Below are positions 1-64,000 of a DNA stretch of 64,000 bases, one piece after another; the stretch's first letter is position 1; the number at the start of each line of letters is the position of its first letter. Location: positions 62,001-126,000 of the forward strand of contig CALUWN010000005.1 of assembly GCA_944324495.1 (NCBI GenBank). The letters are read 5' to 3'. The DNA is from an uncultured Mucispirillum sp. (GTDB lineage: Bacteria; Chrysiogenota; Deferribacteres; Deferribacterales; Mucispirillaceae). Below the pieces are notes generated by a model, which saw only the letters and a list, made by a program, of their open reading frames with translations, ran no database searches and had not been told where the DNA came from. A program made the translations under genes and the position numbers.

Positions 1-1060
1 TTTCTTCATATACATAAATATCATTTTTAAATGGCATAATATATACAATATTTGTACCACCTGCATATTTGGCTATATAATCCTGCAATATACTTACATA
101 ATCATAATCATATGATGAACTATCTATATCCCTTTTAGAAAATGTTTCTATAAATCTTAATAATATTTTATCATCTATATTTTTTGGAGTGATGTTGATA
201 CCATATAATCCAGAGCTTCCTTCTACTACAATCTCTGTAAAAAAATTTGTGTGGCTGTTAAATATATCAAAATTCCCTTTTGTAAAAAGTACAGCATTTT
301 TTAGATTTATACTTTGGATATTATTTGCTAAATCAATTATAGAAAAACTTTTTCCATTACTTTCATAATCATTTATTAATTTTATAAGATTATAAACGCT
401 TTTGGTTGTATTTGAAGTTTCATTATCATTTAAAAATTCATTAATATTATTTTCAGTAATATTATTTAATTTTTTAATATGCTCTACTACTTTATCATAT
501 TCATAAAGCCCGTCTTTTGCAAGATACGATAAAGTGTATGCAAAATTATATTTTTGACTATTTATGACATTTTTATCATTTATGCTTTTTATACTTTGTA
601 AAAGATATGCTTCATACTTTTCTAATGCGTCATAACATACTGCTTCTTTATCTTCATTAATACCTAAAGCATTGGAAATGCTTGGCTTGTATAATAAATC
701 CATATATTTTTTTATTGCATAGTTTAGTTTTTTTTCGTCATCTAATAAAGTATAATCATAATCTTCTATTGAATTATAACCGCAGTTATTAATCTGTATA
801 TCATATTCTTTTTCAATATCTGCTTTTATAAACGGAATATGTTTTTCTTCTATTATTTCTACTTTTTCTTCTTTAGTTTCAACTTTTTTTTCTATATTTT
901 CATTTTCAACCTGCTCTTTTTTTTCAGGTTCAGCTGTGCTTACAGACTGTTCTGTTGTACTTTCTGTATTATTTTCTACTGTTTTTTCTTCCTGCTTTTT
1001 GCAAGCTGATATTACTATTAATAAAATAATACTGATTAATAATATTAATTTTCTTTTCAT
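1..1060 (-). CDS. Lipoprotein of unknown function (partial, C-terminus off the left edge)
   Basis: 353 codons are visible, starting at an ATG at 1060 with a good upstream ribosome-binding site (GGGAG, about 3 to 6 bases away). The N-terminus is a lipoprotein signal: a basic MKRK start, a hydrophobic stretch and the lipobox ISAC with Cys20, so the mature protein should be lipid-anchored in the envelope. Residues about 21-60 form a Glu/Lys/Thr-rich, low-complexity linker typical of lipoproteins that stand off from the membrane. The rest is Asn/Lys/Asp-rich and probably mostly helical. I recognise no enzymatic domain. It diverges from the secreted protein at 1311, so both may be driven from the shared 250 bp spacer. 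The gene, start and lipobox are seen; the function is unknown. Confidence 0.85.
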   Translation of the reverse strand, partial: MKRKLILLISIILLIVISACKKQEEKTVENNTESTTEQSVSTAEPEKKEQVENENIEKKVETKEEKVEIIEEKHIPFIKADIEKEYDIQINNCGYNSIEDYDYTLLDDEKKLNYAIKKYMDLLYKPSISNALGINEDKEAVCYDALEKYEAYLLQSIKSINDKNVINSQKYNFAYTLSYLAKDGLYEYDKVVEHIKKLNNITENNINEFLNDNETSNTTKSVYNLIKLINDYESNGKSFSIIDLANNIQSINLKNAVLFTKGNFDIFNSHTNFFTEIVVEGSSGLYGINITPKNIDDKILLRFIETFSKRDIDSSSYDYDYVSILQDYIAKYAGGTNIVYIMPFKNDIYVYEE

Positions 1061-1252
1061 ACTCCCATCCCAACATTTTAATATATTATTTTAATTCTTT
1101 ATATTTTTTTGCATTATGTGATTTTAAATACTCTGCAATATGCATGTATCCTTTCATCAATATAATAACAAGTGGATACTATCAAGCTGCACTCTAATGC
1201 ATCTAAACAATCATTTAGTCTATCATATATATTCCTTTTTCTCAACATATTC

Positions 1253-1279
1253 TTGACATCATATACTACAATGTATAAT
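1253..1279 (+). promoter_or_regulatory. Candidate sigma-70 promoter for the secreted protein at 1311
   Basis: A consensus TTGACA lies at 1253-1258 and TATAAT at 1274-1279. The spacing is 15 bases, short of the ideal 17; an alternative -10 (TAATAA) at 1276-1281 gives 17. It lies about 30 bases upstream of the start codon at 1311, which has its own GGGAGA ribosome-binding site. Seen by eye only. Confidence 0.45.
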
Positions 1280-1310
1280 AATACTCTACTACAAATTTGG
1301 GAGATTAAAC

Positions 1311-2324
1311 ATGCCTTTAATAATTTTATTATTTCTATTTATTTTTTCATTTAATTCATATGCACAAGAGAGTATGGTGTATAAAAGTATAAAAAAAGGT
1401 GATATAGAAGTTTTAACTGTAAATAACCCTAACACTGATAATCAACTTACTAAAAAAGAAGTAGAAGAGTTTTTCATTAACTCCCAAAATGAGCCAATGA
1501 TTATTTCAATATATGATACTTATGGTGCTGTTGCAGAAGGTGAGCTTTTATATAAAGGTGAAAAAGTAAAATATCAAATTGATGGCGGCGGCTGGGGAAC
1601 AGTATTTGCTCCCATTAAAAATGTTGATAATCTTGAAGTATATACTGTTGTATGCAATGGTGTAAAATGTAAACCATGTGCTGATATTTCTTCTTTGAAT
1701 ATTTATGAAAATTTATCAAGTGGTTCGTTTGACCAAAGAGATGTTGAAACCATTAAACGCTATGGAAGAACTCAGTGTATAGGTGATAAAGATAATGTAG
1801 AAATTAATATATTAAAAGTTTTTGAAGCAGGTTATTTACTGCCAGATTATAACAAAAAAAATAAAGATGAAAAAACTCAAATTAAAGATTTATTTTTTAA
1901 TAGTTTTTTGTATTTTAATACAAATTATAAAATTGATGGAGAAAAAAGTAAATTAAAAGAGCAAATTGATTATTTTAATAAAAATTTATCATCTCTTTCA
2001 CTAAATAATACTGAAAAAATAATGTGTAAAAATTTACTAGAATTATCATATAATTTTATTGGAATAGATACTACCCTTACTAATATTGATAAATACAGCG
2101 ATAGCGATTTTTATGTAAAATATAGAATACTGCTTTTTGATTATTATATAAAAAAGAAAAACAAACAAAATAATACAGATAATTTATATAATAATATAAA
2201 AGATATGATAGAAAGCAAAAAAAATGTAATGATAAGTGATTATAAAAACAAAAAAACAAGCTTTAATTATTACTATCTATATACAAGTTTATTAAACATC
2301 ATAAAAAAATATCAGTTTTATTGA
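1311..2324 (+). CDS. Secreted protein of unknown function with a Cys-containing N-terminal domain
   Basis: A 337-residue protein with a Sec signal peptide (residues 1-18, cleavage expected at SYA|QE), so it is probably periplasmic or exported. Residues 20-125 are rich in short beta-like segments and include a glycine-rich DGGGWG turn and three clustered cysteines (C115, C120, C123, pattern Cx4CxxC) with another near 157, which could form disulfides. The C-terminal two thirds is Asn/Lys-rich and looks helical. I do not recognise a family. The start is supported by GGGAGA 8 bases upstream and a plausible promoter. The transposase remnant follows. No function is proposed. Confidence 0.75.
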   Translation: MPLIILLFLFIFSFNSYAQESMVYKSIKKGDIEVLTVNNPNTDNQLTKKEVEEFFINSQNEPMIISIYDTYGAVAEGELLYKGEKVKYQIDGGGWGTVFAPIKNVDNLEVYTVVCNGVKCKPCADISSLNIYENLSSGSFDQRDVETIKRYGRTQCIGDKDNVEINILKVFEAGYLLPDYNKKNKDEKTQIKDLFFNSFLYFNTNYKIDGEKSKLKEQIDYFNKNLSSLSLNNTEKIMCKNLLELSYNFIGIDTTLTNIDKYSDSDFYVKYRILLFDYYIKKKNKQNNTDNLYNNIKDMIESKKNVMISDYKNKKTSFNYYYLYTSLLNIIKKYQFY

Positions 2325-2448
2325 GCCTGTGAAAAAAAGTCTGTAAATTCAGTTTTCTATGATTATATTTTTACATATCCTGCTCTATGAATACCAAAAT
2401 AAAGTTATTCAGTCAAGAGTAGGAATTTATTTTTCCATTTCTATATCT
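2325..2448. other. Intergenic stretch with no gene seen
   Basis: Between the secreted-protein stop and the IS256-type remnant. AT-rich. No open frame, convincing terminator or terminal inverted repeat could be identified by eye. Confidence 0.5.
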
Positions 2449-2679
2449 CTATTCAGGCAGCCGTCCTTCATACATAATGCTTAATTCCCCATAAACTTGA
2501 GCCCAGTTCCTAATGGTACCAGTACATTTTTTAGTTGCTTCAAATGTTGCCAAATAAAGAGCCTTTAAAAGTGATGTATCACTTAGAAATACACTCCGTT
2601 GACTGTTTAATTTACGATAGACAGAATTTAATGACTCTATTGTATTGGTGGTATATATGACTTTCCTAGTGGTAGAGTT
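2449..2679 (-). pseudogene. IS256-family transposase, C-terminal remnant
   Basis: Minus-strand translation gives 76 residues ending at a TAG stop (2449-2451). They contain the IS256/Mutator C-terminal signature: VIYTTNTIESLN, then RKLN..RSVF, then LLKALYLAT and a terminal EGRLPE. Known family members are about 400 residues, with the last catalytic Glu in the NTIESLN helix region. The upstream two thirds is missing: the homology stops abruptly near 2679, next to the rplQ terminator at 2694. There is no start codon in context and no matching upstream reading frame, so this is a decayed insertion-sequence fragment, not a functional gene. It marks past transposition at the downstream edge of the ribosomal operon. 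Family assignment comes from motif recognition. Confidence 0.85.
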
Positions 2680-2693
2680 AATAATATATAAAC

Positions 2694-2715
2694 AAGGGGC
2701 TTATAAAAGCCCCTT
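2694..2715 (-). terminator. Intrinsic terminator after rplQ
   Basis: A perfect 7 bp stem (AAGGGGC / GCCCCTT) with an 8-base AT loop lies 3 bases past the rplQ stop on the minus strand. It is followed by a modest T-rich run (TTGTTTATAT). It ends the ribosomal block. Confidence 0.75.
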
Positions 2716-2718
2716 AAA

Positions 2719-3084
2719 TTATTTTTTGATTTCTTCAACAAATTCAATTATTGCCATTTCAGCATTGTCCCCTTTACGACGGCCAGTTTTTAATACTCTT
2801 GTATAACCACCGTTTCTGTCTTTAAAAACAGGGGCAATTTCATGGAAAAGTTTTCTAACACTTTCAGCATTAGGAAGTTTTTGTAAAGCAAGTCTTCTTG
2901 CAGCCACATCGCCTCTTTTAGCAAGAGTGATTAATGGCTCAATAACACCTCTTAAAACTTTTGCTTTATCAAGTGTAGTTTCTATTTTACCATTTTCAAT
3001 TAAAGACACTGTCATATTGCGGAAAGTAGCAATACGGTGTGATGTCTTCATTCTAAACTTGTTATTAACCACATTGTGTCTCAT
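2719..3084 (-). CDS. rplQ: 50S ribosomal protein L17
   Basis: A 121-residue L17. The N-terminus MRHNVVNNKFRMKTSHR and the following RNMTVSLIENGKIETT are the conserved L17 start, which packs near the exit-tunnel side of the 50S subunit. Length is normal for the family (about 116-130). The start codon overlaps the rpoA stop by one base (TAATG), so it is translationally coupled as the last gene of the alpha-type block, directly before an intrinsic terminator. Confidence 0.97.
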   Translation of the reverse strand: MRHNVVNNKFRMKTSHRIATFRNMTVSLIENGKIETTLDKAKVLRGVIEPLITLAKRGDVAARRLALQKLPNAESVRKLFHEIAPVFKDRNGGYTRVLKTGRRKGDNAEMAIIEFVEEIKK

Positions 3085-4091
3085 TATTCAACCTCAGAAT
3101 CCTTTTTCTTATAGCCTAGACTCTCTAAATCCATACCAAGGCTTAAGCCAAGGTCAGATAATACTTTTTTGATTTCTTCAAGAGATTTTCTACCAAAGTT
3201 TTTAGTTTTCAGCATTTCTCCATCAGTTTTACTGCATAATTCATAGAGAGTTTTAATGTTAGCATTTTTAAGGCAGTTATAAGCTCTAACAGAAAGCTCA
3301 AGCTCTTCAATGCTGTTATCAAGCATTTCAAGAACTTGGCTGTTGCCTCTGTTCTCTTCAACATCTGCCTCTTCTTCATCTTTTTCTTCAAAGTTTATAA
3401 ACTGAGTCATGTAGTCTTTAACTATTTTTGCTGCAAAAGCCATTGCTTCTTCAGGTCTAACAGAGCCATCAGTTTCAATTTCTAATATCAGCTTATCATA
3501 ATCAGTACTTTGCCCAACACGAGCATTTTCTACATGATAATTTACTCTTTTAATAGGAGTAAATATAGCGTCAACAGGCATAATATCAATTTCGTTATTG
3601 AATTTATCCTCAAATTCACCGCTTGGTACATAGCCGATACCACGTTCTACAATCAGCTCCATATATAATTCTAAATTATCATCACTGATTGTGAGAATAT
3701 GTTGCTCTGGGTCAAGCACTTCTACTGTGCCATCGCCTTGTATATCACCAGCAGTAACTGGACCTTTGCCTTTTTTCTTAATAAACACCTTAGTTTGCTC
3801 AGGAACACTTGAGCACAATGTAAGGTCTTTAACGTTTAAGAGAATCTCTACTACATCCTCAATGACGCCTGGTACAGTTGAAAACTCATTTGTAACCCCG
3901 GAAATACGCACACCAACTACGGCTGTGCCTTCAATAGATGAAAGCATAACTCGTCTTAAAGCGTTACCAATAGTAGTACCAAAACCTTTTTCATATGGCT
4001 CAATTATGAATTTACCGTATGTGTTTGATACCTGTCCAACCGGTTCAATACTTTTAGGTTTTATTAAATTCCTAAAATTCATCATTATCAT
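3084..4091 (-). CDS. rpoA: DNA-directed RNA polymerase subunit alpha
   Basis: 335 residues, close to the usual 320-340. The N-terminal assembly domain (about 1-230) carries the dimerisation motif IEPYEKGFGTTIGNALRR and MLSSIEGTAV. An acidic linker (EEKDEEEADVEE) leads to the C-terminal domain (about 255-320), with the helix-hairpin-helix NFGRKSLEEIKKVLSDLGLSL that binds UP elements and activators. Of the clustered Met codons at the start (M1, M3, M4), GGAGG lies 11 bases upstream of M1, so M1 or M3 are possible. It sits between rpsD and rplQ, the standard alpha-operon order, which co-regulates polymerase and ribosome synthesis. Confidence 0.97.
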   Translation of the reverse strand: MIMMNFRNLIKPKSIEPVGQVSNTYGKFIIEPYEKGFGTTIGNALRRVMLSSIEGTAVVGVRISGVTNEFSTVPGVIEDVVEILLNVKDLTLCSSVPEQTKVFIKKKGKGPVTAGDIQGDGTVEVLDPEQHILTISDDNLELYMELIVERGIGYVPSGEFEDKFNNEIDIMPVDAIFTPIKRVNYHVENARVGQSTDYDKLILEIETDGSVRPEEAMAFAAKIVKDYMTQFINFEEKDEEEADVEENRGNSQVLEMLDNSIEELELSVRAYNCLKNANIKTLYELCSKTDGEMLKTKNFGRKSLEEIKKVLSDLGLSLGMDLESLGYKKKDSEVE

Positions 4092-4119
4092 AGGTAATGC
4101 ATCCTCCGCTTTATCAGCG

Positions 4120-4746
4120 TTATTTAGAGTAGAGCTCTACGATGAGCGATTCTTGAATGTCATAAGCAATATCTGTTCTTTCTGGAAGCCTATTAACATT
4201 CGCTTTAAAATTTTGCTTATCAAGAGATATCCATTCAGGGATTCCTCTACCTGCAGCAGTCTCAAGAGATTCTACTATTCTTGCATGATTTCTGCTTTTT
4301 TCTTTTACTTCCACAACCATTCCCGGTTTAACTAAGAATGATGGTATACTTACTTTCCTACCGTTTACAGTAAAGTGTTCATGTTTAACCATTTGGCGTG
4401 CTTCTTTACGGCTTGAAGCAAAACCTGCTCTGTAAACAACATTATCAAGACGGCGTTCTAAGAACTGGAGTAATATTTCACCAGTAATACCTTCCATAGA
4501 AGATGCTTTTTCAAAATATCTACGGAATTGTGATTCTAATACGCCATAAATTCTTTTAGCTTTTTGTTTTTCACGAAGCTGAACACCATAGTCGCTAAGT
4601 TTTTTGTGTAACTTACCATGTTGACCTGGTGCGTACTCTTTTCTTTCAAAAGCACATTTTTCTTTATAGCAGCGTTCGCCTTTAAGAAAAAGCTTCATAT
4701 TTTCGCGTCTGCAAAGTTTGCAGTTTGCACCTGTATATCTAGCCAA
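4120..4746 (-). CDS. rpsD: 30S ribosomal protein S4 (zinc-binding type)
   Basis: 208 residues. The N-terminus has a cysteine cluster (CKLC near 9-12, then two more Cys around 27 and 33), marking the zinc-binding form of S4. The S4 RNA-binding domain follows with [22 protein letters not shown]4 nucleates assembly of the 16S rRNA 5' domain and in many bacteria represses its own operon. It lies 28 bases upstream of rpoA and 11 bases downstream of rpsK. Confidence 0.97.
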
Positions 4747-4757
4747 GGTATCCTCTC

Positions 4758-5144
4758 CTAAACTCTTCTTTTCTTAATAGGACGGCATCCGTTATGTGGA
4801 ACGGGTGTAATGTCTCTAATAACTGTAATCTTGATTCCAGCAGCTTGAATTGCTCTAATAGCACTTTCTCTACCAGAACCCGGTCCTTTAACACTAACTT
4901 CAACTTCTCTCATACCGAAATCAACAGCTTTTTTAGCTGCATTTTCAGCTGCAAGTTGAGCAGCGAAAGGAGTGGATTTCCTTGAGTTTTTAAAATTTTC
5001 TGTTCCGCCAGTTGCCCAGCATACTACATTACCTTTCACATCTGTAAAAGCGATGTGAGTGTTATTAAATGTAGAATTAATATGAGCTATACCCCTTGGT
5101 ACGCTCTTTTTTTCTCTTTTACCTGATTTTCTAGGACCTGCCAT
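4758..5144 (-). CDS. rpsK: 30S ribosomal protein S11
   Basis: 128 residues. Conserved S11 landmarks are [18 protein letters not shown] at 18-35, the [13 protein letters not shown] loop and the C-terminal [19 protein letters not shown]11 forms the platform around the 690 loop of 16S rRNA next to the E site. The start follows a strong GGAGG. The 109-base spacer to rpsM is larger than elsewhere in the block. Confidence 0.97.
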
Positions 5145-5253
5145 GGTTCCTCCAAAGTAGCATTATGATAGAATATTAACCTACTGAATACCCTTTAACA
5201 GATAGTCCAGTTAATACCTACGCAGTGTCTTATTTAAAGACAACTATCAAGTT
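5145..5253 (-). promoter_or_regulatory. Structured spacer between rpsM and rpsK
   Basis: This 109-base gap, unusually long for the block, contains two short potential hairpins on the minus strand: GTCTT..AAGAC, 5 bp, close after the rpsM stop, and TTAAC..GTTAA, 5 bp, further on. In enterobacteria the S4 repressor target lies upstream of rpsM, not here, so a translational operator is only a possibility. No open frame is seen. Confidence 0.25.
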
Positions 5254-5622
5254 TTACTTCCTTTTAATACCGCGTTTACCAGCAAGACCACGACGAGTTC
5301 TTGCATTAGAACGAGTTTTTTGACCTCTAACAGGTAAACCCATTTTGTGTCTCCAACCGCGGTAGCAGTTTATCTCCATAAGGCGCTTGATAGCAAGGCC
5401 GATTTCTTTTCTTAAATCGCCCTCCACCTTATAGTTTTCCTCTAATAATTTTCTGATTGAGGAAATTTCCTGCTCTGTTAACTCAGCCACTCTTTTGTTG
5501 CTATCGATTCCTGTTTCTGCGATAACTTTACGGGCTGTACTTCTACCTACTCCATAAATGTAGGTAAGACCGATTTCTACTTTCTTGTTGTTTGGAATGT
5601 CAACTCCGGCTACTCGCGCCAC
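5254..5622 (-). CDS. rpsM: 30S ribosomal protein S13
   Basis: 122 residues. Starts [24 protein letters not shown] and has the [10 protein letters not shown] helix-two-turn-helix and the basic C-terminal tail [17 protein letters not shown] then RTRRG, which reaches the P-site tRNA. S13 also bridges to L5 in the 50S. It lies 11 bases downstream of rpmJ, the common infA-rpmJ-rpsM order. Confidence 0.97.
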
Positions 5623-5633
5623 TATCCGCCTCC

Positions 5634-5747
5634 TTAGCCTTGCCTTTGTTTGTGGCGGGGATTTTCACAGATTATTCTGATTACCCCTTTCCTTTTCACA
5701 ATCTTGCATTTACTGCAAATCGGTTTAACGCTAGCTCTTACTTTCAT
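5634..5747 (-). CDS. rpmJ: 50S ribosomal protein L36
   Basis: A 37-residue L36. The minus-strand frame begins [20 protein letters not shown] and ends with NPRHKQRQG and a TAA at 5634-5636. The zinc-binding C..C...C...H set is intact (C11, C14, C27, H32), so this is the zinc-dependent form. GGAGC precedes the ATG. Position between infA and rpsM is the textbook one. Confidence 0.97.
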
Positions 5748-5761
5748 TTTGTCTGCTCCGT

Positions 5762-5983
5762 TTATTTTTGCCGATATGTAATTCTGCCCTTCGTCAAATC
5801 ATACGGGGAAAGCTCAATTGTAACTTTATCACCCGGTAATATTCTGATGAAGTTCATTCTCATCTTGCCCGATAAATGAGCAAGAACGGTATGTTGATTT
5901 TCAAGAGTCACTTTAAACTGAGCATTTGGCAATGCTTCTACAACTACGCCTGATGCTTCAATTACATCATCTTTTTTACTCAT
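5762..5983 (-). CDS. infA: Translation initiation factor IF-1
   Basis: 73 residues, a single OB-fold. Starts [20 protein letters not shown] and carries the conserved [21 protein letters not shown] core and the ending [15 protein letters not shown]-1 occupies the 30S A site during initiation. It lies between map and rpmJ, consistent with the spc-to-alpha junction in many bacteria. Confidence 0.97.
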
Positions 5984-6019
5984 AATGTTCTCTTCCCCTC
6001 AACATTAAATTTGCAAAGC

Positions 6020-6775
6020 TTACGCTTCGTCTTCTAAAGTTAGAATAAGTGGTGCATCATTTGTAACTACCACCGTATTCTCATAATGAGCTGCAATGGA
6101 ACCATCGACTGTAACGGCTGTCCATCTATCTTCTAAAATTTTAATAGCGTAATCACCGTATGTAACCATTGGTTCAATTGCTAATACCGCACCGGGCTTT
6201 AACCTAAAACCACGATTTGGCCTGCCATAGTTTGGAATAGAAGGTTCTTCATGCATACTTCTGCCTACACCATGCCCTTGGTATTCTCTAATAACACCAA
6301 AGCCAGCCGCTTCCACATGGGTTTGGACTGCATGAGAAATGTCTGATACTCTAAAGCCTGCTTTAGCGTACTCAACACCCTTAAAAAAAGACTCTTTAGT
6401 CACTTCTATAAGCCTTACTGCTTCCTTACTAATATTTCCAACAGGGAAAGTCCTGCAAGCATCACTGTGAAAGCCATCTTTATTAGCGACCACATCGACA
6501 CTTATAATATCCCCCTCTTTAAGAACGTAATCATTAGGGATGCCGTGCACCACCACATTATTAACTGATGTACAGCACGAACCCGGAAAACCATGATACC
6601 CCTTAGATGATGGAATGGCGGACATTGAGTATATAATACTTTCCACCCGTTTGTCAACATCTTTTGTTGTAATTCCCGGTTTTATATAATTTTTTAAGTC
6701 TTTAAATACTGCTTTCACAACTTCTGAAGCAGTTTTTATCTTCTCTATTTCGTTTTTTGAGTATAAAACAACCAT
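6020..6775 (-). CDS. map: Methionine aminopeptidase, type I
   Basis: 251 residues, the normal length of bacterial type I enzymes. It removes the initiator Met from nascent proteins. The five metal ligands are all visible: Asp in ISVDVVANKDG, Asp in FHSDACRTF, His in GHGVGRSMHEEP, Glu in AIEPMVT and Glu in HYENTVV. The substrate-loop His is in NNVVVHGIPND. Its ATG overlaps the adk stop by one base, implying coupling. The family's zinc-finger extension is absent. Confidence 0.97.
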   Translation of the reverse strand: MVVLYSKNEIEKIKTASEVVKAVFKDLKNYIKPGITTKDVDKRVESIIYSMSAIPSSKGYHGFPGSCCTSVNNVVVHGIPNDYVLKEGDIISVDVVANKDGFHSDACRTFPVGNISKEAVRLIEVTKESFFKGVEYAKAGFRVSDISHAVQTHVEAAGFGVIREYQGHGVGRSMHEEPSIPNYGRPNRGFRLKPGAVLAIEPMVTYGDYAIKILEDRWTAVTVDGSIAAHYENTVVVTNDAPLILTLEDEA

Positions 6776-7422
6776 TATTTAAGTATTTCCTCAATCTCTG
6801 CAAATACAGTTTCAGGTTTTTTAGTACCATCTACAATAAATAATTTACCAGTATTTTTGTAGTATGATTTTAAAGAATCAGCCTGCTCATGGAAAACTTC
6901 CAGTCTTTTCTTAACTGTTTCTTCTTTATCGTCATCTCTTTGCACAAGAGGAGTTTTGCCGTCTTCTGCCATACCTTCAACTGCAGGTGGGTTATATTTA
7001 ATATGGTAGATTTTACCAGTAATTGGGCTAGTTCTTCTGCCTGTAATACGCTCAACAATGTATTCATCAGGCACTTCAAGGCTGATAATATGAGTAATTT
7101 CTGTTTTCATATCTTCTTGAAGCATTACATCTAAGCTTTTAGCTTGTGCCAAAGTTCTTGGAAAGCCGTCTAAAATGAAGCCATTTTTGCAATCTGGCTG
7201 TGCAAGTCTTTCTCTCATTAAACCTATAATAATTTCATCAGTTACAAGTTTACCGTTATCCATAAACTCTTTTGCAACTTTTCCAAGTGGTGAGCCAGCT
7301 TTAACAGCTGCCCTTAACATATCACCTGTTGAAATTTGAACTATACCATATTTTTTTATGATAAATTCTGACTGTGTGCCTTTACCTGCACCGGGTGCAC
7401 CTAAAAATACAATGTTTTTCAT
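6775..7422 (-). CDS. adk: Adenylate kinase
   Basis: 215 residues. Interconverts ATP + AMP and 2 ADP. Motifs: P-loop GAPGAGKGTQ at 7-16, AMP-binding STGDMLR, FILDGFPRT, and a long LID (ITGRRTSPITGKIYH..) without the four cysteines, so it is the non-zinc long form typical of Gram-negatives. The start overlaps the secY stop by 4 bases (ATGA). The secY-adk-map order is conserved across bacteria. Confidence 0.97.
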   Translation of the reverse strand: MKNIVFLGAPGAGKGTQSEFIIKKYGIVQISTGDMLRAAVKAGSPLGKVAKEFMDNGKLVTDEIIIGLMRERLAQPDCKNGFILDGFPRTLAQAKSLDVMLQEDMKTEITHIISLEVPDEYIVERITGRRTSPITGKIYHIKYNPPAVEGMAEDGKTPLVQRDDDKEETVKKRLEVFHEQADSLKSYYKNTGKLFIVDGTKKPETVFAEIEEILK

Positions 7423-8732
7423 GACCAGTTTCTCCCTCTAATACGGCCTTTTGCTAAAAAGCCATCATAGTTGTGAGTAAGTAAGTGTGATTCTATTTTT
7501 TGAATTACATCAAGACCAACACCTACAACAATTAACAGGCTTGTTCCACCAAAGTAAAACTGTAAGCCAAATGCCCTTATAAATAACTGTGGCATAACTG
7601 AAACAATTGCTAAATATATTGCACCTACAAACGTTAAGCGAGTAAGTACATAATCTATATAGTTAGCAGTTTCAATACCCGGACGTTTTCCAGGCATTAC
7701 ACCGCCAGATTTATTAATATTATCTGCAATATCTGTTGGGTTAAATATTATAGATGTATAAAAATAAGTAAAGAATATAATCAATGTAAGCTCAAGCACA
7801 TAATAAACTGGGTATTCTGGAGAGAAGAAAAAGTTTATTTTCTGTACTGTTGGGTCATTAGGTAAAAATGTTGCAAGTGTGGCAGGTAATGTTATTAATG
7901 TTGAAGCAAAGATTATAGGTATAACGCCTGCTGGGTTAAGCCTTAATGGAAGGTATGAATTACCAGATGAAACAGTGCCACCTGCATTTCCTTTTCTAAC
8001 ATATTGAATAGGAAGTCTGCGTTGAGATGTTTCCATAAATACGATTGCAACAAAAGCAAAAGCCATAATTGCAACAGCTATAATTAATGGAATAATTTGT
8101 ATTGTGCCAGACTGCATTAAGTTATATGTATTAGATACAGCACTTGGGAATGCTGAGATAATACCTGCCATGATGATTAATGACATACCATTACCTACAC
8201 CAAATGATGTGATTTTTTCACCAAGCCATACTAAAAACATTGTACCAGTTGTAAGTGTAAGAGTAGCAATAAATCTAAACTGCCAGCCATCAATAAACAC
8301 TATTTTAGAGCCATTGATTTCCATATTTTCTATACCAATGGAAATCGCAAGGCCTTGTATAGCAGCAACTACAACTGTCAAATACCTTGTATATTTTGTA
8401 ATAGTTGCCCTTCCCTCACTGCCTCTTTTTTTAAGCTCTGCAAGGGTTGGAATAACTACCGCTAAAAGCTCCATAATGATAGATGCAGAGATGTAAGGCA
8501 TAACACCCATAGCAAAAACTGTTAATTTTGCTAAAGCACCACCTGTAAACATATCAAGAAAACCAAGTATGTTGTTTTCTGCACTTTGAAAAAATTGAGA
8601 TAACGCCTGCCCGTCAACCCCCGGAGTAGGTATGTGAGCACCTATGCGAAATATAGCAAGTAAAAGAAGCGTCATAAATATACGCTTACGTAATTCTGGA
8701 ATAGAAAATATTTCTTCAATTTTCTTAAACAT
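7419..8732 (-). CDS. secY: Preprotein translocase subunit SecY
   Basis: 437 residues with ten hydrophobic segments, the central pore of the Sec translocon in the inner membrane. Landmarks: IFRIGAHIPTPGVD near the start, the plug region LDMFTGGALAKLTVFAMGVMPYI, the YVRKGNAGG loop and GKRPGIETANYI in cytosolic loop 5. In most bacteria secY follows rplO directly. Here it is separated from rplO by about 4.1 kb holding three unrelated genes, and a terminator and a new promoter lie just upstream. It probably now heads its own transcript secY-adk-map-infA and onward. Confidence 0.97.
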   Translation of the reverse strand: MFKKIEEIFSIPELRKRIFMTLLLLAIFRIGAHIPTPGVDGQALSQFFQSAENNILGFLDMFTGGALAKLTVFAMGVMPYISASIIMELLAVVIPTLAELKKRGSEGRATITKYTRYLTVVVAAIQGLAISIGIENMEINGSKIVFIDGWQFRFIATLTLTTGTMFLVWLGEKITSFGVGNGMSLIIMAGIISAFPSAVSNTYNLMQSGTIQIIPLIIAVAIMAFAFVAIVFMETSQRRLPIQYVRKGNAGGTVSSGNSYLPLRLNPAGVIPIIFASTLITLPATLATFLPNDPTVQKINFFFSPEYPVYYVLELTLIIFFTYFYTSIIFNPTDIADNINKSGGVMPGKRPGIETANYIDYVLTRLTFVGAIYLAIVSVMPQLFIRAFGLQFYFGGTSLLIVVGVGLDVIQKIESHLLTHNYDGFLAKGRIRGRNWS

Positions 8733-8772
8733 TCTTTCCGCCTTTATTTATTAAAATACACTATAAAAAAAA

Positions 8773-8801
8773 TTGATACCATATATAAAAAAATTTTGCA
8801 A
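8773..8801 (-). promoter_or_regulatory. Candidate promoter for secY and the downstream ribosomal genes
   Basis: On the minus strand TTGCAA (8796-8801) and TATCAA (8773-8778) are separated by 17 bases, 40 bases before the secY start. A promoter here is needed if the terminator at 8823-8872 works. The -10 match is only moderate. Confidence 0.35.
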
Positions 8802-8822
8802 ACAAAATTATTAGTTTTTGCA

Positions 8823-8872
8823 AAAAAATTGGCTCATATACTAAAAATTCTATTATATGAAATATATGAGCC
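8823..8872 (-). terminator. Intrinsic terminator of the DUF262 module
   Basis: A perfect 10 bp stem (GGCTCATATA at 8831-8840 with TATATGAGCC at 8863-8872) is followed on the minus strand by AATTTTTTTG. The 22-base loop is long but AT-rich and can fold further. It separates the inserted DUF262 genes from secY. Confidence 0.7.
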
Positions 8873-8900
8873 TGTAATACTATGTATAATAAACATTTTT

Positions 8901-10805
8901 TTATACTTCTTCTTTTGATAAAACCCTATTTATCTCATTTTGTAGTATTGTAACCATCTCTTTTTCATGTTCTCTTGCCATATCTGGTGTCCAGTTTTCT
9001 TTATTATCAATATATGACGCCATTATTTTTAATTTTAAGCTTTGTTCAATATTTTTAATATTAACTATTTTTGCTTTTGGGTCTAAATTTGAAAATTTTG
9101 AATTTGCTGATGGAGTAATAAGTGCTAAGTTACCAAAACAATTTAAAGAATAATCATCCCATTTCTCATTATTTTCAGGATTTTGAGGATAAAAATGTTC
9201 AATTGAATTTCTTGATTTAACTACCCAGTCTTTCAATTTAGTTTTTATATCTTTAAAATTATCTCTATATAAAACATAATCTAAGTATGTAAAAACTATT
9301 CTTTCTACATTACCATAACTTAACTTATTATAATCTATATTTTTTATTTTTTCAACACAATATCTCTCTAGTAAATCTGTTATTTCTTCAAGAGTAATTA
9401 ATTCATTTTCTTTATTAATAATGTATTTTAAGACCTTCGTTATCCACTTCATATTTCTTTGGGATATATAAGTATATCTTAAAGTTGATTGTAATTTGAT
9501 TAAATTATCAAGTGTATATTTTTTTTCAATATTATCTTCTATTATAGCCCCACTATCACTAAAAGTATTAACATATCCTCCACCATTTTCATATAATTTA
9601 TATTGCATAAGTACTAGTTCAGTGTTATCTGTATAATCTAGACTCTCTTTTTTTACTATATATTTGTCAAATATAAATCTACATTGAAGCATGTGATAGA
9701 TAAATTTCTTTATGCTTTCTGGACTATTTAAGTGACTTTTAAGATTTTCTAATAAATTTTTATCATCATATAATTTATCTATATTTTCATCATCTTGAAG
9801 TAAAGTCGCATTTACATATAAAAGAAAATAAGGAAATGATAAAATAGAATTATAACTATTTGAATTATCTCCCTTATTACTTTCGGTGTTTTCTATAATA
9901 TCTTTTTGTGTAATTATATTTTTTATAGTATTAGTATTTTTCCCTTTATTATCATCTGGTGTAACTTCTATATTCTTTGCTAAAATATCCCATGCTTTAT
10001 TTATATCCTTAGGATTTTTTTCTATATTATTTGCAAAACTTAATAAATCTTCGGAAAATAAAATACTTCTAAATTTTTTTTCAAAATTTCTTTGGACATG
10101 ATTGTCCATGTTTGAACAAGCATCCCATATTTTAGCTATAATTTTTCTGTCATTATCATTACCGACTTTATCCATAAAACTTGCTTTAGCAATATGATGA
10201 AGTTCTAACTGCTCACCTCTTGTATTCATGATTTTAAAATAGTTATTTAAGTCCGTATTTTTTGGTACAGTTATAATAACAATTTCAGTTGTTTTTATTT
10301 TATCAATAAATATATTAATTTTTTCCTTATTTTTACTTATATTCTCAAAATATTTTTTTATTAAATTATAGCCTTCTATTAATTCAGCAGCAATTTTATC
10401 TTCTGCTATTTCTTCATTATTTTTAATGCTCTTTAATGTATCAATATACCGTTTTCTAGCTTCAAAATTTAATTCATTTTGTATAAGTTTATCATTTTCT
10501 AATATATTATTTTGTTTACTATAATTTTCAAGATAGAGAAATATAAGATAGAGTGTAGTTAATCTTTGCTGACCATCTATTACATCATAAATGCCATCTT
10601 CTTTTTTATATGATACAATAGTACCCAAATAATACACATTTTCATCAACTTCTAATACTCTATCATTCCTTAATATTATATCATCTATTAAAGTATATAT
10701 TTCATCTTCTGTCCATGCATAATTTCTTTGATAAATAGGTATGCGAAATTTATATTCATTTGTACAAAATATATCGTTAATTTTTATACTTTCAATTTTG
10801 CTCAT
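8901..10805 (-). CDS. DUF262 + DUF1524 protein, GmrSD-type restriction endonuclease-like
   Basis: 634 residues from the ATG at 10805, preferred over the in-frame ATG at 10811 because GGAG then lies 7 bases upstream. The N-terminal DUF262 (ParB-like nucleotidase) domain has IPIYQRNYAW at 22-31, DGQQRLTTL at 77-85 and an NTRGEQLE motif near 200. The C-terminal DUF1524 has the His-Asn-type nuclease signature IEHFYPQ (His537) followed by CFGNLALITPSANSKFSN (about 553-573). In GmrSD enzymes DUF262 uses NTPs to license cutting of modified phage DNA by the DUF1524 nuclease; SspE and BrxU share this architecture. It overlaps the preceding DUF262 gene by a few bases, so the two are one unit. It is visibly more AT-rich than the flanking ribosomal genes. 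Target specificity cannot be told from sequence. Confidence 0.88.
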   Translation of the reverse strand: MSKIESIKINDIFCTNEYKFRIPIYQRNYAWTEDEIYTLIDDIILRNDRVLEVDENVYYLGTIVSYKKEDGIYDVIDGQQRLTTLYLIFLYLENYSKQNNILENDKLIQNELNFEARKRYIDTLKSIKNNEEIAEDKIAAELIEGYNLIKKYFENISKNKEKINIFIDKIKTTEIVIITVPKNTDLNNYFKIMNTRGEQLELHHIAKASFMDKVGNDNDRKIIAKIWDACSNMDNHVQRNFEKKFRSILFSEDLLSFANNIEKNPKDINKAWDILAKNIEVTPDDNKGKNTNTIKNIITQKDIIENTESNKGDNSNSYNSILSFPYFLLYVNATLLQDDENIDKLYDDKNLLENLKSHLNSPESIKKFIYHMLQCRFIFDKYIVKKESLDYTDNTELVLMQYKLYENGGGYVNTFSDSGAIIEDNIEKKYTLDNLIKLQSTLRYTYISQRNMKWITKVLKYIINKENELITLEEITDLLERYCVEKIKNIDYNKLSYGNVERIVFTYLDYVLYRDNFKDIKTKLKDWVVKSRNSIEHFYPQNPENNEKWDDYSLNCFGNLALITPSANSKFSNLDPKAKIVNIKNIEQSLKLKIMASYIDNKENWTPDMAREHEKEMVTILQNEINRVLSKEEV

Positions 10806-12048
10806 GTGCATGCTCCAAACTATTTGTATCTAATAATCTTCTTATATCTTGAAATTTTTTATGTTTTTCATAATCTATTTTAGTTTCAATCTTTAATATT
10901 TCTTCTGGGTCATACATTTCATTTATCATCTTTAATAATGCTCCACAACCCAATTTATCATAACCACCAGTTACATATTTATCTACTACCTGTCTATCTA
11001 CTCGTCTTTTACTCAACCTTAGACCATAGCTCCATTTATATATTTCCTTAATTCCTGTTTTAAGCTCATCTAAATTAAACCTGTCTACATACATTATTAA
11101 GGCACAATGAAACATTGTATTTATATATTTTTGATTATTAAGTATTATTATGTCATTTCTTTCTTTTACTATAGTTCGTATTTTATTAAGTAGTTCGTGA
11201 TAATGAAATATATAATAGAAGAAATATTTACCAGAAAATATTTCTTCATTTATTTGAAAAACAATATCTTGGTCATTATTTATATTATTCATTCTATATA
11301 ACTGATAATTGTATTTATTTCCTAATGAACTACCTTCATAAATATGTAATTCATCTGTAGTAAAATTTCTTTTATTATTTTCTTTACTCCACAATTTTAT
11401 TGGAAATAAATAATCTGCAAAAAGTGCTGCTAATTTATTTGCTTCAATATTCTCCCACTTATTAACACAATATAGAATAGTATCATTACTTTCATTATTT
11501 TGATTCATTTCTCTTAAATGATATGCTTTTAATAAATCATGAGGCTCAAGTGACTTACCCCTTGTATTTTGTGAGTCAAAAAATTGAAATGCCTCCTCCT
11601 GCTTATTAGTAATAATAACTCCTAATGTACAGTTGTTTAATATGAAATATAAAAGATTATCTTTATAATCTATATCATTTACAACTTCTTCTATATAATT
11701 ATAGTTTTCAAGTATTGCTTTATTAGATAATGTATTAACTTCCTGCTTTAATAGATTAACTTCTAATTCTTTATTACTAAGAGTATATATTAATAACGAT
11801 AATGTTATTAATCTTTGTTGACCATCTACTAAATAATATTTATCATTATTGTCATCTTTATGTAATATTATAGTTCCTAGCCTATATTCTTCAATATCCT
11901 TATTATGATATGCCTGTAATATATCTGAATAAAGTTTTATTACTGATTTTTTACTCCACACATATGGACGCTGATAATGCGGTATTTGTAAACTATCAAT
12001 TTTAAAAATATTCTCTAAATTACTTATTTCAGTTCTAATTATTGGCAT
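10792..12048 (-). CDS. DUF262 protein lacking the nuclease domain (partner of the GmrSD-like protein)
   Basis: 418 residues. A DUF262 domain is clear: IPHYQRPYVW at 22-31, DGQQRLITL at 75-83 and NTRGKSLEPHDLLKAYHLRE around 185-204. The C-terminal half is helical, contains an IYKWSYGLRLSKRRVD segment and lacks the His-Asn nuclease motif of DUF1524, so it is a stand-alone sensor or regulatory partner rather than a nuclease. Its 3' end overlaps the DUF262-DUF1524 gene, a strong sign of a stoichiometric pair. Short-plus-long DUF262 pairs occur in other genomes (remembered, not searched). Start ATG with a purine-rich GGGGAAAG upstream. Confidence 0.85.
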   Translation of the reverse strand: MPIIRTEISNLENIFKIDSLQIPHYQRPYVWSKKSVIKLYSDILQAYHNKDIEEYRLGTIILHKDDNNDKYYLVDGQQRLITLSLLIYTLSNKELEVNLLKQEVNTLSNKAILENYNYIEEVVNDIDYKDNLLYFILNNCTLGVIITNKQEEAFQFFDSQNTRGKSLEPHDLLKAYHLREMNQNNESNDTILYCVNKWENIEANKLAALFADYLFPIKLWSKENNKRNFTTDELHIYEGSSLGNKYNYQLYRMNNINNDQDIVFQINEEIFSGKYFFYYIFHYHELLNKIRTIVKERNDIIILNNQKYINTMFHCALIMYVDRFNLDELKTGIKEIYKWSYGLRLSKRRVDRQVVDKYVTGGYDKLGCGALLKMINEMYDPEEILKIETKIDYEKHKKFQDIRRLLDTNSLEHAHEQN

Positions 12049-12115
12049 ATGCTTTCCCCATATTGTTATAATAGTATAATTCTGTTTCAGAGTTCAGATA
12101 TATAAAATATTTTTT

Positions 12116-12673
12116 CTAATCATCTAAATTTATCTTTTCCTGCCATGTTCTGTTATAGACTTTTCCACAACACTCATTTCTATACTGACCTTCCCAATCT
12201 TCACATAAAATTCTTTTAATTTTCTCATTACCATTTGAATCTTTATGTTTCTCTTTTTTAACATATGACCTAATTTTTTTAGTATTTAATGTTGTAGTTT
12301 TAAAATCTTTTGTATAACAGTATGGACAATATTTATCTGCTTCCTTACCATATTTATGTGCCTTTAAAAAATAATATACCATAAAGAAAAACAGAGGAGT
12401 ATTAACTATAATTAAAATAGTAATTAATCTGTTGGTATGCTCATCATTCGTAGTATTATCTGAATTATTGTAATTATTATTTTCTATATTTGAACTGTTA
12501 TCTACAATACTCTTTGTATTATAAGTTTTAACTTCATTATTATGATTGATTATTTCATATAATCCAAATATAATTATTGCTGCCATTATGAATAATAATA
12601 AGCAACCTTTACCATTATTTTGTTTTTCAAGTTTTCTTAAATTTTCATATACAACTTTATTCTCTAAATTCAT
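12116..12673 (-). CDS. Small two-helix membrane protein with a zinc-ribbon-like tail
   Basis: 185 residues from ATG 12673, chosen over GTG 12676 because GGAGG is 7 bases upstream. Two transmembrane helices are evident (about 23-40 and 83-103), joined by an Asn/Ser-rich loop. The C-terminal region carries CPYC (C116, C119) and a CC pair (C168, C169) that could complete a zinc ribbon. By the positive-inside rule the charged tail is probably cytoplasmic. It lies 68 bases upstream of the DUF262 pair on the same strand and shares its AT-rich composition, so it is probably the first gene of the inserted module. No family was recognised. A role as membrane effector or sensor is inference. Confidence 0.75.
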   Translation of the reverse strand: MNLENKVVYENLRKLEKQNNGKGCLLLFIMAAIIIFGLYEIINHNNEVKTYNTKSIVDNSSNIENNNYNNSDNTTNDEHTNRLITILIIVNTPLFFFMVYYFLKAHKYGKEADKYCPYCYTKDFKTTTLNTKKIRSYVKKEKHKDSNGNEKIKRILCEDWEGQYRNECCGKVYNRTWQEKINLDD

Positions 12674-12846
12674 CACATATCCTCCTATTTTATAAAATAT
12701 AAAATATAATATATATTATATATCACATAGAAACAACAAACAGTGTCATATATATTTTTTAAATAAATTTTTTTTAATAATATTTTGTGAGTTAACAATA
12801 AAATACTGAATTAATAAGAATATGTTAGATGAAACAACTTTATATT
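12674..12846 (-). promoter_or_regulatory. Upstream region of the DUF262 module with a candidate promoter
   Basis: Very AT-rich. On the minus strand a TATAAT lies about 30 bases before the GGAGG of the membrane protein, with CTGTTT 17 bases upstream of it as a weak -35. No gene is visible. No clear direct or inverted repeat marking an insertion junction was found by eye. Confidence 0.35.
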
Positions 12847-12874
12847 AAAAAAGCCTATCATAAAAGATAGGCTT
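12847..12874 (-). terminator. Strong intrinsic terminator after rplO
   Basis: A perfect 9 bp stem (AAGCCTATC at 12851-12859 with GATAGGCTT at 12866-12874), 6-base loop, followed on the minus strand by six Ts. It lies 8 bases past the rplO stop, so the S10-spc transcript ends here and does not run into the DUF262 genes or secY. Confidence 0.9.
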
Positions 12875-12881
12875 ATAAAAT

Positions 12882-13361
12882 TTATTTTTCTTTTTTAGCA
12901 ACGTATTTAACTTTTTCAATTAATTTAATATCGCCGCCAGCTTTTTTGATTTTTTCTTCTGCAGATTTTGAAACTTTATCAACTTCAAAAGTTAATTTTT
13001 TAGATAATTCGCCATCGCCTAATATTTTGATGCCATCTTCGTTGCAGTGAACTAATCTTCTTGCTTTTAAAGTTTCAGCATTAACTGTTTCCCCTGCTTC
13101 AAAACGTTCTTCAATATCTACTAAGTTTACAATTTCATAAACTGTAGCAAATCTAGCATTGTTAAAGCCTCTTTTAGGGATACGACGGATTAAAGGCATT
13201 TGACCGCCTTCAAAACCTTGCCTTACCTGACCGCTTTTTCTAGCGTTTTGACCTTTATTACCACGGCCACCAGTAGTACCTTGACCACTACCAGTACCTC
13301 TACCTCTTCTTTTACGGTCTTTATTAGCACCGCGACCTGGTCTTAATTGATTAAGTTGCAT
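12882..13361 (-). CDS. rplO: 50S ribosomal protein L15
   Basis: 159 residues, slightly longer than the usual 145-150. The glycine/arginine-rich N-terminus (GRGTGSGQGTTGGRGNKGQ) and the RIPKRGFNN motif are diagnostic. L15 is a late-assembly 50S protein. Unusually, rpmD is missing upstream: only a 107-base spacer with a hairpin separates it from rpsE, and a strong terminator follows it instead of secY. Confidence 0.97.
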   Translation of the reverse strand: MQLNQLRPGRGANKDRKRRGRGTGSGQGTTGGRGNKGQNARKSGQVRQGFEGGQMPLIRRIPKRGFNNARFATVYEIVNLVDIEERFEAGETVNAETLKARRLVHCNEDGIKILGDGELSKKLTFEVDKVSKSAEEKIKKAGGDIKLIEKVKYVAKKEK

Positions 13362-13443
13362 TATTTTCTCCTAAATTGGTGATTTACTCGCTTTTCTCTA
13401 TACGCAAAACACCATTAATAAATTAACTATTAAAAGTTAATGT

Positions 13444-13464
13444 AAAAAGGGGCATAAAGCCCCT
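13444..13464 (-). terminator. Terminator or attenuator hairpin between rpsE and rplO
   Basis: On the minus strand a 6 bp stem AGGGGC/GCCCCT with a 5-base loop is followed by TTTTTAC, 5 bases past the rpsE stop. It closely resembles the terminator after rplQ. It may partly reduce transcription into rplO or process the mRNA. It occupies the place where rpmD (L30) would normally be. Confidence 0.6.
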
Positions 13465-13468
13465 GTAA

Positions 13469-13969
13469 TTATTTTTTGTTTCTAACAAGGTCAGAGATTT
13501 CTATACCACGAGCTGCAGCTACTTGGTCTATAGTTCTCATATTTTTAAACCCGTTCATAGCAGCATATAAAGAGTTATATGGGTTTCTGCTTCTTACAGA
13601 TTTACAAAGTATATTGTGAATACCTGCAAGTTCAAATAATGAACGAACAGCACCACCAGCAATAATACCAGTACCGGGAGCAGCTGGTTTCATAATGATT
13701 TCACTTGCTCCAAATTTACCAATAATTTCGTGTGGAATAGTGCCTTTAGCAACAGGTATTGATACCATATTTTTCTTAGCATTTTCCATAGCTTTGCGGA
13801 TTGCATCAGGTACTTCTCTAGCTTTACCATGACCAATACCAACGTTACCGTTATGGTCCCCAACTACTACAAGGGCTGTAAATTTGAATATACGTCCACC
13901 TTTAACAACTTTTGTAACTCTGCCAATGTGAACGACTTTATCAGATAATTGTTTTTCTTCTGTACTCAA
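13469..13969 (-). CDS. rpsE: 30S ribosomal protein S5
   Basis: 166 residues. Double-stranded RNA-binding fold with KVVKGGRIFKFTALVVVGD and GIGHGKAREVPDAIRKAME. The GTGIIAGGAVRSLFELAGIHNIL core is the C-terminal S5 domain. S5 lies at the mRNA entry channel and contributes to decoding accuracy. It is preceded by rplR with a 14-base spacer. Confidence 0.97.
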   Translation of the reverse strand: MSTEEKQLSDKVVHIGRVTKVVKGGRIFKFTALVVVGDHNGNVGIGHGKAREVPDAIRKAMENAKKNMVSIPVAKGTIPHEIIGKFGASEIIMKPAAPGTGIIAGGAVRSLFELAGIHNILCKSVRSRNPYNSLYAAMNGFKNMRTIDQVAAARGIEISDLVRNKK

Positions 13970-13983
13970 ATCAGACCCCCTTA

Positions 13984-14349
13984 CTAGAACTCAAGACCGG
14001 CTTCACGAGCACCGTCTGCTAATGCTTTAATTCTACCATGATAGATATAGCCGCCTCTATCAAATACAACAGCATTAATGCCTTTATCTTTAGCACGTTT
14101 ACCTACTGTTGAACCTATAAATTTAGCAACTTCTAAATTTAACTTACCACCGAATTTTGCACGGAACTCTTTTTCAAGAGAGCTTGCCGAAACAATTGTT
14201 TCCCCAGTTTTATCATTGATAACCTGAGCATAAATGTTAGTGTTGCTTTTAAATACAGCAAGACGAGGGCGAGCCTCACTTCCGAGGATTTTTTTTCTTA
14301 ATCTGATGTGACGTCTAATGCGTCCTTCAGCTTTATTAAACCTGCTCAC
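13984..14349 (-). CDS. rplR: 50S ribosomal protein L18
   Basis: 121 residues. 5S rRNA-binding protein with the basic [10 protein letters not shown] start, the [18 protein letters not shown] strand and the C-terminal [26 protein letters not shown], which is the family's signature end. With L5 and L25 it anchors 5S rRNA in the central protuberance. Confidence 0.97.
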
Positions 14350-14361
14350 TATCTGCTCTCC

Positions 14362-14943
14362 TTATTTTTTACCAGATTTGCCGGCTTTCATTGCTACATA
14401 TTCACCTGCATAACGGATACCTTTACCTTTATAAGGTTCTGGTTTTCTGATTTTGCGGATATTAGCTGCAACTTGACCAACAAGCTGTTTGTCTATACCT
14501 TTAACAGATATTTTAGTGTTGCCATCTACAGCAAACTCAATACCTTCTGGTGCTTTAAAAATAACTGGGTGAGAAAAGCCCATAGATAAATCTAAGTCTT
14601 TACCTTTCATAGCTACTTTGTAACCAACACCAATAATTTCAAGGTTTTTAACAAATCCGTTAGTAACACCTTCAATCATATTAGCAATAAGTGTTCTGTA
14701 AAGCCCATGTTTTTGTCTTAAAGAAATAGAACCATCAGCACACTCTAATACTAATTGTGAGCCATCAACTTTCACAATTATACCTTCTGCTATATCTTGA
14801 GAAAGTTTACCTTTTGGGCCTTCAACTGCTACAGTAAGCCCTGAAACATTTACTTTTACCCCTGCCGGAATAGTGATTGGTGATTTACCAATACGTGATA
14901 CTTTAACTTTCGGCTCTTGGGTTTTTTGACTTTCTTTTGCCAT
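14362..14943 (-). CDS. rplF: 50S ribosomal protein L6
   Basis: 193 residues from the ATG at 14943, which has GGAG six bases upstream; an in-frame TTG at 14955 would add only MECN and is unlikely. The first residues are a short Ser/Lys/Glu-rich leader, then SRIGKSPITIPAGV. The C-terminal KPEPYKGKGIRYAGE is the conserved L6 ending near the sarcin-ricin loop. It is slightly longer than E. coli L6 (177). Confidence 0.96.
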   Translation of the reverse strand: MAKESQKTQEPKVKVSRIGKSPITIPAGVKVNVSGLTVAVEGPKGKLSQDIAEGIIVKVDGSQLVLECADGSISLRQKHGLYRTLIANMIEGVTNGFVKNLEIIGVGYKVAMKGKDLDLSMGFSHPVIFKAPEGIEFAVDGNTKISVKGIDKQLVGQVAANIRKIRKPEPYKGKGIRYAGEYVAMKAGKSGKK

Positions 14944-14955
14944 ATTACACTCCAA

Positions 14956-15354
14956 TTACCAAATTTGACAGAGATATTCGCCGCCTACTTTTTCATTAAG
15001 GCATTGTTTCACTGTTTTTATACCAGAAGAAGTAGAGATAATACCATTACCTAAGCCACCTAAAACAAGTGTTAAGTTTTTAGTATTTACATAAACTCTT
15101 CTACCAGGTTTAGAGATACGTTTTAAACCACGGATAACTGATTCGTTCATATCGTTGTATTTTAAGTAAACGATAATGTCTTTTTTGTTGCCGTTAGTAA
15201 CTACTCTATAATTTTTAATATAACCTTCATCTTTAAAGATAGTTGCAATACTTTCTTTTATTTTAGAATAAGGTATTGTAACTTCTGAATGCTTAACCAT
15301 TAATGCGTTACGCATACGAGCAAGCATATCAGCAATAGGGTCAGTCAATCTCAT
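14956..15354 (-). CDS. rpsH: 30S ribosomal protein S8
   Basis: 132 residues. Starts [17 protein letters not shown] and ends with [25 protein letters not shown], resembling the conserved S8 end GGE.LC.VW. S8 binds the central domain of 16S rRNA and in E. coli is the translational repressor of the spc operon. It lies 17 bases from rpsN. Confidence 0.97.
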
Positions 15355-15371
15355 TTTGCTGCTCCTCCATC

Positions 15372-15557
15372 CTACCAGCTTGACTTGCGAACGCCTGGTA
15401 TATCACCATTTAACGCAAGTTTACGGAAACACATACGGCACATATTAAACCGTCTCATAAAAGCACGTGGACGACCACAAAGTGGGCATCTATTATTTTT
15501 ACGTACTTGAAATTTTTTCTTTTCAAAAGCACTGTTATACTTCGCAGTAGTAGCCAT
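15372..15557 (-). CDS. rpsN: 30S ribosomal protein S14, zinc-binding short form
   Basis: 61 residues, the short S14 (type Z). The zinc site CPLC (near 24-27) and CRMC (near 39-42) is intact and the end is [11 protein letters not shown]. In many bacteria zinc-free long paralogues replace this under zinc limitation; none is in the window. Confidence 0.97.
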
Positions 15558-15570
15558 TTATACCTCCTGC

Positions 15571-16107
15571 TTAAGCAAACGGCATACCGAGAGCTTTCAG
15601 CAGTTCCCTGCCTTCCTCATCAGTTTTAGCCGTTGTTGTAATAATAACATCTAATCCACGTACTTTATCTATTTTATCGTAATCAATTTCCGGGAAGATA
15701 ATTTGTTCTTTAACGCCCATAGCATAGTTGCCTCTGCCATCAAATGATTTAGGGTTTACACCTTTAAAGTCACGTACGCGAGCAAGAGCAATATTGAAAA
15801 AGCGTTGTAAGAATTCATACATAACGTCATGGCGTAAAGTAACTTTACAACCGATAGCTTGACCTTCACGAATTTTAAAACCCGCTATTGATTTTTTTGC
15901 TCTTGTTACAATTGGTTTTTGACCTGCAATTTTAGTCATATCACTAATAGCATGTTCAAGAACTTTTGCATTTGCAGCTGCTTCACCAACACCCATGTTT
16001 AAAACAACTTTTTCAATTACAGGCACTTGGTTAATGTTTTTGTAAGAAAAAGTTTTCATCATGTGTGGTACAACTTCTTTGAGATATTTCTCTTTTAATT
16101 CAGTCAT
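15571..16107 (-). CDS. rplE: 50S ribosomal protein L5
   Basis: 178 residues from the ATG at 16107 ([11 protein letters not shown]), which has AGGTGG just upstream. An in-frame ATG at 16140 lies inside rplX and would add a non-conserved tail. Conserved segments: [40 protein letters not shown] and the [18 protein letters not shown] end. L5 binds 5S rRNA and contacts S13 and the P-site tRNA. Confidence 0.96.
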
Positions 16108-16117
16108 ATCTTTCCAC

Positions 16118-16447
16118 CTATGCCTTATCAATAACTTCATTGCATTTTTTGCAATAGCGAACTTTTTTGCCGTTTTCTAATACTTTAACGCCAAGACGAA
16201 CGCCTTTGTTGCATTTTGGGCAATGATACATAACATTAGAGATGGAAAACGGCATATTTTTTTCAATAATACCGCCGTCCGGGTTAGTTTGGTTTGGACG
16301 AGTGTGGCGTTTTACAACGTTTACATTCTCCACAACCACTTGACCTTTCTCTTTATCTAATTCAAGAATTTTAGATACAGTATTTTTGTTTTTACCAGAG
16401 ATAACTACCACTGGGTCATTTTTTTTAAGTTTATATTTTATAGGCAT
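16118..16447 (-). CDS. rplX: 50S ribosomal protein L24 with a C-terminal zinc ribbon
   Basis: 109 residues. The KOW motif is at the N-terminus ([15 protein letters not shown], then [14 protein letters not shown]). The C-terminus has two CxxC pairs, CPKC and CKKC, forming a probable zinc ribbon, a variant known in many non-proteobacterial L24 proteins. L24 is an assembly initiator at the tunnel exit. It lies 9 bases downstream of rplN. Confidence 0.97.
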
Positions 16448-16456
16448 TTTTATCTC

Positions 16457-16825
16457 CTATAATACTTCAGGTGCCATAGATACGATTTTAAGGAAGCCTT
16501 TCCCCCTTAATTCTCTGGCAACTGGTCCGAAAACGCGTGTACCTATTGGTTCGTTTTGTTTGTTTAATAAAACTGCTGCGTTATCGTCAAATTTAATATA
16601 AGTTCCATCAGCACGGCGTTTTTCTTTAGCTGTACGAACTACAACTGCACGAACTACCGCACCTTTTTTAATGTTACTGTCTGGGCTTGCTTCTTTTACG
16701 CTAGCCACAATTATATCGCCTACTTTACCGTAGCGTTTACGTGAGCCACCAATAACTTTAATAGCCATGATTTCTCTAGCACCAGAGTTATCAGCAACTG
16801 TTAAGCGTGATTGTACCTGAATCAT
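16457..16825 (-). CDS. rplN: 50S ribosomal protein L14
   Basis: 122 residues, the usual length. Starts [20 protein letters not shown] and ends [25 protein letters not shown]14 lies at the 30S interface and binds factors such as RsfS. Its start overlaps the rpsQ stop by one base. Confidence 0.97.
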
Positions 16826-17106
16826 TAAACAGTCTCCTCCCCTGTAGATTCAACAGAGCGAGTAATGATACTGTCGAGTCTCCAGCGCTTATTTTTGCTG
16901 AGTGGTCTTGTTTCAACGATTTGAACAAAGTCACCAACTCTTGCTGTATTTTCTTCATCATGAGCAAAAAATGTTTTACTGCGTTTGATGAATTTTTTAT
17001 ACATTGGATGCAGGATTTGACGTTCTACTTTTACAGTAATAGTCTTCTGCATTTTATCGCTAATTACGATGCCGCGACGAACTTTCCTACGTCCTCTACT
17101 TTCCAT
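16825..17106 (-). CDS. rpsQ: 30S ribosomal protein S17
   Basis: 93 residues from the ATG at 17106 ([12 protein letters not shown]), with GAGG six bases upstream; the in-frame TTG at 17112 is a poorer start. OB-fold with [19 protein letters not shown] and the [22 protein letters not shown] segment. It overlaps the end of rpmC by 11 bases, implying coupling. Confidence 0.96.
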
Positions 17107-17305
17107 TTTCAACCTCTTTCTTACGACGCTCAGCTAGTATTGTTTTAATACGAGCAATATCCTTACGAGTTTGTTTGATTTTAGATGTATCTTCAAGCTC
17201 GCCAGTAGAAAGTTTGAAACGGAGACGGAAAGAATCTTCTCTAAGTTCCGCTTCTTTTTTCACTAATTCTTCTGTGCTTAATTCACGAATTTCTGCTGCT
17301 TTCAC
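17096..17305 (-). CDS. rpmC: 50S ribosomal protein L29
   Basis: 69 residues, all helical. Contains the family core [38 protein letters not shown] (shown here as landmarks [11 protein letters not shown] and [10 protein letters not shown]). L29 borders the tunnel exit with L23, where trigger factor and SRP dock. It abuts rplP by one base. Confidence 0.96.
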
Positions 17306-17730
17306 TATTTCACCTCTTCAGCTGCTGCTTTTGTAATAACTTTACATTTAACAGGCAGTTTGTGAGCTGCACGGCGAAATGCTTCTCTAGCTAATGCTTC
17401 ATCAACACCACCGATTTCATACAGCACTGTACCTTCTTTAATAGGAGCTACATAACCCTCTAATGGACCTTTACCTTTACCCATACGAACTTCAGCAGGG
17501 CGTTTAGTAATTGGTTTGTGAGGGAAAATTCTAATTACAACATTACCACCACGTTTTAAGTAACGGTTGATGGCAATACGTGCCGCTTCAATTTGACGGC
17601 TTGTAATTTTTGCTTTACCAACGCTTACTAAACCGAAATCACCGTATACTACAGTATTGCCTTTTTGAGCTTTACCTTTAATACGGCCTTTAAACATTTT
17701 GCGGTATTTGGTTTTCTTTGGCATTAACAT
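17305..17730 (-). CDS. rplP: 50S ribosomal protein L16
   Basis: 141 residues. Starts [16 protein letters not shown] and has the GRMGKGKGP-like [15 protein letters not shown] loop that reaches the peptidyl-transferase centre, plus [12 protein letters not shown] at the C-terminus. The start matches the family. It lies 2 bases downstream of rpsC. Confidence 0.97.
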
Positions 17731-17732
17731 GA

Positions 17733-18386
17733 TTATTCTGCCCCCTTGCCGCTTCTATCTTCAAGGATTTCACCAGTGAATATCCATACTTTTACGCCTA
17801 TGATACCATAAGCTGTAAGTGCTTCTGCTGTGCCATAATCAATAGCAGCACGAAGTGTTTGAAGAGGAACGCGTCCTTTAATATACCATTCGCTGCGTGC
17901 AATATCTGCACCTGCAAGCCTGCCACCACACATTACTTTGATGCCTAATGCACCAGATTTTAATGTTTGTAACACTGCTTTTTTCATAGCTCTTCTGAAA
18001 GCTACGCGGCGAATAAGCTGCTGAGCAATAGAATCAGCCACAAGTGCTGCATCAAGCTCAGGTTTTTTCACTTCGCGGATAACAAGTAATACTTCTGCTG
18101 AAGTGAATTTTTTAAGCTCAGATTTGAGCTTTTCAATTTCCGCACCTTTTTTACCAATAACGATACCCGGACGGCTAGTATTAAGTGTAACTCTGATTTT
18201 AGAGCTCATACGTTCAATACCAATTTGTGCAATACCTGCTTGGTTTAAACGTTTTCTTAAAAACTGGCGAATTCTGATATCTTCAATTAAATTTTGGCTG
18301 TATTCTTTTTTATTAGAATACCATACAGAGTTCCAGTTTTTGTTAATTCCGAGCCTAAAACCATTAGGATTAACCTTCTGTCCCAC
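17733..18386 (-). CDS. rpsC: 30S ribosomal protein S3
   Basis: 217 residues. Starts [20 protein letters not shown]. The KH domain has the GxxG loop ([13 protein letters not shown]), and the C-terminal domain ends [16 protein letters not shown]3 helps unwind mRNA at the entry channel. Its ATG overlaps the rplV stop by one base. Confidence 0.97.
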
Positions 18387-18808
18387 TATTTCACCTCCGT
18401 TTCATCTTGTAAAACTACTTTAATATGAGTAGTCGGTTTACGGATAAGAGATGCTCTACCGTATGCACGAGGAGTATACCTCTTCATAGGAGGGCCCATT
18501 TCAATTCTAAGTACGCCTACTTTTAAGCGGGTCACATCACGAATCCCTTTGTTTTCTTCAGCATTTGCCATAGCTGATTTAATAACTTTAGCTATGATTG
18601 CTGCTGCTTTTCTAGGGGTAAATTTAAGGATAGCCATTGCTTCCTCAACTGGTTTACCTCTAACTAATTCTGCTACTTCGCGGGCTCTTCGTGTGGATAC
18701 CCGAGCGAACTTGGCTACTGCCCAAACACCTTGTTCTAACTCTCTTTGAGTTTTTCTTCTTACTCTTTCTTTAGGTGTTTTAGATGGTTCTGTTGCTTTA
18801 ACATCCAT
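18386..18808 (-). CDS. rplV: 50S ribosomal protein L22 with an N-terminal extension
   Basis: 140 residues, against about 110 in E. coli. The conserved part begins near residue 28 ([25 protein letters not shown]) and includes the tunnel-lining beta-hairpin ([17 protein letters not shown]). The first 27 residues are a basic, charged leader of unknown role. The start at 18808 lies 5 bases past the rpsS stop. Confidence 0.96.
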
Positions 18809-18813
18809 ACGTC

Positions 18814-19092
18814 TTACCTTTTGACCTTTTTATCATCTTTCTTATGACCACGAAAAGTTCTAGTCAAAGAAAATTCACCTAACTTATGACCTACCATGTT
18901 TTCTGTAACATAGACAGGGATAAATTTATTTCCATTATGCACAGCAAATGTTAAGCCTATCATATCTGGCACGATAGTGCTTCTGCGAGACCAAGTTTTA
19001 ATAACTTGTTTGCTGTTTGTTTCCTTAGCTTCTTTCACCTTTTTTTCAACGTGTGCGTCTATAAAAGGTCCTTTTTTAAGCGATCTTGGCAC
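18814..19092 (-). CDS. rpsS: 30S ribosomal protein S19
   Basis: 92 residues. Starts [19 protein letters not shown] and has [22 protein letters not shown] and [17 protein letters not shown]19 pairs with S13 in the 30S head. It is preceded by a good GGAGG. Confidence 0.97.
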
Positions 19093-19109
19093 TGCTTCCT
19101 CCTATCATG

Positions 19110-19931
19110 CTATCTTTTAGATACGATATACTTATTAGATGGTTTATTTTTCTTACGTGTTTTGTAACCTTTAGTTGGTTTACCCCAAGGTGTTGTAGGG
19201 TGACGGCCACCACTTGTTCTACCTTCACCACCACCCATTGGGTGATCAACTGGGTTCATAGCAACACCACGAACTGTAGGTCTAACGCCTTTCCAACGTT
19301 TTCTACCTGCTTTACCAAGTTTTAAGTTTTCATGTTCTGTGTTAGAAACTTGACCAATTGTAGCTTTGCATTCTGCTTTAACAAGTCTGATTTCACCAGA
19401 TGGGAGCCTTACGTGGCAATATTCGCCTTCTTTTGCAAGTAATTGTGCATAAGAACCAGCTGAACGTGCAAGCTGACCACCTTTACCAGGTCTTAATTCT
19501 ACATTGTGGATAACTGTACCAACTGGCATATCTTTTAATGCCATAGCGTGGCCCGCTTTAATATCAGCACCTTCGCCACTTTGTACAATATCACCAACTT
19601 TTAAAGAGATAGGAGCTACAATATAACGTTTCTCACCATCTTTATAAACAACTAAAGCAATACGAGCTGAACGGTTTGGATCATACTCAATAGTTGCTAC
19701 TGTTGCTGGAATACCATCTTTATTTCTTTTAAAGTCAATAATACGGTATAATCTTTTATTACCGCCACCTTGGTGACGAACTGTAATACGGCCTCTATTG
19801 TTACGACCGCCTTTTGATTTAATAACTTTTGTAAGCGATTTTTCAGGTACAGAAGATGTGATATCTGCATAATCGCTGTTTGTTCTAAAACGAACGCCTT
19901 TTGACGTTGGTTTGAAGGTTTTAATACCCAT
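19110..19931 (-). CDS. rplB: 50S ribosomal protein L2
   Basis: 273 residues. Starts [15 protein letters not shown]; the C-terminus has [19 protein letters not shown], with the histidine near the peptidyl-transferase centre, and [15 protein letters not shown]2 is needed for subunit association and tRNA binding. Normal length and position (after rplW). Confidence 0.98.
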
Positions 19932-19945
19932 TTATCACTCTCCCA

Positions 19946-20404
19946 CTACACTAAATCAAGCTTTTCGCCCTCTTTAAGAGTAACGATAGCTTTTTTCCAA
20001 TCATTTCTTCTACCAAGAGTTCTGCCAAAGCGTTTTTCTTTGCCTTTAAAGTTAGCTGTTCTAACGTGAGCAACTTTTACTTTAAAAAACTCTTCAACTG
20101 CTTTTTTAATTTCAGATTTAGTAGCTTCAGTATGTACTTCAAATACTAACTTAGCTTCTACTAAAGCTTCAGCAGCTTCTTCAATTTGTGTTTTAGCAGC
20201 GTTTTTGTCTAACTTAGCAACTATATCAGCAAGCATTTTTCTGCTTTGAGCGTTACGTTTAGTTTTAGAAGTTTCAGTTTTTTTATCTTTTGATAAAACT
20301 GCTCTTTTAACTCTAGTAACTGCTGATTTTTTAGCATCTTCCTGCATCATCATTGCTTTTTCAGTAAGAAAAGGTTTTCTTATAACATCATACTTAGTAA
20401 TCAT
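19946..20404 (-). CDS. rplW: 50S ribosomal protein L23 with an inserted helical segment
   Basis: 152 residues, where the family is normally about 95-100. Residues 1-22 (start [17 protein letters not shown]) and 84-152 ([19 protein letters not shown], then [15 protein letters not shown]) match the L23 fold. Between them, residues about 24-83 are an extra segment rich in Lys, Ala, Glu and Thr, probably basic coil followed by helix. L23 sits at the polypeptide exit tunnel and is the docking site for trigger factor and SRP, so the insertion would be on the ribosome surface. Reading frame and composition are continuous across it, with no sign of an assembly error. Its ATG overlaps the rplD stop (TAATG). 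Confidence 0.95.
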
Positions 20405-21045
20405 TACTCACCTTCCACTGCAACGCCTGTGGCTTTTTCTACCATAGGGAGACTGTTTTTGAGGAAAATTATTTTGTAAGAGTTCATAATATCGTAAACA
20501 TTTAAGCCGTCTACATGTAAAATATCTGCATATGGGATGTTGCTGAATGCTCTAACAACTTTCTCATCAATTGCATCTACTACAATTAAAACTCTTCTGT
20601 CTGCGTTGAAAGCTTTTAAGATTTCAACTGCTTCTTTTGTTTTGCCGTTTTCAACAAAAAGGTTGTCAATTACTGTAACACAGCCTGCATCAAATTTAGC
20701 ATGGATTGCACTTTTTAATGCATTTTTAACCTTTTTCTTAGGCATAGAATAAGAATAATCTCTTGGTTGTGGACCAAATATAGTACCACCACCTCTCCAT
20801 AATGGAGACCTAGATGAACCAGCTCTTGCTCTACCAGTTCCTTTTTGTTTCCATGGTTTTCTACCACCGCCGGAAACTAAACCCTTAGTTTTAGTAGCAT
20901 GAGTACCTGCTCTTCTGCAAGCAAGCTGCATTTTAACTACTTCATGGATTAATACAGTGTTAACTGGATAATCAAGAATAGCATCATGCAATTCTGCTGT
21001 ACCAACTTTAGAGTTTTTCACATCAAATACATCAATTTTTGCCAT
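20404..21045 (-). CDS. rplD: 50S ribosomal protein L4
   Basis: 213 residues from the ATG at 21045 ([15 protein letters not shown]), with GAGG seven bases upstream; an in-frame ATG at 21102 would add 19 residues unlike any L4. The tunnel loop [23 protein letters not shown] is present in full (cited in part). In enterobacteria L4 is the autogenous repressor of the S10 operon. Here rplD is the first ribosomal gene on the strand: rpsJ and rplC, normally just upstream, are absent and replaced by an acyltransferase locus. Confidence 0.97.
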
Positions 21046-21319
21046 TAGATTTCCTCTAAATTTTTTCACACTTTTCAGATAGGTTATCCTGAAAACGTGC
21101 ATTTGTGCATAAAAGGCTTTTAAGCTTATCGCACAAAATCTTTTATATAAAAGGCTTAAAAAGCCCTTAATTAACTAACTTTCTACCAACATCAGTCTAT
21201 TTTTAGACATAGATATACGCATAGCACATTTATGCGTGGATAGATACTCTTGCATATTTTTAAATAAATATCAAGTATTTTTTTATAATTTTTAAATTTT
21301 TTTGATATAAAAGGTTATG
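21046..21319 (-). promoter_or_regulatory. Structured leader of the rplD-headed ribosomal operon
   Basis: 274 bases with no gene but several potential hairpins on the minus strand. They are ACGCATA..TATGCGT at 21217-21237; GTCTA..TAGAC at 21195-21208; GGCTT..AAGCC at 21153-21165, followed by TTTTATA (terminator-like); TTTGTGC..GCACAAA at 21102-21137; and TTTTCAG..CTGAAAA at 21072-21095, close to the rplD start. This density of stems fits a regulatory leader, possibly with an attenuator and an L4 target. That function is inference. No convincing promoter was found. Confidence 0.45.
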
Positions 21320-22723
21320 CTATCTTCTAACCGCATCTGGTTTTCTAGGGTCTATCCAAATGCTATCTACTATTTCTCTGTTAACTTTATCATATATTAC
21401 AAAGTTAATACCATATTTATTTTTACTTCTTGGTTTACCACTGACATTTATAGTAGCTTTGCCATCAGAAGATACAAGCAGGTTTACAATATTTTTCATT
21501 CTTCCTTTATATGTAACAGGTTTATTGGATATTTCTTCAAAAAATAATTTATTATCATCAATTATAGCAGCATAACGCATATTTGGTTTATCTGTATTAT
21601 ATTTTTTCAACCCAAATGATTTTAAATCATTTTTTAGGGTTTCTGGTAAGTTTTTTAAAACATCACCATTGACAGAAAGCAAAACAGTGTAGTTATCGTA
21701 ATTCGCATACCGTTTCCAAGCTGAAAAAGATTTTGTTTCTTTAATCTCACCATTATTAATATGGCGCATATACTTAATATAGTCCTTGTCCCATGAAGAG
21801 TATCTAGAATCATTTTTATGTGTTGGAATATTGTATTTAGTTATTAAATATGGAATTAAATGATTAGTAACTTTATAACCACCAAATAAGTTAATATGAT
21901 CTTTATCTCTAATATCTGTATTAAAATTAAAATGAATTTGTTCCAATAAAAAATTATAATCAATAAAATCATACCCTTTTTGTTTACAATATTTTTCAAA
22001 AGATTTAGTAAGTGTGATATTATCCGTTATATTAGGTAGGTTGATAAATATTATATGTGCATTATATTTTTTTGCTAAAACATCAAATTTATTCATTGTA
22101 TTTTTAACATATAATGGAATATCAATTATTTCATAATTGGTTTTATCATTTTCTTCTAGCTTCCTTGATATAAATTTAGGTCTATCATTTGCAAGGCCTT
22201 TTAAAATACTATCATTTTTAAAATCATTTTTTGATAATTCTTTCCAACGACTATGGAATAAATTAATTGTATTCATTTCCTGCAGTGCTATTTTTGTATC
22301 ATAATATTCTAAATAAGCAAATATTTTTTTATATAATGGCAACACACTTAAATCTTTTTGTGTTCTATCATCTAAATGTACCCCTTTTAATATAAATGAA
22401 ATATCAATAACAGCGTATCTTATATTATGGTCTTTAAATGACTCTTCAAGAAATAAATATGTAGTAATACTTGATTGACCTCTTGTAGATCTATTAAATG
22501 AAGCTATATTATATTTATTCCAAATATAAAGTGGAGATATGCTATTAAACGTTCTGCTTGTTCCTAAAAAAATAACATCTATATCATTGTATACTTTATA
22601 ATATTCATCAGATATATAAGTTTCTTGTTTAATACTTATAATATCTTCTATTTTATATAAAATTAATATTAAAATAATAAAAAATACAATAACAGAATTT
22701 ATCAATATTAGCTTTATCTTCAT
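21320..22723 (-). CDS. SGNH/DltD-like membrane-anchored acyltransferase with a C-terminal ILEI-like domain
   Basis: 467 residues. An N-terminal transmembrane helix (about 4-24) anchors the rest outside the inner membrane. An SGNH-hydrolase-like domain follows: block I is FLGTSRTF (catalytic Ser candidate S56) and the C-terminal catalytic pair lies in DKDHIN (D273 or D275, H276). This resembles the DltD/AlgJ-X class that works with MBOAT proteins to move acyl groups onto envelope polymers. Residues about 340-467 look like an extra domain whose ending (YGINFVIYDKVNREIVDS) recalls the ILEI/FAM3-like carbohydrate-associated fold; this is tentative. The gene starts 8 bases past the MBOAT gene, so the two form an operon. 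Confidence 0.75.
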   Translation of the reverse strand: MKIKLILINSVIVFFIILILILYKIEDIISIKQETYISDEYYKVYNDIDVIFLGTSRTFNSISPLYIWNKYNIASFNRSTRGQSSITTYLFLEESFKDHNIRYAVIDISFILKGVHLDDRTQKDLSVLPLYKKIFAYLEYYDTKIALQEMNTINLFHSRWKELSKNDFKNDSILKGLANDRPKFISRKLEENDKTNYEIIDIPLYVKNTMNKFDVLAKKYNAHIIFINLPNITDNITLTKSFEKYCKQKGYDFIDYNFLLEQIHFNFNTDIRDKDHINLFGGYKVTNHLIPYLITKYNIPTHKNDSRYSSWDKDYIKYMRHINNGEIKETKSFSAWKRYANYDNYTVLLSVNGDVLKNLPETLKNDLKSFGLKKYNTDKPNMRYAAIIDDNKLFFEEISNKPVTYKGRMKNIVNLLVSSDGKATINVSGKPRSKNKYGINFVIYDKVNREIVDSIWIDPRKPDAVRR

Positions 22724-22730
22724 TCAACAC

Positions 22731-24220
22731 CTAAAATTCAAAATATATAAATTTTAATGGATCATAACCTGGTCCATAGATACCAAAAATTATTATAAAA
22801 ATTATTGCTAAATAATACACTATCCACCTAAATACTAAATTTTGCTTTGCAAGTTCTTCTCTTATTTTTATACCCCTTTCCTGCATAAAAGATACTGCCC
22901 ATAGTATCAAGATAGAAAAGCATAATACCCAGAAATCTTTTCTATCAAGCCCCATATCATATAGGGAATCATCAAAAAATATCCATGGGTTCCACACACT
23001 AAACATTTGTTTAATCATTATAATAGCAGTGTTAATATCTGGAGCTCTAAAAAATATCCATGCAAAATCAACTAATATAAAAGTGATTATTATATTAAAT
23101 AATCTATAACTAAAACATGATGTATTTACTTTAAATATTGTTTCTACTTTATTTCTAACTGGTTTTAATATATCACCTATAATTTGATAAAAGCCGTGTA
23201 ATGCTCCCCAAACTACATAAGTCCAGTTTGCACCATGCCATAAACCGCTTGTTAAAAATACTATGGCTATGTTTCTATATTTTTTTAATTTTGAACATCT
23301 GCTGCCACCAAGTGGAATATATACATAATCTCTAAACCAAGTGGATAATGATATATGCCATCTACGCCAAAAGTCCTGTATATTTAATGCAAAGTAAGGG
23401 TGATTAAAGTTTGCCATAAGCCTAAATCCCATTACCCACGCCGAACCTATGGCTATCGTTGAATAGCCTGCAAAATCTCCATATATCTGAATAGCAAAAA
23501 AGAATGCTGCTATGGCTATCTCTATGCCCTCATATGCTTCATAATTCTCAAATACAAAATTTACTAAAATGGCAGCTCTATCAGCTATTACCATTTTAAG
23601 AAAAAAACCAAAAAGCATTAATAATAAGCCGTCTTTCATCCGCTCATAGTTAAATCTATGCCTTTGATTTATCTGAACAAGTAAATTCTTACTTCTCTCA
23701 ATAGGACCTGCTACAAGCTGTGGAAAAAATGAAACAAAAAGTGCATATTTTAAGAAATTGCGTTCTGCATAGATTTCTTTCCTATATACATCTATTGTAT
23801 AGCTTAATGCTTGAAAGGTATAAAATGATATACCAACAGGTAATATAATATCAAATTTAGGCTGAATTAATTGAATATGAAGTGCTGATAATAAAAGATT
23901 TATATTATCTACTGCAAAGTAAAAGTATTTAAAGAAAAATAGTATGGAAAGGTTTAGAATTAAACTTAATGCTACCCACAGCTTTTTTAATTTGGTAGAA
24001 TTCCCCCCCCCAGTTTATCTGAACGGTCTATTAATATACCACTTAAATATGTGATAAATGTAGATGTAAGCATTAATAAGGCATATACAGGGTTCCAAGC
24101 CATATAAAAATAATAGCTTGCAAGTAACAGCCAAATATATCTAAACCTATGGGGTATTAAAAAATAAAGTAGTGTTACTATTGGGAAAAATATTAAAAAA
24201 TCAATAGAATTAAAAAGCAT
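22731..24220 (-). pseudogene. MBOAT-family O-acyltransferase (AlgI-like), out of frame at a G9 tract (probable phase-OFF allele)
   Basis: Two frames join into one MBOAT protein. The first (start 24220, LFNSIDFLIFFPIV..) runs 77 residues and stops soon after the G9 tract at 24003-24011. The second frame, from the tract to 22731, reads NSTKLKKLWVALSL, PVGISFYTFQALSYTIDVY, then RRWHISLSTWFRDYVYIPLGG and the catalytic His region GLWHGANWTYVVWGALHG. With 7 or 10 Gs the frames fuse to about 495 residues, full length for AlgI-type proteins. These multi-pass membrane proteins pass acyl groups across the inner membrane for O-acylation of polysaccharides. The rest of the gene is undamaged, arguing for a reversible switch rather than decay. 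A sequencing error in the tract is the main alternative. Confidence 0.85.
24003..24011 (-). repeat. G9 homopolymer inside the MBOAT coding sequence (candidate slipped-strand switch)
   Basis: Nine C on the plus strand, nine G in the coding strand, within codons about 70-73. In a genome this AT-rich a G9 run is very unlikely by chance. Adding one G or removing two restores the full MBOAT frame; eight Gs gives another stop soon after. Confidence 0.85.
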
Positions 24221-24263
24221 TAAAGTATATCCTTAATTTCTTATTTTATATTATGTAATATGT
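24221..24263 (-). promoter_or_regulatory. 5' untranslated region and ribosome-binding site of the MBOAT gene
   Basis: AT-rich leader ending AAGGATATACTTTA before the ATG at 24220. No gene seen. Confidence 0.5.
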
Positions 24264-24292
24264 TATATAATATAAAATATAAAATATGTAAA
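24264..24292 (-). promoter_or_regulatory. Candidate promoter of the MBOAT-SGNH operon
   Basis: On the minus strand TTTACA (24287-24292) and TATATA (24264-24269) with exactly 17 bases between, about 45 bases before the start codon. The second G tract sits 15 bases upstream of the -35. Confidence 0.45.
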
Positions 24293-24307
24293 GTGGTTTC
24301 TGCTTCA

Positions 24308-24316
24308 CCCCCCCCC
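24308..24316 (-). repeat. Second G9 homopolymer, upstream of the MBOAT promoter
   Basis: Nine C on the plus strand at 24308-24316. It lies outside any credible coding sequence, just upstream of the predicted -35, where tract length could alter promoter geometry or binding of an activator. A 24-codon frame beginning ATGTGG runs through it, but the product is low-complexity and probably meaningless. Confidence 0.7.
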
Positions 24317-24442
24317 ACATTTTTTTGAACTATGATTAAAAATGCTAATTTATAATAAACTAAGGAAGTATTTATTATTAATATATTTATATTAAAAGTA
24401 TCAGTGAATAAAATTATATAAGTTAAAGCTTGTATATTATAA

Positions 24443-24546
24443 GATTCTTCGCTGTCGCTCAGAATGACAAAGCCACAAGAAGTGGCTCTTTAGTAAGGCG
24501 AGCGTTTTATGCGAGGACACTACGCCCTAGCGAGTAGCGTAGGAAA
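24443..24546. repeat. Extragenic palindromic repeat block
   Basis: A stretch noticeably richer in GC than its surroundings, made of short inverted repeats: ATTCT..AGAAT near 24444-24465, AGCCAC..GTGGCT (24471-24476 with 24482-24487) and CTACGC..GCGTAG (24520-24525 with 24537-24542). The first element has the TTCGCTGTCGCTCAGAATGA form of widespread extragenic repeats. It is non-coding and may be a mobile REP-like element or a terminator cluster. The rest of the 428-base gap (24221-24648) holds only the promoter and G tract described above. Confidence 0.5.
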
Positions 24547-24648
24547 TAGAAAAAGTGGCTGGATATTAAATGGATTTATTCCATAAGCCCGCTTAAATAA
24601 AAATTTCATGGACGGACTTTTTATTATGGATTAAATGATAACCTAGTT

Positions 24649-26301
24649 TTATTTATATATTTCTTTATAAAGAGCATAGCCGCCGCTTAGATTATAGCTT
24701 TCAAAACCATGATTATCTAATATTCTGCACGCCACATGACCCCTTAAACCAACTTGGCATACAATATATACCTTTTTATTTTTATCAAGTTCTGATAAAT
24801 GCTCCCTTAACCTGTCTACTGGTATATTTATAAAACCCTCAATATGGCCAGCCATATATTCGCCTTTTGTCCTTGTATCTATTAACTGCACAGAACCGTC
24901 ACGGCTTAAAGATGCTACATCATGATGGTGAAATACTCTGCTTATTCCATTTAACACATTTTCTGCCACATAACCTGCCATATTAACAGGGTCTTTAGCT
25001 GAAGAATATGGCGGAGCATAACAAAGCTCTAGTTTTGTTAAATCATCAACTGTTGCATTAAAATGAATTGATGTGGCTATTACATCACATCTTTTATCAA
25101 CACCATCACCACCTACAATCTGAGCACCCATTACTTTTCTTGTATCTTTATTAAAAATAAGTTTTAAGTACATTTCCTGCCCGCCCGGATAATATGAAGC
25201 GTGGTTTGCTGGAACTGTAAAAACTTTTTCGTAATTTATATTCTGCCTTTTAGCTGTTTTTTCATTTATTCCAGTACATGCTGCTGTTAAATTAAACACT
25301 TTTAATATGGAACTGCCTTGAGTACCCCTGTATTCGCTTTTTATGCCTGCAATATTATCTGCTGCAATTCTGCCCTGTTTATTAGCAGGACCTGCAAGGG
25401 GAACCATTACTTTTTCTTTTGTAATATAATCAGTTACTTCAATAGCATCCCCCACTGCTAAAATGTGAGCATCACTTGTAAACATATTATCATCTACAAT
25501 AATTGCACCTCTTTGGTTTACTGATAAGCCTGCATTTTTAGCAATACTGCTTTCTGGTTTTACACCTATTGCTAATATTACCATATCCGTATCAACAGTG
25601 CCTTTATTTGTATATACTTTTAAACTGTTTCCGTTTTCTTCAATTTTTTCTAAAGCAGTTTCAAGCATTAGGCTGACATTATTTTTACGCATTTCATTGT
25701 GTATGAGGCAAGCCATATCGTAATCAAATGGAGCCATTACTTGATTTTGCATTTCTATTAACGTAACAGAAAGCCCAGCAGTTACTAAATTTTCTGCCAT
25801 TTCCACACCAATAAACCCGCCGCCTATAATAACAGCAGATTTTGGTGATTTTTCATTAATATAATCTTTTATTCTATAAGTATCTGGTATATTTCTTAAA
25901 GTAAATACTTTATCAAGATTAATACCTTCAATATTAGGACGGAAAGGTTCAGCACCAGGGGATAAAAGCAGTAAATCATAACTTTCTATATATTTTTCTG
26001 AAGTTAAATGGTTAATAACTTCTACAGTTTTTTCTTCCTTATTAATACTTATTACTTCATTAAAAGTGCGAACATCTACTTTAAAACGTCTGCCAAAACC
26101 TTTTGGAGTTTGCAAAGTTAAATCTGCTTTGCTTTTTATTTCACCACCTATATAATAAGGCAAGCCACAGTTTGCAAAAGAAATATATTCGCCTTTTTCA
26201 AATAAAATTATTTCTATATCTTCATTTAATCTTCTAAGCCTTGCAGCAGCACTTGCTCCACCTGCCACACCGCCAACTATTAATACTTTTGAAACTTTCA
26301 T
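24649..26301 (-). CDS. CoA-disulfide reductase/NADH-dependent oxidoreductase with C-terminal rhodanese domain
   Basis: 550 residues from ATG 26301 (MKVSKVLIVGGVAGGASAAA), with GAGGG upstream; the longer in-frame start at 26412 adds a non-conserved leader. FAD-binding Rossmann motif GGVAGGASA at 10-18; redox Cys45 in FANCGLPYYIGG, the single active cysteine of CoA-disulfide reductases; NADH-binding Rossmann motif IGGGFIGVEMAE; FAD motif ILAVGDAIE. The C-terminal about 100 residues are a rhodanese domain with Cys515 in CQVGLRG. Known fusions (CoADR-RHD) reduce CoA disulfides or persulfides and polysulfide with NADH. It probably handles thiol redox or sulfur in the cytoplasm. No terminator seen downstream. 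Confidence 0.92.
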   Translation of the reverse strand: MKVSKVLIVGGVAGGASAAARLRRLNEDIEIILFEKGEYISFANCGLPYYIGGEIKSKADLTLQTPKGFGRRFKVDVRTFNEVISINKEEKTVEVINHLTSEKYIESYDLLLLSPGAEPFRPNIEGINLDKVFTLRNIPDTYRIKDYINEKSPKSAVIIGGGFIGVEMAENLVTAGLSVTLIEMQNQVMAPFDYDMACLIHNEMRKNNVSLMLETALEKIEENGNSLKVYTNKGTVDTDMVILAIGVKPESSIAKNAGLSVNQRGAIIVDDNMFTSDAHILAVGDAIEVTDYITKEKVMVPLAGPANKQGRIAADNIAGIKSEYRGTQGSSILKVFNLTAACTGINEKTAKRQNINYEKVFTVPANHASYYPGGQEMYLKLIFNKDTRKVMGAQIVGGDGVDKRCDVIATSIHFNATVDDLTKLELCYAPPYSSAKDPVNMAGYVAENVLNGISRVFHHHDVASLSRDGSVQLIDTRTKGEYMAGHIEGFINIPVDRLREHLSELDKNKKVYIVCQVGLRGHVACRILDNHGFESYNLSGGYALYKEIYK

Positions 26302-26397
26302 ATATTTTCCCTCACTAAAGTAATTTAGCAATTTAATATTTATAAATATATTTTTCAAGTGATAAATATTTTTATCTACTTTCTTTATACAAAATAC

Positions 26398-26422
26398 AAA
26401 AAAAAACGCCATAATTCTGGCG
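26398..26422 (-). terminator. Intrinsic terminator after the META-domain gene
   Basis: Stem CGCCA/TGGCG (5 bp, 6-base loop) followed on the minus strand by nine Ts, 32 bases past the stop. Confidence 0.7.
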
Positions 26423-26453
26423 GCTTATAAATTAAAGAAAATAATTTATTTTA

Positions 26454-26822
26454 CTATTTTTTTTGTTTAAATTCCATTTGACCAATTACTAATTTACCAG
26501 TTGCACTGTCATATGAATAAGTTTTAGCTTTTTTAAGGTAGTCAAAATATTCATATTCACCGTCATTTTGTTTTATAGTGCCTTCCATTTTAGTAGAAGC
26601 CATATAGCTTAAATTGATTTTGTTATTTGCTTTGATTTCATACATACCCATATATGTATTAACTAAAGCATAGCCATAAACTCCACCATTTCTAAAGCCA
26701 ATCATAATTGATGGATATTTAACAGAAGTAAATTCTTTGCCAGATAAAACATCTTTTTCAGCAGCAAATGCAAATGAAGGTATAATTAATAATGATATTA
26801 TAAATACTTTTAAAAATTTCAT
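26454..26822 (-). CDS. Exported META/HslJ-like domain protein
   Basis: 122 residues from ATG 26822 (GAGGTG upstream); the longer frame from 26879 adds an unlikely leader before the signal peptide. Signal peptide MKFLKVFIISLLIIPSFAFA with cleavage at AFA|AE. The remainder fits the META/HslJ pattern (KINLSYMASTKMEGT, a central tyrosine-rich strand, and TGKLVIGQMEF at the end), a small beta-fold found in exported or outer-membrane-associated stress proteins. Molecular function of the family is unclear. It follows the ABC-2 permease gene by 66 bases, so it may be on the same or its own transcript. Confidence 0.65.
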   Translation of the reverse strand: MKFLKVFIISLLIIPSFAFAAEKDVLSGKEFTSVKYPSIMIGFRNGGVYGYALVNTYMGMYEIKANNKINLSYMASTKMEGTIKQNDGEYEYFDYLKKAKTYSYDSATGKLVIGQMEFKQKK

Positions 26823-26888
26823 AAAACACCTCGTAAATTTTTCAAGTCCTTTTATACAAAAAATAATATTTTTTTGCAATTAAAATCT

Positions 26889-28037
26889 TTAATAAGAACG
26901 CTGTTTTTGCTTCTGCTGCCATTTGACAGCAAAAAGTGCAGTAAAAAAATAAATAAACACCTGTATCCACATATTAAGATACATAAACCTAATATCTGAA
27001 ACATCTGCTCCCATTTGCCTGATATATAAGAAGCCTGTTACCCCCGGAGTAGAGGGTATTAAATATGATAATAATTTTACCCAGTCTGGCATCATAAAAT
27101 GAGGCCATATAAAACCTGCCATCATAACAAATGGGATAGATGTCATTAATAATACTAATAATATTGCATCTCTGTCACGGGCAAAAACGCTTAATGATAT
27201 AGCAAATAATATAATAGATAACCCGTAAGGCACAGCATATGACATAGCATCATATAAAGAATTATGAAGCTGTATTCCAAAAACCATAGGCCCTATTGTG
27301 AAAAAATATGAAAATACAGCAGCAAAAATTACAAGATATGTCAGCACCTTACCAAGAAGTATAGATACTGAGCTAATATGAGCTGGATAACCGTAGCCTA
27401 TTTCATAACCTGTGGCATGAACTAATAATATTACCATTAATAATATCTGCTGTACAATTAAGGCATATATGGCAGGGGCAACAAATGTAACATAACCACC
27501 CCTTGGGTTAAATACAGGTTTCGCTGTTAAATTTACTGCTGACTGCAGCTTTAAAGCATCTTCAAAATGGATACCCATCATACTCATTTTTTGTATTTTT
27601 ACCCCTGCTGCCGTAGTTAAAACAATTTGAGTAGCAGCTGATATGGCTGTAGAATAAAGGATAAAATATGAGCCGTCTGCAAATACTGAAACCACTGGGC
27701 TTTCCCCGCGGGCTACAAGTTTATAAAAATCATCAGGAATATATATAATACCAAAGACTTCTCTTAAATATACTGCCTTTTTTGCTTCCTCCATGGAAGG
27801 ATATTTAATAACTTTTAAACTTTCTGTATTATTAAGCATAGTAATAACTGTTTTAGATAAATCAGACTTATCTAAATTAACTACTGCTACAGGCATATCA
27901 CGCACAATATCATTTTCATATGGAAATGGATAATAAAAAGAGTAAAAAGCAGTGCCTACAAATATAATAGTTATTGCAAGTTTATCAAAAATAATCTTTC
28001 TAAATTCTAAAAGCATTATGGAAAATATATTTTTCAT
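26889..28037 (-). CDS. ABC-2 type transporter permease (YhhJ/YbhR-like), second of pair
   Basis: 382 residues. One N-terminal membrane helix, a large periplasmic loop (about 45-170, with DMPVAVVNLDKSDLSKTVI), and five or six C-terminal helices ending KWQQKQKQ: the ABC2_membrane_3 layout. Its ATG overlaps the preceding permease stop by 4 bases, so the two are probably a heterodimer. With the HlyD-type adaptor and TolC homologue upstream it should form a tripartite exporter. No ATP-binding subunit is encoded in the operon or window. Substrate unknown (drug, fatty acid or cell-surface molecule are options). Confidence 0.88.
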   Translation of the reverse strand: MKNIFSIMLLEFRKIIFDKLAITIIFVGTAFYSFYYPFPYENDIVRDMPVAVVNLDKSDLSKTVITMLNNTESLKVIKYPSMEEAKKAVYLREVFGIIYIPDDFYKLVARGESPVVSVFADGSYFILYSTAISAATQIVLTTAAGVKIQKMSMMGIHFEDALKLQSAVNLTAKPVFNPRGGYVTFVAPAIYALIVQQILLMVILLVHATGYEIGYGYPAHISSVSILLGKVLTYLVIFAAVFSYFFTIGPMVFGIQLHNSLYDAMSYAVPYGLSIILFAISLSVFARDRDAILLVLLMTSIPFVMMAGFIWPHFMMPDWVKLLSYLIPSTPGVTGFLYIRQMGADVSDIRFMYLNMWIQVFIYFFTALFAVKWQQKQKQRSY

Positions 28038-29218
28038 ACCTGCCTCCGAATATAGTTAGATGTATAAATTTTAATAACTGCAATAGATATGGCAAAAGCT
28101 AGAGTGCCTAGTATAAGCATATATGTAATTTCAGAATATGTAGAGTTATATGGAGCACTGCCTCTTATTGCTTCATTTACTAAAACTCTGTGATAATGGG
28201 TAAGTGGGAAAAACTCACTTAAATAATAAGCAAACTTAGGCATAGCTATCTGCGGATAAGAAATGCCAGCATAAGCAAATGTTGGGGCGGCATATACTGC
28301 TGCTGCACTAAATGCTAAAGGTCTTAAAATTACAGCAATAAAAAGCCCTGCTGCCATAGATACAAATACATAACATATTGTAGCAAATATAATCTTTAAA
28401 AACCCGTCATGCAGTGGCACTTTCATATACACAAACAGCACAAAAAGCATAAACATCCCTGAAAAAGTAAATATTATACCATAGGGAAGCAGTTTGCCTA
28501 AAGTATATGAAAATGGTGCATCATCCACCATAGATGCAACTTCTACAAACCTGCCAGAACGCTCTTCAAATAATACTCCATAAAGCAGTGAACTTATTAC
28601 AAAAAGCTGAAATGCAGCAGGAATAAGCCCAAATACAAAAAAGTATTGATAATTTAAGTATGGGTTAAATAAAATTTTCTCACCCAGCTCCACAGGTTTT
28701 AATTGGAAATCAGCATCGTAAGCTGGTACTCCATGGCTCATTAAATATTTTTTATTATAAATATTAGAATATTCTCTAACAGCAGTAAACACGCCTTTAT
28801 TAACAAGTGAACCAACTATAAAAAGTTCGTTGTTATAATAAAGCACCACATCTGCCCCTTTATAACCAAGCACTTTTTTTGAAAAATCACTAGGGATTAG
28901 CACTGTGCCATATATTTTGCCACTAACCATTAATTTTCTTGCTTCATCCATACTGGCAGGGTTTGCTTTTATTTCTACATAAGGGGATGCGTTTATCATG
29001 CCTGTAATATCACGTGATAATGCACTATTATCTTCATCAATTAATGCAATAGGAATATCACGAATAACAGGATTAGAAAATACTCCTATAATAAGCACAC
29101 AAAGCACAAGAGGAGTAAATATCATAAAATATAAAAGTTTTCTGCGGGTATAAAGCAGAAAATCCCACTCTCGTTCAAAAAAATATTTAACAGTGTTTAA
29201 ATATTCTCTTAATTTCAT
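28034..29218 (-). CDS. ABC-2 type transporter permease (YbhS-like), first of pair
   Basis: 394 residues with the same topology as its neighbour: a helix near 27-47, a periplasmic domain with DIPIALIDEDNSALSRDI, and C-terminal helices. The sequences are clearly related (both have D.P.A..D.D.S.LS), indicating an ancient duplication. It lies 2 bases downstream of the adaptor gene and overlaps the second permease. No nucleotide-binding domain is fused. Confidence 0.88.
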   Translation of the reverse strand: MKLREYLNTVKYFFEREWDFLLYTRRKLLYFMIFTPLVLCVLIIGVFSNPVIRDIPIALIDEDNSALSRDITGMINASPYVEIKANPASMDEARKLMVSGKIYGTVLIPSDFSKKVLGYKGADVVLYYNNELFIVGSLVNKGVFTAVREYSNIYNKKYLMSHGVPAYDADFQLKPVELGEKILFNPYLNYQYFFVFGLIPAAFQLFVISSLLYGVLFEERSGRFVEVASMVDDAPFSYTLGKLLPYGIIFTFSGMFMLFVLFVYMKVPLHDGFLKIIFATICYVFVSMAAGLFIAVILRPLAFSAAAVYAAPTFAYAGISYPQIAMPKFAYYLSEFFPLTHYHRVLVNEAIRGSAPYNSTYSEITYMLILGTLAFAISIAVIKIYTSNYIRRQV

Positions 29219-29220
29219 TT

Positions 29221-30210
29221 TTATTTACTATATTTTGTACTAGAATAAAAAAGCCCAGTCATACCAGCTCTTAACCCTGGTATATCCATTTTTGGATATG
29301 CTTTTACTTCAAAGGTTTTCAAGTCAAAATCTGCACTTGTTTTTGTGGCACTCCATACAGCATAACTGCCAGCAGGTGCAATATAACGCACTTCACAAGG
29401 ATATACTTCTGTGGAAGAAAGTGCAGGTATTTCCACATTAATAACTGTACCCATACGGATATCTTTTAATAAATCTTCCCTTAAATAAAATGTTATCCAC
29501 ATATCATTTAAATCTATTAAGCTGATAACAGGAAACCCGGGAGTTACAAGCTCACCCTGTTCTACTACAACTGTTGAAACTTCACCGTCTATTGGTGCAT
29601 AAAGTATTGTATCTTCAAGCAGTACCATAACTTCTTTTAAAGCACCTTGAGCCTGTTCTTTAATGGCTTCAGCTGCTGTTTTATCTTCCTGCCTTGCCCC
29701 AGTTTTTGCCATTTCATAGTTAGCCTCAGCTGCTTTCACATCATTTTGAAGCACTTTCCACTGGGTTAATGCCTCATCTAAACTCTGAGTTGTAACAACA
29801 CCATCATCATGAAGAGATTTTACCCTGCTGTATGTTTTAAAAGCATATCTTTCTGCTGCTATGGCTTTTTGATATACATTATATAAAGCAGTAATCTCTT
29901 CCTGCCTTGCCCCTATATTTACTTTGTTTTCTTGAGCTTCAGCAGCTTTTACAGCAGCTAATGCTTGTAATTCTTTTGCTCTTAATGTAGGTGAATCAAG
30001 TTTTGCAAGCACTTCACCTTTTTTAACGTGCTGCCCCTCTATAATAGATAATGACTGTACATTACCCGGAACTTTAGCTGCAACCTGCACCTGTTTTGCA
30101 TGGAACTCTCCCTGTATAGTTAAAGGTACAGGACGTGTTGCATACCACACACTGACAGATATAATAGCACCTATTACAATAAACGCTAAAGAATAATAAA
30201 TATATTTCAT
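29221..30210 (-). CDS. HlyD-family periplasmic adaptor (membrane fusion protein)
   Basis: 329 residues. N-terminal membrane anchor (about 5-24), a biotinyl-lipoyl-like domain split around a coiled-coil hairpin (VAAKVPGNVQSLSIIEGQHVKKGEVLAKLD, then helices with repeated NIGARQEE/KTGARQED, then LYAPIDGEVSTVVVEQGELV), and a beta-barrel region. It bridges the two permeases and the TolC-type outer-membrane channel. It lies 19 bases past the TolC gene. Confidence 0.92.
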   Translation of the reverse strand: MKYIYYSLAFIVIGAIISVSVWYATRPVPLTIQGEFHAKQVQVAAKVPGNVQSLSIIEGQHVKKGEVLAKLDSPTLRAKELQALAAVKAAEAQENKVNIGARQEEITALYNVYQKAIAAERYAFKTYSRVKSLHDDGVVTTQSLDEALTQWKVLQNDVKAAEANYEMAKTGARQEDKTAAEAIKEQAQGALKEVMVLLEDTILYAPIDGEVSTVVVEQGELVTPGFPVISLIDLNDMWITFYLREDLLKDIRMGTVINVEIPALSSTEVYPCEVRYIAPAGSYAVWSATKTSADFDLKTFEVKAYPKMDIPGLRAGMTGLFYSSTKYSK

Positions 30211-30229
30211 AAAGACATCTCCTGCCTAA

Positions 30230-31648
30230 TTATTTAAGACCCGGCTCTACAAAAGCACGTGCTCTGTATGTTTCAAAAGAATCAAATATTCCTGAAGTTG
30301 TAAGCATACTTAAAAGTGCCATATCAAACTTATAGGCTGCTGTAATGGCAGACATTTTAGAGTTTGATAAAGCAAGCTCAGCATCAACTACATCTAAGGA
30401 AGTTGCCATACCTTGATTAAAAGCTTTCTGTCTTGCCCTTAAATATTCTTCTGTAAAAGCAAGTGATTTTAATGATGCCATATAATCTTCTCTGGCGTTC
30501 TGCATGGTAATATACTGCTGCTCTACTAATGTCTGTATATCTTTTTCAGCCCTTAATGTCATAAGTTTTACACTTTCTTCTGTTTGTTTACTGGCTTTAA
30601 ATTGGTGATAGTTTTGCAAGCCGTCAAAAACATTTAATGACATTTGCACCCCTACCATATATTCTGGTGACATTGATGTAAGCTGATAATCATAAATATT
30701 TGCCATACCAAAAACATTTATTTTAGGTATAAATGATGAAACACTGTTTATAACACCAGCTTTAGCAACATTTTTGCCTTCCTGCACTTGTTTTAATTTA
30801 GCGTTACTGCTAACAGCCATATCTTGAAAATATGAAAGGCTTTCAATATCTTCTTCTGATATTATAAAAAGCGGCGTGGAAGGAGTAATATTATCTTCTG
30901 TGCTGTTTATCATTGATTTTAAAGCAGATTCTGCTAATTTTGCTTCTCTTATAGAAGTATTAAGGGAGTTTTCAGCTTCACTTAATGCCATTTCAGCGTG
31001 TAAGCGTTCCACCTTTGCAAGCATACCAGCTTTTTCAAGCTTTAATGCTTTGTTGTAGTGGTCCTGCATAGAATCTCTAACTTCTTCTTTAACCTTTATA
31101 ACATCTTTTACAAACCTTAATGTAAAATATTTTTCTGCCATAGAAGCTCCTAGCTCATCATGGCGAACTTTAACTCCTGCCTTTGCTATATTCATATTGG
31201 CAGTTGCAAGTTTATTAGCTGCAAATATTTTACCACCTGTAAAAACTGGCCACAGCATAGTAGCATTAAGAGTAAAAAACTGGTCCTTTTGCACTACCTG
31301 CTGCATAGTATCTGGGATATTTAATGGTGGAAGCGGAAGCGGAATAGGTAGATTACCTAAAGCACCATTTATACCGTTTTTTACATGGGTTAAATCCACA
31401 TCCATTGTTAAATCATTGCCAAAATAAGCATAGGCTGCATTAACTGAAAACCTAGGTGAATAAAGCCCTAAGGCTGCTTTTTTTAAGTATTCTTTTTCTT
31501 TTAAATCTGCTTCAGATTGTGCTATACTTTCATGGCTGCCATAAAGCCTTTCAAGAGCCTGTTCGTAACTAACTTCTGAAGCATAAGAAAAATGGTTTGT
31601 AAAAACAAATAAAAATATTATAAAAACAAGATGCAAGTATTTCTTCAT
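30230..31648 (-). CDS. TolC-family outer-membrane efflux protein
   Basis: 472 residues with signal peptide (cleavage near SYA|SE). Two repeated helical regions of the OEP family are visible (VSYEQALERLYGSHESIAQSEADLKEKEYLKKAALG, cited as VSYEQALERLYG and KAALGLYSPRFSVNAAYAY; and the C-terminal RAKAF-like RQKAFNQGMATSLDVVDAELAL). It forms the trimeric exit duct and is the first gene of the four-gene export operon; its promoter should lie in the 117-base gap to the divergent ThiE-like gene. Confidence 0.92.
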   Translation of the reverse strand: MKKYLHLVFIIFLFVFTNHFSYASEVSYEQALERLYGSHESIAQSEADLKEKEYLKKAALGLYSPRFSVNAAYAYFGNDLTMDVDLTHVKNGINGALGNLPIPLPLPPLNIPDTMQQVVQKDQFFTLNATMLWPVFTGGKIFAANKLATANMNIAKAGVKVRHDELGASMAEKYFTLRFVKDVIKVKEEVRDSMQDHYNKALKLEKAGMLAKVERLHAEMALSEAENSLNTSIREAKLAESALKSMINSTEDNITPSTPLFIISEEDIESLSYFQDMAVSSNAKLKQVQEGKNVAKAGVINSVSSFIPKINVFGMANIYDYQLTSMSPEYMVGVQMSLNVFDGLQNYHQFKASKQTEESVKLMTLRAEKDIQTLVEQQYITMQNAREDYMASLKSLAFTEEYLRARQKAFNQGMATSLDVVDAELALSNSKMSAITAAYKFDMALLSMLTTSGIFDSFETYRARAFVEPGLK

Positions 31649-31783
31649 GTTACCCTGAACCTTTAAATTAAATTATACATTTTATTCTATATTATTTTTT
31701 TATAATTTTAAACTATTATTTATTGATTTTACCATACATTAAAGGCTATATTGTAGTTTACTAATATGTTAGGAATTTTTACA

Positions 31784-32329
31784 ATGTATAAAAATATAAA
31801 ACTGCTTGCTGTAATTGATGATGAATTTTTTAATGATGATGCTTTTTATTATGCCTCATCTATTGAAAAATATGCTGATATTATCTGGTATAGAATAAAG
31901 AATAAAAATGAGCAATATATTAAAAAAATAGAAAAAATGCGTAATATAATTAATAACTGCCCCCTTGTTTTAAGTAATGATTATATTACTGCTTTAAAAT
32001 TTCAATATGACGGCATACATATTAATAAATATAATTTACATAATTTAAGCACAATTAAGAAAACCACCAAATTAATAACAGGATATTCAAGCCACAGTAC
32101 AGAAGAAATTGATAATATCAATACTGATTATTATACATTAAGCCCTATATATGATACTCCAAAAAAATATCAAGTTAAGCCTTTAGGAATAGTTGACTGT
32201 GATAAAAGTAAGAAAGTTTTTGCTTTAGGTGGCTTAAATTTGGAAAATATGGAGCATACTGCATCTTATTTTTACGGGATAGCAGGCATAAGGCTTATTA
32301 AAGATATAGTTGATAATGCTAATTTTTAA
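31784..32329 (+). CDS. ThiE/TenI-like protein, degenerate thiamine-phosphate synthase homologue
   Basis: 181 residues from ATG 31784 (AGGA 9 bases upstream; an in-frame ATG at 31766 is possible). TIM-barrel motifs of ThiE are recognisable but altered: YRIKNKN for QIREK, SNDYITALKFQYDGIHIN for the NDRVDLAL..GVHLG strand, GYSSHSTEEI for the phosphate-loop GvSths, YYTLSPIYDTPKK for GPIFPTxTK, and FALGGLN for the final strand. The substitutions resemble TenI paralogues that lack synthase activity. No other thiamine genes are nearby. Its 3' end overlaps the convergent exporter gene by 11 bases. Confidence 0.7.
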   Translation: MYKNIKLLAVIDDEFFNDDAFYYASSIEKYADIIWYRIKNKNEQYIKKIEKMRNIINNCPLVLSNDYITALKFQYDGIHINKYNLHNLSTIKKTTKLITGYSSHSTEEIDNINTDYYTLSPIYDTPKKYQVKPLGIVDCDKSKKVFALGGLNLENMEHTASYFYGIAGIRLIKDIVDNANF

Positions 32330-32939
32330 TCCTTAAAATATTTAAGCCTAAGGCAATAAATATAATACCAGAAATTTTATTTAGGTATGTGGAAAATTTT
32401 GAAATTCTAAGAGCAGTAGAAATATAAGAAGATGCTGCTACTAAAAAAAGGCTCCAAATAGTGCCTATTACAATAAATGTAAACCCTAATATTAAAAAAG
32501 GTACTGGGGTTAAGGCGTCACTCTTTACAAACTGAGGCAAAAGTGCTAGGAAAAATAGTGCTACTTTTGGGTTTAATATGTTTGTAAAAAAACCCTGCCT
32601 AAATGTCTTTTTTAATGAGCTTAATGATTTTTCTGAAAGTACCATTATATTAGATTTTGATTTAATTGCCATAATACCAAGGTAAATTAAATAAGCAGCA
32701 CCTGCAATTTTCACAATATTAAAAAGCAGTGATGAAGTCATTAATATAACAGATAACCCAAAGGCTGCTAGTGCAGTATGTACAAAAAGACCACAGACAA
32801 TGCCAGCAACCGAAGCAAAACCCTGCCTGTAGCCACCCGCTATTGATTTTGTTAATATAAATATGGTATCTGAGCCGGGAGTTAGACTCAATATTATAAC
32901 TGCACCAATAAAACCTAAATAATTTGTTATATAATCCAT
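32319..32939 (-). CDS. LysE/RhtB-family amino-acid exporter
   Basis: 206 residues, six predicted membrane helices. Family signature near the start: SLTPGSDTIFILTKSIAGGYRQGFASVAG; also GFFTNILNPKVALFFLALLPQF. Members export amino acids such as homoserine, threonine or lysine. Its ATG overlaps the gspF stop (TAATGG), so it is translated with the type II secretion genes, an unexpected pairing. Substrate is not predictable from sequence. Confidence 0.92.
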   Translation of the reverse strand: MDYITNYLGFIGAVIILSLTPGSDTIFILTKSIAGGYRQGFASVAGIVCGLFVHTALAAFGLSVILMTSSLLFNIVKIAGAAYLIYLGIMAIKSKSNIMVLSEKSLSSLKKTFRQGFFTNILNPKVALFFLALLPQFVKSDALTPVPFLILGFTFIVIGTIWSLFLVAASSYISTALRISKFSTYLNKISGIIFIALGLNILRIKN

Positions 32940-34138
32940 TACTGCACCAAAGAATTCATAGAAAACAGCGGCTGCATAATAGATATTACAATAAAACCTA
33001 CAAGCACACCTATTACCACAATAAATATTGGCTCTATAGCTGAAATAAAAGATGTAAGAAACTTATCCACATTTTTAGAGTAAAACTCGTTTACCCTTTC
33101 TAAAAGCTCTGGCATATTACCTGATGATTCACCAGTTGATACTGCTGCTGGAAAAAGCTCTGGAAATATACCTGCATTTCTAACAGCCACAGAAAATTTT
33201 GTACCAGACTGGACAGCCTCTCTTACTTGAGTAATTGTATCAAACATATACTTATTATCTATTACAAGGGATGCATAATGCAAAGCATCTGTTAAGGGAA
33301 GCCCTTCTTTTAACTGAAATGATAATACGTGGGCAAATTTTGCCACAGACACATGGGATATTAAATTGATTTTAAAAAGCTTTTTATCTACTTCAAGCCT
33401 AAATTTTGGGTTGTTTTTATATAAATACCTTATGGCAAATATAATAAATAATAAAAATAGTAAAAGTACAAGCCCATAATTACTAACAAAATCTGAAGCT
33501 TTCAATAAAAACTCTGTAGAAGCAGGGATTTGCTGTTTCATTGAAGCAAATATTGATTCCATTTTTGGCACTACAAAGGCAAGTAAAAACCCTAATACTG
33601 CCATACCCATAACAAGTATTGTCATAGGGTAAACCATAGCTGTTTTTATTTTATCAGTATTTTTTCGTTTATCTTCTTCATAAACTGCAATATCTGCCAA
33701 AACTGCTGCAAGTTTTCCCACCTGCTCTGAAGCTTTAATTAAGTTTACATACATTGGGTCAAATATTTTAGGGTATTTTGATAAACTTTCAGAAAACCGC
33801 ATACCTTCAGAAACTTTTGAAGCTGATTCTATTAATGCGTTTTTTAAATTCTGCTCTTTCGTGCTTTTTGCAACGATTTTCACAGCTTCCACTAAAGGGA
33901 TACCGCTTCTTAAAAGCAGGGAAAGCTGAAAGAAAGTATCTGATAAATTTAATTTTTTTGCAAATATTTCCTGCAGTTTTGCATAAGATGATGATTTTGT
34001 GCCAGATTCTTGTATGGTTGATACAAAAATACCTTCGCCTAAAAGTTCATTTGTGAGGGCCTGTTTGCTTACTGCCTCCCGCACACCTTTTACATCTTTT
34101 CCTGTTTTTGATATTCCTTTATATGAATATGTAGGCAT
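32939..34138 (-). CDS. gspF: Type II secretion inner-membrane platform protein GspF
   Basis: 399 residues, the normal length. Two GspF domains, each followed by membrane helices (three in total), start MPTYSYKGISKTGKDVKG and include LSLLLRSGIPLVEAV and TGESSGNMPELLERV. It is the polytopic assembly platform for the pseudopilus, contacting GspE and GspL. Coupled to gspE upstream (stop and start overlap, ACTAATG) and lysE downstream. Confidence 0.96.
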   Translation of the reverse strand: MPTYSYKGISKTGKDVKGVREAVSKQALTNELLGEGIFVSTIQESGTKSSSYAKLQEIFAKKLNLSDTFFQLSLLLRSGIPLVEAVKIVAKSTKEQNLKNALIESASKVSEGMRFSESLSKYPKIFDPMYVNLIKASEQVGKLAAVLADIAVYEEDKRKNTDKIKTAMVYPMTILVMGMAVLGFLLAFVVPKMESIFASMKQQIPASTEFLLKASDFVSNYGLVLLLFLLFIIFAIRYLYKNNPKFRLEVDKKLFKINLISHVSVAKFAHVLSFQLKEGLPLTDALHYASLVIDNKYMFDTITQVREAVQSGTKFSVAVRNAGIFPELFPAAVSTGESSGNMPELLERVNEFYSKNVDKFLTSFISAIEPIFIVVIGVLVGFIVISIMQPLFSMNSLVQ

Positions 34139-35589
34139 TAGTCAACCTTTGTTACAGCAAGCACTTCAGATGGGGTGGTTATACCTTTTTCTACTAACGC
34201 TGCACCGTATTCAAACATGGTCCTAAACCCTTCTTTTCGTGCTTCTTCCTTTATATCATAGCTTGATGCTCGTTTATTAATTAATGTTCGCAGGTTATCA
34301 GTAATTTCCAGCATTTCAAATATACCAATTCTCCCACGATAACCTGTATTAAAACAATGGGGGCATCCTTTACCTGCCATATATTTTTCAAGCTTAATAC
34401 CTGCTTTTAAAAAGGTACTTTTAATAAAATCATCAGCCTCCACTTCTTCCTGACAGTAAGGGCATATTTTACGTACAAGCCGTTGACCAATTACAATAGC
34501 TAAAGATGATGATATTAAAAATGGCTCAACTTCCATTTCTATAAGCCTAGCTATTGCTGTTGGCGAGTCGTTTGTGTGAAGTGTGGATAATACTAAGTGA
34601 CCAGTTAATGAAGCCTGTATGGCAGCTTCTGCTGTTTCATTATCCCTGATTTCACCAACTAGAATTATATCTGGGTCCTGCCTTAAAAATGTTTTAATAG
34701 CTTGTGCAAAAGTTAGATTTACAGCAGGGTTCATCTGCACCTGTGTTACATTATCAATATGGTATTCCACTGGGTCTTCTATTGTTACCACATTTTTATT
34801 ATCCCTATTCATAGCAAGCAGGCAGGCATAAAGAGTTGTTGTTTTACCACTACCTGTAGGACCTGTTACTAAGATAATACCGTTAGGTCTGTCAAGATAT
34901 GGGCGAAATCTATCATAAAGCTCACCGTCTAAGCCTATCTGCTGCAATGATGTAAAATCTGAAGAACGCTCTAATATCCTTAAAACTGCCTTTTCACCGT
35001 TAATGGAAGGCATGGTAGACACACGAATATCTATTACTCTGTTACCGATTTTTAAGTTTATTCTACCGTCTTGAGAGCGCCTTGTTTCTGCCACATCAAG
35101 CTGGCCTATAACTTTAATACGTGCTAGGATTGGGTCATGAACGCTTTTTGGGTATGTTTTTAAGGTATTAAGGCAGCCGTCCACCCTAATGCGTATTAAA
35201 AAGGCACCATCTCTGCCTTCAAAATGAATATCACTAGCACCATTTTTCACTGCACTAATAATAATTTGGTTTACAAGGCGTATAACTGGGGCATCATCAT
35301 AGGATGAAGTTAAAATATCAGCATCATCACCTAAATCTTCACTATCTTCTGCTGTAACATCATCTACTTCGCCGCCAAAACTTTCTAATATCTCTAAAAT
35401 CTGCTTTTTTTCTGCATATTCATAAACTGGTGAAATACCCAATGAAAAGCTCATAAATTTAGCTTTCTGCAAACCGTTTTCACCGTTATATAAAAACTTA
35501 ATTTCACCATCATTTTCAACAGGTACAAAGTCACTTTTATCAGGAAACTTCATATAGCTGGATTTTACTTTTTCAAACCCCTCACTCAT
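34138..35589 (-). CDS. gspE: Type II secretion ATPase GspE
   Basis: 483 residues. Walker A GPTGSGKTT at 243-251, Asp box and Walker B (PDIILVGEIRDNETAEAA, about 306-323), His box and the zinc tetracysteine (C376, C379, C409, C412: CPYC..CPHC) followed by GYRGRIGIFE. The N-terminal about 100 residues are short for GspE. Hexameric cytoplasmic motor that drives pseudopilus assembly. Start overlaps the gspD stop region (TAATGAG). Confidence 0.96.
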   Translation of the reverse strand: MSEGFEKVKSSYMKFPDKSDFVPVENDGEIKFLYNGENGLQKAKFMSFSLGISPVYEYAEKKQILEILESFGGEVDDVTAEDSEDLGDDADILTSSYDDAPVIRLVNQIIISAVKNGASDIHFEGRDGAFLIRIRVDGCLNTLKTYPKSVHDPILARIKVIGQLDVAETRRSQDGRINLKIGNRVIDIRVSTMPSINGEKAVLRILERSSDFTSLQQIGLDGELYDRFRPYLDRPNGIILVTGPTGSGKTTTLYACLLAMNRDNKNVVTIEDPVEYHIDNVTQVQMNPAVNLTFAQAIKTFLRQDPDIILVGEIRDNETAEAAIQASLTGHLVLSTLHTNDSPTAIARLIEMEVEPFLISSSLAIVIGQRLVRKICPYCQEEVEADDFIKSTFLKAGIKLEKYMAGKGCPHCFNTGYRGRIGIFEMLEITDNLRTLINKRASSYDIKEEARKEGFRTMFEYGAALVEKGITTPSEVLAVTKVD

Positions 35590-37811
35590 TATTCACCTGT
35601 TTTTTCCTCAGTTGATGGGGTGATGGTAATAATATTATTATTTTCAGTACCATTATTTTCAGTATTATTATTTTCTATATTTTCATTTGCTGCTGGCTCA
35701 TTAGTAGTAACAGGTGTAATAAGTTCTTTATTTTCCTCTATTTGTTTTTCTTGTTCTTTTGCTTGTTTTGCTTTTTCTTTTTCAGCCTTTTTTAAAGCTT
35801 TTTGTCTTTCTTTTTCAAGGCGTTTTGCTTCTTTTTCTGCTGCTGCTTTTTCTTTATCTCGCTGCTTTTGTGTTTTTTTAGCTTCTTCTGGGCTTAAACC
35901 TTCTATTTCGTTTTTAAGTTGAATTGACCTGCCAGTATCTGTAAAAGAACCTTTACTAAATTCTTTATCGCCCTGCCTGTTAAAATCTTCCATTGTGGCA
36001 CGTTTGCCTTCCATTAATTTTTCATTATCTTCCAATGTATCAATTATATGGGCAGTTATAAAAAGCATAACATTTGTTTTTTGGGTACTTGTAGATTGTT
36101 TCTTAAATAACCAGCCTAATATAGGTATATTTGAAAGACCCGGTATGCCTGAAACTGTTGTGGTAGAGTCATCTTTTATCATACCAGAAATAACCATAAT
36201 AGAATGGTTTTTAAGTTTTACAGTAGTATTTGTGCTTCTTGTAAGAGTAGTAGGTGCTGTTGAGCTTACAGCTGAGCCAGATACTTTTTTTATTTCCTGT
36301 TCTATGGCAAGAGTAACCATATCATCACTTGAAATCTGTGGCGTTACCTTTAATTTCACACCTACATCTCTATAATCAAAAGTTTGTATTGGGTTATTAT
36401 TTGAGTCATACTTTGTACTTGTTTGGTATGGCATATTTTCACCCACAAATACTTCAGCAGGTGAATTATTTAATGTTAATATCTGCGGGTTAGAAATAAT
36501 ATTTATACCACTTGATGTTCTAAGAGCAGAAATTAATGCACCAATTGAAGGAAACTTTGCCCCTTGAAATGAAATAATATTACCAATTACACCAATACCA
36601 AGTCCTGCACCAAGCCCAGTAAGGGAAGGAGCTCCTTGGTTTATAGAGCCTATAATGCTTCCTAAACCACCGTCCTGCATGGAGCTTCCTATAATAGTCC
36701 CTGCGGTGTTACCACCACCTGCAAACCATTCCACTCCAAACTGTGAGCTTTTATCTATGGTTGTTTCTAAAATTAATGCTTCCACATATACCTGACGCCT
36801 TGGCACATCAAGTTTTGCTATTAATGAATCTAAATTATCATAAAGCTCTTTATCGCCTATTGCTAAAATAGAGTTTGTAGCATTATCTGCTGATATACTT
36901 ACTTTTGATGATGATGTGCTAGTAGTTGCTGTACCAGTTTTACCAGCCTGCTGAGAAAGGGATGTAACAAGCTTAGATAATACTTTCTCCACATCTTCTG
37001 CCCTTGCGTTTTTCAAATAAAAAACCCTTGGTTCTGTATTGATTGCCATACTTTTTGTATCAAGGTTAGCTATTATGGCAGATATTCTCTCATAATCTTT
37101 CTTTGTAGCTGCTATAATTAATGTATTTGATATATCATCAGATATAACAACTGGCGAGCTTGGATTTATTGAGTTTTTTGCAAGCTCATTAAAAAATTTA
37201 GTAATTTGCTGTTCTATTTTAGAAGCTATAGAATATTCAAGAGGCAAAGTATAAAATTCATAACCTGCTGCCACATTATCCACACGCTTTATTAATGCAT
37301 TCATTTTTTCTATTCTTGAAGCATCATCTCTTACTACAACAATATTTAAACCACGTACAGCTTCCACATAACCAGTTTTAGATTTCATTCTATTTAATAC
37401 AGGAAGCAGTGTGGCAGCATTGTAATTATTTAATGCTATAACTGTTGTAATATATCCATACGAGCCACCTTTTCCCATGGTTAAATCTTCATCAAAAGAT
37501 TGAATATCTTTTTCTGCAATAATCTGGATGCTGTCCCCTTTTGTAACAGGTTGATAACCATTTAATTTCATTACAGAATAAAAAATATCAAGTATCTCTT
37601 TTGCATCCATATTTTTTTGAGATGATATTGTAACATTACCCTTTAAATCTGCCTCATTATAGATAACATTTTTACCAGTAAATTCTGAAACAAATGTAAT
37701 AAAATCTTTCATTGGTACATTTTTAAAATTTACCGCATAGGTATTTTCTTGAGCATAAATATTTAATGCAAATAATAAAACTAAAATTGTAAAAAATAAC
37801 TTCTTTCTCAT
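35589..37811 (-). CDS. gspD: Type II secretion outer-membrane secretin GspD with an extended charged C-terminus
   Basis: 740 residues. Signal peptide (1-20), N0 domain (VNFKNVPMKDFITFVSEFTGKNV), N1-N3 repeats with a Ser/Thr-rich loop in N3 (about 290-305), and the secretin core (VGENMPYQTSTKYD.. and the VSGIPGLSNIPILGWLFK gate region). After the core, residues about 640-690 are a Lys/Glu/Ala coiled-coil-like segment and 690-740 an Asn/Glu/Thr-rich low-complexity tail, well beyond the usual short S-domain. The ring of 15-16 subunits is the outer-membrane exit. Coupled to gspC upstream by a 4-base overlap. Confidence 0.95.
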   Translation of the reverse strand: MRKKLFFTILVLLFALNIYAQENTYAVNFKNVPMKDFITFVSEFTGKNVIYNEADLKGNVTISSQKNMDAKEILDIFYSVMKLNGYQPVTKGDSIQIIAEKDIQSFDEDLTMGKGGSYGYITTVIALNNYNAATLLPVLNRMKSKTGYVEAVRGLNIVVVRDDASRIEKMNALIKRVDNVAAGYEFYTLPLEYSIASKIEQQITKFFNELAKNSINPSSPVVISDDISNTLIIAATKKDYERISAIIANLDTKSMAINTEPRVFYLKNARAEDVEKVLSKLVTSLSQQAGKTGTATTSTSSSKVSISADNATNSILAIGDKELYDNLDSLIAKLDVPRRQVYVEALILETTIDKSSQFGVEWFAGGGNTAGTIIGSSMQDGGLGSIIGSINQGAPSLTGLGAGLGIGVIGNIISFQGAKFPSIGALISALRTSSGINIISNPQILTLNNSPAEVFVGENMPYQTSTKYDSNNNPIQTFDYRDVGVKLKVTPQISSDDMVTLAIEQEIKKVSGSAVSSTAPTTLTRSTNTTVKLKNHSIMVISGMIKDDSTTTVSGIPGLSNIPILGWLFKKQSTSTQKTNVMLFITAHIIDTLEDNEKLMEGKRATMEDFNRQGDKEFSKGSFTDTGRSIQLKNEIEGLSPEEAKKTQKQRDKEKAAAEKEAKRLEKERQKALKKAEKEKAKQAKEQEKQIEENKELITPVTTNEPAANENIENNNTENNGTENNNIITITPSTEEKTGE

Positions 37812-38743
37812 CTAATTTCCACAAATAAGGATTTTTTTTCTTTATTTCTAAGCATATCTACATTTAAAGCTGATATATCATCAACTTGAGAAAACATATT
37901 AAATAAAGCGGCAGGGTTTGTAAGTTCACTGCCATTAATTCTCGTTATTATATCGCCCACTTGCAACCCTAACTTTAGCAGTGGTGATTCTGGTTTTAAC
38001 ATTGCAACCCTGTACCCTACAAACTGACCTTCTTCATAATATGTGGCAACACGTGCACTTTGCAGCACCTGATTAATATCTTTTAAATCGTTTTTAAGCT
38101 CATCTCTAGGCACTGTAATATTTATATTTGAGCCAGTATCTTGTATCTTTACACCAGTTTGCAAACCAGCTGACTGATTGGCTGGTGCTGTATGAGTTAC
38201 TTCTACCCTTGCTCCGTTATCTATAACAAGTGAATAAGTTTTACCATCCTTTACAATATTTGCAAAACCATAATTTAGTTCAACAAGTTTAATACCTTCT
38301 TTTTCATGGCCTAAAGATATGCTTACAGTACCACTATCAAGCATTATTGTAGCAATACCAGAATTATTAATTTCATCATATATTATACCAATTAGCGTCG
38401 CATTAAATGGCGGTGCTGGGTTAAGAGGTGTGCCGTCTGGGGTAGATACAGCTGTTTCACCTGCGCCTCCAGTTGAACTATTTGCCTGAGCCTGCGGCGT
38501 CATATCAAGCATAAAAATATTTTTACTAATAATATCTGATGCTGTTTTATTATAATCAATCTGTTCTTTTTCCACCTTTTTTACCCTTGGTATTGGCAGC
38601 GGCTTTGGGGCAGTAAAAACTGATGAAGCAATGGTTGATACAAGATACCCTAAAGCTACACCTATTACAGCAGGATATAAAAGATAAGGCAGTTTAAAAT
38701 TTACCATGCTATATGCTTTATCAATAATTTTTATAAATTGCAA
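37808..38743 (-). CDS. gspC: Type II secretion inner-membrane protein GspC with PDZ domain
   Basis: 311 residues from the TTG at 38743; the ATG at 38707 is an alternative and neither has a clear Shine-Dalgarno. One membrane helix (about 19-40), a proline-rich linker, the homology region (about 60-170, SKNIFMLDM and ATLIGI) that touches the secretin N0 domain, and a C-terminal PDZ domain (LLKLGLQVGDIITRINGSELTNP). It links inner platform and secretin and helps pick substrates. First gene of the minus-strand arm. Confidence 0.92.
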   Translation of the reverse strand: MQFIKIIDKAYSMVNFKLPYLLYPAVIGVALGYLVSTIASSVFTAPKPLPIPRVKKVEKEQIDYNKTASDIISKNIFMLDMTPQAQANSSTGGAGETAVSTPDGTPLNPAPPFNATLIGIIYDEINNSGIATIMLDSGTVSISLGHEKEGIKLVELNYGFANIVKDGKTYSLVIDNGARVEVTHTAPANQSAGLQTGVKIQDTGSNINITVPRDELKNDLKDINQVLQSARVATYYEEGQFVGYRVAMLKPESPLLKLGLQVGDIITRINGSELTNPAALFNMFSQVDDISALNVDMLRNKEKKSLFVEIR

Positions 38744-38752
38744 TTGTTTTTT

Positions 38753-39199
38753 TTACTGTATAAAATTTGTATACATAATCATCTGCCATATTTCAGGCGG
38801 ATAATTAATAAAAACAATTATATTAAAGATACTGTGTGCTGTAAAAGGCTGTTTTATGCTTTTATATTCATCATAAAGCAGACCTATATATAATGATGGA
38901 ATTATTAATAGAATAGTTACATAAATATTGCATCCTGTAATTAGGTGAGCAAAAGCAAATATAATAGATGTAATAATATTTGCCAGTGAGATATATGAAA
39001 AAAATGTACATTTTATGTATTTTTTTATATTCTTTTGAACTATCCCCCTAAAAATAAACTCTTCTAAAAATGGGGAGGCAAATAAAAACAGTAAAATATT
39101 GTAGATGGATGTATTTTTCAAACCATATATATATATGCTTATACCATAAACAAATGTTATTGCTGTAAAAATAAAAATATGTAACAAATACTTTTTCAT
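38753..39199 (-). CDS. CPBP-family intramembrane protease (CAAX-like)
   Basis: 148 residues, about four membrane helices. The catalytic motifs EEFIFRG (46-52) and FAFAHL (near 84-89) are those of the CPBP/Abi family of metal-dependent intramembrane proteases. It is shorter than many members (200-300). It lies 10 bases upstream of gspC and divergent from gspG, between the two T2SS arms, so it may process or help assemble a secretion component; that is only positional inference. Some family members give bacteriocin immunity. Confidence 0.85.
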   Translation of the reverse strand: MKKYLLHIFIFTAITFVYGISIYIYGLKNTSIYNILLFLFASPFLEEFIFRGIVQKNIKKYIKCTFFSYISLANIITSIIFAFAHLITGCNIYVTILLIIPSLYIGLLYDEYKSIKQPFTAHSIFNIIVFINYPPEIWQMIMYTNFIQ

Positions 39200-39298
39200 A
39201 ATATACTATACTACAAAATAAGATAATTTTAAATGATTTATTGATTTTTATAAAATATTATGTTAGTTTTTGAGTGAACTTTATAAAAGGAGAAATAT

Positions 39299-39748
39299 AT
39301 GCAGAAAAAAAATATGCGTCCGGGTTTTACATTAATAGAACTTATGGTTGTTTTAGTTATATTGGGGCTTTTGGCTACTTTTATTGGTCCACAGATTATG
39401 AGTGCACCAGATAAAGCAAGGGTTTCAAAAGCTGTAAATGATATTAAGGCATTAGAACAGGCTTTAGATATGTATAAAATAGATAACGGTTTCTACCCTA
39501 CTACAGACCAAGGCTTACTTGCTCTTGTGGAAAAACCAGAAACTGACCCTGCTCCTAACAGCTGGAACCCTAGCGGTTATTTAAAAGACCCTGTTGTTCC
39601 AAAAGACCCATGGGGTAGAGATTATATTTACAGAAGCCCAACTGAAGAAGAAAACAGACCTTATGAAATTATTACATACGGTGCAGATGGTCAGGAAGGT
39701 GGCGAAAACTATAACGCTGATATTACAAGCTATAATATTGTTAAATAA
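39299..39748 (+). CDS. gspG: Type II secretion major pseudopilin GspG
   Basis: 149 residues. Prepilin peptidase site [16 protein letters not shown] at residues 8-9, then the hydrophobic helix, and the C-terminal calcium-site region with GRDYIYRSP and [12 protein letters not shown] characteristic of GspG. It builds the pseudopilus. A strong RBS (AAAGGAGA) precedes it. It is followed by a terminator before gspH, which should make it the most abundant transcript of the arm. Confidence 0.97.
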
Positions 39749-39758
39749 GTAGATTTTA

Positions 39759-39789
39759 GGGAAAGTGGCTATCACTTTCCCATTTTTTG
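39759..39789 (+). terminator. Intrinsic terminator between gspG and gspH
   Basis: A perfect 9 bp stem (GGGAAAGTG / CACTTTCCC) with a 5-base loop, followed by ATTTTTTG, 11 bases after the gspG stop. The gspH start lies only 6 bases past it, so downstream genes must rely on read-through. Confidence 0.85.
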
Positions 39790-39795
39790 ATATTT

Positions 39796-40215
39796 ATGAA
39801 AAAAGCCTTTACTTTAATGGAACTAATGGTAGTTATGCTTATAATAGGCATTGGGCTTATGAGTTTAACTCCGCAGATAACTTCAAAAAGTGTGGGTGTT
39901 GACCCTCGTCTTGAATATCTTGATAAGCTTATAAAAGAAGAATGGGCCCGCTCTATAGAATTGGGGCAGCCTATTGCAATTACTGGTTTTAAAGGCAGTG
40001 CCAATTTTCTAAACCATGATAAAGAAAGTAAAACATTACCCGATACAAAAGAAGTAAGTGAGATAACTATTAACAAATATCAAGTCCGTGGTAATGAGTA
40101 TGCAATTAGAGTTTATCCTGATGGATTTTGTGATTATTTTGAAATGACTTTAGATGACGGAAAAATAATTGAATCTATCCCACTGCTTATGACTACAAGG
40201 TATAAAAATGAGTAA
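39796..40215 (+). CDS. gspH: Type II secretion minor pseudopilin GspH
   Basis: 139 residues from ATG 39796; an in-frame TTG at 39787 lies in the terminator T-run. N-terminal MKKAFTLMELMVVMLIIGIG has the prepilin FTLxE motif but Ala, not Gly, at the -1 cleavage position. No Shine-Dalgarno is visible in front, so translation may be weak. The C-terminal region is beta-rich as expected for GspH. Assigned by motif and gene order. Confidence 0.88.
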   Translation: MKKAFTLMELMVVMLIIGIGLMSLTPQITSKSVGVDPRLEYLDKLIKEEWARSIELGQPIAITGFKGSANFLNHDKESKTLPDTKEVSEITINKYQVRGNEYAIRVYPDGFCDYFEMTLDDGKIIESIPLLMTTRYKNE

Positions 40216-40579
40216 AAGAAAATTAAAAAAGGGGTTTACCCTTTTGGAAGTATTAATTGCTTTAGCAGTATTAAGCATTAGTATGCTTGGTATTTATTCA
40301 CTGCAAAGTATGTCTATGAAAGCTCTTTATACTTCTAAAGAAAAAATGTTTGTTATAGAAAGAGCCTATGACAGGATTGCAAGGCAGATTAATTTTCCAA
40401 ATAAAGCATATGAAGAAACAGAAGATTATAATGGCACTTTAGTCCATTATTCATTTAAAAAAGAATCTTCTGGAGTTCCTGCTGTGCAAAAAATAACAAT
40501 GACAGTTTCAACAGATAGTGCTACTGTAAGTTTTGTATATTACGAAAAAACAAGTTCTGGTACAGGGTTTGGTATATAA
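40208..40579 (+). CDS. gspI: Type II secretion minor pseudopilin GspI
   Basis: 123 residues, the usual length. Prepilin site KKG|FTLLEVLIALAVLSI at residues 9-10. GspI, J and K form the tip complex that starts the pseudopilus. Start overlaps the gspH stop by 8 bases. Confidence 0.93.
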   Translation: MSKRKLKKGFTLLEVLIALAVLSISMLGIYSLQSMSMKALYTSKEKMFVIERAYDRIARQINFPNKAYEETEDYNGTLVHYSFKKESSGVPAVQKITMTVSTDSATVSFVYYEKTSSGTGFGI

Positions 40580-41100
40580 TGAAAAAAGGCTTTACTTTAT
40601 TTGAACTTTTAATTGCTGCTGCTATTTCTTCCATTGTGGCTTTAGGCGTTTATTCCCTTTTTTCATCCCTTGCAACATCTAGGGACAGAGCCGTAACACA
40701 AAGTGAAAATATTGTTTTACAGCAATCGCTTACAAGGCTTATAAATAAAGATGCCAGAATGATTGTAGAAAATTCTATAAAAGTGGATAAATCAGGGCAA
40801 AAATACAGGCTTACTTTTACTACACAAAACAGCCTTAGGTTTAATAAAGCATTAGCTGTTGATGTAACATATTATATTGATGATGATAATTACCTAGTTA
40901 GAAAAGAAGAAAATGCAGATACTGCTTTTACTATGGAAATGAGAATAGTGCCTAATGTTACAGAGTTTTCTGCCACATTTTATGACGGCAGTGAATATAA
41001 AGAAGAAGCTGTTGCAAATGCGAAAATGATGAATATTAATATAACATTAAATCAGCAAAATATAACAATACCAGTTGCAAGGACAATAGATAATACGTAA
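40579..41100 (+). CDS. gspJ: Type II secretion minor pseudopilin GspJ
   Basis: 173 residues. Prepilin site MKKG|FTLFELLIAAAISSIV, followed by the RDRAVTQSENIVLQQSLTRLINKD helical part and a beta-rich head. Start overlaps the gspI stop by one base. Confidence 0.92.
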   Translation: MKKGFTLFELLIAAAISSIVALGVYSLFSSLATSRDRAVTQSENIVLQQSLTRLINKDARMIVENSIKVDKSGQKYRLTFTTQNSLRFNKALAVDVTYYIDDDNYLVRKEENADTAFTMEMRIVPNVTEFSATFYDGSEYKEEAVANAKMMNINITLNQQNITIPVARTIDNT

Positions 41101-42012
41101 ATGAATAATAAAATGAAAAAAGGCTCAATATTAGTGACAGTTTTAATTGCTATTGCAGTATGCACTACCATTGCACTTTTTATTTATGAAAGGACTATGG
41201 CAGCTTACGGCACTGTTATAAGCCTGCAAAATGATTATCAAGGTGCAATTTATGCTATGACGGCAATAGAAGCCATTGAAATGGCGTTTCAGTATGATGA
41301 AGCAACATATGACTGTGCCGATGATATTTGGATGAAAGTACCACCAATTCCTCTTGATAATGGGTTTATGACAGCTTACATTAAACCACTTAATGCTAAA
41401 ATTCCGCTGGCTGGGCTTAATTCAAAAGATGAAGCATTAAAAGAAAGAACTCAAAAAGCATTTGAAGAAATTATGCGTAATTTGGAGCTTACAGAGCCAG
41501 ATATTTATGAGCTTTTAACATGGGTTGGAGCAAGCGACCCAACTGGAGAGCGTTATGATGAAAATGGTGCACCATACAGTGCAAAATCAGGGCAATTGCA
41601 GACTTTAGCAGAGTTTGCTTTTATACCTTCTTTTAAAGCAGATTTTGCAAAAATTGTGCCTTATGTTTCCATAGCAGGAGATGGTAATAAAATAAATTTA
41701 AACCTTGCTTCAAAAGAAGTGATTGATGCCTATATCCCAGAGCTTTCTGCTTATTCTGACCAAATTATATCAACAAGAGAAACAGAACCTTTTAAAGATG
41801 TTTCTGCCATTTATAATATAATGGGTGCAGCTATGCAGGATGAATATAGTAAAATTTTACCATATATTGATGTAAAATCTTCTTTATTTTATATTAAACT
41901 TGAATTAAATATAGGAGATGATAATATATATTACCATTTACTTGTACAGAGAAATGGTGCAAGTGTTTCACCATTAAAATATATTGAAGGAAACAGCATA
42001 GATTATTTTTAA
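41101..42012 (+). CDS. gspK: Type II secretion tip protein GspK
   Basis: 303 residues. N-terminus MKKGSILVTVLIAIAV is the GspK-type prepilin start with G|S and no Glu5, as in the family. The large alpha-helical insert typical of GspK (about 110-225) contains YELLTWVGASDPTGE and the KINLNLASKEVIDAYIPEL domain. It caps the GspI-J-K tip. The ATG follows directly after the gspJ TAA. Confidence 0.92.
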   Translation: MNNKMKKGSILVTVLIAIAVCTTIALFIYERTMAAYGTVISLQNDYQGAIYAMTAIEAIEMAFQYDEATYDCADDIWMKVPPIPLDNGFMTAYIKPLNAKIPLAGLNSKDEALKERTQKAFEEIMRNLELTEPDIYELLTWVGASDPTGERYDENGAPYSAKSGQLQTLAEFAFIPSFKADFAKIVPYVSIAGDGNKINLNLASKEVIDAYIPELSAYSDQIISTRETEPFKDVSAIYNIMGAAMQDEYSKILPYIDVKSSLFYIKLELNIGDDNIYYHLLVQRNGASVSPLKYIEGNSIDYF

Positions 42013-42032
42013 TTAAGGAGAATTAAGTATTT

Positions 42033-43034
42033 ATGGAACACAACTACTTTCTTAAAGATGGGCTGCTCTATAAACTTTCTGGCAGTTCTACTTACAGAGT
42101 TAGTATAGATGATGTATTAAATGATAATAATAGAGCAGGGCTTATTATTGATGATACTTATTTTTTCTATGTAGGTATGGAGCATATTTCCACAAGTGCT
42201 AAAAAAATAAATGCTATTGCCCAAAACTACTTAAATGTATTATTTCCTTCTGATATGGTAAAATATTTTGGTGTTTTCCAAAACAGCTCAAAAACTATTA
42301 TATATATTATTAATGACAGCCTAATAGATATTATAGAAAATAATAAAGAACTTTTTACAGTATTTAAAAAAATATCTACGCCGTTTTTAGAATTGTGTAT
42401 GAAATATAACGAGTTTATTTTTTCAGACGGCATAAAAAAATATATGCTTTCTGAAAATATGGTAAGTTTAAGCGATACAAATTCCAATGAATTTATTACA
42501 GCTAAAGATTTATTTGATACATTAGAAAGTATTAAATATTCTATTACACTTCCGGGCATTATTAAAAAATCAGCCCTTAACCTGCCCTTTGCAGCTCCTG
42601 CTGCTGCAATACTTATTATTTATATATTTTTTATAATAGGAAGTATTAGCCAAATTTCAGCTAATAATAAAGTAAATAAATATTATGAAGAGAGCTTGCA
42701 AAAAATATATAATAATATGGGGGTTGCTTCATCAAAGGACCCATACGGGCTTTTAATACAGCAGTCAAAATCCGTATCAGGTGGCGGCTCATCTCAGAGT
42801 ATTTTAAGTGTTTTAAATGACTTAAACAGTGCCTATATTGATGGTGTTGCTTTTGAAGGGCTTAATATTAGGGATAATGATATTAGAGTAACTGGTATTG
42901 CAACTGATTTTGCAAAAGTGGAAGAAATAAAAAAATTAATGGAAAATAAGCTGCAAAAAAGCATAAATGTAGATGATACAAAAAAAACAAAAGACGGTAT
43001 CACTTTTACTATGAAATATGATAAAGGTATGTGA
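42033..43034 (+). CDS. gspL: Divergent GspL-like type II secretion protein
   Basis: 333 residues, shorter than usual for GspL (about 380-400) and with little recognisable sequence. It has a cytoplasmic-type region (1-185), one membrane helix (about 187-207) and a periplasmic ferredoxin-like region (VAFEGLNIRDNDIRVTGIATDFAKVEEIKKLM), the expected GspL/PilN-type layout. GspL recruits the ATPase GspE to the membrane. Assigned mainly from position between gspK and gspM. Confidence 0.75.
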   Translation: MEHNYFLKDGLLYKLSGSSTYRVSIDDVLNDNNRAGLIIDDTYFFYVGMEHISTSAKKINAIAQNYLNVLFPSDMVKYFGVFQNSSKTIIYIINDSLIDIIENNKELFTVFKKISTPFLELCMKYNEFIFSDGIKKYMLSENMVSLSDTNSNEFITAKDLFDTLESIKYSITLPGIIKKSALNLPFAAPAAAILIIYIFFIIGSISQISANNKVNKYYEESLQKIYNNMGVASSKDPYGLLIQQSKSVSGGGSSQSILSVLNDLNSAYIDGVAFEGLNIRDNDIRVTGIATDFAKVEEIKKLMENKLQKSINVDDTKKTKDGITFTMKYDKGM

Positions 43035-43714
43035 TAATGGAAAAATTAAAAGAGATTTTTCATAAATTAAAAAACACTGAAATAAACTTAAAAGATTTAA
43101 AGATTTCATCATTAAAAGAAAAACTAAGCAGTATTAAAGTTTCTGCTGATGAAAAAACAGAAAAGGAAGAATTTTCTTTAAAAAATTTAAAAAATTTGAA
43201 AAATATTTCCTGGCAGGATATAAAATCTTTTGATTATAAAAACTTTTATTTAAGAAATAAACAGCAGATTTTAACAGTATTTGTTGCTTTAATGGTTGTA
43301 TTTTTTCTTTTTTACTGGACTAATGTATTTTTAGATTCCAAATTATCATCATCTCTTTCAAAAGCAGAAAATACTTATAAAAAGCTTGAAAATGCTGCAA
43401 ATATGGCAGGCCAGATTCAGTTTGCAAAATCAAAAGGTGTTAATGCTATGACATTAAGCCTTTTAGTATTTATACAAAATACTGGCTCAGAGATTGGTAT
43501 TTCTGATAAAATAGTTAATTTAAGACCTGTTACAGCTTCAAAAGGTATTGAGCACGTTTCTTTAAGAATGGAAAACTTATATTATGATGAACTTGTAAAC
43601 TTTTTAAAAGCTGTTGAAAAATATGATAATCTTTCCATTAAAGTTATTAATTTTAATAAAAGATATGATAACCCTAAAATGATAGATGCTTCTATTGAAG
43701 TTGTAAAAATGTAG
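43031..43714 (+). CDS. gspM: GspM-like type II secretion protein
   Basis: 227 residues; ATG at 43037 is the likely start (MEKLKEIFHK). It has an unusually long Lys-rich cytoplasmic N-terminus (about 75 residues with repeated LKNLKN-type runs), one membrane helix (about 78-97), a coiled-coil, and a C-terminal ferredoxin-like periplasmic domain (GIEHVSLRMENLYYDELVNFLKAVEKY). GspM pairs with GspL. Overlaps gspL by a few bases. Confidence 0.8.
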   Translation: MIMEKLKEIFHKLKNTEINLKDLKISSLKEKLSSIKVSADEKTEKEEFSLKNLKNLKNISWQDIKSFDYKNFYLRNKQQILTVFVALMVVFFLFYWTNVFLDSKLSSSLSKAENTYKKLENAANMAGQIQFAKSKGVNAMTLSLLVFIQNTGSEIGISDKIVNLRPVTASKGIEHVSLRMENLYYDELVNFLKAVEKYDNLSIKVINFNKRYDNPKMIDASIEVVKM

Positions 43715-43724
43715 CGAGATATGT

Positions 43725-44444
43725 ATGAATAAAAAAAGAATAATTCTTTCTGTAATCGTATTTTTATGTGCTTTTTTAATAACTATAATTGTTAAATTTC
43801 CATTAAATGCTGTTGTATCTAATATTATTGCAGATACTGTTAAAAACAGAAAAATAGATATAAGGTATGATAGTATTAATGTTACATTTTTTGGCTCTAC
43901 TGCTGTAAATGTAAAATCTGGTCCTATTGTTATTAAAAATATTGAGCTTGATTATAACCCACTTGGTTTATTATTTAAACGAGTTTCATTTAAAGCTCAG
44001 TCTGATGCGTTTATATTAAATGGAAAACTTTCTGGAAATAACTTAAATGCAGATGTAAAAGTATCTATCGCCTCCCTTGCTCAAATGGTAAATATGACAG
44101 GCAGTGGCTCTTTTACAGGAAATATTACTTATAATATAAAAAATGAAACTGGTAAAATAAACCTTGATGCACCTAATAAAATATCATTTAATCACCCGCT
44201 AGTGCCAATGCAGGCAGATAATTTAAAAGCAAATGCTGATATAGATAAAAATAAATTAACAATAAACGATTTTTCTGCAACAGGGCAGAACACCTTAAAA
44301 GTCACTGGATATGTAGATTTAAACAAACAAAAAATAGATACTTCAATCTTAAATATTAAAGGTGAAGCATCTATGGGTAATTATCCTTTAAAATTTACAT
44401 TAACAGGGCCAGCAAGGATGCCAAAAGTTGCAGTTCTTCCATAA
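43725..44444 (+). CDS. gspN: GspN-like type II secretion protein
   Basis: 239 residues. N-terminal membrane anchor (about 7-27) and a beta-rich AsmA/GspN-like body (IRYDSINVTFFGSTAVNVKSG, then IKGEASMGNYPLKFTLTGPARMP at the end). GspN is an accessory T2SS component of poorly known role. Last T2SS gene of the plus arm; gspO (prepilin peptidase) is not in the window. Confidence 0.75.
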   Translation: MNKKRIILSVIVFLCAFLITIIVKFPLNAVVSNIIADTVKNRKIDIRYDSINVTFFGSTAVNVKSGPIVIKNIELDYNPLGLLFKRVSFKAQSDAFILNGKLSGNNLNADVKVSIASLAQMVNMTGSGSFTGNITYNIKNETGKINLDAPNKISFNHPLVPMQADNLKANADIDKNKLTINDFSATGQNTLKVTGYVDLNKQKIDTSILNIKGEASMGNYPLKFTLTGPARMPKVAVLP

Positions 44445-44458
44445 AGCAGGAGAGTATG

Positions 44459-45229
44459 ATGATTGATGTAAAAAATAAACTTGTAGTAATTACTGGTGCT
44501 ACTTCAGGTATAGGCAAAGCCTGTGCTTATTTATATGCTAAAAACGGTGCAAATATTGTAATTACAGGCAGAAGAGCAGAAAGATTAAGCCATATTACAA
44601 ATGATATTGAAAGTAAATACGGCGTAAAAGTATATCCATTTTGTTTTGATATTACAGATAGAGATGCCTGTGAAGAATTTGGCTTATCTTTAAAAGAAAA
44701 AAACTTATATCCATATTTTTTTATTAATAATGCAGGGCTTGCAAAAGGTGTTGCACCGCTTCAAGATGGCAGCATTGATGACTGGGAAGAAATGATTGAT
44801 ACAAACATAAAAGGCTTTTTATATGCTGCAAAAGCTGTACTGCCATTAATGATAGAAAAAAATGAAGGGTGTATTATTAACCTTGGAAGTATTGCAGGCT
44901 CACAGGTTTACCCCGGTGGTAATGTATATAATGCTACAAAATTTGCAGTACGTGCATTAAGTCTGGCTATGAATATGGATTTATTAAAAACAAACATTAG
45001 AGTATCATCTATTGAGCCGGGTGCTGTGGAAACTGAATTTTCTTTAGTTCGTTTTAATCAAGATAAGGAAAAAGCAGATAATGTGTATAAAGGCTTTACT
45101 CCCCTGCACGCTGAAGATATAGCTGAGATTATTTATTTTATGACTTGTATTTCTGAAAATATAAATATTCAGCATTTACTTGTAACACCTACTGCTCAGC
45201 GTTCTGCTTCACTTTTTAACAGGGGCTGA
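44459..45229 (+). CDS. SDR-family NADP-dependent dehydrogenase (YdfG-like)
   Basis: 256 residues from ATG 44459 (AGGAG six bases upstream; ATG 44456 also possible). Cofactor motif TGATSGIG, NNAG (FFINNAGLAKG), catalytic Ser in NLGSIAGS and YxxxK (YNATKFAVRAL), plus IEPGAVETEF, as in YdfG-type serine/3-hydroxy-acid dehydrogenases. A small RRAER segment after the second strand favours NADP(H). Likely cytosolic oxidation of short 3-hydroxy acids. It lies 11 bases after gspN, so it may be co-transcribed, and abuts the convergent lipoprotein gene. Confidence 0.92.
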   Translation: MIDVKNKLVVITGATSGIGKACAYLYAKNGANIVITGRRAERLSHITNDIESKYGVKVYPFCFDITDRDACEEFGLSLKEKNLYPYFFINNAGLAKGVAPLQDGSIDDWEEMIDTNIKGFLYAAKAVLPLMIEKNEGCIINLGSIAGSQVYPGGNVYNATKFAVRALSLAMNMDLLKTNIRVSSIEPGAVETEFSLVRFNQDKEKADNVYKGFTPLHAEDIAEIIYFMTCISENINIQHLLVTPTAQRSASLFNRG

Positions 45230-46471
45230 TTATTCTAAATTATCAAAGTAGTAATATACCGTATTATCTTCTATACGCCTATACATTACTGCTTGATGAT
45301 TATTTTTTATGGGGGATGAATACTTACCACATACTTTACTGCCACAGTAAAATTCCCCATAATTTAATACTATATTTTTATAGTTACAGTTTTTAGGAAA
45401 TGATGGTACTTCTTCCTCTATTCCTTTTGACTGCTTATATATTTTTCCACTAAAGGATTTATAATATATATCTTTATTTTTTATACATGCTTTTGGTGCT
45501 GCAAAATTAAAAGATAAATACCGTTGCCACAAGGTTTCTAAATAATAAATTTGTAAGTTCTTATTATCTAATGTTAAATATGATGTAGAAGTGGCTGCAA
45601 AATCTTTTGCTTTTGGCAGGTCGTGGTATTTTTCTATGTCTGTTATTAAAGTATTTCCACAAATAGCAGCAATACTGTGGCTGCTGACTTTACAGTTTAT
45701 TTCTTCGCTTACTTTTAATGAATCATTATCAAGCACAAAAAATTTATTGTTATCTTTTAATGTACCATAAAAAGTACCCTCTTGGTGGTATATCTCATTA
45801 TAACCTGAAGGAAGCTGTGCATAAATTACAAATGATTTTAATTTTTCATTATATATAAGCAGATATCCATTATTTTGTAAAAGTGCAGGTTTTCCTGCAA
45901 TAAACCCTGCTGATACAACTGGTATTCCTGTATCCCCTTTATATAATATTTCACCGTTATATGAATTTCTTAATACTGCCTGAGATGAAAACCATTCTAT
46001 AATATAGTTTGGTACAATTTCTACTCCGCCATTTAATATTCTTTTATAAACACCCACACTGGCACATTCTTTAGCAGAATATACGTCCATATAAGAGCCA
46101 TTATATATAACAGCTTCATAGCCATAAACTCTCACCCTGTCATATTTTTCTTTTAACGAAAGCCCAGAGCAGTAAGGCATTGTAAAACCTATTTCATTAT
46201 CTTTTAAAGCAGATATCATATATTTTCCTGCTGCAATATCATTAACACCGCTGTCAGAATATACTTTTTGATAGGATTTTTTAAAGCTTACCAATGAATT
46301 ACGTATCATGGAAGACTCTGGAATTGATTTTTCAAAATCTTTAGGGTGAGAAGGCTCCGATTTTACAGGCGTTGCAGCCTGTAAAAGTAGAGAATTTTTT
46401 ATAATCTGCTGTTTTTCTGCACAGTTTGTTAGAAATAATAAAATAAAACTAATTAAAAATAATCTTTTCAT
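45230..46471 (-). CDS. Lipoprotein of unknown function, possibly a beta-propeller
   Basis: 413 residues. Lipoprotein signal MKRLFLISFILLFLTNC with lipobox LTNC (Cys17). The body is made of repeated short hydrophobic strands with turns (YNGEILYKGDTGIPVV, then NNGYLLIYNEKLKSF, then NDSLKVSEEI), which suggests a beta-propeller, though no canonical WD or PQQ motif is visible. It lies 25 bases after the outer-membrane barrel gene on the same strand. Function unknown. Confidence 0.8.
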   Translation of the reverse strand: MKRLFLISFILLFLTNCAEKQQIIKNSLLLQAATPVKSEPSHPKDFEKSIPESSMIRNSLVSFKKSYQKVYSDSGVNDIAAGKYMISALKDNEIGFTMPYCSGLSLKEKYDRVRVYGYEAVIYNGSYMDVYSAKECASVGVYKRILNGGVEIVPNYIIEWFSSQAVLRNSYNGEILYKGDTGIPVVSAGFIAGKPALLQNNGYLLIYNEKLKSFVIYAQLPSGYNEIYHQEGTFYGTLKDNNKFFVLDNDSLKVSEEINCKVSSHSIAAICGNTLITDIEKYHDLPKAKDFAATSTSYLTLDNKNLQIYYLETLWQRYLSFNFAAPKACIKNKDIYYKSFSGKIYKQSKGIEEEVPSFPKNCNYKNIVLNYGEFYCGSKVCGKYSSPIKNNHQAVMYRRIEDNTVYYYFDNLE

Positions 46472-46496
46472 TTAGTTTCCTGTATCTAATTACAGG

Positions 46497-47651
46497 TTAT
46501 TTTATAATCTTATTATGAGGGTTTTTTAGCATTTGGTCCCAGCCTATTACAACTTCCAATACATGGCGGGTATCTGCATATTGACCAGCATAAGCACCCA
46601 TTTCTTCTGTATAGTATGCATAATTTATTCTTAATGCCCAGATATTAACACCTGCACCTGCTGTCCAGTAGCCTTGGTGAAGCCCTGTGCGTAAGAAAAT
46701 TCTGTTCCAAAAACCAATTTCAGCACCAATATTTACACGTTTGCCAAAAGATTTATCGCTGCCTGCCATAAATAGTAAATCGTTAAAATCTACTACTATG
46801 TTAGATGAAATAAAGTTCCAGTTTGGAGAAATAGCAAAACTTAAATTTAATGTTGGTGTAATTTCATCTAAACCGGAAGCAAATGAAGTGTAACCAAACT
46901 CATTAAATGAAAGCCCAACTCTAGCATTTAATTCTTTCCTAAGCCATGGAAGCTCATACATTATACCAACGCTGCCTAATACTCCCCAGCCTTGGTTAGA
47001 TAACGCATTATTTAAAATTGAGCTTGTATCAAGTTCTGCAATATCCACTGATGAGTAAGAGCCAGTATAAGCCATTCTAAATATCCCCATAATAGAAGCA
47101 CCAACATGGAGCGATTTATCTTTTAAAAATGAATGAGCATACGTAAATACTGCACCAGCATCTGCATGAACTTTTGCAGCAACAGTTGGCATAGCACTGT
47201 TATATGTTAATAAGTTTACATTACTGTTTAGAAATATACCAAATGACCAGTTTTTATATGTAAAAGCAGGAAAAACACCAACTGGGTTTATATTATTGTA
47301 CTGCCCCATCATACCGTCTAATATTTTTGCAATACTGTTTGTGTCTAAGCCACCGCCTAAAAACATATTAGATAATTCTGTACCATTATTTACAAGGTTA
47401 TCATTGACGCCTATAGTTAAAGGTATTAAATCTAAGCTCCAGTGGCTTTTATTCATAGCAAGACCAGCAGGGTTATAAAAGGCTGCATACTTATCATTGC
47501 TGACACCATAAAATGCATTACCCATACCCATAGCACGTACTGATGTCATAATACGAGGGTATTCTCTAGAAAATACACTTTTTTGTGCATATGCTTCTGT
47601 AATCTGTGCTGTTAAAAGGAAAGCAAATATTAAAAGTATATATTTTTTCAT
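46497..47651 (-). CDS. Outer-membrane beta-barrel protein, PorV/UPF0164-like
   Basis: 384 residues. Signal peptide (cleavage near AYA|QK). The N-terminal landmark VRAMGMGNAFYGVSNDKYAAFYNPAGLAM is the motif shared by PorV, UPF0164 and FadL-type barrels. The rest alternates hydrophobic and polar residues in strands, with glycine/aromatic-rich turns and a C-terminal strand (RHVLEVVIGWDQ). It probably forms a 14-stranded outer-membrane barrel. Flanked by two lipoprotein genes. Confidence 0.82.
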   Translation of the reverse strand: MKKYILLIFAFLLTAQITEAYAQKSVFSREYPRIMTSVRAMGMGNAFYGVSNDKYAAFYNPAGLAMNKSHWSLDLIPLTIGVNDNLVNNGTELSNMFLGGGLDTNSIAKILDGMMGQYNNINPVGVFPAFTYKNWSFGIFLNSNVNLLTYNSAMPTVAAKVHADAGAVFTYAHSFLKDKSLHVGASIMGIFRMAYTGSYSSVDIAELDTSSILNNALSNQGWGVLGSVGIMYELPWLRKELNARVGLSFNEFGYTSFASGLDEITPTLNLSFAISPNWNFISSNIVVDFNDLLFMAGSDKSFGKRVNIGAEIGFWNRIFLRTGLHQGYWTAGAGVNIWALRINYAYYTEEMGAYAGQYADTRHVLEVVIGWDQMLKNPHNKIIK

Positions 47652-47673
47652 TAAGACACCTGTTTTATATTGT

Positions 47674-48525
47674 TTATGGTATAGGTATAGACGGCAAACC
47701 TAAGGATGTTGTTAAGTAATTTAAAAGGCTTTCTTCTGTAATATTGCCTAAGTCGTCACGAAGCTGAGAAGTTAAGTCACCTAAAACATTACCAAAATCA
47801 TTTTGCCCCATAAGGCTTCCTATGGCATCTATCCCGTCTTCTCCTATAGTTAGACCATTATTTAACATCATTAAAAAGTCATCTTTTTGTTTTACATATG
47901 AACCTAAACTCTGAGCTGCTAAAGTAGCATCTATTTCATCTTTTGTAAAATTTTCAAAACCTGTTTCTGAAAGCTCCAATAAATTTCCACCACCGCCACT
48001 GGTATTTAGCATCATAGCACTCATATTTACAATAGAGCCCATCAAGCCAGCAAGACCGCATATAGTTGTGTTTGTTTTATCTAAAGTAAGCCCTTCTTTT
48101 TCAAGCTCAATTTTTCTATTATAACAAACAGAAATCGCCTTATCGTAATTTGACTGCAAATTTGTAGCTGTATTTATATCCATAAGCTTAATGCCCATTA
48201 AAGCACCTGTTGTCATATATATATCACTGCCACCAGTAGTTAAAATGCTGTCTATTCCACCAATAATATCAAAACCACTGCATGTTAATATGGCACTAAT
48301 ATATTTATACATATCATTATCGGTTAAAACTATACCTGAATTAATTCTATTATCATAATAACTTATAACAGGCTGACACCTGCCATCAATCAAATCAAAA
48401 TCCACTTGGTCCGATACTGCTTCATTAGTTGTGGTATCAGCAGCACCTTCATATATACTTTCACCACAGCCTGTTAAAAATAAAAAAGGTAATACTAACA
48501 CAGTAGATAAAAGATACCTTCTCAT
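47674..48525 (-). CDS. Lipoprotein of unknown function
   Basis: 283 residues from ATG 48525 (MRRYLLSTVLVLPFLFLTGC), with GGAGG five bases upstream; a GTG at 48537 is less likely. Lipobox LTGC. The mature part has Gly/Ser-rich segments (TGGSDIYMTTGALMGIK, NTSGGGGNLLEL) and amphipathic helices. No family recognised. First gene of the three-gene envelope cluster, 22 bases before the barrel gene. Confidence 0.8.
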   Translation of the reverse strand: MRRYLLSTVLVLPFLFLTGCGESIYEGAADTTTNEAVSDQVDFDLIDGRCQPVISYYDNRINSGIVLTDNDMYKYISAILTCSGFDIIGGIDSILTTGGSDIYMTTGALMGIKLMDINTATNLQSNYDKAISVCYNRKIELEKEGLTLDKTNTTICGLAGLMGSIVNMSAMMLNTSGGGGNLLELSETGFENFTKDEIDATLAAQSLGSYVKQKDDFLMMLNNGLTIGEDGIDAIGSLMGQNDFGNVLGDLTSQLRDDLGNITEESLLNYLTTSLGLPSIPIP

Positions 48526-48537
48526 TAGTGCCTCCAC

Positions 48538-48752
48538 ATAAAATCAATACAGTATCATTATAAGCAAAAAACAAGCCAAAATCAAGCATTTACTTATTTC
48601 AGCAGCATGATATTGTAGTTTAAAGCCTTTTATTTTATATTTTTATCTATTAAATACTTTAAATTAATTAACAGTACCACTTTGCATTTCCTGTAAAAAT
48701 AATTTCAGATTATCTTTTGATACTTTATCTGTATTTTCATCATAAAGCAAAA
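48538..48752 (-). other. Spacer downstream of mltB with a short orphan reading frame
   Basis: No confident gene. Just past the mltB stop, on the minus strand, 27 codons reading LYDENTDKVSKDNLKLFLQ and onward end in TAA near 48667. The composition is protein-like, but no ribosome-binding site or ATG supports it. It may be a vestige of a lost gene. Confidence 0.25.
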
Positions 48753-49769
48753 TTATCTACCAAAAAGTTCTGCCCCTGCCCTTGCACCAACAGTATTACC
48801 TAGATAATTTACACCTAATACATAGTGAATACTAGGGTTATATCTAAAAACTGCACAAAAATTATTAAATGCTGCATGGTATTCTGTGCCTGAAGAACCT
48901 TCTACTGTAAATAAAATTGCTTTTGTATCGTTTGTTACTTGAAAAGGAAAACGTACACCTGCTTTTTTTAATGTACCAACAGATACTTTATTGCCTCTGC
49001 ATGGGTTTGCAACAACATATTTTTTATAGCCCTTGCCTTTTACCTGCACTTTTATAGATACAGGCTCACCTGTTTTCCAGCCTTTTTTCTTTAGAAAGTT
49101 TGCCACACTGTAAAGAGCATCAAGATGATTATTTATTATATCAATATGTTTATCACCTGTACCACTTACAGCATATGTTAAAACGTTGCTTGGCATAAAT
49201 TGAGGTATGCCTATTGCTCCAGCATATGAGCTTTTTATATCAAAAATATTTGTATCAGTTTTTCTTGCAAATAAAAGAAGTGCTTCAAGCTCTGCTTGAA
49301 AATATTTTGCACGCCTTGGGTAGTAAAAGGCAAGTGTTGCAATAGAATCAATTGCACGAAAACGCATTGGTGAGTGACCGTAGTTTGTTTCCATACCTAT
49401 TATACCAGAAATTATATGAGCAGGAACTCCGTATTGATTTTGTGCTTTTATAAGCTCACTTCTGTGATTACGAAAATATTCCACACCATAGCCTATGCGG
49501 ATATCGTTTACCATATTTTTACGATATATTGCCCAAGTGTTTACTGATTCTGCTGGTTTATTCATAAATTTTGGAGTAAAACCAGAGTGCATTGTATTAT
49601 TAAAAACATCTCGTAAATATGATTTAGAAAAACCGTGTTGTTTCACCATTTCATCAATAAATGCATCAACTTCAGGGTTATTTTTAAACTTACCTGCTGT
49701 AAGTTCTGCATATGCACTAAATGAAAAAACATTAAGAATTAAAAATGTAAGTAAGATTATCTTTTTCAT
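48753..49769 (-). CDS. mltB: Lytic murein transglycosylase, MltB type (GH103)
   Basis: 338 residues. Signal peptide (cleavage near AYA|EL); no lipobox, so periplasmic and soluble. Catalytic Glu127 in GIIGMETNYG, then the family's SPMRFRAIDSIATLAFYYPRR, SSYAGAIGIPQFMPSN and HLDALYSVANFLKKKGW. It cleaves the MurNAc-GlcNAc bond of peptidoglycan with formation of 1,6-anhydro ends, for turnover or to admit large envelope machines. Confidence 0.93.
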   Translation of the reverse strand: MKKIILLTFLILNVFSFSAYAELTAGKFKNNPEVDAFIDEMVKQHGFSKSYLRDVFNNTMHSGFTPKFMNKPAESVNTWAIYRKNMVNDIRIGYGVEYFRNHRSELIKAQNQYGVPAHIISGIIGMETNYGHSPMRFRAIDSIATLAFYYPRRAKYFQAELEALLLFARKTDTNIFDIKSSYAGAIGIPQFMPSNVLTYAVSGTGDKHIDIINNHLDALYSVANFLKKKGWKTGEPVSIKVQVKGKGYKKYVVANPCRGNKVSVGTLKKAGVRFPFQVTNDTKAILFTVEGSSGTEYHAAFNNFCAVFRYNPSIHYVLGVNYLGNTVGARAGAELFGR

Positions 49770-49848
49770 AGGCTTGCTTTATATCATATTATTTAAAAAA
49801 ATTAAAGTAAAAAATTCATAATTTTTAAAAAAAAATCTTTGAAATTTC

Positions 49849-49875
49849 TTGCTATTTTCTGGGATTTATTATAAA
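49849..49875 (+). promoter_or_regulatory. Candidate promoter for rpe
   Basis: TTGCTA (49849-49854) and TATAAA (49870-49875), 15 bases apart, 25 bases before the ribosome-binding site AAGGAGG. Spacing is short. Confidence 0.3.
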
Positions 49876-49900
49876 TTGCACAGATATTAAGGAGGATAAT

Positions 49901-50545
49901 ATGATAGTTTCAGCGTCCATTTTAAGTGCTGATTTTGCTAATTTAGAAAAAGAGATAAAAGCTGTAGATAGTGCTGGTGCTGACTGGATACATCTTGATA
50001 TTATGGATGGAGCATACGTTCCAAACATTACTTTCGGTGCTCCTGTTGTTAAAGCATTAAGAAAACATACACAAAAACCTTTTGATGTACACTTGATGAT
50101 AGAAAACCCTTCAAAATATATTGATGATTTTATTGATGCAGGTGCTGATATAATCGTACCTCATTTTGAAGCAGACAGACATATTCAAAGGACTATAACT
50201 TATATAAAAAGTAAAGGCAAAAAAGCAGGCGTTTCACTAAACCCTTCAACTCCTGTTTTTATGCTTGAAGAAATACTTCCATATTTAGATTTAGTACTTA
50301 TTATGTCTGTAAATCCCGGCTTTCCTGCACAAAGTTTAATTGAAACAAGTTATGACAAAATTAAAAAACTAAAAACCATGGGCGAAAACTTAAAACACAA
50401 TTTTATAATTGAAGTTGATGGCGGTGTTAACCATAAAACAGTTGCAAAACTTGCCAGCTCTGGAATGACTGCTGCCGTTGCAGGAAGCTATATATTTAAT
50501 TCAGAGAATTACAGCGACCCAATTAATTTATTAAAAAAGTATTAA
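49901..50545 (+). CDS. rpe: Ribulose-phosphate 3-epimerase
   Basis: 214 residues, (beta/alpha)8 barrel. It interconverts ribulose 5-phosphate and xylulose 5-phosphate in the pentose phosphate pathway. Conserved: SASILSADFANLEKE, the metal-site HLDIMDGAYVPNITFG and VHLMIENP, MSVNPGFPAQ and the catalytic EVDGGVN. Start with a consensus AAGGAGG. Monocistronic by spacing. Confidence 0.96.
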   Translation: MIVSASILSADFANLEKEIKAVDSAGADWIHLDIMDGAYVPNITFGAPVVKALRKHTQKPFDVHLMIENPSKYIDDFIDAGADIIVPHFEADRHIQRTITYIKSKGKKAGVSLNPSTPVFMLEEILPYLDLVLIMSVNPGFPAQSLIETSYDKIKKLKTMGENLKHNFIIEVDGGVNHKTVAKLASSGMTAAVAGSYIFNSENYSDPINLLKKY

Positions 50546-50820
50546 ATAGTAAATTATTGATGTATAATAGTATTTATTAAGTAGTATATTAAAATAAAAC
50601 TCTTTTTGATAAATCATTTGCTATTAATAAAAAAAATAACATATTTTTGTAGCAAATTATATTTTTTTCTGCTATAATCATTTTAAGGGGTATATTTTAT
50701 TTAATTCTAGCTTAAATATAATTGATTTATTAGGCTATATTATAAAATATACATCTAAAAAATATCTACAATCAATGCTTTATAAAAGCGTTATAAAATA
50801 TATAAATTAGGAGGAACGTT
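50546..50820 (+). promoter_or_regulatory. 275-base intergenic region between rpe and the response regulator
   Basis: Very AT-rich; no open frame. It ends with a strong GGAGG for the receiver-domain gene. No clear terminator or promoter could be assigned by eye. Confidence 0.3.
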
Positions 50821-51183
50821 ATGGCTTATAATATTTTATTAGTTGATGACGAAGAAGACATTAGGTTTTTATTTTCATCAGTTTTAAAGGAAGAAGGATA
50901 CAACACTTTTGAAGCATCAAATTCTGCAGAATGTTTTAAAATACTAGAAAAAGAAAAAATTGACCTGTGCCTTTTAGATATTAAACTAAAAGGTGAAAGC
51001 GGTATAGATATTTTGCAGCGTATTGTCAAAGAATATAAAGGTATGAAAACAATTTTAGCTACTGCTTATTCTGCCTATCAGGATGATTTTTCCACTTGGA
51101 GTGCTGACGGCTACTGGGTTAAATCTCAGGATACTGACTCTTTAAAAGAGGAAGTTAAAAAAGTATTAGCAAAAGAAAGCTAG
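50821..51183 (+). CDS. Stand-alone receiver-domain response regulator
   Basis: 120 residues, a CheY-like receiver domain and nothing else. Acidic pocket D9-D10-E11, phosphoacceptor Asp53 (LLDIKLKGESG), switch Thr81 (ILATAYSAY) and Lys101 (YWVKSQD) are all present, so it should be phosphorylatable. No output domain and no kinase gene nearby. It lies 80 bases before the sugar-nucleotide fusion gene and may be transcribed with it. Confidence 0.95.
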   Translation: MAYNILLVDDEEDIRFLFSSVLKEEGYNTFEASNSAECFKILEKEKIDLCLLDIKLKGESGIDILQRIVKEYKGMKTILATAYSAYQDDFSTWSADGYWVKSQDTDSLKEEVKKVLAKES

Positions 51184-51263
51184 TACATGCTGGCACAGGT
51201 TGCCTGATATAAAGTTGCACATAATTTTATTTAAAATAAAAAGATATTAAAGGTGGTATTACT

Positions 51264-53765
51264 ATGAAAGCAGTTGTTATGGCTGGCGGTTTTGGAACAA
51301 GGATTCAGCCCCTCACATCAAGTGTTCCTAAACCAATGATTCCTGTTTACAATAAACCAATGATGGAATACATTATAATGTCTTTGCGAGATGCAGGCAT
51401 TAAAGATATTGCCATTCTTTTATACTTCAAGCCTGAAATAATTAAAGCTCATTTTGGTGACGGCTCATCTTTAGGCATCAATATTGAATATTTCACACCA
51501 GATGATGACTACGGTACAGCAGGTGCTGTTAAAAAGGCAGAAAAGTTTTTAGATGAAAGGTTTATTGTGGTTAGTGGTGATTTAATTACTGACTTTAGCA
51601 TACCTGATATCATAAAATACCATGAAGAAAAAAAATCAAAAGCAACAATCACATTAACATCTGTGCCAGACCCTTTACAGTTTGGGGTGGTTATTACAGA
51701 CAGCGATGGCAAAATTGTGCGTTTCCTTGAAAAACCGGGCTGGGGAGAAGTTTTTAGTGATACTATTAACACTGGTATCTACGTATTTGAACCAGAAATA
51801 TTAAACTATATACCAGAAAACAAAAACTTTGACTTTTCAAAAGATTTATTCCCTAGCATTATGGCAAGCGGTACATATATATATGGCTACAATGCTAAAG
51901 GCTACTGGAGAGATGTTGGTAACCCAGACAGCTATAGAACTTCACTTTTAGAAATAGCTCAAGGTATGATAAAACTGCCTCTTGAAGGTGAGAAAAAAAC
52001 TTTCAACGAAGGCGTATTATACCACGGTGCTAACTTTAAAATGGCAGATAATGTTGAAGTTACTGGCTTAGTTGTTGTTGGTGATAACTGTACTATTTCT
52101 GAAAATGTTAAAATTTCTGACTGCTGCTTAGGTGATGACTGCAGCATTGGTGAAAATACTAATATTTCTAAATCTATTCTTTGGGATAAAGTAAATGTTG
52201 GTGCAAACTCTGAAATCACTAATGCAGTTTTTTGTGATAAAGTACTTGTTGGTAATAAGGTAAAATGTCCGCAGGGTGTAATTATTGCAGAAGGCACAAA
52301 AATTGGTAACAACGTAGTTTTTGAAAAAGATATTATGGCTTGGCCTGATAAACAGGTGGAAGAAGGCTCTATTGTATCATCTAACCTTATATGGGGTGAT
52401 AAATGGAAAAACTCTATTTTTGAAGGCGGAAAAGTTAGTGCAAGAACAAATATTGAGCTTTCTGCTGATATGGCTGCAAAACTTGGTGCTGCTTTCGGTT
52501 CACTTTTACCACAAGGCTCTAAAATCCTTACATCAAGGGATTATCACAAGGCTTCACGTATGCTTAAACGAGCATTTTTAGGTGGTCTTTTATCAACAGG
52601 TGTTCATGCTGTTGATTTAAAAATGGAAGCATTACCTGCTATGCGTTACAAACTTTCCACTTTTGGCGAAGTTGGCGGCGTTCATTTCAGGCAGTCACCT
52701 AGCGACCCTACTCATACTGAAATACTTTTCTTTAATGATGCAGGCGACAGCATAGATTCTGGAGTTGAGAAAAACTTAGAAAGAGCTTTTTTCCGTGAAA
52801 ATTTCAGACGTGTTACCCACAATGAAATTGGTGATATTAATGAAAAACAAATGGTTAAAGAGTTCTACATAGAAGGCTTGCTTAGAAGTATTGACCAAAC
52901 TGCACTTATGACAAAAAGCACTAAAATCGTACTTGATTTATTAAACGGTGTTACAGACCCTATACTTCCAAAAGTACTTAATAAAGTTGGTATTGATTCT
53001 GTTATATTAAATGCTAACCACGATGAATTAAAACTTTCTCGTACAGAGCATCAGCAGGATATAGCAATTACTCAAGCTGCAAACATTGTTAAAGTGTTAA
53101 ATGCTGAAGCAGGGTTTATAATCTACCCATCAGGTGAAAGAATTACTGTAATTGATGATGCAGGCGAAAAATTAAGCGGCCACAGGCTTTTAATGCTTAT
53201 TCTTTTATTAATAGATAAATCTATTGATAGAAAAGTAAAAGTTTACCTTCCTGCATTTGCACCAAGTGTGCTTGATAATAAACTTAAAAATGTGGAAGTA
53301 ATACATGGCTCTTTTACTGGTATTAAAGGTGCATTTTTAAAAGATTACTATTTTACAGGTAATTTAAGAAGCTTTGTATGCTTTACTGAGCATAACACAA
53401 CGCCTGATGCTATGTATTCATCATTAAAAATAGTTGAGATGATGAATAAAATAGGCAAACCGCTATCTAAAATAGTTGCGGAAATCCCAGAATACAAATT
53501 CTACCACGCAGTTATTAACTGCCCAGTAGAAGTTAAAGGGTATTTAATGCGGAAAATGAGCGAGGAAGCCAGAGAGAAAGATGCATCATTCCTTGACGGC
53601 ATAAAAGTTGTGCTTGATGGCGGCTGGGCTCATATGGTGCCAGACCAGTACTCTCCAAATGTTCACCTTTATATTGAAGGTAAAACAGAAAAAGATGGAG
53701 AAAAAATCCATAAAGAATATGTTGAAAAAATAAATAAATGGATTTCTGAGCACGAATCAGAATAA
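51264..53765 (+). CDS. Nucleotidyltransferase / phosphomannomutase-like fusion protein
   Basis: 833 residues. Domain 1 (1-235) is a sugar-phosphate nucleotidyltransferase with MAGGFGTRIQPLTSSVPKPMIPV and GDLITDF. Domain 2 (about 250-350) is a left-handed beta-helix of hexapeptide repeats (GDNCTISENVKISDCCLGDDCSIGEN and similar). Domain 3 (about 380-833) is phosphohexomutase-like, but the usual catalytic TASHNP loop is replaced by FRQSPSDPTHTE (475 on), as in known GDP-mannose-type bifunctional homologues. It probably makes or regulates an NDP-sugar (GDP-mannose or ADP/GDP-glucose) for the neighbouring alpha-glucan genes. Mutase activity is uncertain. Confidence 0.88.
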   Translation: MKAVVMAGGFGTRIQPLTSSVPKPMIPVYNKPMMEYIIMSLRDAGIKDIAILLYFKPEIIKAHFGDGSSLGINIEYFTPDDDYGTAGAVKKAEKFLDERFIVVSGDLITDFSIPDIIKYHEEKKSKATITLTSVPDPLQFGVVITDSDGKIVRFLEKPGWGEVFSDTINTGIYVFEPEILNYIPENKNFDFSKDLFPSIMASGTYIYGYNAKGYWRDVGNPDSYRTSLLEIAQGMIKLPLEGEKKTFNEGVLYHGANFKMADNVEVTGLVVVGDNCTISENVKISDCCLGDDCSIGENTNISKSILWDKVNVGANSEITNAVFCDKVLVGNKVKCPQGVIIAEGTKIGNNVVFEKDIMAWPDKQVEEGSIVSSNLIWGDKWKNSIFEGGKVSARTNIELSADMAAKLGAAFGSLLPQGSKILTSRDYHKASRMLKRAFLGGLLSTGVHAVDLKMEALPAMRYKLSTFGEVGGVHFRQSPSDPTHTEILFFNDAGDSIDSGVEKNLERAFFRENFRRVTHNEIGDINEKQMVKEFYIEGLLRSIDQTALMTKSTKIVLDLLNGVTDPILPKVLNKVGIDSVILNANHDELKLSRTEHQQDIAITQAANIVKVLNAEAGFIIYPSGERITVIDDAGEKLSGHRLLMLILLLIDKSIDRKVKVYLPAFAPSVLDNKLKNVEVIHGSFTGIKGAFLKDYYFTGNLRSFVCFTEHNTTPDAMYSSLKIVEMMNKIGKPLSKIVAEIPEYKFYHAVINCPVEVKGYLMRKMSEEAREKDASFLDGIKVVLDGGWAHMVPDQYSPNVHLYIEGKTEKDGEKIHKEYVEKINKWISEHESE

Positions 53766-53771
53766 TTTATA

Positions 53772-53794
53772 AGCCTGCTTTTTTAAAGCAGGCT
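53772..53794 (+). terminator. Hairpin after the nucleotidyltransferase fusion gene
   Basis: A perfect 10 bp stem (AGCCTGCTTT / AAAGCAGGCT), 3-base loop, 6 bases past the stop. The following sequence (ATAACTATATT) is only weakly T-rich, so termination may be partial. Confidence 0.6.
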
Positions 53795-53842
53795 ATAACT
53801 ATATTATGCATTATATGATTTTTAAGTTTAAAATACTTAAAA

Positions 53843-53876
53843 AGCTAAACTAATGATTTAAAAATTTAGTTTAGCT
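53843..53876. other. Second strong hairpin in the same intergenic region
   Basis: An 11 bp perfect stem (AGCTAAACTAA at 53843-53853 with TTAGTTTAGCT at 53866-53876), 12-base AT loop, without a T-tract on either side. It could be an RNA stability element or a dyad operator. Confidence 0.45.
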
Positions 53877-54021
53877 GCATATAATGGCAAAATAGATAAT
53901 TTTTTATAATTTAGTTACTAAATTTATTACAAAATAACAACTCTGCATGAGAGCTGTTAAATATACTAAGAAAGTAGTTTATACAGTAGTTTTTATAAAA
54001 TTAGTAATATATTAATTTATG

Positions 54022-54051
54022 CCAGTAGATATTGTACTGGTTTATTTTGTG
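54022..54051 (+). terminator. Attenuator-like hairpin in the leader of the GH57 operon
   Basis: Stem CCAGTA/TACTGG (6 bp, 7-base loop) followed by TTTATTTTGTG, 25 bases before the GH57 start codon and just before its RBS. It might act as a transcriptional or translational attenuator. The 311-base gap (53766-54076) otherwise holds only the two hairpins listed above. Confidence 0.35.
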
Positions 54052-54076
54052 TAAAAGGGTTTTTTAACGAGGCTTT

Positions 54077-56164
54077 ATGAAAAAATTATATTTAAGTTTT
54101 TTGTGGCATCAGCATCAGCCATATTACAAAAATGACAGCGAAGGCAGATATTATATGCCATGGGTTTATCTCCATGCACTAAAAGATTATTATGAAATGG
54201 CAGCCCATGTGGAAAAAACTGGTGTGCGTGCTGTTTTTAACTATGTCCCTTCCCTGCTTATTCAGTTAAAAGAATATACTGATGTGAATGTTGCTGATAA
54301 TTTCCTTATATTAATGCGTAAACAAGTTGCATCTTTAACAGCAGAAGAACGTCAGGCAGTATTAAACCAATGCTTTATGGCAAACTTAAATACTATGATA
54401 AAGCCTTTAAGAAGATATTATGATTTATACCAGAAAGTTGTATCTGTAAGCGGAAACGCAGCAGAATTTTCTGATAATGATATATTAGATTTGGAAGTTT
54501 TATATATTGTTGCATGGTGCGGTGAATATTTAAGAAAAGAAGATGCTCACCTGCAATATTTAATGAGTAAAGGTGCCTCCTACACAGAAGAAGAAAAAAT
54601 GGAGCTTTTAAAACGTGCTGCCTCATGGATAAGCCGTATTGTAGATATTCACAGAGGCTTACAGGAAAGAAATCAGGCTGAAATATCATGTACTCCATTT
54701 TACCACCCTATTCTTCCTTTATTAATTGATATAAATTCAGCAAAAGAAGCCTGCCCAGATATGAATATGCCAGCCTTTGAAGGTGATTTGGCAGATGATG
54801 CTTTCTGGCATGTATCTGAAGGGCTTAATGAATTTGAACGTCATTTTGGCTTTCGTCCAAAAGGTATGTGGCCAGCAGAAGGAAGCGTCAGCCAAAAAGC
54901 TGTAGAAGTATTTGCTGCAAACGGTATTAACTGGATAGCCACAGATGAGGAAGTTTTAGGAAACAGCCTGCAGCTTAATATGAAAGACCCAGCTAATAGA
55001 TACAGGCTTTATCAAAAACATTTCCAAATCCATAACGGGCAAAAGATAAATATATTTTTTAGAGATAAAGCACTTTCTGATTTAATAGGCTTTACTTACT
55101 CTTCATGGAATGAAGATGATGCTGTCAGCGACTTTATGCATCATTTAAGAAATATATATGATTCTGTTGATTTTTCACCTCATGTAGCTGTTATATTAGA
55201 CGGTGAAAATGCGTGGGAATACTATAACCAAAACGCATATTTATTTTTTACAAAACTTTATCACGCATTAACTACTACAGACTGGCTGCAAACTCAAACA
55301 TTTACTGATGTTATTAATAATTATGATATACCAGAAGAAGCAATACATAATATAAAAGCTGGCTCATGGATTATGGGTAACTTCCGTATATGGATAGGCC
55401 ACCCTGAAAAAAATAAAGCATGGGAGCTTTTAAGTAAAACAAAACGTTCTATTGAAAAACACATATCTAATGTGGATAGTGCTACTGCCACACAGATTTA
55501 TAAAGAATACCACGCTGCAGAAGGCAGTGACTGGTTTTGGTGGTATGGTGATGACCATTTTTCTGTTCAGGCAGATGTGTTTGATAAACTTTTTAGGACT
55601 CACCTTGTTAATATATACAGGCTTTTAAAATTAAATGTACCGTCAGAACTTTTTACCCCTATTAAATCTGTAAAAAATTCTGGCGTAATTACCCGCCCTT
55701 CATCATATATATCCCCTAGTATTGAGGGCAAAATTACAAACTTTTTTGAATGGCTTGGTGCTGGTGAGTTTGATTTAAAATCTGATGCTGGCTCAATGCA
55801 CGCAGGTGGTGATGTTCTGCAGCACCTGCTTTACGGCTTTGATGAAAAACACTTATATCTTGCATTAAAAAGTGATTTCTCAACACTTAATGATACCATA
55901 TGCCATATAGATATATCTTATGGAAATGAAAAAAAATCATTTGAAATAGATTTAAACGAGAAAAAGCACTCTAAAAACGGCTTAGTATATGCAATAAACC
56001 ATATTTTAGAGATTTCTATACCATTAAAAAACTTCCTGCCGGAAGAAAAAATATACCTTGAATTTAAACTTATTCAAAATGGCATAGTTATAGAAAAAGC
56101 ACCTCTTTATAATGCTGTGGAAGTAAATATTGCAGATGATTTTAAAGAAGAATGGATTGTATAA
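54077..56164 (+). CDS. GH57 glycoside hydrolase (alpha-amylase-like) with C-terminal DOMON-like domain
   Basis: 695 residues. The GH57 opening FLWHQHQPYYKN, catalytic nucleophile Glu268 in KGMWPAEGSVS, and acid/base Asp375 in VAVILDGENAWEYY are all present. Residues about 530-695 form a beta-rich DOMON/glucodextranase-like domain (GAGEFDLKSDAGSMHAGGDVLQHLLYGFD). Such enzymes cut or transfer alpha-1,4-glucans. No signal peptide, so cytosolic and probably acting on intracellular glycogen. First gene of a tightly spaced six-gene alpha-glucan cluster. Confidence 0.9.
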   Translation: MKKLYLSFLWHQHQPYYKNDSEGRYYMPWVYLHALKDYYEMAAHVEKTGVRAVFNYVPSLLIQLKEYTDVNVADNFLILMRKQVASLTAEERQAVLNQCFMANLNTMIKPLRRYYDLYQKVVSVSGNAAEFSDNDILDLEVLYIVAWCGEYLRKEDAHLQYLMSKGASYTEEEKMELLKRAASWISRIVDIHRGLQERNQAEISCTPFYHPILPLLIDINSAKEACPDMNMPAFEGDLADDAFWHVSEGLNEFERHFGFRPKGMWPAEGSVSQKAVEVFAANGINWIATDEEVLGNSLQLNMKDPANRYRLYQKHFQIHNGQKINIFFRDKALSDLIGFTYSSWNEDDAVSDFMHHLRNIYDSVDFSPHVAVILDGENAWEYYNQNAYLFFTKLYHALTTTDWLQTQTFTDVINNYDIPEEAIHNIKAGSWIMGNFRIWIGHPEKNKAWELLSKTKRSIEKHISNVDSATATQIYKEYHAAEGSDWFWWYGDDHFSVQADVFDKLFRTHLVNIYRLLKLNVPSELFTPIKSVKNSGVITRPSSYISPSIEGKITNFFEWLGAGEFDLKSDAGSMHAGGDVLQHLLYGFDEKHLYLALKSDFSTLNDTICHIDISYGNEKKSFEIDLNEKKHSKNGLVYAINHILEISIPLKNFLPEEKIYLEFKLIQNGIVIEKAPLYNAVEVNIADDFKEEWIV

Positions 56165-56193
56165 TATAAAAAATATATATAAACGAGGAAATT

Positions 56194-58242
56194 ATGAAAA
56201 TACCCTTTTTATTTGGTATCCACTGCCACCAGCCTGCTGAAAACTTTTACCATGTGGTAGACTGGGCAATAAATGAAAGCTATGCTCCATTTATTGAAAC
56301 AGCAGTAAAAAACAAAAAATTTCGCTTTTCAGCCCATTATAGTGGCTGGTTATTAGAATATATTAGAACTCACAGGGAAGATGTTTTTAATAACTTAAAA
56401 AAACTAAGCGACGAAGGAAGAATAGAGTTTTTCACAGGTGGTTTTTATGAGCCTATCCTTTCTGCTATCCCACAGGATGACAGGATTGGTCAGGTTAAAA
56501 TGTTAAAAGACTATATTAAAAACTACTTTGGTCAGGATACAAAAGGCCTATGGCTTACAGAAAGAGTGTGGGACCCTGCTATTGTGCCTAATATGGCGGA
56601 ACTTGGTATAGAAAACATTATAGTAGATGATTACCATTTAATAGCAGCAGGCTTTCCTAAAGAATCTTTAACTGGCTATTTTACCACAGAGCAGGACGGC
56701 TGCCGTGTAAATCTTTTTCCTATTGATATGGGGCTTAGGTATTTAACACCATTTAAACCAACTGAAGAAGTGGTAAAACATATACTTGAAGCAAAAAGCA
56801 AAAATGTAAAGTTAATATCATGCTTTGATGACGGTGAAAAATTTGGTGTTTGGCCTAATACTTATGACTGGGTTTATAAAAAAGGCTGGCTGAAAGATTT
56901 TATAAAAGCAATTGATACTGAAAAAGAAATAGAATTTATGCACTATGATGAAGCAGTGAAAAAAGTGCGTCCATCAGGCCATGTATACCTTCCTATAACA
57001 AGTTATGAAGAAATGGGGCAGTGGTCACTTTTTGCAGATTATGCAGCTAAGTTTGAAGAAGTAAAAGAGTTTATAAAAAACTCTGCCTTTGCTGATTTTC
57101 AAGAACAGTTTTTAAAGGGCAGCGTTTGGAAAAACTTTCTTGTAAAATACCCAGAAAGCAACAGGCTGCATAAAAGAACAATTGATTTATCAGTTAGAAG
57201 CAAAAAACATAAAGACAATAAAGAATTTTTAGACCTGCTTTATAGAAGCCAGTGTAATGATTCACTGTGGCATGGTGTTTTTGGTGGGCTTTATTTACCT
57301 AATTTAAGAAATAACGCTTGGACTCCACTTATTCAGGCAGAAAGTTTATACGAAAAACTAGAAAATATTAAACTGCCAGTTATAGAACAGCCAAGAGATA
57401 TTGATAGAAACGGTTATGATGAAGTTTACACAAGAGGTAAAAATTTCAACTGTATTTTTGAAACAAGAGATTTTGGGCAGTTGACAGCAATAGAGTTAAA
57501 AGATAAAAACTTTAACCTTTTAAATGTAATAAGCAGGAAAAAAGAAGCATACCATATTAAACTTTTAAAAAATATAAAAGAAAAAAATGAAAATAAGGTG
57601 CAGGAAGAAACAGCATCTATCCATGATATGGAATACTCCATAACTCAGGAAGAAGCAGACCGAATTATATATGACTGGTATAATAAAAACTGCTTTATTG
57701 ACCATTTTATGGATAAATTTCAACTGGAAACTTTTGAAAAATGCTCTTTTAGAGAATTTAGTGATTTTACTAATCAGCCAGCAGATTTAGTGGAAGTAAA
57801 AGATAATAACATATTATTTAAACGCAGCGGCGGTATTTATATTGATGATAAAATGATTAAAACTTCTATGGAAAAATCATACACCTTAGAAGATAATAAG
57901 ATTAACTTCAATATTAAAGCAAAAGCTTTAGAAAACGTTGCCCTTGATTATGCCTGCGAATTTAACTTCCATTTTGCAGATGTTAGTCAAATAACTGTTA
58001 ATAATGAAGAATTTAAAGAAAATGGCAAAATAAGAACTAATAAATTTGAAATATATGATAAATTTTTAAATAAAAAGATTGCAATTTTATTAGAAAAAGA
58101 GATAGAATTTATTTGGTTTACATTATACACTGTTTCACAATCAGAAATGGGTGTTGATTTAACAGTACAAGGTATGACAGTTTCATTTGGTGTACCTTTT
58201 GAAAAAAATATAAATATAAAAGGAACACTTATAATAGGATAA
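56194..58242 (+). CDS. GH57 4-alpha-glucanotransferase
   Basis: 682 residues. Starts LFGIHCHQPAENFYHV; nucleophile Glu123 in WLTERVWDP coincides in number with Glu123 of the Thermococcus litoralis enzyme, and the acid/base Asp (D213) lies in CFDDGEKFGVWP, one residue from its Asp214. C-terminal DUF1925/DUF1926-type beta domains (about 300-680) match that family. It transfers maltooligosaccharide units between alpha-1,4 chains. No signal peptide. 29 bases after the first GH57 gene. Confidence 0.92.
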   Translation: MKIPFLFGIHCHQPAENFYHVVDWAINESYAPFIETAVKNKKFRFSAHYSGWLLEYIRTHREDVFNNLKKLSDEGRIEFFTGGFYEPILSAIPQDDRIGQVKMLKDYIKNYFGQDTKGLWLTERVWDPAIVPNMAELGIENIIVDDYHLIAAGFPKESLTGYFTTEQDGCRVNLFPIDMGLRYLTPFKPTEEVVKHILEAKSKNVKLISCFDDGEKFGVWPNTYDWVYKKGWLKDFIKAIDTEKEIEFMHYDEAVKKVRPSGHVYLPITSYEEMGQWSLFADYAAKFEEVKEFIKNSAFADFQEQFLKGSVWKNFLVKYPESNRLHKRTIDLSVRSKKHKDNKEFLDLLYRSQCNDSLWHGVFGGLYLPNLRNNAWTPLIQAESLYEKLENIKLPVIEQPRDIDRNGYDEVYTRGKNFNCIFETRDFGQLTAIELKDKNFNLLNVISRKKEAYHIKLLKNIKEKNENKVQEETASIHDMEYSITQEEADRIIYDWYNKNCFIDHFMDKFQLETFEKCSFREFSDFTNQPADLVEVKDNNILFKRSGGIYIDDKMIKTSMEKSYTLEDNKINFNIKAKALENVALDYACEFNFHFADVSQITVNNEEFKENGKIRTNKFEIYDKFLNKKIAILLEKEIEFIWFTLYTVSQSEMGVDLTVQGMTVSFGVPFEKNINIKGTLIIG

Positions 58243-58246
58243 TAAA

Positions 58247-59269
58247 ATGGGTGAATTAAGATTTAATCCAGTTACAAGGACATGGGCCATAATATCTCCA
58301 GAACGTGGGCAGCACAGGTATGCCTATGTTACAAAAGATAAACTTGCTGAAGTACCCTGCCCTTTTTGTGATAAAAATGGTGGAATAAATACAAAACTAA
58401 GAAGTATATATACAATTAATTTACCAGAAAGCTCCGCTCCTGCATTAATTGTTACTCCAAACAGGTATCCTGCTATGGGTATTGAGGGGCTGCTTGTAAG
58501 GGAAGACAAAGGAATGTATGACAGTATATCTGCCATAGGTGCTCATGAAGTTGTAATAGATTCTTTCAGGCACAATGTGGATATATCAGGCTATACTGAA
58601 GATGAACTTAATAATTTATATACAGCTTTTAGAGATAGAATTGCAGATTTAGAAAAAGATGTACGTTTTAGATATGTGGCAGCTTTTAAAAAAATAGGCG
58701 TTGGTGCTGGTGAAATTATAAACCACCCCCATGCTCAGATTATTGCTATGCCTATTGTGCCAGATAAAGTGCGTAATTATATGCATGATGTTGTGTCATA
58801 TTATAAAGATAAAGAAAGGTGTATGTACTGCGATATTATCAGACAGGAAAAAAATGATAAAAGCCGCATAATTTTCGAAAACTATGATTATATAGCTTTT
58901 ACTCCTTATGCCTCATCATATCCTTTTGAAATATCCATATACCCTAAAAAGCATGAAAGCTGCTTTTCAACTACATCAGAAAGTTCATTAAGGCAGCTTG
59001 CTGACATTACAAAAGAAATGTTTTCACGCCTTGCACAAGTGCTTGGCAACCCTGCTTTAACATTAACTTTAAGGCTTGCTCCTTATGCAAATAACAGACC
59101 AGATTTTAAAGATGAATATAAATATTTTAGACAGGCTTTTCATTATCACATTGATATACGCCCTGTGGTAGCTAACTTAACAGGTAGCAACTGGGCTGCC
59201 AATATTTGTATTAATCCTGTCAGCCCTGAGGATGCTGCAAAACATTTAAGAGAGGTAAATCAGGTATGA
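58247..59269 (+). CDS. galT: Galactose-1-phosphate uridylyltransferase family protein
   Basis: 340 residues. HIT-type fold: the catalytic HPH triad at 160-162 (NHPHAQIIAMP) with the nucleophilic His162, zinc-type cysteines CPFC near 38-41 and CMYCDII near 195, and a second repeat with HYHIDIRP. GalT swaps UMP between sugar phosphates; in alpha-glucan clusters the homologue may instead act as a hexose-1-phosphate/ADP-glucose transferase or phosphorylase. Coupled to glgA by a 4-base overlap (ATGA). Confidence 0.88.
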   Translation: MGELRFNPVTRTWAIISPERGQHRYAYVTKDKLAEVPCPFCDKNGGINTKLRSIYTINLPESSAPALIVTPNRYPAMGIEGLLVREDKGMYDSISAIGAHEVVIDSFRHNVDISGYTEDELNNLYTAFRDRIADLEKDVRFRYVAAFKKIGVGAGEIINHPHAQIIAMPIVPDKVRNYMHDVVSYYKDKERCMYCDIIRQEKNDKSRIIFENYDYIAFTPYASSYPFEISIYPKKHESCFSTTSESSLRQLADITKEMFSRLAQVLGNPALTLTLRLAPYANNRPDFKDEYKYFRQAFHYHIDIRPVVANLTGSNWAANICINPVSPEDAAKHLREVNQV

Positions 59270-60687
59270 ATATTATTCACATTACATCAGAAGTACTTCC
59301 TTTCTCAAACAGTTCAAGCTTGGCAGAAACTCTTTTTTGCCTGCCTTTTGCTACAAAGCGTGCAGGCCATGAAGTGTCAGTATTTTCACCTCTTTATGCG
59401 TCTATTGATACAGCAAAGCATAATATTAAATCTACACAGCTTAAAACATGGGTGAATGCTGGATTTGCAGTATATGAATTTGAAATTTTTGAAACCTATT
59501 TAAATGATGTAAGATATATATTTTTCAAAAATGATGAGCTTTTTAACCGTGCTGGTCTTTACGGTATGGGTACCTTTGATTATGCTGATAATGATATTCG
59601 TTTTGGCACATTCTCTCAAGCTGCCTTAAACTTTTTAAAGTACCATAATATAGAAGTGGATATTATACACTGCCATAACTGGCAGACTGCATTAATTCCA
59701 GTATATAAAAAGCTGCATTTTAATGATTTAAAATGTAAAACAGTACTTACAATCCATTCTGTAGATAACCTTGGGGTATTTAATAAATTTACCATAGAGC
59801 CATTAAATCTCCCTTGGGAAATTTATAATATGGAAAATATAGAATACTATGATAACATAAGCTTTTTAAAAGGTGGGATAGTATTTGCTGATGCTATCAC
59901 CACATTAAGCCCTACTTTTGCAAAAGAATTAATCCAAAACGGGGGCGGTATTGGTGTGGAAGAAATATTTTCCAACCATACCGAAAAATTAGAGGGTATA
60001 TTAAATGGTATATGCTCTATGATATGGAACCCTCAGGAAGATACAAATATACCTGCTTTCTTCTCTAAAGAAGATATTAGTGGTAAAAATGTGTGCAAAA
60101 ATAGCTTATGCAGCGAACTTGGGCTTGACCCAAAACTACCTTTAGTAGTATTTATACAAAAGCTTATACCTGAACGGGGCCTTGATTTAGTATTAAATGC
60201 AGTAGAAGATTTTGTAAATAATAATATTAATTTAATTATTTTTGGTCCAAATTGCACAAGTGATTATAATCAAAGATTTCAGGAAATTAAAGATAAATAC
60301 TCTAGTCACGTAAGAATTATTTTTAGTGACCATGCAAATAAAAGTCAGGCAGAATATGCAGCAGCAGATATTGTGCTTATGCCTTCAATGTATGAGCCTT
60401 GTGGCAGCAGCATATTAATAGGTATGCGTTACGGTGCTGTACCAGTTGCTAGAAAAACTGGCGGGCTTGTTGATGGCTCTAAAAAAGCAGTTGAAGAAGG
60501 TATTGGCTTTACTTTTGATGAATTTACAAGCACTGCTATGATGCAGGCAGTAAAAAAAGCCTGTGAACTTGTAACCTCTGATAAAAGAGATGAGGTTGTT
60601 AAAAAACTTCTTGCCATTGATAATTCATGGCAAAACGCTACTAAGGATTATATAAAATTATACAAAAGATTACTGGAGGGTAAATAG
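59266..60687 (+). CDS. glgA: Glycogen synthase-like GT5 glycosyltransferase with altered KxGGL motif
   Basis: 473 residues, typical GlgA length. Two Rossmann domains: N-terminal IIHITSEVLPF and HCHNWQTALIP, C-terminal FIQKLIPERGLDLVL, then the active-site MPSMYEPCGSSILIGMRYGAVPVARKTGG (Glu377). The conserved KTGGL near position 15, which contacts ADP-glucose, is replaced by NSSSL, though nearly all else is kept. It elongates alpha-1,4-glucan, perhaps with a different nucleotide sugar. Coupled to galT. Confidence 0.85.
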   Translation: MNIIHITSEVLPFSNSSSLAETLFCLPFATKRAGHEVSVFSPLYASIDTAKHNIKSTQLKTWVNAGFAVYEFEIFETYLNDVRYIFFKNDELFNRAGLYGMGTFDYADNDIRFGTFSQAALNFLKYHNIEVDIIHCHNWQTALIPVYKKLHFNDLKCKTVLTIHSVDNLGVFNKFTIEPLNLPWEIYNMENIEYYDNISFLKGGIVFADAITTLSPTFAKELIQNGGGIGVEEIFSNHTEKLEGILNGICSMIWNPQEDTNIPAFFSKEDISGKNVCKNSLCSELGLDPKLPLVVFIQKLIPERGLDLVLNAVEDFVNNNINLIIFGPNCTSDYNQRFQEIKDKYSSHVRIIFSDHANKSQAEYAAADIVLMPSMYEPCGSSILIGMRYGAVPVARKTGGLVDGSKKAVEEGIGFTFDEFTSTAMMQAVKKACELVTSDKRDEVVKKLLAIDNSWQNATKDYIKLYKRLLEGK

Positions 60688-60691
60688 AGAG

Positions 60692-61432
60692 ATGAAGTTA
60701 GACAAACTTACAAAAAAGGAATTGATGGATTTAGCTGCTGCCAAAAAAATTAAAGGTAGAAGCAAAATGGGAAAAGAAGAGCTGATTGCTGCACTTGAAC
60801 CGTTTTATAATGAACCAGCTCCAGCACGTAATGCTGAAGAAGCTGAAGCAAAAGCAGAACAAAATGTTGGCTACACTTATCAAGAACAGCCGTCACCTGT
60901 TAAAATTAAACGCGATGAGTACCCTATACCACCTTATTATGATAAAGATACTATTGCGTTTATGCCAGTAGACCCTTCAAAAGAATATGTGTATTGGGAA
61001 ATTAGCGACTACACATTAAACAGAGTTAAAAGTGAATTAAAACTCTCAGAATCAAGAATTGTTTTAAAAATCTTTTCAAGTCTTGATAACTATACATCAG
61101 AAGCTGCTTCTGTAGCTGTTGATAAGATAGGCAACTGGTATTTTAATATTTATGCTCCAGATACTTTACTTTGGTCAGAAATAGGGCTTATTGATTCAAA
61201 CGGTGCATTCCACCCTATTTTAAAATCAAATAAAGTTCGTATGCCTTCTGATAAAGTATCAGATATTGTGGACCAAGAAACATGGATGACAATAGGCGGC
61301 AATTTAGATAAACTCTATGAACTTTCTGGGGTTGGGTTAAAAGATTTAAACAGTAGTGTTACTATTAATACAGAAATAGCAAAACACATATCACAACACA
61401 TGGGCTCATCTGGTGTGTTGAAGGATAAATAG
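60692..61432 (+). CDS. DUF4912 protein with N-terminal Rho-N/SAP-like domain
   Basis: 246 residues. Residues 1-35 (LTKKELMDLAAAKKIKGRSKMGKEELIAAL) are a helix-extended-loop-helix of the Rho N-terminal type; about 40-70 an Ala/Glu-rich linker; 75-200 the DUF4912 domain with YVYWEISDYTLNRVK and GNWYFNIYAPDTL and the LIDSNGAFHPILKSN strand. The beta-sandwich resembles carbohydrate-binding modules. It lies between the synthase and branching enzyme with 4- and 2-base spacers, so a role as glycogen-binding scaffold is reasonable inference. Confidence 0.85.
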   Translation: MKLDKLTKKELMDLAAAKKIKGRSKMGKEELIAALEPFYNEPAPARNAEEAEAKAEQNVGYTYQEQPSPVKIKRDEYPIPPYYDKDTIAFMPVDPSKEYVYWEISDYTLNRVKSELKLSESRIVLKIFSSLDNYTSEAASVAVDKIGNWYFNIYAPDTLLWSEIGLIDSNGAFHPILKSNKVRMPSDKVSDIVDQETWMTIGGNLDKLYELSGVGLKDLNSSVTINTEIAKHISQHMGSSGVLKDK

Positions 61433-61434
61433 TT

Positions 61435-63012
61435 ATGAAACAAGGATACTGGATGTTGGTGCTGCATGCTCATCTTCCTTTTGTTAAGCACCCTGATTAT
61501 GATTATTTTTTAGAAGAAAACTGGCTTTTTGAAGCTATTACAGAAACTTACCTGCCTCTGCTTTTAAACTTAAAAAAGCTAGAGTCAGAAAATGTACATT
61601 TTAGGCTTACATCATCAGTTACGCCACCACTGGCTGAAATGCTTGCAGACCATAACCTGCGTGATAAATATATTAGATATTTAGACAGAAGTATTGAGCT
61701 TGTGGGAAAAGAGTTATGGCGTACTAAAGATGACCCACATTTTAAACCTGTTGTTGAAATGTACAGGGACAGGCTTAATACTTTAAAAGGCTTTTTACTA
61801 AATGATTTAGACGGTAGTGTTTTAAATGGTTATAAATATTTTCAAGATAAAGGCTATCTTGAAATTATCACCTGCGGTGCAACTCACGGGTATTTACCAT
61901 TTATGACAAATGAAAAAGCAGTGCGTGCTCAGCTTGAAGTGGCTGCCCTTACCCATGAAAAACATTTTGGCAGACGCCCACAAGGTATATGGCTTCCAGA
62001 ATGTGCATATTATTCTGGGCTTGAATACCACTTAGAAAATGCGGGTATTAGATACTTTTTCGTAGATACTCATGGTATTTTATACTCAAAACCACGTCCA
62101 AGATATGGTACTTATGCTCCAGTATATACGAAAAATGGTGTGGCTGCTTTTGGCAGGGATTACTTTTCATCAAAACAAGTGTGGAGCTCAAAAGAAGGCT
62201 ATCCCGGTGATGTTTATTACAGAGATTTTTACCGTGATGTTGGTTATGATTTAGATTATGAATACATTAAACCATACATCTGCCCAGACGGCACTAGAGT
62301 TTTTACTGGTTTAAAATATCACAGAATTACAGGTGATTCTGAATATAAAGAGGTATATCAGCCAGATATAGCTTACAGCAAAACAATAGACCATGCAAAA
62401 CACTTTGTGTATGGCAGGCAGGAACAAATTAAAGAAGTTGCAGATATAATTGATAGAAAACCACTTATTATATCACCATATGATGCAGAGCTTTATGGTC
62501 ACTGGTGGTTTGAAGGTCCTGATTTCTTAATGAATGTATTTAGAGAAATGGATAAAAATGAAACTGTAAAAGCTGTTACTGCTTTAGAATATCTTGGTGA
62601 GTTTCCTACAAACCAAGTGGTAGATGTAAACCCATCTTCATGGGGTGATGAAGGATATTATAAAGTATGGCTTAATGCTGGTAATGACTGGATATATCGT
62701 CACCTGCATTTTATGGCAGATAATATGGCAATGCTGGCAGAAAAATATAAAGACGGTACAGATTCTTTAAAAACACGCTGTTTAAACCAGCTGTTAAGGG
62801 AACTGCTGTTATGCCAGGCAAGTGACTGGGCGTTCTTAATCACTACAGGCACAGCTACAGAATATTCTACTGAGCGTACAAGGGAGCATATATATAATTT
62901 TATGAAACTTTATGGTATGCTTGAAGATGGTAGAATAGATATAGGATATTTGGAATGGCTTGAAAGCAAAAATTCCATATTCTACGGAATTGATTACAGA
63001 ATATTTGCATAG
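61435..63012 (+). CDS. GH57/DUF1957 1,4-alpha-glucan branching enzyme
   Basis: 525 residues. Starts MLVLHAHLPFVKHPDYDYFLEENWLFEAI. Catalytic Glu189 in GIWLPECAYY and Asp350 in SPYDAELYGHWWFEGPDF match GH57 branching enzymes, as does the long C-terminal helical domain with ASDWAFLITTGTATEYS. It introduces alpha-1,6 branches into alpha-1,4-glucan, replacing the GH13 GlgB. Last gene of the cluster, followed by a strong hairpin. Confidence 0.94.
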   Translation: MKQGYWMLVLHAHLPFVKHPDYDYFLEENWLFEAITETYLPLLLNLKKLESENVHFRLTSSVTPPLAEMLADHNLRDKYIRYLDRSIELVGKELWRTKDDPHFKPVVEMYRDRLNTLKGFLLNDLDGSVLNGYKYFQDKGYLEIITCGATHGYLPFMTNEKAVRAQLEVAALTHEKHFGRRPQGIWLPECAYYSGLEYHLENAGIRYFFVDTHGILYSKPRPRYGTYAPVYTKNGVAAFGRDYFSSKQVWSSKEGYPGDVYYRDFYRDVGYDLDYEYIKPYICPDGTRVFTGLKYHRITGDSEYKEVYQPDIAYSKTIDHAKHFVYGRQEQIKEVADIIDRKPLIISPYDAELYGHWWFEGPDFLMNVFREMDKNETVKAVTALEYLGEFPTNQVVDVNPSSWGDEGYYKVWLNAGNDWIYRHLHFMADNMAMLAEKYKDGTDSLKTRCLNQLLRELLLCQASDWAFLITTGTATEYSTERTREHIYNFMKLYGMLEDGRIDIGYLEWLESKNSIFYGIDYRIFA

Positions 63013-63013
63013 A

Positions 63014-63043
63014 TTTTTTGGGAAGAGCAATCTTCCCAAAAAA
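63014..63043. terminator. Hairpin closing the alpha-glucan cluster
   Basis: A 13 bp stem (TTTTTTGGGAAGA / TCTTCCCAAAAAA) with a GCAA (GNRA) tetraloop, 1 base after the branching-enzyme stop. The T and A runs are part of the stem rather than a classical tail, so it may instead protect the mRNA end or terminate only in part. Confidence 0.55.
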
Positions 63044-63068
63044 AATGCTCAGATTTTGAGGGGTAGTG

Positions 63069-63677
63069 ATGAAATTTACTTTTAATAATAAAGATAATTT
63101 TTTTATAGATTATAATGAAGCTTATATTAAACCGCCTAAAAAACTTCCCCTTTTAATAAGACTTGGTGGCTTTATCTCAAAAAAAGTAGTTAAAAAAGAT
63201 TTGATGATACCAAAACTTTTAGCATGGTATCCTAAAGCTGCCTTTTCTTCTGGCGTATTAGAAAGCCTTGTAGCTCATGATGATAAAGAAATAAATAAAA
63301 GGCTTTTAAAAATAATAAGAGTTCAAGTTTCCACCCTTGTTGCCTGCCCTTTCTGTATTGATATGAATTCTTTTGAATATGAAGAAGCTGGGCTTACTAG
63401 AGATGAAATAGAAGCTTTAAAAAACCATGATTATAAATTCCACACTTTCTCAGAACAGGAACAGGTATTAATGGAGTATGTTTATCTTGTTACTTCCACC
63501 CCTGTTATTATCCCAGAAGAAATGGTTAATAAACTGCATACTCATTTTTCTGAACGGGGTATCGTTATTATCACATCCACTATTGCTCAAGTAAATTACT
63601 GGGCAAGGCTTATAAGGGGTCTGGGTATTCCTGTTGCTGGCTTTACAGATGTATGTAAAATTGAAAAACATCCATAA
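63069..63677 (+). CDS. AhpD/carboxymuconolactone decarboxylase-like protein
   Basis: 202 residues from ATG 63069 (GAGG seven bases upstream). All-helical. The AhpD-type CxxC, C93 and C96 in VACPFCIDMN, is present, though the conserved His after it is replaced (CIDMN for CIDxH). It probably acts as a thiol-dependent peroxidase or CMD-fold enzyme; the missing His lowers certainty. Stands alone between the glucan cluster and the sensor gene. Confidence 0.82.
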   Translation: MKFTFNNKDNFFIDYNEAYIKPPKKLPLLIRLGGFISKKVVKKDLMIPKLLAWYPKAAFSSGVLESLVAHDDKEINKRLLKIIRVQVSTLVACPFCIDMNSFEYEEAGLTRDEIEALKNHDYKFHTFSEQEQVLMEYVYLVTSTPVIIPEEMVNKLHTHFSERGIVIITSTIAQVNYWARLIRGLGIPVAGFTDVCKIEKHP

Positions 63678-63873
63678 ATTTTAGCTATTCAATAAAATAA
63701 AATCAGCTTAAAACTAATTTTTTACTTTTAAAAGCCTATCTCTGCTATATTTTACTCTAATATCATAAATCATACTCATCTACTATTATATTCATACATA
63801 TAGACTTTTTTATAATCTTGACAAATGTAATGACACTTACTGGAAAAATGTCAAAAAAAATTGCGTATATCTA

Positions 63874-63902
63874 TTGACAAATCATAATAATAAATATATT
63901 AA
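63874..63902 (+). promoter_or_regulatory. Promoter of the gene at 63934
   Basis: TTGACA at 63874-63879 and TATTAA at 63897-63902 with exactly 17 bases between; the RBS GAGGAA and an ATG follow. The region 63678-63873 holds no gene. A loose inverted repeat TGACA..TGTCA lies near 63830-63852. Confidence 0.65.
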
Positions 63903-63933
63903 ATAGAAAAAATTTTTACATTTGAGGAAGTGT

Positions 63934-64000
63934 ATGAAAATATCATTAAAGCTGAAAATTTATTCAATTGTAATTTTGCTTATTTTTATGGCTTTAATCA
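63934..64000 (+). CDS. Start of a membrane protein, possibly a chemoreceptor or sensor kinase (partial)
   Basis: Only 22 codons are in the window: MKISLKLKIYSIVILLIFMA and two more. A short basic segment followed by a membrane helix is how methyl-accepting chemotaxis proteins and sensor kinases begin; the MKISLKLKI start is typical of the former. The rest lies beyond the right edge, so the family cannot be confirmed. Confidence 0.55.
   Translation, partial: MKISLKLKIYSIVILLIFMALI

What the first reader, a model, noticed from the sequence alone, without database searches (positions are those of the whole stretch)
24308..24316. Second G9 tract upstream of the same promoter
Another run of nine G lies 15 bases upstream of a TTTACA-17-TATATA promoter for the MBOAT operon. 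Two long G tracts 300 bases apart in an AT-rich genome are unlikely by chance. This one may tune expression while the first switches the frame: two-level phase variation.
Basis: partly seen in the sequence, partly recalled or inferred. Interest (0 to 1): 0.55.

Follow-up and report, generated by a model that had tools for sequence, protein, structure and literature searches.

The report
Swollen G-tract in transposon end
The run of nine Gs upstream of a membrane acyltransferase gene in a Mucispirillum gut bacterium is the end of an old mini-transposon, found in many copies in these genomes, whose usual five Gs have grown to nine; it probably came about by accident and is not a purpose-built second switch, though it sits where it could change gene activity.

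Summary
The G9 is real (C9 on +, 24308-24316; G9 on the gene's strand) and not chance. It is not an isolated regulatory tract. Positions 24300-24394 match, at 80-88%, the end of a noncoding MITE-like repeat of the genus Mucispirillum (terminal repeat CTGCTTCACCCCCATTTTT, 8-11 bp target duplications). That end carries G5 in 117 of 127 distinct ends. G>=7 occurs at 3 of 70 sites in this genome and 0 of 72 elsewhere. The only other G9 site lies between converging gene ends, so expansion needs no regulatory role. The proposed promoter is no better than chance (57% of shuffles do as well). None of 16 other MBOAT-like loci with a held leader has a tract there. A sabA-like rheostat is possible but unproven. 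The coding tract in the MBOAT gene recurs at the same site in 9 of 18 loci and is the credible switch. Two by-products are more interesting. The MITE sits a fixed distance upstream of sigma70-like promoters: a -35-like TTG[AC] lies 11-14 nt past the element end in 56 of 127 ends. And six promoters carry C9-10 inside the -35/-10 spacer, before five lipoprotein-like proteins and one barrel-like protein.

The parts
24308..24316 (-). G9 tract (C9 on +), the finding
24300..24326 (.). Terminal inverted repeat of the MITE-like element, CTGCTTCAC-C9-ACATTTTTTT on + (tract included once; family consensus CTGCTTCACCCCCATTTTTTT)
   Evidence: GGTGAAGCAG occurs 92 times in the genome, 0 for the reversed control; contexts compared
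24300..24394 (.). Terminal ~95 bp of the MITE-like repeat (decayed copy; partner end not found)
   Evidence: 80-88% identity to elements of sister genomes G003 and G004, 77% to one in G007
24355..24445 (.). Inner part of the repeat remnant; also in G004 at a place without the terminal motif
   Evidence: 90% identity over 91 bp to L153
24442..24470 (.). Small interspersed repeat, also in another family of the order
   Evidence: 97% over 29 bp in G026
24471..24627 (.). Second interspersed repeat of about 157 bp next to the MITE remnant
   Evidence: 87-89% identity in G001, G003, G006
24264..24292 (-).
23987..24220 (-). First part of the MBOAT O-acyltransferase gene (ATG at 24220); reading frame interrupted at the coding G9 in this assembly
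24003..24011 (-). First G9 tract, inside the MBOAT coding sequence, recurrent site of G tracts
   Evidence: a G tract at this site in 9 of 18 MBOAT-like loci of the genus
22731..23639 (-). Main part of the MBOAT gene as listed from its internal ATG (frame open further upstream)
   Evidence: Pfam MBOAT, E 1.3e-24; frame
21320..22723 (-). 467-aa partner gene directly downstream, no Pfam match at E 0.001

Best explanation
The G9 is a grown-out terminal inverted repeat of a decayed MITE that once inserted upstream of the MBOAT operon. The family's end reads AAAAAAATGGGGGTGAAGCAG (G5); here it reads AAAAAAATGTGGGGGGGGGTGAAGCAG. Shown: repeat identity, G5 as the common state, and the rarity and genome specificity of expansion. 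Inferred: replication slippage lengthened the tract (plus one substitution), and at nine G it is now as slippage-prone as the other tracts of this genome. Inferred: it arose without selection for regulation, and any effect on transcription is at most a mild change of spacing or bending upstream of the promoter. On/off control of the MBOAT gene lies in the coding G9 about 300 bp downstream.
For: Motif count 92 against 0 for the control pattern. Genus-limited in the genomes searched: 70 GGGG-TGAAGCAG sites in the own genome, 72 in six other genomes of the genus, 0 in the remaining 8 of 15 (three of the genus, five of other families). Window 24300-24394 aligns to G5 elements of G003 and G004. Of 14 end pairs not beside one recurrent longer repeat, 7 have exact 8-11 bp target duplications, against 0 of 182 mispaired flanks. 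Among 127 distinct flanked ends 117 are G5, 8 are G4, 2 are G9. G>=7 at 3 of 70 own sites and 0 of 72 elsewhere. The other G9 site lies between the 3' ends of a chemotaxis-receptor gene and msrAB (gene names are my reading). No tract in the leader of 16 other MBOAT-like loci. Promoter no better than shuffles.
Against: MITE ends of this family do tend to sit just upstream of promoter-like sequences, and the MBOAT ATG is 79 nt past this end against a median of 73 nt, so a promoter probably is nearby. Length exactly 9, as in 25 of 37 tracts of the genome, could reflect selection. Only two G9 ends exist, so the convergent-gene control rests on one case. The own genome is a draft and the tract length in the assembly is a consensus.
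Confidence: 0.75

Rival explanations
1. sabA-like rheostat: slippage of the G tract just upstream of -35 turns the upstream A7 tract and AT-rich MITE DNA relative to the core promoter, changing contact with the RNA polymerase alpha subunits and tuning MBOAT transcription in steps, on top of frame switching in the gene.
For: Tract ends 15 nt upstream of TTTACA with an A7 run behind it; MITE ends face promoter-like sequences in this genus; H. pylori T/A tracts next to -35 act as rheostats (PMC4081817, passages read).
Against: Promoter not above chance; the -35-like motif is at offset 7, not the family's 11-14; the other G9 site has no promoter to serve; no tract in the leader of 16 other MBOAT-like loci.
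Confidence: 0.2
2. porA-like spacer switch: the tract lies between -35 and -10 of a promoter and its length sets spacer length.
For: Six other tracts in this genome have this anatomy, TTGACA-like, C9-10, TATAAT-like.
Against: No -35/-10 pair with 3 or fewer mismatches in all and a 13-21 nt spacer spans this tract on either strand (first L012 row).
Confidence: 0.03
3. The tract or its length is an assembly or sequencing artefact of a draft genome.
For: Draft of 62 contigs; homopolymer lengths in consensus assemblies can be off by one (general knowledge).
Against: 37 such tracts with a peak at 9; comparable numbers in other genus assemblies, including a single-contig one, G007; repeat context is otherwise clean.
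Confidence: 0.04
4. The tract is inside a short translated leader (ATG just before the tract) whose frame changes with tract length and couples to MBOAT expression.
For: An ATG precedes the tract and a frame is open across it.
Against: The sequence is multi-copy repeat DNA in other genomes; the ORF would run through the candidate promoter.
Confidence: 0.03

Closest known systems
H. pylori sabA promoter T-tract rheostat (PMC4081817; passages read)
   Same: Homopolymer just upstream of a -35-like element, with A-rich DNA behind it
   Different: There a T-tract, a studied promoter and measured length effects; here a G-tract inside a MITE terminal repeat, promoter unproven, no length data
BrickBuilt MITE with minisatellite, Porphyromonas gingivalis (PMC4596501; passages read)
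   Same: Repeat tract carried by a MITE in intergenic DNA; the tract expands and contracts between strains; promoter activity associated with the element
   Different: 23-nt units inside the element, part of the family; here a mononucleotide tract in the terminal repeat, G>=7 at 3 of 70 sites only
Correia elements of Neisseria (as summarised in review PMC10969869; passages read)
   Same: Short MITEs, mostly upstream of genes, affecting expression
   Different: Correia elements carry their own promoters; here promoter-like sequences lie just outside the element end
Poly-G/C contingency loci (Neisseria porA, Campylobacter; recalled, no call)
   Same: Long G/C tracts in coding sequence and promoter spacer
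   Different: This particular tract is in neither position

Membership tests
MITE (miniature inverted-repeat transposable element) | Multi-copy, short, noncoding | tested here: met
   92 motif sites in the own genome (a minority coding); paired ends 43-827 bp apart; the three copies read in full show no plausible transposase ORF
MITE (miniature inverted-repeat transposable element) | Terminal inverted repeats | tested here: met
   Intact copies begin CTGCTTCACCCCCAT and end ATGGGGGTGAAGCAG; in the window only one end remains
MITE (miniature inverted-repeat transposable element) | Target site duplication | tested here: met
   Of 28 end pairs (27), 14 lie beside one recurrent longer repeat and were set apart; of the other 14, 7 have exact duplications of 8-11 bp, 3 have 8-10 bp with one mismatch, 4 have none. 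Mispaired flanks: 0 of 182 exact, 4 of 182 with at most one mismatch. Not testable for the window copy, whose partner end is missing
MITE (miniature inverted-repeat transposable element) | Autonomous partner with matching ends | tested here: inconclusive
   In G001 a recurrent ORF-like tail ends about 30 bp inside the repeat end, next to contig breaks; similar DNA in G004; no whole partner found
Phase-variable (slippage) contingency tract | Tract long enough to be hypermutable and over-represented | tested here: met
   G9; over-representation shown by the gap at 6-8 in the window spectrum and 37 tracts in the genome; hypermutability itself is inferred
Phase-variable (slippage) contingency tract | Length varies within the population | not testable with these tools
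   One genome per species held; no reads
sabA-type promoter rheostat | Promoter directly downstream of the tract | tested here: inconclusive
   9/12 match, equalled or beaten in 57% of shuffles
sabA-type promoter rheostat | Tract length changes transcription | not testable with these tools
   needs reporter assays
porA-type spacer switch | Tract between -35 and -10 | tested here: not met
   first L012 row

The most novel reading that the evidence does not exclude
A promoter-seeking MITE family spreads pre-made G tracts to a fixed spot just upstream of -35 elements across Mucispirillum genomes. Slippage occasionally lengthens the G5 of its terminal repeat into a hypermutable G9, turning a transposon end into a new transcriptional rheostat: transposons seeding contingency loci. 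The MBOAT operon would be a first case, combined with an older coding switch.
Probability: 0.15. Interest if true: 0.75.

Novelty: new variant of a known kind. Interest (0 to 1): 0.42.

Why it matters
It shows how a suspicious homopolymer upstream of a gene can be a transposon relic, and gives a concrete test: compare the tract with other copies of the repeat. It also exposes two things worth attention in a mouse-gut genus for which my searches found no phase-variation study (listings; main text of the genome paper, supplement not seen): abundant poly-G tracts, and a MITE that lodges 11-14 nt upstream of -35-like elements. If confirmed, the latter would be a clean bacterial case of promoter-directed insertion.

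Tried and rejected
Promoter-spacer switch for this tract: rejected, no -35/-10 pair spans it. Conserved upstream tract: rejected. One search gave 18 MBOAT-like loci in the genus; one (L233) starts at its contig end and has no leader, and of the other 17 only the window's own has a G/C run of 6 or more in the MBOAT leader. L226 and L230 have a further G9 about 500 nt upstream of the gene, inside a long open frame. Pairing of the two tracts as proof of co-function: weak, 16% by chance given 37 tracts. Loss of mismatch repair as a cause: MutS-domain genes present. Transposase partner: not found. Literature on promoter-directed transposition in bacteria: one search returned nothing; the listings showed nothing on point.

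Reading against myself: MITE ends do face promoter-like sequences in this genus, which raises the chance that a promoter lies next to this tract. The offset statistic used ends with at least 100 nt of flank and an AT-rich inner side, from the loci held (not every one of the 142 GGGG-TGAAGCAG sites was fetched); flanks identical in the first 30 nt were collapsed, and 4 of 131 (beside a recurrent longer repeat or a doubled end motif) were dropped, leaving 127. An earlier version with 87 ends gave the same peak. The window copy itself is not in the 11-14 class.

Full report
Observation. The + strand carries nine C at 24308-24316, G9 on the strand of the MBOAT gene. In the 64-kb window, runs of G or C number 445 (length 3), 88 (4), 14 (5), none of 6-8, and two of 9, so the tract is an outlier. 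The window lies in a 2.43-Mb draft genome of 62 contigs with 37 G>=8 tracts, 25 of them of length 9 (counted from the places). By MBOAT similarity it belongs to Mucispirillum: 87% amino-acid identity to Candidatus M. faecigallinarum, 72% to a genome labelled M. schaedleri, over the 302-aa part. G9 is common in nine of the ten genus genomes (16-55 overlapping matches each; 2 in the tenth, a 57%-complete one). It is rarer in 12 of the other 14 genomes searched (0-13), but two same-family genomes have 36 and 69. Two tracts within 305 bp are expected at least once in 16% of random placements of 37 tracts.

What it is. The decamer GGTGAAGCAG that abuts the tract occurs 92 times in the genome, the reversed control 0 times. 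Reading the contexts shows an interspersed repeat ending ...AAAAAATGGGGGTGAAGCAG and beginning with the inverse, CTGCTTCACCCCCATTTTTT.... A minority of the 92 have only two or three G; most of these look like coding matches. Paired ends lie 43-827 bp apart. Of 28 end pairs, 14 lie beside one recurrent longer repeat. Of the other 14, 7 have exact target duplications of 8-11 bp, 3 more have one mismatch and 4 have none; mispaired flanks give 0 of 182 exact and 4 of 182 with at most one mismatch. Three full copies were read and carry no plausible transposase gene. This fits a MITE.

The form GGGG-TGAAGCAG occurs 70 times in the own genome, 44 in G004, 13 in G001, 8 in G003, 5 in G006 and 1 each in G002 and G007. 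It is absent from G005, G008, G009 and five genomes of other families; reversed controls are 0 throughout.

The window copy. Positions 24300-24394 align at 80-88% with the ends of G003 and G004 elements, and at 77% with one in G007. A sister copy (L165) reads ...attagcatttttaatcatagttcaaaaaaatGGGGGTGAAGCAG and the window ...attagcatttttaatcatagttcaaaaaaatgtGGGGGGGGGTGAAGCAG. Beyond that the remnant runs into other repeats (24442-24470, 24471-24627), and no partner end was found. So the G9 is the terminal repeat of a decayed element with the tract lengthened from the family's usual G5.

How unusual. Of 127 distinct ends with 100 nt of flank among the loci held, 117 have G5, 8 have G4 and 2 have G9. 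A scan of all ten genus genomes for G>=7 before TGAAGCAG finds three, all in the own genome: this one, C7:42777 (G9) and C14:98 (G7). The C7 site lies between the end of a chemotaxis-receptor gene and the end of msrAB (names are my reading of the proteins), where no promoter is expected. Expansion therefore happens without a regulatory role.

Promoter. TTTACA-17-TATATA is present, but a 9/12 match or better occurs in 57% of mononucleotide shuffles of this 79-nt AT-rich leader. The scan tool finds 5 sites in the region against 3.6 expected and cannot list this one, as it requires a final T in the -10. Against my reading, MITE ends in this genus do face promoter-like sequences. TTGAC begins 11-14 nt beyond the end in 23 of 127 ends (300 dinucleotide shuffles, offsets 10-15: mean 0.5, maximum 4), and TTG[AC][ACT] in 56 of 127. 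Ends of that class more often have a -10-like hexamer with at most two mismatches at the right distance (48 of 56 against 39 of 71). An ORF of at least 50 aa starts 40-160 nt beyond the end in 29 of 39 ends of that class with enough flank (24 of 51 for the rest). The window copy is not in that class (its TTTACA begins at offset 7), yet the MBOAT ATG at 79 nt is close to the class median of 73.

The other tract. The coding G9 at 24003-24011 breaks the MBOAT frame in this assembly. The same or nearly the same site carries a long G tract in 9 of 18 MBOAT-like loci of the genus, in frame in 7 and out of frame in 2 (the window and a partial G008 locus). A paralogue in the own genome (C8:72564) is in frame. 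This is the ordinary, credible switch of the locus.

Mechanism. Most likely the element inserted upstream of the MBOAT operon, decayed, and slippage lengthened its terminal G run into the hypermutable range. The cell's usual promoter switch has another anatomy: six tracts of 9-10 C lie between TTGACA-like and TATAAT-like hexamers (spacers 15-17) in front of five proteins that look like lipoproteins and one that looks like an outer-membrane barrel (protein descriptions are my reading of the sequences). A mild sabA-like effect remains possible; H. pylori shows that tracts beside -35 can act as rheostats (PMC4081817, passages read).

Known work. The M. schaedleri genome paper (PMC5285517) has no occurrence of 'phase vari' or 'homopolymer' in its main text; it refers to a supplementary text for mobile elements, which I did not see. 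Library searches for Mucispirillum with 'phase variation' or 'homopolymeric' gave four papers on other subjects, judged from listings only. MITEs with promoters or repeat tracts are known (PMC10969869, PMC4596501, passages read). My few searches found nothing on bacterial MITEs at a fixed distance from -35.

Verdict. Observation confirmed; two-level phase variation is not supported as a design, only not excluded. The tract is a grown-out transposon end.

Noticed in passing
genus loci; e.g. L244, L247, L205, L146, L297: MITE ends lie a fixed 11-14 nt upstream of -35-like TTG[AC][ACT] motifs in 56 of 127 distinct ends (about one end per element), often with -10-like hexamers and gene starts following: apparent promoter-directed insertion.
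   Followed up: partly
G000: C4:18594 (L008), C10:100 and 1101 (L022), C10:74535 (L024), C21:26043 (L029), C30:822 (L032): Six promoter-like sites with a C9-10 tract inside the -35/-10 spacer (spacer 15-17), five before lipoprotein-like genes and one before a barrel-like protein: porA-type switches; TTGACATT-C9-(A/G)TGATA(T/A)AAT in four of six.
   Followed up: partly
L015 (G000 C8:45346): A G9 tract between TTGACA and TATGAT with a 19-nt spacer, and a weaker pair on the other strand: possible seventh spacer switch.
   Followed up: no
L009 (G000 C4:22283): G8 tract sits at the Shine-Dalgarno position, three bases before an ATG: possible translational switch.
   Followed up: no
window 24003-24011; L228, L220, L221, L226, L229, L230, L231, L233: The coding G tract of the MBOAT gene recurs at the same or nearly the same site in orthologues and paralogues of several species, in differing sequence context: 9 of 18 loci.
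   Followed up: yes
L226 999-1007, L230 1010-1018: In two other species a G9 tract lies about 500 nt upstream of an MBOAT paralogue inside a long open frame, so paired coding tracts occur there.
   Followed up: partly
many contig ends of G000, e.g. L174, L192, L214: A longer repeat beginning TAAAAGAAAACTATTCACATACTC abuts a 43-bp palindrome of the MITE end near contig ends: possibly the end of an unassembled larger element.
   Followed up: no
L238, L247, L262 (G001): Recurrent ORF-like tail ending about 30 bp inside the MITE end, cut by contig breaks: possible C-terminus of the autonomous partner's transposase.
   Followed up: partly
G000 C48:5609 (L330): An 847-aa open frame with a MutS domain is present, so the tracts persist despite an apparent mismatch-repair gene.
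   Followed up: no
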